Assembly: GCF_900114615.1 (NCBI RefSeq)
Contig: NZ_FOTS01000037.1
Coordinates: 1-38,023, forward strand
Source: Pelosinus propionicus DSM 13327
Lineage (GTDB): Bacteria; Bacillota; Negativicutes; DSM-13327
Reading direction: 5' to 3'
DNA length: 38,023 nucleotides
This document shows positions 1 through 38,023 of the stretch, piece after piece; position 1 is the stretch's first letter, and each line of letters starts with the position of its first letter. Below the pieces are notes generated by a model. That model saw only the letters and a program-made list of their open reading frames with translations, did no database searches and was not told the origin of the DNA. The position numbers and the translations under genes were made by a program.

Positions 1-282
1 GAAAGAAAACCATCGATTTAGAAGATTCTTGCTGCGTGGCAAGCAAAGCGTTAGGACTGAATTCTTGTTCTTGGCGATGGGCTATAACTTAAATAAACTA
101 CATAACAAAATACAGCAACAACGGTGCGGAAAAATGCTACACGAAAAAAAGACCGCCTAAAAGGTTGCAGGCACAGCAATTTATGAGGGGCATAATGCTC
201 CTCTAGCTTTGCTATGCCTACTTTACTCCACTTAATTCGCAAAAAAGAGAAAATACCCTATTCGGTTAGGGATACAAAGAAA
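1..282. other. No supportable gene at the left edge
   Basis: I see no convincing coding region, RNA gene or recognised repeat here. A short minus-strand open frame (51-242) has no recognisable product and lacks a good ribosome site, so it is not called. Confidence 0.5.
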
Positions 283-326
283 GAGCTATCTCAAATAGGT
301 TTTAAAAACCTATTTTGAGACAGCTC
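283..326 (-). terminator. Stem-loop terminator after the minus-strand aldolase gene
   Basis: A long inverted repeat (283-302 against 306-326, with one mismatch near the base) lies just past the stop of the minus-strand aldolase. Read on the minus strand it is followed by a pyrimidine-rich stretch. It probably ends the rpiB/aldolase transcript. Confidence 0.6.
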
Positions 327-345
327 CTTCTATCTAAAGAAGCAG

Positions 346-1026
346 TTAGATAGAAAAATCACTCATAATCTTTTGACCATACGTTTTTTGCCAATCTTCC
401 GTAAACGTATTCACACTCCAATCTGTTAATGGATGACAGAATAATTTGCTAAAAACATCTTCATTGACCGTTACTGCTTGGGTTCCAGCTAAGCAAATTT
501 TTTGAATTTGCTCTGTATTTTTAAAGCTTGCAGCTAGGACCTGGGTCTGTAATTGATACGTTTGAAAGATGGTAACAATATCAGCTACTACGTTTACTCC
601 ATTGCCAGAAATGTTATCAATGCGATTTACATAGGGAGCAACATAGCTGGCTCCTGCTTTAGCTGCCATTAATGCCTGTTGGGGAGTGAATACTGCTGTA
701 GCGGTGACTTTAATGTTTCGTTCTGTAAGGTATTTCATTGCTTTGTAACCTTCGGGAATAACAGGGATTTTTACATAGATGTTCCCTTGAAAAGTAGTAT
801 GCAAGAACTCCGCTTCTTTGATAATTTGTTCGGCATCTTGATTGATCACTTGCGCATGCAAGGTTTTTTTATCACCTAAAATAGAACGTATTTCTTGTAA
901 AACATCGATATAGTGTATCTTTTGTTTTGATAGAATACTAGGGTTCGTTGTAACGCCGTCTATGACGTAGGTGTCATTAGCTTTTTTTATAAAATCAATA
1001 TCGGCAGTATCTAGTAAGATTTTCAT
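346..1026 (-). CDS. Transaldolase/fructose-6-phosphate aldolase-like protein
   Basis: A 226-residue class I aldolase of the small transaldolase (TalC/FSA) family. The N-terminus MKILLDTADIDFIKKA, the VTTNPSIL block near residue 26 and the YVKIPV block around residue 85, whose lysine would form the Schiff base, are family hallmarks, and the length matches. Family members either move dihydroxyacetone units between sugar phosphates or cleave fructose 6-phosphate; the sequence alone does not decide which. The start has a clear AGGAGG about seven bases upstream. It lies downstream of rpiB on the same strand and is a diverged paralogue of the plus-strand transaldolase at 5214. Having two such genes in one island suggests different sugar substrates. 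Confidence 0.85.
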   Translation of the reverse strand: MKILLDTADIDFIKKANDTYVIDGVTTNPSILSKQKIHYIDVLQEIRSILGDKKTLHAQVINQDAEQIIKEAEFLHTTFQGNIYVKIPVIPEGYKAMKYLTERNIKVTATAVFTPQQALMAAKAGASYVAPYVNRIDNISGNGVNVVADIVTIFQTYQLQTQVLAASFKNTEQIQKICLAGTQAVTVNEDVFSKLFCHPLTDWSVNTFTEDWQKTYGQKIMSDFSI

Positions 1027-1114
1027 TAGACATACCTCCTGAAATATAATATAAAATACAACGAGGAGCTTTTGATGCTCCTCGCTAGAAACGATTTATA
1101 ACACTATAAAGATA

Positions 1115-1567
1115 CTAGCCTCTATATTTCTTGTCAATATCAGCCACTAAATTAATTTTTGGAGTCGAAGAGCCAGGCGTGAACTCGGAGGAAAGCCAGG
1201 TCTTGGTAATCACTTTAGCTAGTTCTGGACCGATGACTCTAGCTCCCATTGTGATGATTTGAGCATTGTTGCTTTTAATGGACCTTTCAGCAGAAAATGT
1301 ATCATGACATAAGGCTGCATAAATACCAGGGACTTTATTAGCAGTAATGCACATTCCAATACCTGTTCCACATAGCAGCATACCTCTAACGGATTCGCCT
1401 TTTTTAACGCTTTCAGCTACTGTTTCAGCAATATTAGGATAAAAGGTTGAATCATCTGTAGAAGGAATTCCGAAATCTTTTACTTCATGTCCTAGTTCTT
1501 CCATATATTTTTTAAGGATATTTTTTAATTCAAAAGCAGCATTGTCACAACCAATTGCAATTTTCAT
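1115..1567 (-). CDS. RpiB/LacAB-family sugar-phosphate isomerase
   Basis: A 150-residue protein beginning MKIAIGCDNAAFELK, the usual RpiB/LacA/LacB opening. It carries the conserved GMLLCGTGIGMCITANKVPGI block (in two parts: GMLLCGTGIGM then a cofactor-free active-site loop with the catalytic Cys) and the later NNAQIITMGARVIG segment. Members interconvert ribose 5-phosphate and ribulose 5-phosphate, or other aldose/ketose phosphates such as galactose 6-phosphate or allose 6-phosphate. I chose the ATG at 1567 because GAGGTGA sits five bases before it; a GTG three codons upstream overlaps that site. It is first in a minus-strand pair with the aldolase at 346-1026 and divergent from the dehydrogenase at 1985. 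Confidence 0.88.
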   Translation of the reverse strand: MKIAIGCDNAAFELKNILKKYMEELGHEVKDFGIPSTDDSTFYPNIAETVAESVKKGESVRGMLLCGTGIGMCITANKVPGIYAALCHDTFSAERSIKSNNAQIITMGARVIGPELAKVITKTWLSSEFTPGSSTPKINLVADIDKKYRG

Positions 1568-1874
1568 TACTTTCACCTCATAAATTAATTATTTTTATCG
1601 AGATTGTCTTTTCGAGAATAACTCCTTTCTTTGAAAATTTTGAATTATTTGAAAGTGATTTTTATATCACTTCATTTCTTTAGACAATCATATTATGCAG
1701 TTCTAAAAAAGAAATAAAAGAAAAACATTTTATCTCTGTCTATATTCTGTAATTTACGTTTTCTTTCGACTTATTAGTTATTTCTTTCTTTTGGTTTTAT
1801 TATATGAAAAAACAGAATGATCGTCAATAGGTATTAATCAAATTTTACAGCTAATAATAAGAAAAAAATTATTA

Positions 1875-1918
1875 AAAATAATAAAAAGAAAGAAAAAGAA
1901 ACAAAAAAGTGCTATAAT
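1875..1918 (+). promoter_or_regulatory. Promoter with GAAA-repeat tract, candidate DeoR operator
   Basis: The purine tract at 1875-1904 ends in AAAGAAAAAGAAACAA and is followed by a TATAAT at 1913-1918, so the tract covers the -35 zone of the dehydrogenase promoter. The same tract recurs at 5048-5078 before the transaldolase operon. DeoR-family repressors often bind GAAA/TTTC-rich repeats, and a DeoR gene lies in the same island. The operator role is inferred. Confidence 0.5.
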
Positions 1919-1984
1919 TAAAATAGATTTAAAGAAAAAATAGGGGTAAAAATCGAAAAATAAAAAGGATGGGAGATGTTAAGC

Positions 1985-3025
1985 ATGATGAAAGCAGCAG
2001 TATTTTATGGTCCGCAAAATGTAAAATTTGAGAATCGAGAAATACCTAATATCGACAAGGGGGATATTCTTATCCGAGTAAAATATTGTGCAATTTGTGG
2101 AACTGATGTAAGGATTTATAATTTTGGTCAGGCTAATGTAACTCCTCCAAGGATTACGGGCCACGAATTGACTGGAATCATAGAAAATATTGGGAGTGAA
2201 GTAGAGGGATATCATGTTGGAGACAAGGTGCTGGTAGTTCCTCAAATGACTTGCGGGAAATGTCATTACTGTTTGCAGGGTAAGAGCAATCTTTGTGAAG
2301 AAGTATTATTGTTTGGCTATTCTCTTGATGGTGGTTTTGCTGAATATATAAAAATACCTGCTCAAGGTGTAAATCGAGGAAATGTGATAAAACTGGATGA
2401 TACTGCTGATCTGGTGGATGCTACTCTTACAGAACCTTTATCTTGCGTTATTAATGGTCAAGAGCATTTGCAGATTGGCATCGGCGATGAAGTTTTAGTC
2501 ATTGGGGCAGGGGCAATTGGTGCTATGCATGTGGCCTTGGCTAAAGCAAAGGGGGCAGCAAAAATTGTTCTTGCAGATGTAGAGCAGGATCGGCTGGAAC
2601 TTGCGGGAAAATGTGGAGCAGATTATCTTATTAATTCAAAAAAAGTAGATCTTATTCAAGAGGTAATGTCTCTAACTAATGGCAAGGGGGTCGATGTCGC
2701 AATTACTGCTTGTTCAGTTCCAATTGCGCAGTCACAAGGTCTGCAAGTTTTAAAGAAAGGCGGAAGACTTAGCTTATTTGCAGGTTTGCCCAAAGATCAT
2801 GCTATAAATCCTTTAGATATGAATCTTGTTCACTATAAAGAAATATCTGTTTATGGAGCCTATGCATCAACGATACCTCAGCATATGACAGCTTATCAGT
2901 TGTTGGCTAAGAATATCGTAGATGGGAAGAAAATCATTACCAATGTTTTACCAGTGGAACAGCTGATTGAAGGATTTGGTATGGTGAAAAAAGGAGAAGG
3001 ATTAAAAATTGTAGTAGAATTATAA
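1985..3025 (+). CDS. Zinc-dependent alcohol/polyol dehydrogenase (MDR family)
   Basis: A medium-chain dehydrogenase of about 346 residues. It carries the catalytic-zinc segment CAICGTD with GHE downstream (the GHELTG block), the four-cysteine structural zinc lobe CGKCHYC...C, and a Rossmann NAD(P) site VLVIGAGAIGAMHV. It resembles sorbitol, L-threonine and galactitol-1-phosphate dehydrogenases, so it probably oxidises a polyol or polyol phosphate; the exact substrate cannot be read. The start at 1985 is preferred because GGGAGATG lies six bases before it; upstream ATG 1976 is part of that site and ATG 1988 is also possible. It is divergent from rpiB and followed 80 bases later by a class II aldolase. 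Confidence 0.85.
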   Translation: MMKAAVFYGPQNVKFENREIPNIDKGDILIRVKYCAICGTDVRIYNFGQANVTPPRITGHELTGIIENIGSEVEGYHVGDKVLVVPQMTCGKCHYCLQGKSNLCEEVLLFGYSLDGGFAEYIKIPAQGVNRGNVIKLDDTADLVDATLTEPLSCVINGQEHLQIGIGDEVLVIGAGAIGAMHVALAKAKGAAKIVLADVEQDRLELAGKCGADYLINSKKVDLIQEVMSLTNGKGVDVAITACSVPIAQSQGLQVLKKGGRLSLFAGLPKDHAINPLDMNLVHYKEISVYGAYASTIPQHMTAYQLLAKNIVDGKKIITNVLPVEQLIEGFGMVKKGEGLKIVVEL

Positions 3026-3108
3026 AAATACTGATATACGATCATTCTTATTCATTATTATTTGAATCGTGCTATAATTGCTATCTTGACGTACGTGGAG
3101 GTATGTAT

Positions 3109-4005
3109 ATGTTAGTGAATACTAGTCAGATGCTTGCAATGGCAAAAAAATATAAATATGGTATCGCTCAGGCAAATGCATGGGATTTACAAAGTTTAAG
3201 AGCGATTATTCGCGCCAGTCAGAACTGCACATGCCCTATTATAGTTGGCTTAGCGGAAATACATTTTAAATATATCAGTCCAGAAGAATTAGCCCAATTA
3301 GCATCTTTATATGCAAGTAAAATGCAAACGCCGCTAGCGTTGCATTTAGACCATGGTATGTCTTATGAGACCATAGTTAAAGCAATTAGATCCGGATTTA
3401 CTTCTGTAATGATTGATGCATCGGGTTTACCTTATGAAGAAAATGTTAAAATAACCTCAGAAATTGTAAAGCTTGGGCATGCTTGCAATGTTACAGTGGA
3501 AGCAGAGCTGGGGCATGTCGGAATTGGTCTTGAGTATAATGACAGTAATGCAGATTTTTTTACAAATCCTAAACAAGCTAAGGATTTTGTTGATAGAACG
3601 GGGATTGATTCCTTAGCTGTAGCGATTGGTACTGCTCATGGAGAATATAATGGCATACCTAGGTTAGATTTTGATAGGCTTATTGAAATTGCTAAGATGG
3701 TTGATGTTCCGTTAGTTTTGCACGGCGGATCTGGGACAGGGGACGACTTACTATATAAGGCGGTCAAGTCTGGCATAAGTAAAGTGAATATTTGTACAGA
3801 TCTTATGAATAAGGCAGCTAGTGAGGTCCAAAAACAACAGAAAAATTTAAACTATGCTGATTTAGGCATTATAGGAGAAGAAGCTATCATACAGTGTTTA
3901 GAGCATTATTTTGAAATATTTGAATGTGTTGGCCGTGCTGGGGATGTGCAGTATGTAAGAAGGTTCCAAATGATTGAAGCTGACGATGAGAAGGGCTTCG
4001 CGTAG
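3109..4005 (+). CDS. Class II (zinc) ketose-bisphosphate aldolase-like protein
   Basis: About 298 residues of the fructose-bisphosphate/tagatose-bisphosphate aldolase class II family (GatY/KbaY/FbaA-like). Visible hallmarks are an opening in which a ligand-binding Asn/Ala region follows MLAMAKKYKYG, the zinc-binding LHLDHG block (around residue 83), VEAELGHVG, the GTAHGEY segment and LHGGSGTGDD, which contains a zinc His and phosphate-binding residues. It would split a ketose (bis)phosphate into dihydroxyacetone phosphate and an aldehyde. The ATG at 3109 sits seven bases after GGAGG; the ATG at 3103 is too close. It follows the dehydrogenase, but a TATAAT near 3072 may give it its own promoter. 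Confidence 0.85.
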   Translation: MLVNTSQMLAMAKKYKYGIAQANAWDLQSLRAIIRASQNCTCPIIVGLAEIHFKYISPEELAQLASLYASKMQTPLALHLDHGMSYETIVKAIRSGFTSVMIDASGLPYEENVKITSEIVKLGHACNVTVEAELGHVGIGLEYNDSNADFFTNPKQAKDFVDRTGIDSLAVAIGTAHGEYNGIPRLDFDRLIEIAKMVDVPLVLHGGSGTGDDLLYKAVKSGISKVNICTDLMNKAASEVQKQQKNLNYADLGIIGEEAIIQCLEHYFEIFECVGRAGDVQYVRRFQMIEADDEKGFA

Positions 4006-4054
4006 CGAAATCATTTGAGAAATGAAACCATATTTGAAGATATTGAAAAATTGC

Positions 4055-4105
4055 AATAACAAAAAACACTATTTGTCATAAAGAACAAATAGTGTTTTTG
4101 TTATT
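4055..4105. terminator. Bidirectional terminator between aldolase and DeoR genes
   Basis: AATAACAAAAAACACTATTT is matched by its inverse after a short loop, giving A/T tails on both sides, so it can end both convergent genes. Its core is nearly the same as the hairpin at 10985-11022. Confidence 0.8.
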
Positions 4106-4111
4106 ACAGCA

Positions 4112-4879
4112 TTACTCGCCAATTAGAACATCAATATTCATATTTCGTAATTGTGCAATTATTTCTGCTGGTGCATTGTTATCGGTAATAAGAATATCCA
4201 TCTGCTCAGTAGCAGCAAATGAAGCCAGAGAAGAAGTATCGAATTTACTGGAATCCATGAGAGTAACCAATTTGGCTGAAGACTCAACCATTCGTTTTTT
4301 CAGGTCTACCTCATATACATTGAAATCCATCAGTCCATCCTTAATCGTAAAACCGCTGGCTGAGGTAAACATGATATCAATTTTAAGCTGATTTAAGATG
4401 TTGGTTCCTAATGTTCCCTCAAGTGCTGTTGAGCCAACTCGGATAACTCCCCCAAGCAGAATTACTGTTATTAAAGGATTATCTCGCAGTTCGAGGGCTG
4501 TATAGATGCCATTCGTAATTACTGTTAATCGTACTGGCATGGTTTTTAATAGTTTAGCAAATTCGCGTATAGTGGAACTTCCATCTAAAAGAATACATTG
4601 TCCATTGGTAACCAACTCAGCTGCTCTTTTGGCAATGTCTGATTTTTGGTTTTGATTTTTTTGCTCTCGCACCGAAAAAAAGTTTTCAGGATCAACTTGT
4701 TCGGAGATAATAGCACCACCGTGAAACCGTTTAATGAGACCTTCTTCTTCCATTGTTTTCAAGTCGTTGCGCAGAGTTACCTCTGTAACGCCCGAAAATG
4801 ATGACAATTCTTTTACTGTAGCTTTTCCTTGGCTACTAAGGAATTCGAGAATTTTTTTTCTTCTTTCAATTAAAAACAT
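4112..4879 (-). CDS. DeoR-family transcriptional repressor of sugar metabolism
   Basis: About 255 residues. An N-terminal winged helix (MFLIERRKKILEFLSSQGKA, then VKELSSFSGVTEVTLRNDL and LIKRFHGGA) is followed by the DeoR C-terminal sensor domain, with the typical DGSSTIREFAKLL and VITNG blocks. DeoR sensors bind phosphorylated sugars and release DNA on binding. The start at 4879 is chosen because AAGGAG lies six bases before it; the upstream in-frame ATG has none. It is divergent from the transaldolase operon and convergent with the class II aldolase, so it is the likely local regulator acting through the GAAA-repeat tracts. Confidence 0.9.
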   Translation of the reverse strand: MFLIERRKKILEFLSSQGKATVKELSSFSGVTEVTLRNDLKTMEEEGLIKRFHGGAIISEQVDPENFFSVREQKNQNQKSDIAKRAAELVTNGQCILLDGSSTIREFAKLLKTMPVRLTVITNGIYTALELRDNPLITVILLGGVIRVGSTALEGTLGTNILNQLKIDIMFTSASGFTIKDGLMDFNVYEVDLKKRMVESSAKLVTLMDSSKFDTSSLASFAATEQMDILITDNNAPAEIIAQLRNMNIDVLIGE

Positions 4880-5047
4880 AGTTTCTCCTTGTTGATCGCT
4901 TATCAAGTTTACGTTATAAGCAAAATATATATAATCTAGCCGATGATCATGGCTAAAGGTGAATCCCCTAAAAGTTGTATATTTACAATTATAGCTATCA
5001 TAGCAAAAACCAAGAAAACAATCAATACCAGATTTATTAAAAGAAGA

Positions 5048-5144
5048 AATAATAAAAAATAAAAAGAAAAAGAAACAATAAACGACAACAAAAGAAATAT
5101 AAAAATAATAAAATGATTGACAAAATGAAAACTGGTGATAAAAT
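5048..5144 (+). promoter_or_regulatory. Transaldolase operon promoter with candidate DeoR operator
   Basis: The tract at 5048-5078 repeats the AAAGAAAAAGAAACAA element found at 1875-1904. A good sigma-A promoter follows: TTGACA at 5117-5122, a 16-base spacer and TAAAAT at 5139-5144, about 70 bases before the transaldolase start. The promoter is read directly; the operator is inferred. Confidence 0.6.
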
Positions 5145-5213
5145 GAAAATAAGAAATTACATTTTAATGTGTATCTTAACTCTTATTAAAATTATGTAAA
5201 AGGGGAGATTTTG

Positions 5214-5861
5214 ATGAAAATATTTATTGATACAGCAAATGTTAGTGACATTGCTAAAGCAAATGATCTGGGAGTTATTCGCGGAGTTACTACCAATCCT
5301 TCCTTAATAGCAAAAGAAGGACGTAATTTTCAAGAGGTTGTACAAGAGATATGCGCGATTGTCGATGGGCCTATTAGTGCTGAAGTAATTAGCCTCGAAG
5401 CAGATAAAATGGTGGAAGAAGCATTGCCGTTAGCTGCATTAAATCCTAATATTGTTATTAAAATTCCTATGACAATTGAAGGTTTAAAAGCAGTTAAGCA
5501 ATTATCAGCAAAAGGTATTAAAACAAATGTTACATTGATCTTCTCTTCCAATCAAGCCTTGTTAGCTGCATCTGCAGGCGCCAGCTATGTGAGCCCTTTC
5601 ATCGGACGTTTAGAAGATATTAATGAAGATGGTTTAAAAGTGGTTGAAGAAATTGCTGCTATTTTTAAGATTTATGGTTTTAAAACAGAAATTATTGCTG
5701 CAAGTATTCGCACGGTGCGCCATGCCACGCAAGCAGCCTTAGCGGGTGCTCATATTGGTACAATGCCTTATAGTGTAATTGAACAGATGGCTAAACATCC
5801 CTTAACTGACGCAGGTATTAGCCAATTTTTAGCTGATTGGGAAAAAGTTAAAAATAAATAA
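5214..5861 (+). CDS. Transaldolase (TalC/FSA family)
   Basis: A 215-residue small transaldolase. It shows [31 protein letters not shown], the IVIKIPMT block with the Schiff-base lysine near residue 83, [14 protein letters not shown] and [14 protein letters not shown], all strongly family-typical. It moves a three-carbon dihydroxyacetone unit between sugar phosphates in the non-oxidative pentose phosphate pathway, or acts as a fructose-6-phosphate aldolase. GGGGAGA sits just before the ATG; an overlapping TTG three bases earlier is ignored. It heads the operon transaldolase, transketolase N, transketolase C, HPr, EI fragment, which fits pentose or pentitol use. Confidence 0.9.
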
Positions 5862-5938
5862 TTACAGGCCAAAGGAGCAATGCGGCCTTAATTGGCCGTA
5901 TCTCAATATTGCGATACTTGGGAGGTATTAAAAATAGA

Positions 5939-6769
5939 GTGAATATTGAAGTAATTGATAGTTTGACGGAGAAAACATGGAATATTCGTAAAAATATTGT
6001 TCGTATGATTACACAAGCACAATCGGGCCATCCGGGCGGTTCCCTATCGGCAGTAGAAATTCTGACCTATTTATATTTTAAAGAGATGAATATTGATCCT
6101 TCAAATAGTAAGGACCCTAATCGGGATCGATTTGTATTAAGTAAAGGACATGCGGCACCTGTATTATATGCTACGCTAGCAGAAAGAGGTTTCTTTTCTA
6201 CGGATGAGTTATTAACCTTGCGTAAGATCAATAGCCGCCTGCAAGGACATCCTGATATGAAAGGAATACCTGGAGTGGACATGTCTACAGGTTCTTTGGG
6301 ACAAGGACTGAGTGCTGCAGCTGGAATGGCTTTAGCAGGTAAAATCGATGGCAATGCTTACCGTGTCTTTGCATTGCTGGGAGATGGCGAACTAGAAGAA
6401 GGGCAAATCTGGGAAGCGGCTATGTTTGCAGCGCATTACAAGCTGAATAATCTTACCATTTTTATTGATTTTAACGGTCTCCAAATTGACGGATCAATTT
6501 CTGAAGTACTCTCACCTTTGCCTATTCCTGAAAAATGGCGCGCCTTTGGCTGGAATGTTCTTGAAATTAATGGTCATGACATCCAAGAAATTCATTGTGC
6601 TGTTCAAAGTGGCAAAGCATTTCAAGATAAGCCGACTGCAATTATCGCTACTACCATTAAGGGAAAATGTATCAGAAAGATGGAGAATGTAGCAGAATGG
6701 CATGGGAAAGCTCCAACGATTAGTGAATGTGAAGAGTTTTTATTTGAACTGTCAAGGGGAGGGCTATAG
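5939..6769 (+). CDS. Transketolase N-terminal subunit
   Basis: The thiamin-diphosphate-binding half of a two-gene transketolase. It has SGHPGGSLSAVEIL near residue 30, the RDRFVLSKGHAAPVLYA block, GSLGQGLSAAAGMALAG, and the GDGELEEGQIWEAA motif followed by a downstream Asn that together bind Mg-ThDP. With the next gene it would transfer two-carbon ketol groups between sugar phosphates. The start is uncertain: GGGAGGT (5920-5926) points to the GTG at 5939, although the open frame extends to a TTG at 5909 that precedes the ribosome site. The stop is two bases from the next start, so the halves are translationally coupled. Confidence 0.92.
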   Translation: MNIEVIDSLTEKTWNIRKNIVRMITQAQSGHPGGSLSAVEILTYLYFKEMNIDPSNSKDPNRDRFVLSKGHAAPVLYATLAERGFFSTDELLTLRKINSRLQGHPDMKGIPGVDMSTGSLGQGLSAAAGMALAGKIDGNAYRVFALLGDGELEEGQIWEAAMFAAHYKLNNLTIFIDFNGLQIDGSISEVLSPLPIPEKWRAFGWNVLEINGHDIQEIHCAVQSGKAFQDKPTAIIATTIKGKCIRKMENVAEWHGKAPTISECEEFLFELSRGGL

Positions 6770-6771
6770 AA

Positions 6772-7707
6772 ATGGCAAAAGCTACACGAGAGGCCTACGG
6801 TGAGGCACTGGAAAAAATGGGTGGCCTTTGCTCTGATATTGTAGTGCTAGATGCGGATTTATCCAAATCAACGAAAACCTGCGTATTTGCTAAGAGTTAT
6901 CCTGAACGCTTTTTTAACGTTGGCATTGCAGAGCAGAATTTAGCTGGGGTTGCTGCAGGGTTGGCAGCAGCAGGGAAAATTCCATTTATCTCAACATTTG
7001 CTATGTTTGCCAGCGGGCGTGCTTATGAACAAATACGCAATTCGATTTGTTATCCGAAATTGAATGTTAAAATTGCAGCCACTCATGCAGGTTTAACAGT
7101 CGGAGAAGATGGGGCATCCCACCAGTCGATTGAAGATATTTCCTTAATGCGCAGTATTCCCAATATGACGGTTTTAGTACCTGCTGATGGTATTGAAACT
7201 CACCAAGCAATACGATTTGCTGCTGAGTATGATGGACCCGTATATATTCGCTTAGGGCGTATGGCAGTACCTGATTTATTTACAGAAGAGTATAAATTTG
7301 AACATGGAAAAGCTGTTTGCTTAGTCGAAGGGACAGATGCAACAATTGTAGCAACAGGAATTATGGTTCATATTGCTAAAGAAGCTGCTGAACAGCTGCG
7401 AGCAGAAGGCTGCAATGTTAAAGTATTAAATATTCATACAATAAAGCCGATTGATAAAGAGGCAATTGTAAATGCAGCAAAGCAGACAGGGGCCATTGTT
7501 ACTTGTGAGGAGCACAGCATTATTGGAGGGCTCTCCAGTGCGGTAGCAGAAGTGTTAGTAGAAAATTGTCCTGTACCAATGGAACGTGTTGGAGTATGTG
7601 ATACTTTCGGTGAATCAGGTATTCCAAAAGATCTTTTGAAAAAGTATGGACTTACGGTGGATGATGTGATATCGGCTGTTAAGAAAGTTATTGCTAGAAA
7701 AGCATAG
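6772..7707 (+). CDS. Transketolase C-terminal subunit
   Basis: A 311-residue protein holding the pyrimidine-binding domain and the C-terminal domain of transketolase. It shows ADLSKSTKT, the FFNVGIAEQNLAGVAAGLA block with the glutamate that activates ThDP, FISTFAMFASGRAYEQIRNS, the HAGLTVGEDGASHQ segment and a C-terminal EEHSIIGGLSSAVAE. It works as the partner of the preceding subunit. The split arrangement is common in Firmicutes and archaea. The next gene, HPr, starts 35 bases later in the same operon. Confidence 0.93.
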   Translation: MAKATREAYGEALEKMGGLCSDIVVLDADLSKSTKTCVFAKSYPERFFNVGIAEQNLAGVAAGLAAAGKIPFISTFAMFASGRAYEQIRNSICYPKLNVKIAATHAGLTVGEDGASHQSIEDISLMRSIPNMTVLVPADGIETHQAIRFAAEYDGPVYIRLGRMAVPDLFTEEYKFEHGKAVCLVEGTDATIVATGIMVHIAKEAAEQLRAEGCNVKVLNIHTIKPIDKEAIVNAAKQTGAIVTCEEHSIIGGLSSAVAEVLVENCPVPMERVGVCDTFGESGIPKDLLKKYGLTVDDVISAVKKVIARKA

Positions 7708-7742
7708 ATTATTATTTTTTGAAAAGGAGAGGAATTATAAAA

Positions 7743-8006
7743 ATGGAGCTCACTTTGCAAATTAAAAATAAGGCAGGACTACATGCAAGACCTGCGGCTA
7801 TGTTTGCTCAAAAATGTTCAACATTTAAGTCCAGTATAACGATTGTAAAAGAAAATAAGCAGGCTAATGGTAAAAGTCTGATTAATCTTATGGGATTAAG
7901 TATAAAACAAGGAGATACAATCACACTCAAAATTGATGGGTCTGATGCTGCTGATGCAGGTGCTGCATTGAAGAAAATTGTGGATGATAAATTTGGTGAA
8001 GAGTGA
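7743..8006 (+). CDS. HPr-type phosphocarrier protein
   Basis: An 87-residue HPr fold. The phosphohistidine motif AGLHARPA places the active His at about residue 14, and NGKSLINLMGLSIKQGD carries a serine (about residue 45) at the place of the HPr-kinase site of Gram-positive HPr. It could accept phosphate from enzyme I and either pass it to a PTS component or serve as a regulator like Crh. No EIIA, EIIB or EIIC gene is in the window. The start is set by GGAGAGG about seven bases upstream; the longer frame from 7719 lies across that site. It overlaps the next gene by 11 bases. Confidence 0.88.
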   Translation: MELTLQIKNKAGLHARPAAMFAQKCSTFKSSITIVKENKQANGKSLINLMGLSIKQGDTITLKIDGSDAADAGAALKKIVDDKFGEE

Positions 8007-8388
8007 TGGCTTAGCTGGAGGAGATGGAATTACCATTGCCTCAGGAAGTATTATGAGTCAAAACGCAAAAGAAAAGAACCGATTCTTAGCGGCACAGCAG
8101 GCGGCTGAAGCAGAAATTACCATTTTGCAGCAGTTAAATGGAAAAGATAGCGAGGCAGAAGTTTTAGCTGTTTATAAGGAATTAGTGAGTGCTCGATCCT
8201 TGAGCAATTCTATTGTGACTTTTATTAATCAGAATTTTGCTAGTGCAGAAACTGCTGTGGAACATACTGTAGATGAAATTATATCCATGCTAATTCTTCT
8301 CGAAAATGATTATATGCTGCAACGTGCAGTAAATATTGAAGAGATTGGCAATCGTTTATTACATCATTTGCAGAGACCTGAGAGTTAA
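7996..8388 (+). CDS. Stand-alone enzyme I N-terminal (HPr-binding) fragment
   Basis: About 130 residues matching only the first part of PTS enzyme I: a short opening GLAGGDGITIASGSI equivalent to the first beta strand, then the all-helical HPr-binding subdomain ending NIEEIGNRLLHHL, the segment just before the phosphohistidine domain in full enzyme I. The active-site His domain and the PEP-binding barrel are absent, and a terminator follows 15 bases after the stop. The probable start is the GTG at 7996 (a TTG at 7978 is possible), inside the HPr gene, which suggests coupled translation. It cannot be an active enzyme I; it may bind HPr as a regulator, or be a stable remnant of a deletion. Confidence 0.75.
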   Translation: MKSDGLAGGDGITIASGSIMSQNAKEKNRFLAAQQAAEAEITILQQLNGKDSEAEVLAVYKELVSARSLSNSIVTFINQNFASAETAVEHTVDEIISMLILLENDYMLQRAVNIEEIGNRLLHHLQRPES

Positions 8389-8402
8389 TTTTAAATCATT
8401 TT

Positions 8403-8448
8403 ACTGAAATAGCTAGAAACCTTATTAAAGGTTTCTAGCTATTTCAGT
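8403..8448. terminator. Bidirectional terminator
   Basis: A perfect 21-base inverted repeat (8403-8423 with 8428-8448) lies between the convergent EI-fragment gene and the secreted repeat protein gene. It is long enough to serve both strands. Confidence 0.8.
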
Positions 8449-8489
8449 ATAACTATTTTGAAAAATAGTAAAGGAGAAGATGTTTATTA

Positions 8490-9422
8490 TTAACGATACG
8501 TTGAGGCATAATTTACATTGCCTGTTCCACGAACTCCAGTAATATTCCAACCATCTTGGTTTCTAACGAGATCGATTCTAAAAGTTTGATTGGTGTTTTG
8601 TTTTACAACTTGAACTGTGGCACGATTACTTGATTGAGAAAGAAGTGTAAAAGAATCGCGGTTTGCATCAAATCCATACCTAGATGCCAAATCTTTAGCA
8701 ACAGTTATAGGGCTGGTTTGGTAATTAGCATAGTCATAACTGTCATAATAGCGATTGCCGTCATTGCTATAATAGATTTGACCATCTTTATACAATGCCC
8801 GGTTATCATTAGAGCTAGGCCAGCTATGATTGTGCCTATGCCAGCCATTTCGATTGTTATACCGGGTGTCATATTTACCGTCTCTGTTGTGAAATCTAGT
8901 ATCATACTTACTGCCATTATTGCCATCATAGCGGGTGTCATAGCTAGCACTGGCGTAAGTTCCTCTTGTAGTCGTATTTTTATGACCATCACCATTATAA
9001 CGGGTGTCATAACTAGAACCATTGTTATATCTAGTATCATAACTAGAACCACTGTTATATCGGGTATCATAGCTGGCACTGGTATTATGTCTGGGAGCGT
9101 AAGTGGCATTGTTGTCTGCTCTAGTAACATTATGATTACTGCTGCCATTATATCGAGTGTCATAGCTGGAACCACTGTTAGATCTTGTGCTGTAACGGGA
9201 ACTATCATTATACTTGGTATCATAGCTAGCACTTGCTTTAGAAGTATCTGTTGCTGTCTGTTCTATTTTTATGGGATGAATATTAGGATTTTCTGCTGCA
9301 AAGGTGGTAGCAGGAAGAGCAGTACCTGCAGCACCTGTCATGATAGCAGCGCCTGCTAAGGCGGCAGCATACTTTTTATATTTTCCACGGAGCATTTTTC
9401 GTTTAGATGATTTTCTTTCCAT
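8490..9422 (-). CDS. Secreted protein with SYDTRYN repeats
   Basis: A 310-residue protein not assignable to a known function. A basic N-terminus and hydrophobic stretch (residues 18-42, ending ATTFAAEN) form a signal peptide. Residues 66-190 hold about eight copies of a Ser/Tyr/Asp/Asn-rich unit, S/K-YDTRYN, at residues 66, 86, 118, 128, 138, 160, 173 and 184, about ten residues apart where contiguous. A His/Trp/Asn-rich link (190-205) leads to a compact C-terminal domain (about 235-305) with alternating strands that may be a small folded module. It has a strong AAAGGAGGAGG ribosome site and stands alone. A cell-surface or envelope role is likely from composition only. Confidence 0.75.
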   Translation of the reverse strand: MERKSSKRKMLRGKYKKYAAALAGAAIMTGAAGTALPATTFAAENPNIHPIKIEQTATDTSKASASYDTKYNDSSRYSTRSNSGSSYDTRYNGSSNHNVTRADNNATYAPRHNTSASYDTRYNSGSSYDTRYNNGSSYDTRYNGDGHKNTTTRGTYASASYDTRYDGNNGSKYDTRFHNRDGKYDTRYNNRNGWHRHNHSWPSSNDNRALYKDGQIYYSNDGNRYYDSYDYANYQTSPITVAKDLASRYGFDANRDSFTLLSQSSNRATVQVVKQNTNQTFRIDLVRNQDGWNITGVRGTGNVNYASTYR

Positions 9423-9849
9423 ACGTATCCTCCTCCTTTGATTTTATTTTTAGTCTTCCAAAAATCCAGAATCAAAATTCATGGAAATTTAAACTAGATT
9501 ACATGTATTAAGATTTAAATTTTATTTATTAATCGAACAGAAATAGTTATTGAAAAACAGAGAGAATATAATTATGAAGTATTTTAGATCGATTTTCATG
9601 GCTGGTATTTCTAGACGTTTTATGTATAATGCCAATTATTTTTATTGATTGTATTGATGTAACGTAATGAAGAAGGAATTTATCAAATAATTCATTTCGT
9701 TATAAATTGAGCTGATATGGAAGCTTTGGCTTGTACATTCAAAAAAAATGTGAGGCTCCCTTTTTTTGTAAGCATAATTAAACCTCTTATAGTAGTTTGT
9801 TTCATCTACCATAAGAGGTGTTTTTGAGAATTCATATTCTGAACATGCT
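9423..9849. other. Intergenic region with terminator at 9782-9819
   Basis: No gene is supported here. It holds the upstream region of the minus-strand secreted protein. It also has a hairpin, ACCTCTTAT (9782-9790) against ATAAGAGGT (9811-9819) with an inner GTAG/CTAC, that probably ends the minus-strand CDF transcript. A short frame at 9642-9926 overlaps the CDF 3' end and is not supported. Confidence 0.6.
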
Positions 9850-10818
9850 TCATACCAATGAGGAATCTTTTTGGTTGTCATCAAGTCTGTGGGCGGAGGG
9901 GAAGGCGGTTTGCAGACATGTTTCATGATTAAAGTCTGCTATTTCAATTTGGATCGTGGTATGGTTAATTTGAAACTGATCCCGGATAATGTTAATTGCC
10001 TCTCGCAGAATAATTTGGGCATCTTTATTCACTTCAATTAACAGATGGCAGGTTAGTGAGTCACGGCCTGAAGTAATTGTCCAGATGTGCAAGTCGTGGA
10101 CGTCTTGAACACCATCAATACATCGTAAGGACTCTCTTACTTCCAGCCAATTGATTGTAGGGGGCGTTCCTTCTAGCAAGATGTTCACCGATTCATTAAT
10201 GATATTCCATGCACTTTTTAGAATTAACAATGCAACAATAACGCTGATGATAGGATCAGCTGTATACCAAGAGAAGTAATACATCAATACTCCTGCAATT
10301 ATGGCTCCGACAGAACCGAGGGCATCACCTAGAATGTGGAGATATGCACTGCGAAGATTAATGCTATTACTCATATCACCTTTTTTCAGCAGTACAAGAG
10401 CACTTAATAAGTTGGCGATCAGGCCAAACGCAGCAATGGAAATCATGTAAGGACTATTGATTGATGGAGGTGCGAAAAAACGCCCGTAGGCCTCCCAAAT
10501 AATCAAGCTGGCAATCAGAAATAAGGTCAAACCATTGAAGAAAGCAGCTAGTATTTCAAACCGATAAAACCCATAGGTCTTTTGCGGTGAAGGTGGCTTA
10601 AGCGCAAAAATCATTGCAAACAGACTCAATCCTAGTGAGGTCGTGTCACTTAGCATGTGTCCTGCGTCAGAGAGCAAGGCGAGGCTATTTGTAAACAATC
10701 CTCCTAGAAATTCAAATACCATAATACTTGCAGTGATAATTAATGATATTATGAGAGCAGTACGGTTGTTTTTTCCATGAAGAGGTCCTTCATGACTATG
10801 TCCATGATATTGACCCAT
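9850..10818 (-). CDS. CDF-family zinc/cadmium/cobalt efflux transporter (CzcD-like)
   Basis: A 322-residue cation diffusion facilitator. It has a His-rich N-terminus (HGHSHE), six predicted membrane helices, and the two transport-site motifs SDAGHMLSD (helix 2) and HILGDALGS (helix 5), whose His/Asp residues coordinate the exported divalent metal in this family. The C-terminal cytoplasmic domain has the DVHDLHIWTITSG signature and a His-containing tail. It should exchange Zn2+ and related ions for protons at the inner membrane. It has its own transcript; nothing nearby is obviously connected to zinc. Confidence 0.92.
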   Translation of the reverse strand: MGQYHGHSHEGPLHGKNNRTALIISLIITASIMVFEFLGGLFTNSLALLSDAGHMLSDTTSLGLSLFAMIFALKPPSPQKTYGFYRFEILAAFFNGLTLFLIASLIIWEAYGRFFAPPSINSPYMISIAAFGLIANLLSALVLLKKGDMSNSINLRSAYLHILGDALGSVGAIIAGVLMYYFSWYTADPIISVIVALLILKSAWNIINESVNILLEGTPPTINWLEVRESLRCIDGVQDVHDLHIWTITSGRDSLTCHLLIEVNKDAQIILREAINIIRDQFQINHTTIQIEIADFNHETCLQTAFPSAHRLDDNQKDSSLV

Positions 10819-10984
10819 ATAATGTCTCCTTGTGTAGTATTAAAGTTTCCATTTTTTACTTTTGCCGATGACTTTTATTTACATTATATCACAAAGTAGG
10901 ATGGCGCTTCTTGACGGATATCCCATTTCTCTTTACAATAAGGAAAAGATCATAAATTGCTGTTAGACATTAGTAAAAGTGCAG

Positions 10985-11022
10985 GCACTATTTGTCGTAA
11001 AGAGGAATAGTGCTTTTTGTTA
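10985..11022 (+). terminator. Hairpin with T-run in front of the MFS gene
   Basis: GCACTATT (10985-10992) pairs with AATAGTGC (11006-11013), followed by TTTTTGTTATTTTT. It has the form of a rho-independent terminator yet lies 50 bases before a plus-strand gene and after no plus-strand gene, so it could be an attenuator or a dispersed element. The core resembles 4064-4104. Confidence 0.6.
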
Positions 11023-11064
11023 TTTTTATTTTGCTTACCTATACTGTAAAAAAGGATTGATAAA

Positions 11065-12285
11065 ATGAATTGTAACTCACAAGATCAAGAGAGTGTAATA
11101 AAAGATAAGGGAAAATCCTCTGTCTTATGGATTGCTTTCCTCTTAGGAGCGCTGGCTTCATTTGGGCCATTATCCATTGACATGTATTTACCGGCTCTGC
11201 CGAATTTGGTTATTGAACTAAATTCCAGTACTTCTTTAGCGCAGTTGAGTTTAACGGCGTGTTTACTGGGAATTGCCTTGGGTCAATTATTTGTAGGACC
11301 TCTTAGTGATGTATTAGGCCGCAGAAGGCCGCTGTTAGTTGGATTATGTATATATGTTGTCTCGTCCTTGTTATGTATGTTTGCTACTACGATTTGGATG
11401 TTTATCGCGATGCGTTTTATTCAAGGGTTAGCAGGATCAGCTGGAATTGTTATCTCACGAGCCATTGTAAGAGATCTTTATTCAGGATCGGAAATGACAA
11501 GGTTTTTTTCTCTGCTTATGTTAGTGAATGGGGCAGCTCCTATTATGGCACCAATCTTAGGTGGGCAGGTTTTGCAGGTCGCCTCATGGCGGGGAATTTT
11601 TTTAGTGCTATTTGCTGTAGGAGTGGTCATGCTATTGGCTATACTTTTTGGCTTGAAAGAAACTCTGCCCTTAAGCCGCCGTTCAAAAGGGGGGCTAAAG
11701 AATACGGTTCTTACCTTTCGCGAATTAATAAAAAACCGAACATTTATGGGATATGCATTAGGACAGGGGTTTGTAATGGCTGGAATGTTTGCTTATATCT
11801 CTGGTTCACCTTTTATTTTGCAAAATATCTTTGGAGTGTCACCTCAAATGTTTAGTCTTCTCTTTGGAATTAACAGCATTGGTATTATTATTGCTGGACA
11901 AATTACAGGGCGATTAGCTGGACGTATTCCCGAGAAGAAGCTTTTGGTTACGGGGTTATCTCTTTCCTTCATAGGAGGAATTTTGCTGCTGATCATGATA
12001 GTAATCGGTGGAGGGCTTTACTCGGTTTTACTTCCTTTATTTGTAGTAGTTTCGAGTGTTGGAATTGTTGGCACAAGCAGTTTTTCTTTAGCGATGCAGG
12101 ATCAGGCAAAAGCGGCAGGCAGCGCAGCGGCTCTTATTGGAGTTTTATCTTTCATTTTTGGAGGACTGATGGCACCGATTGTTGGCATCGGTGGAAGTTA
12201 TACTGCACTTCCGATGGGAATTACGATTGCTATAACTGAAGGCGCTGCAGTGTTATCGTATTTCTTACTAGTCAGAAGTACATAA
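11065..12285 (+). CDS. Bcr/CflA-type multidrug efflux MFS transporter
   Basis: A 406-residue major facilitator with about twelve membrane helices. The opening LGALASFGPLSIDMYLPALP is highly typical of Bcr/CflA drug:proton antiporters. The motif GPLSDVLGRRRPLL (loop 2-3 MFS signature) and the RFIQGLAGSAGIVISRAIVRDL segment support the same subfamily. It would export drugs or metabolites such as bicyclomycin, chloramphenicol or cysteine; the substrate is not readable. It is monocistronic, between the hairpin at 10985 and the terminator at 12309. Confidence 0.92.
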   Translation: MNCNSQDQESVIKDKGKSSVLWIAFLLGALASFGPLSIDMYLPALPNLVIELNSSTSLAQLSLTACLLGIALGQLFVGPLSDVLGRRRPLLVGLCIYVVSSLLCMFATTIWMFIAMRFIQGLAGSAGIVISRAIVRDLYSGSEMTRFFSLLMLVNGAAPIMAPILGGQVLQVASWRGIFLVLFAVGVVMLLAILFGLKETLPLSRRSKGGLKNTVLTFRELIKNRTFMGYALGQGFVMAGMFAYISGSPFILQNIFGVSPQMFSLLFGINSIGIIIAGQITGRLAGRIPEKKLLVTGLSLSFIGGILLLIMIVIGGGLYSVLLPLFVVVSSVGIVGTSSFSLAMQDQAKAAGSAAALIGVLSFIFGGLMAPIVGIGGSYTALPMGITIAITEGAAVLSYFLLVRST

Positions 12286-12308
12286 CTTTCTATAAATATT
12301 GTTAGCTT

Positions 12309-12343
12309 AGCCACTTAAAAGAGAGTTACTCTTTTAAGTGGCT
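12309..12343 (+). terminator. Terminator of the MFS gene
   Basis: AGCCACTTAAAAGAG and its exact inverse flank a five-base loop, followed by ATTTTCC. It lies 24 bases past the transporter stop. Confidence 0.85.
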
Positions 12344-12551
12344 ATTTTCCATAGACATAATACAAGCAATACGCGAGTTATTGCATATGTACCGAGTAAT
12401 TCTTATAATAGCCATTATAAATTGGTCAGATAGGCAGGGGTGTAGTGTGTAGATGTAGAAACCTGTTAATTATTGAATAAGTATAATGAGAATACGATTG
12501 GAGTTAATAGGTTAAGGGATGATCAAAATTATTTGAGGAGATGAAAGGTCA

Positions 12552-13742
12552 ATGATTCAGCAAGCTGAGCGCATGGAAGGATTGACATCAGCAATTTTTT
12601 CCCAACTAGAGGTACTGCAGAAGAAGGCCGCAGCCTCTGGGGTGGATATCATTCAACTTTCTATTGGAAACCCAGATATGGCTCCGGCACCTCATATTGT
12701 AGAAGCCATGAAACAGGCAGTGGAGTGCGGCGATAATTACGGTTATACATTATCAAAAGGTAAGCCGGAACTTTTGCAGGCGATTGCCGAGTGGTATGAT
12801 AAAAAATTTAATGTGCAATTAGATCCTAGCACAGAAATTCACTCTCTAATTGGCTCTCAGGAAGGTTTGGCTCATATAGGGCTTTGTCTTGTTAACCCAG
12901 GAGATGTAGTGCTTGTACCGGATCCAGGGTACCCTATCTTTAGTACTGGTCCACACATTGCTGGTGCCCAATTGCATAAAATGTGTTTAACCTCTGAGAA
13001 CAATTACCTGCCTGATTTAGACCAGATTAGCGAAGAGATTTTAAAGCGTACCAAACTAATGATTTTAAATTATCCTAATAATCCATTAGCAGCGACAGCA
13101 ACACGTGAGTTTTATGAAAAAGTTGTGGCATTGGCACATCGGTATGAGTTTGTGGTGTGTAGTGACTTTGCTTATAGTGAACTGGTCTTTGATGATTATC
13201 GTCCAGAGAGTTTTTTAAGTATTCCAGGGGCTAAAGAAATCGGTATCGAGTTTAATTCCCTATCCAAAAGCTATAACATGTGCGGCTGTCGTATTGCGTA
13301 TGTTGTTGGTAATTCTGAGGTTATATCGCTGCTAGGGCGTCTAAAATCAAATTTTGACTATGGTATATTTGCGCCTGTGCAGTTTGCTGCTATTGCTGCG
13401 TTGACAGGTCCTCAGGATTGTGTAAGAGAAACGGCTGCAGCTTATCAGCGTCGTCGTGATATTATTGTGGATGGTTTCAACAGTATAGGATGGCATGTGG
13501 AACGTCCAAAAGCGTCCATGTATATATGGGCTAAGGTGCCAACAAAGCAAAGTTCGTTTGATTTTGCCGTTGACCTGCTCAATCATACAGGTGTAGCAGT
13601 AGTGCCGGGGAAAGCCTTTGGTGACTGCGGGGAGGGCTTTGTCAGAATTGCTTTAGTACAGCCTGAAGAGAGATTAATGGTAGCAGTAGCAAGAATAAAG
13701 GAATGGTTTCAGGTTCATATAGAGTCCGAGAAAAAGAGATGA
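12552..13742 (+). CDS. Class I/II PLP aminotransferase (LL-DAP aminotransferase-like)
   Basis: A 396-residue fold-type I aminotransferase. It shows IIQLSIGNPDMAP, a YGYTLSKGKPELLQAIAEWY block, NYPNNPLAATA, DFAYSELVFD and the PLP-lysine segment FNSLSKSYNMCGCRIAY around residue 235, followed by the C-terminal arginine region GFVRIAL. The pattern is that of the LL-diaminopimelate/aspartate/alanine aminotransferase group (DapL- and YugH-like), so an amino-acid:2-oxoacid exchange is likely; the exact substrate is uncertain. Its promoter is not obvious. It is followed by a new promoter at 13784, so it is not co-transcribed with the anf genes. Confidence 0.85.
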   Translation: MIQQAERMEGLTSAIFSQLEVLQKKAAASGVDIIQLSIGNPDMAPAPHIVEAMKQAVECGDNYGYTLSKGKPELLQAIAEWYDKKFNVQLDPSTEIHSLIGSQEGLAHIGLCLVNPGDVVLVPDPGYPIFSTGPHIAGAQLHKMCLTSENNYLPDLDQISEEILKRTKLMILNYPNNPLAATATREFYEKVVALAHRYEFVVCSDFAYSELVFDDYRPESFLSIPGAKEIGIEFNSLSKSYNMCGCRIAYVVGNSEVISLLGRLKSNFDYGIFAPVQFAAIAALTGPQDCVRETAAAYQRRRDIIVDGFNSIGWHVERPKASMYIWAKVPTKQSSFDFAVDLLNHTGVAVVPGKAFGDCGEGFVRIALVQPEERLMVAVARIKEWFQVHIESEKKR

Positions 13743-13783
13743 AATCAGAATATAACAACAATAATAAAACTAACTTAAATGTA

Positions 13784-13812
13784 TTGCAATGCATAAAAAC
13801 ATGATGTATAAT
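13784..13812 (+). promoter_or_regulatory. Sigma-A promoter for leader copy A and the derived transposase
   Basis: TTGCAA (13784-13789), a 17-base spacer and TATAAT (13807-13812) give a near-consensus promoter. Transcription would start near 13819, about 40 bases before the conserved leader motif. Confidence 0.75.
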
Positions 13813-13857
13813 CAGAACAAGTTAAGTTAATGATGTTTAAGTTGTCTTTGGTTAAGA

Positions 13858-13910
13858 GTACAACGAAGTGCCGACCGAATGCCTGTGTGCGTTCGGTCGG
13901 CTATTATTTT
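13858..13910 (+). promoter_or_regulatory. Conserved leader motif with hairpin, copy A
   Basis: GTACAACGAAGTGCCGA starts at 13858 and runs into a 13-base-pair stem (13870-13882 with 13889-13901, one T-G pair) with loop CTGTGT, followed by the T-rich TATTATTTTTAT. The same motif, promoter and hairpin layout recurs at 25904 and 32099. It has the shape of a transcription attenuator or riboswitch expression platform, or the motif may be a protein operator (GTAC-N6-GTRC). No known RNA family was recognised. Confidence 0.65.
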
Positions 13911-13928
13911 TATAAGGGGGTGAGTATA

Positions 13929-14909
13929 GTGTCAGATGATAGCACATTTGTTTTGACAGGATTGCAGTTAATGATTATGGGGGATGTAGAGGCGGATCCG
14001 CCAGACGGATCAATTGGGTTTACTAGAAATTCGTATTGGGTTGAAAAAAAGCAGGCTACTATTGTTTCTGAGACTATCCCTCCTGTTACAAGTAATAAAT
14101 TTGCGGATGAAAAACGTAAAAATCTATTAATGGCGATCTGTTTGAAGTATCCATTCTGGAATGATTTTCGTATATTGAATTTTTTAAATAAGCGCAGTAT
14201 TTCTATGACAATGAAAGAATTAGGAGATCTGCGCAGAGAATGTGGTATTGAAAGCAAAGAAGAAGTTTGTCTGGAGTTAATGCGGCTCTATTTTAATAAT
14301 GAAATAGAGTTAGACAAAACGCAAGTACAGTTTATCGAAAGGCTCAATCCGGCATTTCGCGATCGAAATTTCCTGGCAAACAGACCTGGTGAATTACTTG
14401 TATATGAATGTGTCTTTTTCCGAAGGTTAAATAAAATGTTTTATCTTCATTTAGTATTTGATTTATTTAATGGCTATGCTTTTGGCAAGATAAGTCGCCG
14501 TTGCTCAGGAGAAATAGGTTTAAAGCTGCTGCAAGAAAAAATTGTTCCCTTTTATCGCAGCAGAGGTTATGAGATTCATGGGATTTTACATTCTGTCAAA
14601 TCGACTCGAGATCATTGGGAAGCAGAAGAAGCCAAAATTAAGGACAGTATTGTAGCGATGGGTATCGAGTGGCTAGAGCCTAAGCATGAGTTTGGGATCA
14701 TACAATGTTTTCAGCGAGATTTTTTAGATCACTTTTTCAGTAATGCAGAAGCACTTGACGTACCGGTATTAATCATTCAGCCAGCTTTTGATCGATGGAT
14801 GATAAAATATAATGCCTCCTGTCCTTTTCATCAAAGGCGTGATCTCTTAGGTTATACGGATGAGTTAGAGAGTACAGGCAGGATATCTTTGGAAGCCAAA
14901 TGTAATTAA
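13929..14909 (+). CDS. Derived IS481-like transposase/integrase-core protein, probably not catalytic
   Basis: A 326-residue protein. Residues about 60-100 look like a transposase helix-turn-helix. Residues about 145-290 align in my reading with the rve/DDE core of IS481-type transposases: GELLVYECVFFRRL, FYLHLVFDLFNGYAFGKIS, a VPFYRSRGYEIHGIL block and FGIIQCFQRDFLDHFF. The expected triad is eroded: first Asp is Glu, the Asp of the DNG block is replaced (HSVKS), and the final Glu of the VERF block is Gln. The frame is intact, has its own promoter, and shows no terminal inverted repeats. GGGGGTGA before the GTG at 13929 sets the start; the longer frame from 13830 crosses the leader hairpin. 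It may be a domesticated DNA-binding regulator of the adjacent anf locus (inference). Confidence 0.65.
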   Translation: MSDDSTFVLTGLQLMIMGDVEADPPDGSIGFTRNSYWVEKKQATIVSETIPPVTSNKFADEKRKNLLMAICLKYPFWNDFRILNFLNKRSISMTMKELGDLRRECGIESKEEVCLELMRLYFNNEIELDKTQVQFIERLNPAFRDRNFLANRPGELLVYECVFFRRLNKMFYLHLVFDLFNGYAFGKISRRCSGEIGLKLLQEKIVPFYRSRGYEIHGILHSVKSTRDHWEAEEAKIKDSIVAMGIEWLEPKHEFGIIQCFQRDFLDHFFSNAEALDVPVLIIQPAFDRWMIKYNASCPFHQRRDLLGYTDELESTGRISLEAKCN

Positions 14910-14937
14910 GTTTAAGAAAGCCCTAAAAATAATAAAA

Positions 14938-15218
14938 GCTTCATGAGTATTCGTGGTACTCATGAAGCAAAGCAAAGCCTTTTATGGTATTCGTGGTACC
15001 TATAAAGGGGAGTAGAAATTCAAGTTCCAGTGGCGCTAGGTTTATTTCGTTTACCCATTTTTCGTATACCAATGATTTTATTATTAATTAAAGGGGGTGA
15101 TTTTATAGGAGAACACGATAAAATGCTTCATGAGTATTCGTGGTACCCATGAAGCTAGGCAAACTTTTTAATCCCAGTGGCACTAGGCTCATTTAATTTA
15201 CCCGTAAATAGTATAACA
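14938..15218 (+). ncRNA. anfH leader with tandem structured repeats
   Basis: The 365-base gap before anfH carries three hairpins that share the loop context GTATTCGTGGTAC on different stems: 14938-14968, 14978-15008 and 15125-15155. The last two each belong to a 93-base unit with exactly the same internal spacing: the hairpin at offset 0, CCAGTGGCRCTAGG at offset 49, TTTACCC at offset 72 and GTATAMC at offset 86 (units 14978-15071 and 15125-15218). CCAGTGGCRCTAGG can itself form a small bulged hairpin with loop GGC. Stems differ while loops and spacing are kept, which is the signature of structured RNA. Riboswitch, processing site or regulator target are all possible; I recognise no known family. 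Confidence 0.65.
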
Positions 15219-15259
15219 CTCTGTTCCTCTTTTTTCAACAAAGAGAATAAAAAAAGTAA

Positions 15260-16102
<843 letters not shown>

Positions 16103-16137
16103 TTGACTAACAAAAAAAATAGGGGGAGAACACATAT

Positions 16138-16464
16138 ATGATTATGGTTAGAGCAATTGTTAGACCAGATAAAAAAGAAGTGGTTCTTGACGAACTTTCC
16201 AGCGCTGGGTTTCATGCTGCTACTGTAGTAGATGTTGTAGGCCGTGGTAAGCAAAAAGGGATTAAGTTTGGCGATATTATATATGATGAAATTCCAAAAA
16301 GTCTTATTATGTTAGTCATTCAAGATGAAGATAAAGATGATGTACTAGATGTGATTATTCGCCATGCTAAGACTGGTGAAGAAGGTGCTTTTGGCGACGG
16401 GAAGATATTTATAAGTGCTACGGATGAAGTATATACCGTTTCCAGCGGCGTTGCTGGGTTATAG
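16138..16464 (+). CDS. nifI1: PII-family nitrogenase switch-off protein NifI1
   Basis: A 108-residue GlnB-type protein of the NifI1 class. It has VRAIVRPDKKEVVLDELSSA, the T-loop GRGKQKGIKFGD that distinguishes NifI1 from ordinary PII, and the C-terminal GDGKIFIS ATP-binding block. In methanogens and anaerobic bacteria NifI1/NifI2 form a complex that blocks the MoFe or VFe/FeFe component when ammonium is available, relieved by 2-oxoglutarate and ATP. Its place between anfH and anfD matches the usual nifH-nifI1-nifI2-nifD order. The ribosome site GGGGGAG is nine bases before the ATG. Coupling to nifI2 is tight (12-base gap). Confidence 0.93.
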   Translation: MIMVRAIVRPDKKEVVLDELSSAGFHAATVVDVVGRGKQKGIKFGDIIYDEIPKSLIMLVIQDEDKDDVLDVIIRHAKTGEEGAFGDGKIFISATDEVYTVSSGVAGL

Positions 16465-16476
16465 GGAGGCGGTGTT

Positions 16477-18503
<2,027 letters not shown>

Positions 18504-18515
18504 GGGAGGATAGTT

Positions 18516-18866
18516 ATGGAGGATATGATGAAAGACAGAGTTGAGCAACTAGTAGATTATATTATGAAAAATTGTTTGTGGCAGTTTCACTCCCGTGCTT
18601 GGGACAGAGAAAAGCAAAATGAGGGTATCCTGACTAAAACCATGCAGATATTATGCGAAGAACCTGTTGAAAAAGAAACTCCCATGGATAAAGTGCATTG
18701 GGTGGATGCCGTATGCTTGGCGGATGCTTTTAAAGAGCATTATTCTTGGTTGGCTGCATTAGACAAAGGGGAAATTAAACTGCTCATGCAGGGACTCAAA
18801 GAGCGTATGGATTATTTAACGATAACAGGATCTCTTAATGCAGAGCTCACCGATCCTCACTATTAA
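18516..18866 (+). CDS. anfG: Fe-only nitrogenase delta subunit
   Basis: A 116-residue delta subunit. The blocks [33 protein letters not shown] and [14 protein letters not shown] match AnfG closely (the YLTITGSLN tail is nearly invariant). Delta subunits occur only in the vanadium (VnfG) and iron (AnfG) nitrogenases and are needed for the alternative component to accept its cofactor and work with the Fe protein. GGGAGGA precedes the ATG and the gene starts 12 bases after anfD. Together with AnfD it identifies the system as Fe-only rather than molybdenum. Confidence 0.96.
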
Positions 18867-18933
18867 AGTGTATAAATAAGAACTGTGCCGTCACGGCGGA
18901 CGCAAAATGAAACGAAAAGGAAGGAGTATTTCT

Positions 18934-20322
18934 ATGCAATGTGAAGTGAAAAATAAAGAGCGTGCCGGCGTTATCAATCCAATATTAACATGCCAGCCTT
19001 GTGGCGCGCAGTATGCCAGTATAGGAATAAAAGAATGCATTGGGATTGTTCATGGAGGTCAGGGCTGCGTTATGTTCGTCCGCCTGCTGTTCTCTCAGCA
19101 TTTTAAAGAGAGCTTTGAGCTTGCATCTTCTTCCCTCCATGAGGATGGTGCAGTGTTCGGTGCTACCCATCGTGTGGAAGAAGCAGTAGATGTGCTTTTG
19201 ATGCGGTATCCTCATGTGAAAGTGATACCCATTATCTCCACCTGTTCAACGGAAGTTATTGGCGATGATATTGATGGCGTCGTTTTAAAGCTGAATAACG
19301 GGCTTTTAAAAGAAAAATATGCAGGTCGGGAGGTTCATCTCATTCCCATTCATTCCCCTAGTTTTAAGGGGAGTATGGTGAGCGGCTACGATGTTGCAGT
19401 AAAGGATATTGTAAGTCATTTTGCAAAAAAAGATAAACCAAACGGGAAAATTAACCTGTTCACTGGATGGGTGAATCCGGGGGATGTAACAGCAATTAAA
19501 CATCTTCTATCAGAAATGCAGGTAGATGCCACTGTTCTTTTTGAAATCGAAAGCTTTGATTCTCCTCTGATGCCAGACGGCAACTCGGTCTCCTATGGTA
19601 ATACGACAATTGAGGATCTAACCGAAACAGCGGATGCCCTGGGGACGATCGCGCTAAACAGGTACGAAGGCGGCCAAGCTGCTCAATACCTTGAAAATGA
19701 ATTTGACATTCCGACTATCATTGGGCCGACTCCGATCGGCATCCGCAATACGGACATCTTTCTTCAAAATGTAAAGAAAATGACCGGCAAACCAATTCCT
19801 GCGTCTCTTGTTCGGGAGCGTGGTATTGCTCTTGATGCACTGACGGATCTTACCCATATGTTTTTCGCTGATAAGAAAGTCGCTATCTACGGGAATGCTG
19901 ATCTTGTTATTGGTCTTGCAGAGTTCTGTCTTGATCTGGAGATGAAACCAGTGTTGCTCCTGTTGGGTGATGATAATACGTCCTACCCCGACGATCCTCG
20001 TATTAAAGCACTTCAGGCAAATGTTTCCTTTCAGATGGAAGTTATTATGAATGCAGATTTGTGGGAGTTGGAAAACCGGATTAAGAACGAAGGACTTGAA
20101 CTGGATCTGATTCTGGGCCACTCTAAGGGACGGTTTATCTCTATCGATTACAATATTCCCATGGTACGTGTAGGTTTCCCCACTTACGACCGTGCAGGAC
20201 TGCATCGCCATCCAGTTGTCGGCTACGCAGGTGCCACGTGGTTGGGGGAAGAAATGGCAAATACGCTGTTTACCGACATGGAATACAAGAAAAACAAGGA
20301 ATGGGTTCTCAATGTTTGGTAA
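18934..20322 (+). CDS. anfK: Fe-only nitrogenase beta subunit
   Basis: A 462-residue nitrogenase beta chain. Cys20 (ILTCQPCGA), Cys45 (HGGQGCVMF) and Cys104 (ISTCSTEVIGDD) are P-cluster ligands. The stretch NRYEGGQAAQYLENEFDIPT and the end MEYKKNKEWVLNVW are typical AnfK. It is shorter than NifK (about 520), as expected because AnfK lacks the N-terminal extension. GGAAGGAG before 18934 fixes the start; an upstream in-frame ATG at 18907 precedes that site. A 67-base gap separates it from anfG. An unusual extra cysteine at residue 23 (CQPCGA, where Azotobacter has Ala) is visible. Confidence 0.97.
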   Translation: MQCEVKNKERAGVINPILTCQPCGAQYASIGIKECIGIVHGGQGCVMFVRLLFSQHFKESFELASSSLHEDGAVFGATHRVEEAVDVLLMRYPHVKVIPIISTCSTEVIGDDIDGVVLKLNNGLLKEKYAGREVHLIPIHSPSFKGSMVSGYDVAVKDIVSHFAKKDKPNGKINLFTGWVNPGDVTAIKHLLSEMQVDATVLFEIESFDSPLMPDGNSVSYGNTTIEDLTETADALGTIALNRYEGGQAAQYLENEFDIPTIIGPTPIGIRNTDIFLQNVKKMTGKPIPASLVRERGIALDALTDLTHMFFADKKVAIYGNADLVIGLAEFCLDLEMKPVLLLLGDDNTSYPDDPRIKALQANVSFQMEVIMNADLWELENRIKNEGLELDLILGHSKGRFISIDYNIPMVRVGFPTYDRAGLHRHPVVGYAGATWLGEEMANTLFTDMEYKKNKEWVLNVW

Positions 20323-20387
20323 GGCACATGTAAGACATCGTATTTTGAACAAGCAATGAATGTAGAATATACTCCATTATTTTGTGA

Positions 20388-20429
20388 GATTCTGCCAGTT
20401 CCTGATTTGTATCAGGTTCTGGCAGAATC
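20388..20429 (+). other. Strong hairpin between anfK and nifB
   Basis: GATTCTGCCAG (20388-20398) pairs with CTGGCAGAATC (20419-20429), with an inner CTGAT/ATCAG stem. No T-run follows, so it fits an mRNA-stabilising or processing hairpin that lets anfHDGK be expressed above nifB, as known for nifHDK of other organisms, better than a full terminator. Confidence 0.65.
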
Positions 20430-20484
20430 ATTAAAAAGAGGATGGAATAGAAGACTAATATGAAAGAGGTTTGAGGTGAAAAAT

Positions 20485-21753
20485 ATGGATTGCCCAGGTT
20501 CAACGTCGGATACAAAAATGCAAACGGCTGCTGCTATATTGGAGAAAACCCAGAAGCATCCTTGTTACTCCTTTGACGCTCATCAAAAATTTGCTAGGAT
20601 GCATCTGCCTGTTGCACCCTACTGTAATATTAGCTGTAATTATTGTAATCGTAAATTTGATTGTGTAAATGAGAGTCGCCCAGGTGTAACCAGTGAAATA
20701 CTTACGCCGCAAGCGGCCCAAAAAAAGTTTGACAGAGTACGTGAAAAGGTTGGAGAGCTTAGTGTAGTAGGGATTGCTGGACCTGGGGATGCTTTAGCAG
20801 ATTGGGAAAATACACGGCAGACCATAGCCTTGATTCGTAAAGAAAATCCGCAGATTGTTTTTTGTCTTTCAACAAATGGCTTGCTATTGCCTGAGTATGC
20901 CCAGGAGATTATAGAACTTGGTGTGACCCATGTTACAGTAACAGTAAATTGCTTAGATCCTGTGATTGGTGCGAAAATTTATAAACATATTAATTTCAAA
21001 GGGCAGCATTATGAAGGGGAAGCAGGCGTAAAGATTCTGATTGAAAATCAATTAGCTGGTATTGAAAAGCTCACAAGCCAGGGGATCATTGTAAAAATTA
21101 ATATTGTAATGTTAAAAGGCATCAATGATCATCATATTCCAGAAGTTGTTAAAAAAATGAAGGAGCTTGGTGTTTATATTACCAATATCATGCCTTTGAT
21201 TCCAGCACCCGGCAGTGTGTTTGAAAATTTCCCCCAAACTACCATGAAAGATGTCAATGAGATGAGAAATTCCTGTGAATTAGATGTCATGCAGATGCGC
21301 CACTGTAAACAATGCCGTGCAGATGCTATCGGATTGCTTGGTGAGGATCGTTCTCAAGAATTTCGGGATCATGAGGAATCCGTTACGTCTTTATCAGCAA
21401 GCACTGAACAAGAAAAAAAAATTAAAGTGGCTGTAACTTCAAAACAAGGGAAATTGGTTAATTTACATTTTGGTCATGCAACAGAGTTTTTGATTTATGA
21501 AATCGCTGGGACAGCGATTTCTCTTACAGAAACTCGTCAAGTTGATAAATACTGCTTAGGTATGGACGAATGCGAGGAAGAGCAGTCACGGCGTAAGGCA
21601 TTGATTGATACAATTGCAGATTGTGATGCCGTACTTACCATGCGGATTGGTTATCATGCCCAGCAGAGGCTTCTGGAACATGGCATTGTCAGTGTAGAAT
21701 ATTGTGATACTGTTGAACAGGGATTACTGTTTGCTCAGCAACAGTTAATGTAG
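20485..21753 (+). CDS. nifB: Nitrogenase cofactor biosynthesis radical SAM protein NifB
   Basis: A 422-residue NifB with a C-terminal NifX-like domain. The radical SAM cluster motif CNISCNYC gives Cys47, Cys51 and Cys54, preceded by the family-typical HPCYSFDAHQKFARMHLPVAPYC region (residues 25-47; key residues His25, Cys27 and Cys47). GIAGPGDAL, STNGLLLPEY and MPLIPAPGSVF are conserved NifB blocks. Residues 315-422 form the cofactor-binding NifX/NafY domain (KVAVTSKQGKLVNLHFGHA). It fuses two [4Fe-4S] clusters and inserts carbide to make NifB-co, the precursor of all nitrogenase cofactors. The ATG at 20485 follows GAGGTG; the in-frame GTG at 20476 is part of that site. With no nifEN nearby, NifB-co may go directly to AnfDGK. 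Confidence 0.96.
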   Translation: MDCPGSTSDTKMQTAAAILEKTQKHPCYSFDAHQKFARMHLPVAPYCNISCNYCNRKFDCVNESRPGVTSEILTPQAAQKKFDRVREKVGELSVVGIAGPGDALADWENTRQTIALIRKENPQIVFCLSTNGLLLPEYAQEIIELGVTHVTVTVNCLDPVIGAKIYKHINFKGQHYEGEAGVKILIENQLAGIEKLTSQGIIVKINIVMLKGINDHHIPEVVKKMKELGVYITNIMPLIPAPGSVFENFPQTTMKDVNEMRNSCELDVMQMRHCKQCRADAIGLLGEDRSQEFRDHEESVTSLSASTEQEKKIKVAVTSKQGKLVNLHFGHATEFLIYEIAGTAISLTETRQVDKYCLGMDECEEEQSRRKALIDTIADCDAVLTMRIGYHAQQRLLEHGIVSVEYCDTVEQGLLFAQQQLM

Positions 21754-21789
21754 GAAGCGGTATTTAAATTTGGAAGGAGAGTAATTCAA

Positions 21790-22875
21790 ATGAGACAGAT
21801 GGTTATGGTATCTGATCAGACGATCAATGAAGCATTACGCTTAGGCACATCAATGGCTGATATTGAGTTGATGATTCCTATTTTGGAAAAATATGAAATA
21901 ACAAACATCGATGTATCACTGCGTTATTTGCCAAGTGATGATGTTCCTAAACAGATCCTTCTAAATCCCTTGCTGCGCTGCAAAATTCACTCTTCCTTGG
22001 GAGAAATAGCAAAGGTCAAACAAATGGGATTTTCAAAAGTAATTGTTTCCTGGTTTCATCAGCAGTCTCAGTTATCATTGGATCAACTTGCAGACGCATT
22101 AGCGGCAGTCCAGGAATTTGCTCAGGAAATCTATTTATGTATTGAAAATGCAGAAGATCTCTCTATATCTGAGCTGACTTCCTATTGGCCGCTGCTCTCT
22201 CGTTATCGGGTAAAACGATTTATTTATCAAGATGTGAGAAGTAGTCTGGAACCTTTGGGTATTTGCCGAAAATTAGAGAGCTTGCAGCAGACAGTACCTT
22301 GTCCCATGGAATTTCATGGACATAATACCTATGGATTAGCTACTGCCAATAGTTTGGCAGCGTTAAGGTCAGGAGTTCAATATGTGGCAGTAGCAGTGAG
22401 TGGTATTGGATCGCCAAACCATGCTGCCATGGAAGAAGTTCTGATGGCCGTGAAGCATTTATGGAAACAAGATCAAGTGCCGTCAGGAAGTTCCTTGACT
22501 GCAGATTGTATAGAGATATTGTCTTATATGGGGATTTCGCTTCCCGTTGATAAGGCGTTGATTGGGCGCGATGTATTTGCTCATGAATCGGGAATACATG
22601 TAGATGGTATTACCAAAAACCCGCTGCTTTATGAAGTCATTCAACCAGAGGAAGTGGGGCAAACCAGGCAATTGATCATTGGTAAGCATTCAGGAACTGC
22701 GTCTCTTAAAATAAAATTTTTGCAATGGAATTTAGAATTGGATCAGACAGAAGCCTTAGAGCTATTAGAAAAAGTCAGGAGACTTGCATCTGTACAAAAA
22801 AGACCCTTATCTGATTTACAATTGCATCAACTCTATTGGCAGAGAAATCAAATGGATCACAGTCAATTGGGGTAG
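21790..22875 (+). CDS. nifV-omega: Homocitrate synthase omega subunit
   Basis: A 361-residue protein of the isopropylmalate/homocitrate synthase family that corresponds to NifV-omega of the two-gene clostridial enzyme. The N-terminal barrel has lost the DTTLRDGEQ catalytic opening (here MVSDQTINEALRLG) but keeps a metal-type EFHGHNTYGLATANS at about residue 175. It carries the C-terminal communication segment FAHESGIHVDGI (about residue 263) and GKHSG that the alpha partner lacks. With NifV-alpha it would condense acetyl-CoA and 2-oxoglutarate to homocitrate, the organic ligand of the nitrogenase cofactor. GGAAGGAGA lies just upstream; the gene starts 36 bases after nifB. Confidence 0.9.
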   Translation: MRQMVMVSDQTINEALRLGTSMADIELMIPILEKYEITNIDVSLRYLPSDDVPKQILLNPLLRCKIHSSLGEIAKVKQMGFSKVIVSWFHQQSQLSLDQLADALAAVQEFAQEIYLCIENAEDLSISELTSYWPLLSRYRVKRFIYQDVRSSLEPLGICRKLESLQQTVPCPMEFHGHNTYGLATANSLAALRSGVQYVAVAVSGIGSPNHAAMEEVLMAVKHLWKQDQVPSGSSLTADCIEILSYMGISLPVDKALIGRDVFAHESGIHVDGITKNPLLYEVIQPEEVGQTRQLIIGKHSGTASLKIKFLQWNLELDQTEALELLEKVRRLASVQKRPLSDLQLHQLYWQRNQMDHSQLG

Positions 22876-22901
22876 CTGGCAAGGGAAAGGAGGAGTGTAT
22901 C

Positions 22902-23768
22902 ATGGATAGTAAAGCGGGATTCCAACTTGTCGACACTACCTTTCGTGACGGTGAGCAGTCAGCAGGAGTAGTTTTTTCTACTGAGGAAAAAATAAATATG
23001 GCGATTGCTCTTGATCGAGCTGGTGTTACCTGGATTGAGGCTGGTACTCCAGCAATGGGGCAAGAAGAACAAGAAACCCTGCGTTCTCTTTTGGCATTAC
23101 CTTTGCGGGCAACCCTAATTGCTTGGAATCGGGCAGAATTGGCGGATATTCGCGCATCTTTGGACTGTGGCTTTTCGTGTATTCATGTTTCATTACCAGT
23201 ATCTGATTTGCATATATCCCAGAAGCTGAAAAAAGATCGTGAATGGGTGATTCAGCAATTGAGGACGGCATTGCAGCTAGTGCACAGTTATGGTTGTACC
23301 ATTACTGTGGGGGCGGAAGACACTTCAAGAGCAGATTCGGATTTTTTCTTGCAATTTGCTGATGTTGCTGCGCAATATGGGGCTACGAGAATTCGATTCG
23401 CCGATACGGTAGGTTGCTTGGATCCGTTTATGACATTCGATCGTTTGCAGAATATAGTCAAAAGATGTTCCCTGCCCATTGAGTTTCATGGTCATAATGA
23501 TTTTGGTCTGGCTACAGCAAATACCTTAGCAGCTTTTCAGGCTGGAGTTCAGTTTGCAAGTGTTACCTTAGCAGGGATTGGAGAACGGGCGGGAAATGCA
23601 TCCTTAGAGGAGGTTGTGGCTTCCTTGGAAAAGTTTTATGGGTATCATTGCGGCATTGAAGCAAGTCATTTAAGTTCATTAGCTGATTTAGTTGCAAAGG
23701 CAAGCAACAGACCCTTGTTTCCTTATCGTCCGGTGGTAGGATCCGTTTGCCGAATGACTATGCAGTAG
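22902..23768 (+). CDS. nifV-alpha: Homocitrate synthase alpha (catalytic) subunit
   Basis: A 288-residue catalytic TIM barrel of homocitrate synthase. It has LVDTTFRDGEQSAGV at residues 10-24 (metal-binding Asp and catalytic Arg), WIEAGTPAMG, RIRFADTVG and EFHGHNDFGLATANT with the second metal-binding histidines. It ends after RPVVGS, just before the place where full-length NifV has its HESGIH region, which is supplied by the omega subunit. AAAGGAGGAG precedes the ATG at 22902; the open frame itself runs back to 22836 within the preceding gene. It would make homocitrate for FeFe-cofactor. Confidence 0.93.
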   Translation: MDSKAGFQLVDTTFRDGEQSAGVVFSTEEKINMAIALDRAGVTWIEAGTPAMGQEEQETLRSLLALPLRATLIAWNRAELADIRASLDCGFSCIHVSLPVSDLHISQKLKKDREWVIQQLRTALQLVHSYGCTITVGAEDTSRADSDFFLQFADVAAQYGATRIRFADTVGCLDPFMTFDRLQNIVKRCSLPIEFHGHNDFGLATANTLAAFQAGVQFASVTLAGIGERAGNASLEEVVASLEKFYGYHCGIEASHLSSLADLVAKASNRPLFPYRPVVGSVCRMTMQ

Positions 23769-23793
23769 TAAATACAAAAAAGAGGAGAAAAAT

Positions 23794-24339
23794 ATGAAAA
23801 ATATCGCTCATCATTATTTCGCCTATGGTTCGAATATGAATTTAGCGCAAATGCAGCAACGATGTTTGAACCCTAAAGTACTTGGAATTGCTCGTTTACC
23901 TAATTACAGAGCCGAATTTTATGGATATTCTGCCATATGGGACGGAGGACAGGAAACGGTAGTTACTGATTTTGATTCAGAAGTTTGGGGTGTGTTATAT
24001 GAATTGCAGTTTTCTGATTGCGAACAATTAGACTTTTATGTAGATGCTCGTTTTGATGGAACAGGACAGTATTTTCACTATCCCTTGGATGTAATCGATA
24101 GTGAGCAAAGAGCAATCGATGCTGTGATTTATAAAAAAGATAAAGGCGGCGAAAAGACATCTCCTAGTGCAGAATATTTAAAATTCATTATTGAAGGTGC
24201 AAAAGAACAAGGCTTACCGGAAGGGTATATAACACTATTGCAGAATAGAATAAACAGGCCGGCTGCTTATGCAGTGCCCCTAGTGAGAAAGTCGAAGTTC
24301 AGTTATATGAACCTAACTTGTGGCGATTGTGGTGAATAA
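23794..24339 (+). CDS. Gamma-glutamylcyclotransferase-fold (GGCT/AIG2-like) protein
   Basis: A 181-residue protein with the GGCT signature YFAYGSNMN (the YGSN loop that binds the gamma-glutamyl group) and a following VWGVLYEL block near residue 68. A Glu equivalent to the usual catalytic acid is not certain from my reading. Family members release 5-oxoproline from gamma-glutamyl peptides or amines. It starts 26 bases after nifV-alpha with a good AGAGGAG site, so it is probably on the same transcript. Its C-terminus has a Cys pair (LTCGDCGE), unusual for the family and possibly metal-binding. No link to nitrogen fixation can be shown from the sequence. Confidence 0.8.
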   Translation: MKNIAHHYFAYGSNMNLAQMQQRCLNPKVLGIARLPNYRAEFYGYSAIWDGGQETVVTDFDSEVWGVLYELQFSDCEQLDFYVDARFDGTGQYFHYPLDVIDSEQRAIDAVIYKKDKGGEKTSPSAEYLKFIIEGAKEQGLPEGYITLLQNRINRPAAYAVPLVRKSKFSYMNLTCGDCGE

Positions 24340-24381
24340 GAATCTCTTTAAAAATCAGTTATGAAAGGGTAGAAGCAAAAC

Positions 24382-25095
24382 ATGAGACTTCATTATTTGC
24401 AGCATGTTCCATTTGAAAATCCCGGCAGCATTTTAACATGGGCAAAGGAAAATAAGTATATTGTAACCGATACGCAGCTATACAAAAATGATCCATTCCC
24501 CCAGCAGCAGGATTTTGATTGGCTTGTGATCATGGGTGGTCCGATGAATATATATGAAGAAGAAAAATATCCATGGCTTGCCGATGAAAAAAGGTTTATC
24601 CGAGAAGCTATCACATCTGGTAAAGTAATTATTGGCCTATGCCTCGGAGGTCAGTTGATTGCCGATTGTGTAGGCGGCAAGGTAACGCAAAACGCTTATA
24701 AGGAAATTGGCTGGCTTCCTATTCAATTAAGTGAAAAAGCAAGACTATCCCCTTTATTTTCTTTTCTCCCTGAACAGCCAGTCGTATTTCAATGGCATGG
24801 GGACACTTTCAGCGTTCTGCCAGAAGATGCAGAGTGCATAGCTCAAAGTCAAGCCTGCAGGCATCAGGCGTTTATCTATAAAAAAAGAGTATTTGGCTTT
24901 CAATACCATATGGAAAATACGCGGGACATTATTGAGAGTCTTGTGGAAAATTGCAAAGAAGAAATGGTGCCCGATCTTTATGTGCAGACACCGGAAGAGC
25001 TTCTAGCTTATCCAGAATATATTGAACAAAATAATAAGTGGATGAAACTGTTTCTTACACAATTGGAAAAAATGTATAGTAAGGGGGAGCTTTGA
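24382..25095 (+). CDS. Class I glutamine amidotransferase-like protein
   Basis: A 237-residue GATase domain. The nucleophile elbow GLCLGGQ (Cys near residue 87) and FQYHMEN with the His-x-Glu of the catalytic triad near residue 175 are intact. The early WLVIMGGPMNIYEEEKYPWL block is typical of the GuaA-like stand-alone group (PuuD/YfeJ-like). It should hydrolyse glutamine or a gamma-glutamyl compound. With the preceding GGCT it forms a pair of gamma-glutamyl-acting enzymes. The stop overlaps the next start (TGATG), indicating translational coupling. Confidence 0.87.
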   Translation: MRLHYLQHVPFENPGSILTWAKENKYIVTDTQLYKNDPFPQQQDFDWLVIMGGPMNIYEEEKYPWLADEKRFIREAITSGKVIIGLCLGGQLIADCVGGKVTQNAYKEIGWLPIQLSEKARLSPLFSFLPEQPVVFQWHGDTFSVLPEDAECIAQSQACRHQAFIYKKRVFGFQYHMENTRDIIESLVENCKEEMVPDLYVQTPEELLAYPEYIEQNNKWMKLFLTQLEKMYSKGEL

Positions 25096-25628
25096 TGCAT
25101 CAGATTAGTTATACGAAGCGCAATTGCACGGATCGAGAGAAAATTGAAGCCTTTTTGTTGCGAGAAAGAGTAGGTGTGCTGGGCATGATTAGCAATGGTT
25201 TGCCATATGCTGTTCCCGTGAATTATGTGTGGCACAAGGGCTCTGTTTACTTTCATGGCATGGGATCAGGCAAAAAAGTAGAAATCCTTTCCGAGAATCC
25301 CCCCGTTAGTTTCACAATCTATAAAGAGCACGGAACGGTGACTGATCCGGTCCCCTGTCATGCTGATACGTCCTATATGAGCGTAATGCTTTTTGGTCAG
25401 ACGGCAAAAGTGACTGATTATGAAGAGGCTGCTGCAGTTCTTCAGGAATTGCTTGAAAAATTCATGCCTAAGTATTACAGCCATCCCTTAACCGGTACTT
25501 TGATTGAAAAATATCGCTCGGGAATGGATGGCAATGGGGTTGCAGTTTATCGGCTAACGCCACAAGAAATGACAGCAAAAGAAAATGCGGTGGAAGCAGA
25601 TCAATTGTTTAACCAAAAAGCGCAGTAA
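25095..25628 (+). CDS. PPOX-fold flavin/heme-binding protein, NimA-like
   Basis: A 177-residue split-barrel protein of the pyridoxamine 5'-phosphate oxidase/nitroimidazole-resistance group. The opening MHQISYTKRNCTDREKIEAFLLRERVGVLGMISNG, seen in pieces as TDREKIEAFL and VGVLGM, then PYAVPVNYVWHKGSVYFHG, GKKVEIL and SYMSVMLFGQTAKV are family-typical. Members bind FMN, F420 or heme; the biological role is seldom known. It is the last of three coupled genes after nifV-alpha and overlaps the amidotransferase stop. A terminator-like hairpin lies at 25801. Confidence 0.82.
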   Translation: MHQISYTKRNCTDREKIEAFLLRERVGVLGMISNGLPYAVPVNYVWHKGSVYFHGMGSGKKVEILSENPPVSFTIYKEHGTVTDPVPCHADTSYMSVMLFGQTAKVTDYEEAAAVLQELLEKFMPKYYSHPLTGTLIEKYRSGMDGNGVAVYRLTPQEMTAKENAVEADQLFNQKAQ

Positions 25629-25690
25629 TTCATGATAAATTCTTTGCTATTGTCAGATCTGTTTTTTAGAAGGAAAGAAAGGAATAACGA

Positions 25691-25774
25691 TTTAACCGCA
25701 GAGGCGCAGAGTACGCTGAGGAATTTTTAATTCTATCTATTTTTCTCTGTGTTCTCTGCACCTCTGCGGTTAAA
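25691..25774. repeat. Long inverted-repeat intergenic element
   Basis: A 21-base arm at 25691-25711 (contains AACCGCAGAGGCGCAG) has its inverse at 25754-25774 with one mismatch. This AACCGCAGAGG-type hairpin is of the kind scattered between genes in many anaerobe genomes. A decayed half-copy is seen near 29412 and a related tract near 36668. Confidence 0.75.
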
Positions 25775-25800
25775 AACATTGATTCCTTATTTACATAGAA

Positions 25801-25838
25801 AGCCAACATTTTGCTGTGCAGTGGAATGTTGGCTTTTC
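25801..25838 (+). terminator. Terminator-like hairpin after the PPOX gene
   Basis: GCCAACATT (25802-25810) pairs with AATGTTGGC (25825-25833), followed by TTTTC. It lies 170 bases past the PPOX stop and directly before the promoter at 25855, so it insulates the next operon. Confidence 0.7.
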
Positions 25839-25854
25839 TGTGGGAATAAATAGA

Positions 25855-25883
25855 TTGAAAGCGATGAAACATATGGGTATAAT
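25855..25883 (+). promoter_or_regulatory. Sigma-A promoter for leader copy B
   Basis: TTGAAA (25855-25860), a 17-base spacer and TATAAT (25878-25883). The transcript would begin just before the conserved leader motif at 25904. Confidence 0.75.
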
Positions 25884-25903
25884 GAAAATAAAATCATCGT
25901 TGT

Positions 25904-25960
25904 GTACAATGACGTACCGGTCGGATGTGCTGATGCACTCTGGAACCGGTTTTAATTTTA
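25904..25960 (+). promoter_or_regulatory. Conserved leader motif with hairpin, copy B
   Basis: GTACAATGACGTACCGG starts at 25904 and its last bases enter a stem: ACCGGT (25916-25921) with ACCGGT (25945-25950), extended by an imperfect inner helix to the loop TGAT. TTTTAATTTTAAG follows. The layout equals copies A (13858) and C (32099). It lies 46-100 bases before the soluble ABC/GTPase module, so it could attenuate that operon. Confidence 0.65.
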
Positions 25961-26005
25961 AGTAAGTGAAAAAATATAACACAATAGCAAAAGGGAGGGA
26001 AGGAT

Positions 26006-27244
26006 ATGGAGCAAATACAACTGACGATGACAATTAGTGAAATTATTCAGAACTATCCTGAAACACGTGAGGTCTTTATTAATAATGGTTTTGCTATTTT
26101 TGCCGATGATACGGTTATTCGGCAGCTGGGAGTGGTATTAAAATTAAAAACGGCATTAAAAAGTAAAAATATAAATGAAGATTCTTTTATGAAATTACTG
26201 CAGGGAAAAATCGCAGAAACGGGCAGATATAAGAACTTACAAACTACACTTCTTGAAAATAACTCAAACCACTTAAATATGCTGTCCCTATTGCCTTGCC
26301 CATTAAAAGTTCCTATGCAAGGAGAATTAAAAATATTTTTGGACTATTTGCGTGAAGAAAAAAACCTACCGTTGAATTACTGTATTGAATCTTTTTTCAA
26401 TGATCATTTAGATTATGAAGATTATTTAGAGCATTTTGAAGAACCAGATGAAATTCCTGATATTATCATGACTGCCGGCTATGGTTTTTTTTATAAAAAA
26501 TTCATGGATTGCTTTGTTGCCAAAGGAATTTTTGCTGACGTGATCAATCGTCCTGTAAATTCTCGCCTGGCTGAGGCTGGAATCATTGATCCAGATGGAC
26601 ATTTTACAGTGATTGGAGCCAATGTTCTGGTTATGGTAGTAGATAAGAATCGTTTAGGCAGTACTCCTATACCTAAGAACTGGGGTGATTTATTAAAGCC
26701 TGAGTATGAAAATAAAGTAGTAATGCGGGGGCATGGTGATATTTTTTGTGATGTTGTACAGCTTAATTACTATAAAGAATATGGGGTAGCGGGAATCGAG
26801 CAATTAGGACGGTCCGTAAGGTATGGACTCCATCCGGCACAAATGGTTAAAGAACTTACCAGTAGCCGCAAAGATGTACCGCCAATTCATATTATGCCTT
26901 ACTTTTTTTATAAAACTATGAAGGAGTCTGACCATATAAACATCCTATGGCCCGAAGATGGAGTCTTAATCTACCCGATATCTGTGCTGATTAAAGCGGA
27001 TAAAATGCAGGAATTGCAAGAATTAGCAGAATATCTGACAGGTCCAGACATTGCTCGGATTTGTGCAGAAGCGTATTTTCCTGCCACCCATGGGGATGTG
27101 CAAGTGAACCTTCCTGAACATGTAAAATTAAAATGGCTGGGCTGGGATTTTATTAAAAATAATGATATGAAATACCTTGTGGAAACCATGAATGATACCT
27201 TTATGCGGGTATATCGCAAGGGAGGGAAAAAAGTATGCAGCTAA
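26006..27244 (+). CDS. Cytosolic binding-protein-like protein with DUF1858-like N-terminus
   Basis: A 412-residue protein of unknown function. Residues 6-60 (MTISEIIQNYPETREVFINN...) resemble the DUF1858 helical domain (a 'pattern of sleep' of YPET-hyphen-VF type) without its usual cysteines. Residues 100-390 resemble type II periplasmic binding proteins of the iron/thiamine type (DIIMTAGYGFFYKKFMD, a PKNWGDLLKPEYENKVVM block, YPISVLIKADK). No signal peptide or lipobox is present, so it should stay in the cytoplasm. Its 3' end overlaps the GTPase gene by 10 bases. It may carry a metal or oxyanion to or from the GTPase and ATPase partners; this is inference. Confidence 0.65.
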   Translation: MEQIQLTMTISEIIQNYPETREVFINNGFAIFADDTVIRQLGVVLKLKTALKSKNINEDSFMKLLQGKIAETGRYKNLQTTLLENNSNHLNMLSLLPCPLKVPMQGELKIFLDYLREEKNLPLNYCIESFFNDHLDYEDYLEHFEEPDEIPDIIMTAGYGFFYKKFMDCFVAKGIFADVINRPVNSRLAEAGIIDPDGHFTVIGANVLVMVVDKNRLGSTPIPKNWGDLLKPEYENKVVMRGHGDIFCDVVQLNYYKEYGVAGIEQLGRSVRYGLHPAQMVKELTSSRKDVPPIHIMPYFFYKTMKESDHINILWPEDGVLIYPISVLIKADKMQELQELAEYLTGPDIARICAEAYFPATHGDVQVNLPEHVKLKWLGWDFIKNNDMKYLVETMNDTFMRVYRKGGKKVCS

Positions 27245-27921
27245 TTACAGTTGCCGGACCACCCTCGGCGGGTAAAACTTCTGTTATGTTAAAGATCATT
27301 GAAACTCTTCAGGAAGAAACATTGAAAGTAGGTGTGGTCAAATTTGATTGTTTGTCTACCCAGGATCAGATTCTCTATCAAAAAAAAGGCATTGAGGCAA
27401 AGATTGGACTGTCGGGAAATCTTTGTCCAGACCATTTTTTTGTGAGTAATATCCAGGACTGCTTACTATGGTCGCAAAAAAATAATTTAGATATGTTAAT
27501 TACGGAAAGTGCTGGTTTGTGCAATCGGTGTTCTCCTCATATTCGTGATGTTATGGCAGTATGCGTGATTGACAATTTGAGCGGTGTGAATACCCCAAGA
27601 AAAGTGGGTCCTATGCTGAAATTAGCCGATATCGTCATTATAACGAAGGGGGATATTGTTTCTCAAGCGGAGAGGGAGGTTTTTGCTTTTCGGGTGAAGC
27701 AGGCAAACCCAAGCGCAATTATTGTTCATGTAAATGGTATTACTGGTCAAGGGGCTAGGGAAGTGGGACAGCTCTTTAAAAGAGCGCAGTCTGTAGATAG
27801 CCTTACCGATTGTCATTTGCGGTTTTCTATGCCTGCAGCGACCTGTTCGTATTGTTTAGGACAAACTCGTATCGGACAAAACTTTCAAATGGGAAATGTT
27901 CGCAAAATGGATCTTAGTTAG
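27235..27921 (+). CDS. HypB/UreG-like P-loop GTPase with two CxxC pairs
   Basis: A 228-residue SIMIBI-class NTPase. It has P-loop GPPSAGKTS (residues 8-16), a switch-like segment LDMLITESAGLCNRC (85-99), VCVIDNLSG (109-116) and a TKGD guanine-specificity motif (137-140), as in HypB and CobW relatives. Two CxxC pairs, Cys96/Cys99 after the ESAGL switch and Cys204/Cys207 near the C-terminus, are good metal or Fe-S ligands. HypB and UreG deliver nickel in maturation; the metal here is unknown. It overlaps the binding-protein gene and precedes the ABC ATPase, so the three proteins probably work together. Confidence 0.72.
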   Translation: MQLITVAGPPSAGKTSVMLKIIETLQEETLKVGVVKFDCLSTQDQILYQKKGIEAKIGLSGNLCPDHFFVSNIQDCLLWSQKNNLDMLITESAGLCNRCSPHIRDVMAVCVIDNLSGVNTPRKVGPMLKLADIVIITKGDIVSQAEREVFAFRVKQANPSAIIVHVNGITGQGAREVGQLFKRAQSVDSLTDCHLRFSMPAATCSYCLGQTRIGQNFQMGNVRKMDLS

Positions 27922-27969
27922 CAGTTGATGCTACTATCATAGTAGGTTATTAGGAAGGTGGAAGTTGCC

Positions 27970-28971
27970 ATGTGGAATAGTTTGTCTGTGATGACAGTAA
28001 AACAATTATTTAGTTCGTATCCTTATGCGACTGACTTTTTTTCGTCGCTGCCGAATCTTCAGCAAAGTGAAGATTCTTCTGTTGCGCAGTACTTTGCTGC
28101 GATCGAGGATGATACATTACTAGACTTGGGGATTGACCGCCAAGAGTTTCTGGATCAGTTTCTTTCTTTTATGCTGCAAATGGAGAAATTAAAAGAGGAC
28201 AAGGTTAAAATTGAGTCCATTACGATTATAGGTGGCAAGGATAAACAGGGTAAAGCTGAAGATATAGAATTAACGATTCATGCGGGAGAAATTGTCTGCA
28301 TTGTAGGACCTACTGGTTCTGGCAAGAGCCGATTACTTGCCGATATTGAATGGGTGGCGCAGCAGGATACGCCGACTAATCGCAAAATATTGATTAATGA
28401 ACAGCTGCCTGATATGAGGTGTCGATTTTCTGTTGAACATAAGCTAGTAGCCCAGCTTTCTCAAAATATGAATTTTATTATGGATCTGTCTGTAGGAGAA
28501 TTTGTCAGTATGCATGCAGAGAGCAGGATGCTTGAAAATATAGAAGAGATTACCAGTCATATTATCGCCAAAGCCAATGAATTGGCCGGAGAAGAATTCT
28601 CCTCGGATGTACCAGTGACCTCACTAAGTGGAGGCCAGTCCCGGGCTTTGATGATCGCCGATACAGCTTATTTAAGTTCGTCACCTATTGTACTGATTGA
28701 CGAAATTGAAAATGCTGGCATTGATCGTCAAAATGCTCTGCGATTATTGATTGATAAGCAAAAAATTGTATTGATGGCAACTCATGACCCTATATTGGCA
28801 TTAATGGGGGATAAACGAATTGTGATTAAAAATGGAGGGATAAGCAGCGTTATTCAAACATCTGAAGAAGAGCGAAGAAATTTAGTTCTGCTAACGACAA
28901 TCGATCGAAAGATGTTAGCCATTCGAGAAATGTTGCGCAATGGCGGACGCATTGATGAAATTCCAGTGTAG
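27970..28971 (+). CDS. Soluble ABC-type ATPase with DUF1858-like N-terminus
   Basis: A 333-residue protein. Residues 1-70 resemble the DUF1858-like domain of the first gene (VKQLFSSYPYATDFFSS). Residues 80-333 are an ABC ATPase: Walker A GPTGSGKS (113-120), signature LSGGQ (219-223), Walker B VLIDEIENAG (241-250) and switch His272 in MATHDP. No membrane protein gene accompanies it and its helical region is unlike importer ATPases, so it is probably a soluble energy unit for metal or cofactor handling. The ATG at 27970 is preferred over the GTG at 27958, which lies in the ribosome site AAGGTGG. A weak hairpin (29014-29047) follows the stop. Confidence 0.7.
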   Translation: MWNSLSVMTVKQLFSSYPYATDFFSSLPNLQQSEDSSVAQYFAAIEDDTLLDLGIDRQEFLDQFLSFMLQMEKLKEDKVKIESITIIGGKDKQGKAEDIELTIHAGEIVCIVGPTGSGKSRLLADIEWVAQQDTPTNRKILINEQLPDMRCRFSVEHKLVAQLSQNMNFIMDLSVGEFVSMHAESRMLENIEEITSHIIAKANELAGEEFSSDVPVTSLSGGQSRALMIADTAYLSSSPIVLIDEIENAGIDRQNALRLLIDKQKIVLMATHDPILALMGDKRIVIKNGGISSVIQTSEEERRNLVLLTTIDRKMLAIREMLRNGGRIDEIPV

Positions 28972-29045
28972 TTGGAAGAAATAATCTAACAATAAAAATA
29001 GTTATAGAAAAAGAACATAATATACTTTTTTAAGGTATATTTATG

Positions 29046-29074
29046 TTGAATATGATGTAGAATAATGCTAGAAT
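29046..29074 (+). promoter_or_regulatory. Promoter of the Mop gene
   Basis: TTGAAT (29046-29051), a 17-base spacer and TAGAAT (29069-29074), 58 bases before the molbindin start. It overlaps the end of the hairpin at 29014-29047 that ends the previous operon. Confidence 0.6.
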
Positions 29075-29131
29075 TTGGAATAAGAAAGTGTGTGACTTTC
29101 AAGTAAGTATAGTAAGAGAGGAGATATTACA

Positions 29132-29335
29132 ATGAAAATTAGCGGAAGAAACAAGTTGCAAGGTATTGTCAAAGAAGTTGTTAAGGGTGCAGTAATGGCT
29201 AAAGTTGTAGTTGACTATAAAGGCGATGAAATTGTTGCGACGATCACAGTGGATTCTATTGACGATTTGGGGTTAAAAGTGGGCGATGAAGTAACGGCAT
29301 TAATTAAGTCCACGGAAGTTATGATCATAAAATAA
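29132..29335 (+). CDS. mop: Molbindin (Mop), stand-alone TOBE domain
   Basis: A 67-residue single TOBE/Mop domain: ISGRNKLQGIVKEVVKGAV then DSIDDLGLKVGDEVTALIKSTEVMI, nearly the whole family consensus. Molbindins oligomerise and bind molybdate or tungstate in the cytoplasm for storage or buffering. GAGAGGAGA precedes the ATG. It is convergent with modC and ends in its own terminator. The neighbouring ModC lacks a TOBE domain, so this small protein may supply the oxyanion-sensing role in trans (inference). Confidence 0.93.
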   Translation: MKISGRNKLQGIVKEVVKGAVMAKVVVDYKGDEIVATITVDSIDDLGLKVGDEVTALIKSTEVMIIK

Positions 29336-29350
29336 TCATCTTAGACAAAA

Positions 29351-29384
29351 AAGAAGACGATTAGTGAATCGCCTTCTTTTTTTA
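29351..29384. terminator. Terminator of the Mop gene
   Basis: GAAGACGATT and AATCGCCTTC flank a short loop, followed by a run of seven or more T. The A-rich 5' side could also serve the convergent modC transcript. Confidence 0.85.
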
Positions 29385-29411
29385 TCTAAGAAAGTATATT
29401 GAGATATGTCT

Positions 29412-29443
29412 TTGTTCTCTCTCTCTGCACCTCGGTGATATGT
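29412..29443. repeat. Decayed fragment of the CTCTGCACCTC element
   Basis: CTCTCTCTGCACCTCGGTG resembles the right arm of the inverted repeat at 25754-25774, with divergence. A degenerate half-element is likely. Confidence 0.4.
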
Positions 29444-29464
29444 TAGCGTTTTTTTTAGCGCAAA

Positions 29465-30169
29465 TTAATAAAAGTATTGAAAAGAACTTCTTGTCGTTTT
29501 ACCGTTTCCATTCATATTCCATGAAGGTGGTGGTTCAGACACTTGCTGTCCTCTGTGAAGAAATAAAACTTCGCTGCCTATAGCCTGAGCTTCTTCGGGT
29601 GAATGAGTAACTAGTATAAATGGAATATTCCAGATTTCCTGCAGCCTTTTTAACTCATCCTGTAATTCGTAGCGACTTTGGGCATCTAGAGCGGATAAGG
29701 GTTCATCGAGTAAAAGGATCTGAGGTTCAGCCATTAACGCACGAGCCATAGCGACCCGTTGCTTTTCTCCACCAGATAATTGGCTGATTGTTCGATGGGG
29801 TAGGTGTTCAATTTTTAGTAAGGTAATGAGTTTTTCATATAATTGGTTTGCTTGATGGTTGAGAGTTTTTACTCCATACCAAATATTATGCTTAACGTTC
29901 ATATGCGGAAACAGTGCAAAGTCTTGAAACATATAACTTACATTCCTTACTCTAGGAGGCAAGTGGGTGGCGGTTTGGGAAGAATAAAAAACAGTTCCAT
30001 TAGATGTAATGCTGCCTTCATCTGGTTTTAGTAATCCTGCAATACAGCGCAAGATGGTTGTTTTACCGCAGCCGGAAGGACCGAATAAAACAATGGTTTT
30101 ATTCGGAGCAGCAAATGAGATATTTAGGGTAAAATCAGATAAGTTTTTTTTGATATCTACTGTTAGCAT
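29465..30169 (-). CDS. modC: Molybdate ABC transporter ATPase, short form without TOBE domain
   Basis: A 234-residue ABC ATPase: Walker A GPSGCGKT near residue 32, Q-loop FQDFALFPHM, signature LSGGEKQRVAMARAL, Walker B ILLLDEPLSALD and switch His in LVTHSPEEA. ModC proteins are usually about 350 residues with a C-terminal TOBE domain that senses molybdate; here the protein ends just after the ATPase core. The end SSFQYFY is unusual and could reflect a late frameshift, but no TOBE remnant is seen downstream. It follows modB closely on the minus strand and powers molybdate import. Confidence 0.9.
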   Translation of the reverse strand: MLTVDIKKNLSDFTLNISFAAPNKTIVLFGPSGCGKTTILRCIAGLLKPDEGSITSNGTVFYSSQTATHLPPRVRNVSYMFQDFALFPHMNVKHNIWYGVKTLNHQANQLYEKLITLLKIEHLPHRTISQLSGGEKQRVAMARALMAEPQILLLDEPLSALDAQSRYELQDELKRLQEIWNIPFILVTHSPEEAQAIGSEVLFLHRGQQVSEPPPSWNMNGNGKTTRSSFQYFY

Positions 30170-30184
30170 GAGTGCTCCTTCCTT

Positions 30185-30853
30185 TTAGTGCAAAGTAATA
30201 TTTTTCCCTTTCCAATGGTTCAATCCGAAAATGATGGAAAAGGTGATCACACTGATAATGATTACGTACATTCCTGCTGTTACTAAGTCATTTGATTCCG
30301 TTGCGAAATATATTGCCAATGGAATGGTTTGAGTTTTGCCAGGGATATTACCAGCGATCATAATCGTAGCGCCAAATTCTCCTAATGTTCTTGCAAAAGA
30401 AAGTACCAAACCGGATACAAGACCAGGCCAGGATAAGGGCATAGTAACTGTCCAAAATACTCGCCATTCACTTGCACCAAGGGTGCGAGCGGCATCTTCC
30501 AATGTCTTATCAATACCCTCAAAGGCTGCTTTAGTACTTTGGTACATTAAAGGGAAAGATACAACAGTTCCAGCAAGGACAGCAGCTGATTGGGTAAAAA
30601 TAATCTGTATGTCAAAATATTCCTTTAAAAGAATACCTACCGGTCCTTGTTTGCCTACTAAGATTAACAGTAAAAATCCAATGACTACAGGAGGCAAAAC
30701 CAACGGCAGCGTAAAAAAAGATTCTAGAGCTGCTTTGCCTGGAATATCTGTGCTTCTCATCACGTAAGCTGACAGAACGCCAAGAAAAAAAACAAACATT
30801 ACTGAAATAGAAGCAACCTTAATAGAGAGAATAACCGGCTGCCATTCGACCAT
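30185..30853 (-). CDS. modB: Molybdate ABC transporter permease
   Basis: A 222-residue integral membrane permease with about five helices. The cytoplasmic coupling segment is visible as EDAARTLGASEWRVFWTVTMP (EAA loop, residues about 135-155), and LPLVLPPVVIGFLLL and RTLGEFGATIMIAGNIPGKT are ModB/CysTW hallmarks. It forms the translocation pathway with ModC. The ATG at 30853 is preferred because AGGTGA lies five bases before it; the open frame begins at 30874 with unlikely upstream starts. It is separated from modA by a 97-base folded spacer. Confidence 0.92.
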   Translation of the reverse strand: MVEWQPVILSIKVASISVMFVFFLGVLSAYVMRSTDIPGKAALESFFTLPLVLPPVVIGFLLLILVGKQGPVGILLKEYFDIQIIFTQSAAVLAGTVVSFPLMYQSTKAAFEGIDKTLEDAARTLGASEWRVFWTVTMPLSWPGLVSGLVLSFARTLGEFGATIMIAGNIPGKTQTIPLAIYFATESNDLVTAGMYVIIISVITFSIIFGLNHWKGKNITLH

Positions 30854-30892
30854 ATGCTTCACCTGCACCATCATGTTAGATTTGTATTACAT

Positions 30893-30989
30893 AGAACGCA
30901 CTAACGATTTGCCTAAGTCAGGGAATGAGTGCTAGTCTGTTAGACTTAGCTCCTCTTAATCCTAATGGCTGAAATCTTTAGTGCGTTCT
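30893..30989 (-). other. Folded spacer between modA and modB
   Basis: A 12-base perfect outer stem, AGAACGCACTAA (30893-30904) with TTAGTGCGTTCT (30978-30989), encloses an inner stem CTAAGTC (30913-30919) with GACTTAG (30943-30949). It fills the whole modA-modB gap. It could be an mRNA-processing or stabilising structure, an attenuator, or a small non-coding mobile element. Confidence 0.6.
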
Positions 30990-30992
30990 GTA

Positions 30993-31796
30993 CTATTTAC
31001 TCATGGTAAAACCGTATTTTTCAAAGATTGCTTTACTTTCGGGAGTGCTTAAATAAGCAAGGAAATCTGTTGCTGCTTTTTCTTGTTTTGTTCCTGTCAA
31101 AACAGCCACTGGATATACAATTGGCTGGTGAGAACCTTCTGGCGCAGTAGCGGCAATTTTTACTTTTTCACTGGAGGCGGCATCTGTTTTGTATACGATA
31201 CCAGCTTCTACGTTACCTGTTTCAACGTAGGTTAAAACTGTGCGGACATCCTTTGCAAGTACTGCTTTACTTTGTATTTTATCCCAAATCCCCAATTTCT
31301 TAAGGACTTCTTGTGCATATTGTCCTGCTGGTACAGAAGCTGTTTCGCCAATGCTGATCTTTTGAACTTCATCTTTAGTTAAATCCTCATATTTGGAAAT
31401 GACGAGAGCAGAGTCTTTTGGTACAATAACGACCAATTTGTTTTCCACTAGATTTTTACGTGTGGCCTTATTCACCAGGTTTTTTGCCTCTAAGTCATTC
31501 ATTTGTTTGGGAGCTGCAGAGAAAAAAATATCAGCGGGCGCACCTTGTTCGATTTGTTTCTGCAACGCACCTGATGCACCAAGATTATAGGTCAATTTAA
31601 CAGTAGGGTTCAGAGCTTCAAAATTCTTTTGAATTTCAGCAAGGGCATCTTTTAAACTGACAGCAGCAGATACGTTTAGCTCGACTTTTTGCGGCGGTGT
31701 GGCTGGAGTAGTCGGTTTTTCGCCACCGCATCCAGTAGCTATTGCAGCTATTATTAGTATAGCTGCTGTTAAGAAAGATAATAAACGTTTTTTCAA
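30993..31796 (-). CDS. modA: Molybdate-binding lipoprotein of the ABC transporter
   Basis: A 267-residue substrate-binding protein. A lipoprotein signal (KKRLLSFLTAAILIIAAIATGC, lipobox A-T-G-C) anchors it. NVSAAVSLKDALAEIQKNF, GASGALQKQIEQGAPADIFF, VPAGQYAQEVLKKLGIW and TVLTYVETGNVEAGIVY are the ModA oxyanion-binding segments. The best start is the TTG at 31796: GGGAGGA lies seven bases upstream. The upstream frame to 31850 has poor support. It captures molybdate for ModBC. It heads modABC on the minus strand. Confidence 0.93.
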   Translation of the reverse strand: MKKRLLSFLTAAILIIAAIATGCGGEKPTTPATPPQKVELNVSAAVSLKDALAEIQKNFEALNPTVKLTYNLGASGALQKQIEQGAPADIFFSAAPKQMNDLEAKNLVNKATRKNLVENKLVVIVPKDSALVISKYEDLTKDEVQKISIGETASVPAGQYAQEVLKKLGIWDKIQSKAVLAKDVRTVLTYVETGNVEAGIVYKTDAASSEKVKIAATAPEGSHQPIVYPVAVLTGTKQEKAATDFLAYLSTPESKAIFEKYGFTMSK

Positions 31797-32025
31797 TGAA
31801 ATTTCCTCCCTCATTTTTAATTTAAATAATTGATACTTATAAAAAAACAACTAACATAGCTCAACAGAACTAGATTAGTTGATACAGCATCGTATCGATA
31901 AATTAAATAAACTAAAGACTATAGTAACAGCGATATATGTATAATAATAGTGACTTTATAACTAAAATACTACAAAATGATATCGTAGTCAATATAAAAG
32001 TCTTTGTATTTATGTTATAAAGAGA
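31797..32025. other. Intergenic region upstream of modA
   Basis: An AT-rich stretch. On the minus strand TTGACT (near 31991) and TATTTT with a 17-base gap could form the modA promoter. The tract AGCGATATATGTATAATA (from about 31929) weakly recalls ModE-type TATATA half sites, but no clean inverted repeat is seen, so no operator is claimed. Confidence 0.35.
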
Positions 32026-32054
32026 TTGAAAAATATAAAACAGCAATGTATAAT
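32026..32054 (+). promoter_or_regulatory. Sigma-A promoter for leader copy C
   Basis: TTGAAA (32026-32031), a 17-base spacer and TATAAT (32049-32054) on the plus strand. No plus-strand protein gene begins nearby, so it should make a short RNA. Confidence 0.75.
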
Positions 32055-32060
32055 TGGGTT

Positions 32061-32156
32061 AAGTTTAATATAGTGCTGTTTTGTGTGAAACCAATTGTGT
32101 ACAAAGAAGTACCGGCTATGAATGTGAGTATGTTCATAGCCGGTACTTCTTTTATG
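32061..32156 (+). ncRNA. Candidate small RNA ending in leader-motif hairpin, copy C
   Basis: From the promoter at 32026 transcription would start near 32061 and reach GTACAAAGAAGTACCGG at 32099, which runs into a 20-base-pair perfect stem (32103-32122 with 32133-32152) and a T-run. The product would be an RNA of about 95 bases. The stem is perfectly symmetric, so it can also end the minus-strand regulator transcript; but the upstream GTACAA and promoter exist only on the plus strand. It is the third copy of the motif at 13858 and 25904. Confidence 0.6.
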
Positions 32157-32168
32157 AAAAACAAAATA

Positions 32169-33104
32169 TTAAAGTTCTGCCATGATTTCGCCCATCTGGG
32201 ATACATCATAACCGCCCATACCTGCGATCTCATTGCGGAATATGGGAGAACGCAGTATTGATATCAAGGCTTGGAAATGAGGCTTTTCTAAATCATGCCG
32301 CAACATAACTAAATCATAACGTTCTTTTTGCAAGGAAATAAATTCGACATTCTGTACCTGCATCGCTGCTTTTTCAATACCTAGTCCGACATCAGCATCA
32401 CCACGAGCAACAGCGCTGGCAATGGCAAGATGGCTAGTTTCTTCCTGGTTATAGTTTGGAATGGCTCTAGGATCAAGTTTAAGTTGCTGAAACTTTTCAT
32501 CAAGCAATACCCTGGCACCAGAGCCGCGTTCTCTATTGATGAAGCGAATATCTGACCGTAGTAAATCTGGCCAATCCTTTATGTTTTTTGGATTGCCAGG
32601 GGCTACATAAAATCCTTCATAGCGATAAACTAAATTAATAATAAGTGCTCTTTGACCTGGGAGTAAATGACGCACATAGGGAGTGTTATATTCTCCAGTA
32701 TCCCCATCCCAAAGATGAGTAGTAATCAAATTAGCTGTACCGCGGTATAAGGCAATCAAACCATCCATGCTGCCATTAAAGCATCGCAAAGAACGAACTT
32801 GAGGCATCTGTCTTTCTAGATGGCGTGTTAGGACGTCTAGAATAGCATCTTGTCCATAAATAATTAAACCTTCCTGAGCAGCTGAAGATACATTGGTATT
32901 TTGAGCGGCAGGCGTCGAAACGATACTAGTTGTACCTTTCGCATTGTTCATGTACTTTTCCAGATCTGCTGCTTCTATGCGTAATTTGCGGCCGATATGA
33001 TAAGCAGTCAATTCGCCGCGTTTGATAAATTCATAAACAGTGAAACGTGAAATTTTAAGTATTTTAGCAACTTCTTCTGGGGTGTAAGCTATCGTATTTG
33101 CCAT
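32169..33104 (-). CDS. HTH regulator with molybdate-type PBP sensor domain
   Basis: A 311-residue regulator. The first 55 residues form an excisionase/MerR-like HTH (YTPEEVAKILKISRFTVYEF then IKRGELTAYHIGRKLRI). A Ser/Thr/Ala-rich linker leads to a C-terminal domain of the COG1910/PBP-like type (residues about 85-311) with SMDGLIALYRGTANLITTHLWD, INRERGSGARVLLDE and VARGDADVGLGI. Such proteins sense molybdate, tungstate or similar oxyanions and regulate mod genes, replacing ModE. The ATG at 33104 follows GAGGTG by six bases; the GTG at 33113 is part of that site. It lies upstream of modA on the same strand and probably regulates it and perhaps anf. Confidence 0.87.
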   Translation of the reverse strand: MANTIAYTPEEVAKILKISRFTVYEFIKRGELTAYHIGRKLRIEAADLEKYMNNAKGTTSIVSTPAAQNTNVSSAAQEGLIIYGQDAILDVLTRHLERQMPQVRSLRCFNGSMDGLIALYRGTANLITTHLWDGDTGEYNTPYVRHLLPGQRALIINLVYRYEGFYVAPGNPKNIKDWPDLLRSDIRFINRERGSGARVLLDEKFQQLKLDPRAIPNYNQEETSHLAIASAVARGDADVGLGIEKAAMQVQNVEFISLQKERYDLVMLRHDLEKPHFQALISILRSPIFRNEIAGMGGYDVSQMGEIMAEL

Positions 33105-33262
33105 TTGTATCACCTCATGCTACTTGAATTTAATGTTTACAGCATATCTTATTTTCAATGATTTAACAACGGACAATCTGTAATTTCATGACCTTTATAA
33201 AAAGAAAGATAGCTTCTAAATATTTTGTACTAATTATAAAAATTTATAAGGAGGAATAAAAG

Positions 33263-34069
33263 ATGCAAATCTATCCATTAGAACTTGGTTTACAGGAAGA
33301 TTGTCCTTATGCGGACATTACTACTGAACTATTGGGAATCCAAGGGCAGGGACGATTGAAATTCATCACTAGGGAGGAGGCGGTTGTTACGGGCATATTG
33401 CGTCTAAAAGAATTCTTTGAAGCCCAAAAGCTAGTGGTGCTGTTCTGGCAAAAATCCCGGGCCTTGCTAAAACCAGGGGACACGATAATTGAGGTGATTG
33501 GCGATCTAAAAGTTCTTTTAAAAATGTGGCGGATTAGCCAAACCTATCTTACAGCCCTTTGTGCAATTGCGACAGAAACACGGAAAGTTGTTGCGGCAGC
33601 GAGGGCAGTAAATCCAGAAATTGAGATCGTCGTTGCCTGCCGAAAAGCACACCTAGGTATGCGGCAAGAAGAAATTGAAGCAGTTGAAGATGGGGGTGGA
33701 TTATATCACCGCAATTCCTTGAGCGATACGGTACTCATTACCCAAAATCATTTGCAAGTATTAGGAAAATTGCCAATTGATATAAAATCATTTCATCATA
33801 AGATTGAAATTGAGCCGCGTAATGAAGAAGAAGCATATCAATGTGCTAGTTTTGCGGATGTGATATTGCTGGATCATTTTGAACCAGAGAGCCTGCAAAT
33901 CGTAGTACAAAAACTCAAGCATTTGAATAGTCGGCTAAAAGTTGGCGTTGCTGGTGGAATTCAAGCCTCTCGGGTTAAAGAATTTGCAAAGTTTGTGGAT
34001 ATCATTGTTCTAAGTTCCGTCTTATATGCTGCTCCATTGGATTTCACTTGCAAGATAGAACGTATTTAA
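33263..34069 (+). CDS. modD: ModD, nicotinate-nucleotide pyrophosphorylase-like protein of molybdenum loci
   Basis: A 268-residue homologue of quinolinate phosphoribosyltransferase (NadC) of the ModD subgroup. It has EDCPYADITTELLGI near the start (D-x-T opening), RISQTYLTALCAIATETR, VACRKAHLGMRQ, ADVILLDHF and GVAGGIQASRVKEFA. ModD occurs with molybdate transporter genes in several bacteria; its reaction is not established, and it should not be called NadC from similarity alone. GGAGGAATAAAAG precedes the ATG. It is divergent from the regulator and 94 bases before the second modA. Confidence 0.85.
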   Translation: MQIYPLELGLQEDCPYADITTELLGIQGQGRLKFITREEAVVTGILRLKEFFEAQKLVVLFWQKSRALLKPGDTIIEVIGDLKVLLKMWRISQTYLTALCAIATETRKVVAAARAVNPEIEIVVACRKAHLGMRQEEIEAVEDGGGLYHRNSLSDTVLITQNHLQVLGKLPIDIKSFHHKIEIEPRNEEEAYQCASFADVILLDHFEPESLQIVVQKLKHLNSRLKVGVAGGIQASRVKEFAKFVDIIVLSSVLYAAPLDFTCKIERI

Positions 34070-34163
34070 TACATCCACCTCAATTTCACCTAATCGAAAT
34101 ACTTTTTGATAATAGACTTTCAATTTGTAATTAAACACTCAATGAAATAAGGAGGAATGCGTG

Positions 34164-34967
34164 ATGTCAATAAATGGATTATATGCTAAATTATGTTTAA
34201 TAGTATGTTTTATGGTGCTTTCTTTTGTTACAGGGTGCGGGAACGTACAGCCGGCTGCAGTTCCTTCAGCTCAGCCAGTAGAAATAAATGTATCAGCAGC
34301 TATGGGGCTTAAAGACGCCCTGGTGGAAATACAAAAAAAATATGAAGCGGATCATTCTGTTAAAATTGTCTTTAACTTGGCGTCTTCAGGGGCATTACAA
34401 ACTCAAATTGAGCAAGGGGCACCAGCGGATTTATTTATTTCCGCTGCTAATAAACAAATGGATGAATTGCAAAAAAAGAATCTCATTATTCCTGCTGCGC
34501 GCAAGAATTTGGTCGGAAATCAATTGGTATTGATTGTACCTAAGACTTCTCAATTGGAGTTGCACAGCTTTCAAGATTTGACTAACGCAAGTGTTACCCG
34601 TTTTGGCATGGGTGTGCCGGAGACAGTACCAGCCGGGGAATATGCCAAACAGGTACTAGAAAAATTACAAGTATGGGAAACTGTGAAAGAAAAAGCTGTA
34701 ATGCCTAAAGATATTCATAGCGTATTGACCTATGTGGAGACCGGGAATGTAGAAGCCGGGATTGTCTTTTCTACCGTGGCGGCTGCAAGTGATAAAGTAA
34801 AAGTTGCTGCCATAGCGCCAGCGAATAGCCATGAGCCAATCCTATTTCTAGGTGCTGTCGTGAGCAGTGCTAAGCATCCGAAAGAAGCAGAAGCATTTTT
34901 ACAATATCTGACGAGTTCTGATGCAATGGCAGTGTTTACTAAATATGGTTTCCAAAGGATGCAATAA
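34164..34967 (+). CDS. modA2: Second molybdate-binding lipoprotein (ModA paralogue)
   Basis: A 267-residue ModA with a lipoprotein signal ending LSFVTGC. It shows the same oxyanion-binding segments as the modA at 30993: NVSAAMGLKDALVEIQKKY, ASSGALQTQIEQGAPADLFI, VPAGEYAKQVLEKLQVW and SVLTYVETGNVEAGIVF. GGAGG lies eight bases before the ATG at 34164, which overlaps an in-frame GTG at 34161. It has no permease or ATPase of its own nearby and may share ModBC or serve as a molybdate or tungstate buffer. It is probably co-transcribed with modD and ends at a terminator. Confidence 0.93.
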   Translation: MSINGLYAKLCLIVCFMVLSFVTGCGNVQPAAVPSAQPVEINVSAAMGLKDALVEIQKKYEADHSVKIVFNLASSGALQTQIEQGAPADLFISAANKQMDELQKKNLIIPAARKNLVGNQLVLIVPKTSQLELHSFQDLTNASVTRFGMGVPETVPAGEYAKQVLEKLQVWETVKEKAVMPKDIHSVLTYVETGNVEAGIVFSTVAAASDKVKVAAIAPANSHEPILFLGAVVSSAKHPKEAEAFLQYLTSSDAMAVFTKYGFQRMQ

Positions 34968-34995
34968 AAGATAATAATAATAGTAATTACCATTG

Positions 34996-35026
34996 AAATG
35001 ATCGCTACTTGTAGGGATCATTTTTA
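34996..35026 (+). terminator. Terminator after the second modA
   Basis: AAATGATC and GGATCATTT flank an eleven-base loop, followed by TTTATATC. It lies 29 bases past the modA2 stop. Confidence 0.75.
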
Positions 35027-35096
35027 TATCACTCAAAGCTATGCTATGATAGATAGGATAGATACGATAATTTTAAAAATGAGGTTTTAAGATCCT

Positions 35097-36551
35097 ATGT
35101 ATGAAAAAAGTGTGGACAGGTATGCTCTTAGTGCAGAAATAGCACAGGCATTAGTGGAGTTAGGGTACGAGATATTTACTAAGGTTCAGGAAGAAGTCAT
35201 ACCTTTAGCTCTTGCTAAGAAAGATATTATTGTGAGATCGCAAACGGGCAGCGGCAAGACAGCCGCTTTTGCGATTCCAATTTGTGAAAAAATAAGAATA
35301 GAGCAAAAAAATCCCCAAGTGCTGGTTCTTACCCCAACACGAGAATTGGCAGTACAGGTAAAGCAGGATATTGCTAATATCGGCAGATTTAAAAGAATCA
35401 GGTGTGCTGCGGTTGTTGGCAGGCAATCAATGGAAATGCAAAAAAGGGAATTGAAGCAAAGAGTGCATGTGATTGTTGGTACTCCGGGGAGAACCTTAGA
35501 TCATTTGGAAAGAAAAAGTATGAATGTAGAAGAAGTAGAATATCTAATTATTGATGAAGCAGATAAAATGCTGGATATGGGCTTTATTGAGCAGGTGGAA
35601 GCTGTCCTAAAAATGTTGCCCGACGATAGGGTTACCATGTTATTTTCTGCTACCATGCCAGAAAAGGTCGAGGAACTATGCAGGCAATATATGAAGAATC
35701 CGATAAAAGTAGAAATTGATTCAGAGAATCCTAGTTTACAGAACATTGAACAATGTTATTATGACATAGAAGAAAATAAAAAATTTACTTTGATTATGCA
35801 AATCTTACGGATAAAAAGACCGGATAGCTGTATTCTATTTTGCAATACAAGAGACAAGGTGGAAATGCTGTTAACAAAGATGAAAGAAAAAGGCTGTTCT
35901 TGCGGCAGCTTGCATGGCGGCATGGAACAAAGAGATCGTTTAGAATCCATTCAAAGTTTTAAAAGAGGAGAGTTTCAATTTTTGATTGCAACGGATGTAG
36001 CGGCAAGAGGAATCCATATTGATGAGATATCTCTTGTGGTTAATTATGATATGCCATTAGATAATGAAAGCTATATACATCGAATTGGCAGGACCGGAAG
36101 GGCTGGAAATGTAGGAACAGCTATTACTTTTGTAACGAGAATGGAATATAGGGATTTGCAGAGAATAGAGGAATATTTTCAGTATAAAATACCTAAAAAA
36201 GAACTGCCAACGATGGCAGAAATAGAAGAAGGACAGCAAAGTTCGAGTATCTATGATGGAATGGAGCCTGCACTAAAAATTGATAAAAGTGAAAAGTTAA
36301 ATAGACAGATTACGAGAATTCGGATCAATGCCGGAAAAAAAGGAAAGATGCGCCCGGGAGATATACTGGGCGCTATCACTGCCATTCCGGGAGTTAACGG
36401 CAATGATATTGGTATAATCGATGTTCAAGATACCTGCTCCTACGTTGAAATTCTCGCCGATAAAGGCGACCTTGTAATAGAGGCGCTTCAATCCACAAAG
36501 ATAAAGGGGAAAATATATACCACAAAGAAAGTGAACTTTTCGAGGATGTAA
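35097..36551 (+). CDS. dbpA: DbpA/YxiN-type DEAD-box RNA helicase
   Basis: A 484-residue DEAD-box helicase. It has the Q motif (FTKVQEEVIP), motif I SQTGSGKT, motif Ia PTRELAVQV, motif II DEAD (YLIIDEADKMLD), motif III SAT, and motifs V and VI (ATDVAARGI, HRIGRTGRAG). The C-terminal DbpA RNA-binding domain (about 405-475, RINAGKKGKMRPGDILGAI) distinguishes it. DbpA/YxiN binds helix 92 of 23S rRNA during large-subunit assembly. The gene starts 71 bases after the modA2 terminator and is monocistronic. Confidence 0.92.
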   Translation: MYEKSVDRYALSAEIAQALVELGYEIFTKVQEEVIPLALAKKDIIVRSQTGSGKTAAFAIPICEKIRIEQKNPQVLVLTPTRELAVQVKQDIANIGRFKRIRCAAVVGRQSMEMQKRELKQRVHVIVGTPGRTLDHLERKSMNVEEVEYLIIDEADKMLDMGFIEQVEAVLKMLPDDRVTMLFSATMPEKVEELCRQYMKNPIKVEIDSENPSLQNIEQCYYDIEENKKFTLIMQILRIKRPDSCILFCNTRDKVEMLLTKMKEKGCSCGSLHGGMEQRDRLESIQSFKRGEFQFLIATDVAARGIHIDEISLVVNYDMPLDNESYIHRIGRTGRAGNVGTAITFVTRMEYRDLQRIEEYFQYKIPKKELPTMAEIEEGQQSSSIYDGMEPALKIDKSEKLNRQITRIRINAGKKGKMRPGDILGAITAIPGVNGNDIGIIDVQDTCSYVEILADKGDLVIEALQSTKIKGKIYTTKKVNFSRM

Positions 36552-36566
36552 TAGGGCGCTTAAATC

Positions 36567-36637
36567 TGTCATTTTTGCGAACAAAGTGAAGCAATCTTTG
36601 GCAAGCAGGGGATTGCTTCGCTGTGCTCGCAATGACA
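36567..36637. repeat. Inverted-repeat element of the GCGAAGCAATC type
   Basis: TGTCATTTTTGCGA...GTGAAGCAATC (36567-36596) and GATTGCTTCGCTG...CGCAATGACA (36611-36637) form an imperfect inverted repeat between dbpA and the next gene. It resembles the widespread CATTGCGAG/GCGAAGCAATC intergenic hairpins seen in many bacterial genomes. A second tract, CTTTGCGTCTTTGTGGTTC (about 36680), is another common intergenic repeat. Confidence 0.7.
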
Positions 36638-36766
36638 AAAAACGTGAAAAATACATTTGTGAATAGATACTTTGTGTACTTTGCGTCTTTGTGGTTCGAT
36701 TGGTTTTATATGTTTTAAAGGACGAGTCAATATTTTCGGAGGAGTTAAAAGGAGAAAGAAGACATT

Positions 36767-37912
36767 ATGAGTGATAACGTATTAACTGAGAGAGAGTTCG
36801 CTCAAATCATTGCAGAAAATGGCGGACGTGTGTATAGAGTCGGTGGTTGTGTTCGAGACAGCTTTATGGGCATTACCCCGAAAGACATTGATTTCAGTAT
36901 CGTTGGTATGGTTAAGAAAAATTTTAAAATGCTGTTTCCCAAGGCGGAAGAATGTGGCAAGTCTTTCCCGGTTTTTCGCCTGGCGATAGACGGTATAAAG
37001 CGTGAAGTTGCCTTTGCCAGGACAGAGAGGAAAGTCGGCAGTGGTTATAAAGGATTTAGAGTATCTGCTAAGCCAAAGATTACTATTGAGGAAGACCTTT
37101 TTAGGCGAGATACTACTGTTAATTCTATGGCGCAAGATAGCTTAACAGGAGAAATTATTGATCCTTTTCAAGGGCGAGAAGATATAAGGGCTAAGGTATT
37201 ACGAGCGACTAGTCAGCATTTCTCCGATGATCCAATGCGCGCTCTGCGTCTTGCTGGGCAATCCGCTCGGTTTGGTTTTGCAATAGATACAGCTACATTG
37301 CTTCTTGCCAGAGATGTTAAAGAAGAACTGATTTACGAGCCTGTGGAAAGGGTGATTGCGGAATTAGGCAAGGTTTTAGCAGAGGCACCCGAACCAGCTA
37401 GATTCTTTAAGGTTCTGGCAGAAACGCAATTATTAGAGGTTACCTTTCAAGAACTAGCAGAGTTGTCTGCAGAGGATTTTGAAAAGGCAATGGCCGGGCT
37501 TAATCTAGTGGCAAAAGCGACAACAAGTTCTAAATTACGATTCGCATCCCTGGGCTTAGTGATGGGGCAAGTATGTTTAGTCCAATGGAATCAGAGAATG
37601 GTCTTACCTGGTGAGTGGCTGGATTCGGCTGTAGCAGTCAACCAAATCATAGGATTCTTAGAAAACCCCACACCTGAAACGATCGTAGATACAATTGGCA
37701 AGTTAAGGCGTGGTTCTTTCAAAATTGAAGAGTTGGATCTTATTATTACGGCAGCTAAATTAAAAATCTTAACATTGGGTCCGCTAAAAGCTGCAATGGT
37801 ATTGCCTCGTGGGGAGATTATTCCTAAAACATTACAGGGAAAAGAAATTGGCGAATGGCTGCGAAGAAAACATATAGAGGCTATCGACAAACGCTTGAAT
37901 AGCAGTTCCTAA
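36767..37912 (+). CDS. CCA-adding-type tRNA nucleotidyltransferase/poly(A) polymerase-family protein
   Basis: A 381-residue class II nucleotidyltransferase. It has VYRVGGCVRDSFMGI (GGxVRD), the metal-binding KDIDFSIVG, the RRDTTVNSMAQD block and DPMRALRLAGQSARF, which are motifs A-D of bacterial CCA-adding enzymes and poly(A) polymerases. No HD domain is apparent. It probably adds or repairs the 3' CCA of tRNA, but an A-adding or CC-adding variant cannot be excluded without a specificity comparison. AAAGGAGAAAG precedes the ATG. Nothing nearby suggests an operon; 111 bases of gene-free sequence follow to the window end. Confidence 0.85.
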   Translation: MSDNVLTEREFAQIIAENGGRVYRVGGCVRDSFMGITPKDIDFSIVGMVKKNFKMLFPKAEECGKSFPVFRLAIDGIKREVAFARTERKVGSGYKGFRVSAKPKITIEEDLFRRDTTVNSMAQDSLTGEIIDPFQGREDIRAKVLRATSQHFSDDPMRALRLAGQSARFGFAIDTATLLLARDVKEELIYEPVERVIAELGKVLAEAPEPARFFKVLAETQLLEVTFQELAELSAEDFEKAMAGLNLVAKATTSSKLRFASLGLVMGQVCLVQWNQRMVLPGEWLDSAVAVNQIIGFLENPTPETIVDTIGKLRRGSFKIEELDLIITAAKLKILTLGPLKAAMVLPRGEIIPKTLQGKEIGEWLRRKHIEAIDKRLNSSS

Positions 37913-38023
37913 AAAGATCTTCAGCTCCGCTGTGATCTCAATAAATGGATAAGGTAGACCTGGATTTTACGTAGGTAGACAGCATCAAGGTAACACAATT
38001 TGCTTATGTTACATCAAATATGA

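Follow-up and report, generated by a model that had tools for sequence, protein, structure and literature searches.

A domesticated IS481-type transposase beside molybdenum and alternative-nitrogenase genes of Negativicutes, and its candidate role as an accessory regulator

The locus in Pelosinus propionicus

The stretch of DNA analysed here (the window) comprises 38,023 nucleotides of Pelosinus propionicus DSM 13327 (contig NZ_FOTS01000037.1; genome G000 in this work). A transposase-like gene lies in it between an aminotransferase gene and anfH, an arrangement also found in other Pelosinus of the Negativicutes. The features that bear on this gene are as follows.

13766..13781, + strand: AAAACTAACTTAAATG, an AACTAA-type box upstream of the promoter (by eye)
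13784..13812, + strand: putative sigma-70-type promoter TTGCAA-N17-TATAAT, read from the sequence
13851..13912, + strand: motif A in the gene's own leader, with hairpin GUAC-AACGAA-GUGC at 13858-13871 (model match E 7.6e-16)
13929..14909, + strand: transposase-like coding sequence, 326 codons (326 aa), catalytic triad lost (frame and alignments)
14106..14300, + strand: retained helix-turn-helix (HTH) region, residues ~60-124 (AF2 model; alignment with HTH_32 of intact transposases)
14934..15218, + strand: motif B, two boxes CCAGTGGCRCTAGG together with three hairpins whose loop is TTCGTGG (sequence)
25897..25960, + strand: motif A copy upstream of the DUF1858/SBP, CobW-type, ABC ATPase operon (E 1.3e-14)
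26006-28971: genes for a DUF1858+SBP_bac_6 protein, a CobW/HypB-type NTPase and an ABC ATPase in one operon (Pfam)
32092..32154, + strand: motif A copy 3' of the HTH_17/PBP_like regulator gene, ~240 nt from modA (E 3.1e-9)
32169-33113, strand opposite to the preceding motif A copy: HTH_17/PBP_like regulator gene

The frame runs from GTG 13929 to the stop at 14909 with no internal stop, so that the earlier description of it as intact holds over all 326 codons. Conservation does not extend to the longer frame that starts at ATG 13830, since the orthologs L003 and L004 have a stop five codons upstream of GTG 13929. The gene occurs once in the genome, the next match having an E value of 0.37. The DUF1858 operon, which perhaps serves metal handling, adjoins the transposase-like gene itself in five genomes, and its copy in the window is preceded by motif A. 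All three motif A copies of the window fall within the molybdenum/nitrogenase stretch. Two similar modA-type genes, at 30993-31850 (-) and 34161-34967 (+), also lie here on opposite strands, about 2.3 kb apart.

Origin of the protein and loss of the catalytic triad

An IS481-like origin with the pattern of an rve core had been proposed in a sequence-only reading of the window, and profile comparison has confirmed it. A profile of 24 family members was aligned by hhalign with the intact IS481-type transposases L146 and L092 at 99.1% and 99.4%, the alignments having E values of 9.8e-19 (258 columns) and 1.7e-21 (237 columns). Searches with the window protein alone returned no rve match in Pfam, no useful match among PDB sequences and a weak IS3 match only in NCBIfam (7.8e-5), where the curated IS481 cut-off was not reached. 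A tblastn search of 72,556 plasmid records gave six distant matches at 22-24% identity, two of them annotated as ISAs19, and 50,697 phage records contained no match to the family.

A complete DDE triad was found in none of the 25 members. The second Asp is lost in all 25, where S, T, H, Y or A stands in its place, the first in 24, and the Glu in 17, the other eight members still having Glu at the third position. In the window protein the Q-D pair reads Y159 E160, the T-D pair reads H221 S222, and the Glu is Q259; D178, the Asp of FDLFN, aligns with a conserved non-catalytic Asp. The first catalytic Asp is replaced elsewhere by E, K, G, Q or S and is present in L011 alone, and the Gln preceding it has become Tyr in all 25 members. 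The earlier statement that the second Asp and the Glu had been replaced is thus correct for the window protein, and has to be extended to the first Asp (E160).

Intact relatives carry two HTH regions, of which the family keeps the second (about residues 60-125), and the alignment of the family to the transposases begins after the first. The claim of a retained HTH therefore stands for the second region, the first being absent from the aligned part. The AF2 model, built with four close sequences as input, is poor over the core (mean pLDDT 49.6) and usable for the HTH region alone, which has a pLDDT of 75-87 over residues 61-140 and helices at 60-73, 79-88, 95-105 and 110-122. A Foldseek search of this model, with its poor core, gave no PDB match at E <= 0.001. 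In addition, a leucine-rich N-terminal segment recurs by eye across the family. Overall, domestication of an IS481-type transposase long ago is well supported.

Conservation, selection and mobility

Orthologs with 76-89% identity have been found in six of the seven other genomes of the genus that were searched. Five of the six are flanked by the aminotransferase gene and anfH. The sixth comes from a fragmented MAG (G007), where a short contig carries it directly upstream of the DUF1858 operon, which in the window starts at 26006. The synteny with anf that had been expected from the sequence was accordingly recovered in six of seven Pelosinus carriers. The remaining Pelosinus genome, G002 (a MAG, 89% complete), holds an N-terminal remnant at L112:5160-5400 that consists of the leader, the start and a few dozen codons ahead of stops, and is followed by the anf leader and anfH; motif A is retained there beside anf. 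Searches of G008 and G009, of the same family and 89% and 83% complete, returned no match to the gene, and G146 has a decayed second copy near 11014 of L166 that kept its leader motif and adjoins anf. The expectation that close relatives would keep the gene whole thus held in seven Pelosinus genomes and failed in G002, with no match in the incomplete genomes G008 and G009. The remnant and the two null searches show that the gene is accessory and not essential, and it is dispensable.

The proposal that selection keeps a dead transposase in place agrees with the substitution rates of the seven Pelosinus orthologs, in which dN/dS was 0.14-0.32 over 21 pairs (Nei-Gojobori) and 0.14-0.23 in pairs with dS > 0.2. 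By region, three comparisons gave the lowest values for residues 141-250 (0.08-0.14), 0.14-0.23 for the HTH region, and higher values for residues 251-326 (0.20-0.46). The neighbouring genes, each in three comparisons, gave 0.05 for the aminotransferase gene, 0.01-0.02 for anfH, 0.03-0.04 for anfD, 0.04-0.05 for anfG, 0.11-0.13 for GATase, 0.15-0.17 for GGCT and 0.11-0.18 for nifV1, so that the transposase-like gene is constrained less tightly than most neighbours tested.

Each carrier genome has one strong profile match. Inverted repeats around the gene were sought in 22 of the 25 members; L005, L009 and L019 lie too near a contig end to be included. Every best match was equalled or surpassed by at least one of 20 shuffles, and for L001, L022 and L024 a single shuffle of the 20 reached it. 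In the window the best match is an A+T pair of 11 bp, and the congeners have other best matches. In the Pelosinus orthologs the best match pairs motif A with the anf-leader loop and stays within the range of the shuffles. The loss of the triad, which the sequence-only reading had put up for alignment, is found together with a lack of inverted repeats beyond chance in the 22 members tested.

Distribution and genomic neighbourhood

Among 380 genomes of the class Negativicutes, 27 match the family profile at E <= 0.001, and 24 of these match below 1e-90. In a phylum-wide sample of 398 genomes, six matched at E <= 1e-6, namely the window genome, G577 from another class (1.4e-97) and four weaker matches, which are IS481-like and fall outside the family clade. 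The relatives share 25-39% identity across nine families, and their frames are nearly all open. In a tree with 20 other rows all 25 members group together (support 100/99); the stem of this clade measures 1.27 changes per column, and the tree program warns that long branches meet there. G577 branches inside the family (support 98/96), and its nine taxonomic family mates gave no match on search; its nested position means that the spread of the gene need not be vertical and that horizontal spread is possible.

In 19 of the 25 genomes, and in 10 of 13 genera, the gene lies beside alternative-nitrogenase, modABC, molybdopterin, anfO or DUF1858/ABC genes, as listed below.

Beside anf or vnf-type clusters: G000, G001, G003-G006, G074, G130, G054
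Beside modABC and its HTH_17/PBP_like regulator: G039, G026, G050
Beside the DUF1858/SBP operon: G007, G142, G110, G146, G118
Next to a molybdopterin-binding-domain gene in a moa-like run (by eye): G046
At most 75 nt after anfO: G577 (outside the class)

Five genomes (G114, G017, G034, G070 and G126) show no such neighbour in the stretch read, and G043 shows a GGCT-like neighbour alone at the end of its contig. Neighbours were located with the window proteins as queries and by reading of open frames, a procedure that may miss other molybdenum genes. Over the 380 genomes of the class, AnfG, whose matches at 37-51% may be of the vanadium type, is present in 14 of 24 carriers versus 10 of 356 others (Fisher 2.5e-13; values of this test are inflated because the genomes are related). 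By genus the counts are 8 of 12 versus 4 of 90 (9.6e-7), with the carrier and the AnfG-positive genome being different genomes in one of the eight genera (g48). One of the 10 AnfG-positive genomes that lack the gene is 65% complete.

Promoter and leader motif A

The gene appears to have its own promoter, and 17 of 20 leaders examined have a TATAAT-like element ahead of the hairpin. Boxes similar to the AACTAA-type box of the window were found by eye upstream of vnfH in L101 and L109, and such boxes are possibly sites of the HTH_17/PBP_like regulator encoded at 32169-33113. In motif A a loop of six bases, for instance AAYGAA, stands between (G)UAC or CAC and GUG(CC), the last of which leads into a terminator-like hairpin with a U-rich tail. 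In the leader of the window gene the 3' arm of the small hairpin overlaps the terminator-like hairpin at 13871-13900, which has the U-rich tail.

A leader common to the gene and the metal operon had been noticed in the sequence, and motif A indeed matches both of them and the third place near modA. The leader model consists of 18 rows, 17 of which are leaders of transposase-like genes. The scores of the first two window copies are partly given by construction, since both are among the rows, and that of the third is independent. All 24 carriers of the class have a match just upstream of the gene at E <= 5e-5, as expected from the model rows, and the leaders of G017, G034 and G050 differ in having a GGC/GCC stem; the search covered the carriers of the class, G577 lying outside it. 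At E <= 1e-5 motif A was found in 37 of the 380 genomes, comprising 22 of the 24 carriers and 15 others. Several of these 15 are probably chance terminators, and the weaker non-carrier matches L154, L157-L159, L161 and L162 resemble ordinary terminators by eye. Strong copies also exist in genomes without the gene, ahead of the DUF1858 operon in G106, with aminotransferase and substrate-binding-protein genes (the latter by eye) in G082, with aminotransferase genes in G192/G194, and in G009.

Folds of full-length leaders favour the terminator (z -4.5, -3.2 and -8.9). Rfam at gathering level gave no match in the window or in the loci of 14 relatives except a 5S rRNA, and relaxed thresholds gave nothing convincing on the leaders. 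A motif-A-like string upstream of the L094 gene was judged a coincidence. In G046, a hexaloop hairpin UGGC-AAUGAA-GCCA with a terminator-like stem occurs upstream of an amtB-like gene (L116:8779-8856).

Motif B in the anf leader

Motif B has no Rfam match at gathering level and seems to be a structured leader, not described before, that belongs to Fe-only nitrogenase operons. Boxes CCAGTGGCRCTAGG...TTTACCC accompany the conserved-loop hairpins at 14934-15218. The loop TTCGTGG (or its complement) and/or the box was found in 14 of 18 stretches with anf- or vnf-type genes (the window, L119, L121, L130, L112, L100, L166, L169 and L194-L199), the loop occurring in either orientation and as the complement in other genera. 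Neither element was found in L101, L109, L200 (605 nt upstream examined) and L201. It had been suggested that the protein acts on these repeats just downstream of its gene. The pattern of presence and absence does not support this part of the reading, as G082, G020, G220 and G221, which lack the gene, have the loop and/or the box in their anf leaders, and neither was found at the vnf-type clusters of L101 and L109, beside which the gene lies. The repeats thus go with anf and not with the transposase-like protein.

Possible function

A regulator is the most likely job of the protein because of the retained HTH region, the neighbouring genes and the shared leader. With a probability of roughly 0.6, the domesticated transposase would be an accessory nucleic-acid-binding regulator of molybdenum and alternative-nitrogenase genes, and the DNA-binding form of this role that had been proposed is consistent with the findings. 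Such a protein would help to switch the alternative nitrogenase, molybdate uptake and the DUF1858/ABC operon with the supply of molybdenum and nitrogen. Its own production would probably be gated twice, by the promoter with AACTAA-type boxes and by the leader hairpin that overlaps the terminator.

Proteins of the BglG type and ANTAR proteins prevent terminators by binding leader hairpins. The transposase-like protein might likewise be an RNA-binding antiterminator that binds the hexaloop (CAC/GUAC-ANNGNN-GUG/GUAC) of its own and other molybdenum leaders. The presence of motif A in 22 of 24 carriers, which is largely by construction, points this way, and so do the further copies at other operons of the same genomes. 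An A1/G4 hexaloop on a stem of at least three pairs is present in 45 of 46 leaders examined, L095 having G at position 1, in a scan that required a stem and in which four picks are probably the wrong hairpin; covariation of 0.92 versus 0.62 when re-paired was given no weight as proof, stems having been a condition of the scan. However, the strong motif A copies of G106 (the DUF1858 leader), G082, G192/G194 and G009 stand in genomes without the gene, which weakens the case for the protein as sole reader of the motif, and ANTAR proteins, a rival reader, were found in 15 of 15 genomes tested and in 0 of 14 control genomes. The copy near modABC runs opposite to modABC and its regulator gene, and occurs at the same place in G001, G004 and G006; RNA control of modABC therefore fits poorly, and a DNA site is possible. 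Also, the isolated small hairpin of the window gene is weak (-2.8 kcal/mol), and in the isolated piece of the DUF1858 leader a different fold wins. Since several genomes have the leader and lack the gene, the RNA-binding form is held to be rather unlikely.

A domesticated role outside regulation, as a protein-interaction or scaffold part or in another job of molybdenum/nitrogenase physiology, is suggested by the loss of the first HTH and by the recurrent leucine-rich segment seen by eye at the N terminus. Against it, the structure prediction for the HTH region that is left is fairly confident, and this region is under purifying selection in three comparisons (dN/dS 0.14-0.23); we give such a role a small chance.

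The gene might also be an old insertion-sequence copy that travels with the anf cluster, decaying and still unbroken. The remnant in G002 and the decayed copy in G146 would agree with this, but the open frames of divergent relatives in nine families and a dN/dS well below 1 do not, and members stand beside quite different molybdenum operons, so that linkage to anf alone cannot explain their retention; this quite improbable reading is largely refuted. An active transposase with a displaced triad, for which the Glu kept at the third position in eight of 25 members and otherwise the fold family alone would speak, is highly improbable in view of the incomplete triad in all members, the single strong copy, the lack of inverted repeats beyond shuffles in the 22 tested, the absence of matches in 50,697 phage records and the distant nature of the six matches in 72,556 plasmid records.

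A separate clade beside amtB and glnK

Triad-broken IS481-like genes have also been found in another family of Bacillota, beside amtB and/or glnK at seven of seven places in four of 10 genomes. The idea was formed on two places in G723, and the other five were found afterwards as a test. Four of the genes lie upstream of amtB and have all lost the second Asp; three follow glnK and have all lost the Glu, L193 showing glnK only. These genes form their own clade (support 100/95), nearer to ordinary IS481 transposases, and recruitment of IS481-like proteins to nitrogen loci has therefore seemingly happened twice. A tentative generalization, more doubtful than the regulatory role itself, is that IS481-type transposases of Bacillota may have given rise to catalytically dead regulators of nitrogen supply on two or more independent occasions, one concerning molybdenum/alternative nitrogenases (the present family) and one ammonium transport (the amtB/glnK clade). 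Such proteins would bind the hexaloop leader hairpins or the promoters of these operons as metal- or nitrogen-responsive transcription or antitermination factors. In G074, an IS481-like core with a broken triad is joined in one protein to an HD domain of the c-di-GMP phosphodiesterase type (NCBIfam; L125:7352-9256, + strand).

Comparison with known systems

To our knowledge, the choice between molybdenum and iron-only nitrogenase in Negativicutes is an open question, and it was not treated in the literature surveyed by title and the opening of the abstract. The open-licence literature searched contained no paper that joins nitrogenase with a domesticated transposase, none on an inactive DDE transposase as transcriptional regulator and, judged by title, none on this case among the papers on IS481 and domestication that were surveyed. 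The conserved transposase-derived protein and the shared attenuator-like leader are two concrete candidates for a part in this choice. If it does regulate, a DDE transposase would here have come to control genes of its host, which would be unusual among bacteria, and the genes beside amtB/glnK would look like a second, independent instance.

The regulator TldR originates from TnpB and is thus derived from a mobile-element protein. TldR is treated in PMC13418256. Recruitment of mobile-element proteins as bacterial transcription regulators has been reviewed, with phage repressors and antitoxins as examples (PMC8987985, available sections). The present family would be alike in that a relative of a mobile-element enzyme is kept as a host or phage regulator; the same sections name no regulator derived from a DDE transposase. 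The target RNAs of ANTAR proteins, as given in an excerpt of PMC3369931, are tandem hexaloop hairpins with A1 and G4, upstream of nitrogen genes, in which an arm overlaps the terminator. Motif A shares the A1/G4 hexaloop and the overlapping arm. In contrast to the tandem arrangement of that excerpt, a second hairpin was found in 3 of 20 leaders tested, with 2.6 expected from shuffles, and motif A was rejected as a classical ANTAR target.

VnfA and AnfA are sigma-54 enhancer-binding activators with an AAA+ domain that exert metal-dependent control of anf and vnf, according to the accessible portion of PMC9542535. The VnfA site GT(T/A)C-N6-GTAC given there resembles the GTAC-N6-GTAC of some motif A copies. 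Unlike the VnfA/AnfA systems of that portion, the present locus combines a promoter that reads as sigma-70-type with a relative of transposases. The IS481-family transposases (ISAs19; L146, L092) are alike in the integrase-core alignment of about 240-260 columns, in the second HTH and in the order of motifs, whereas the present family has shed the complete DDE triad, the first HTH and inverted repeats beyond chance, and is kept as one strong copy per genome.
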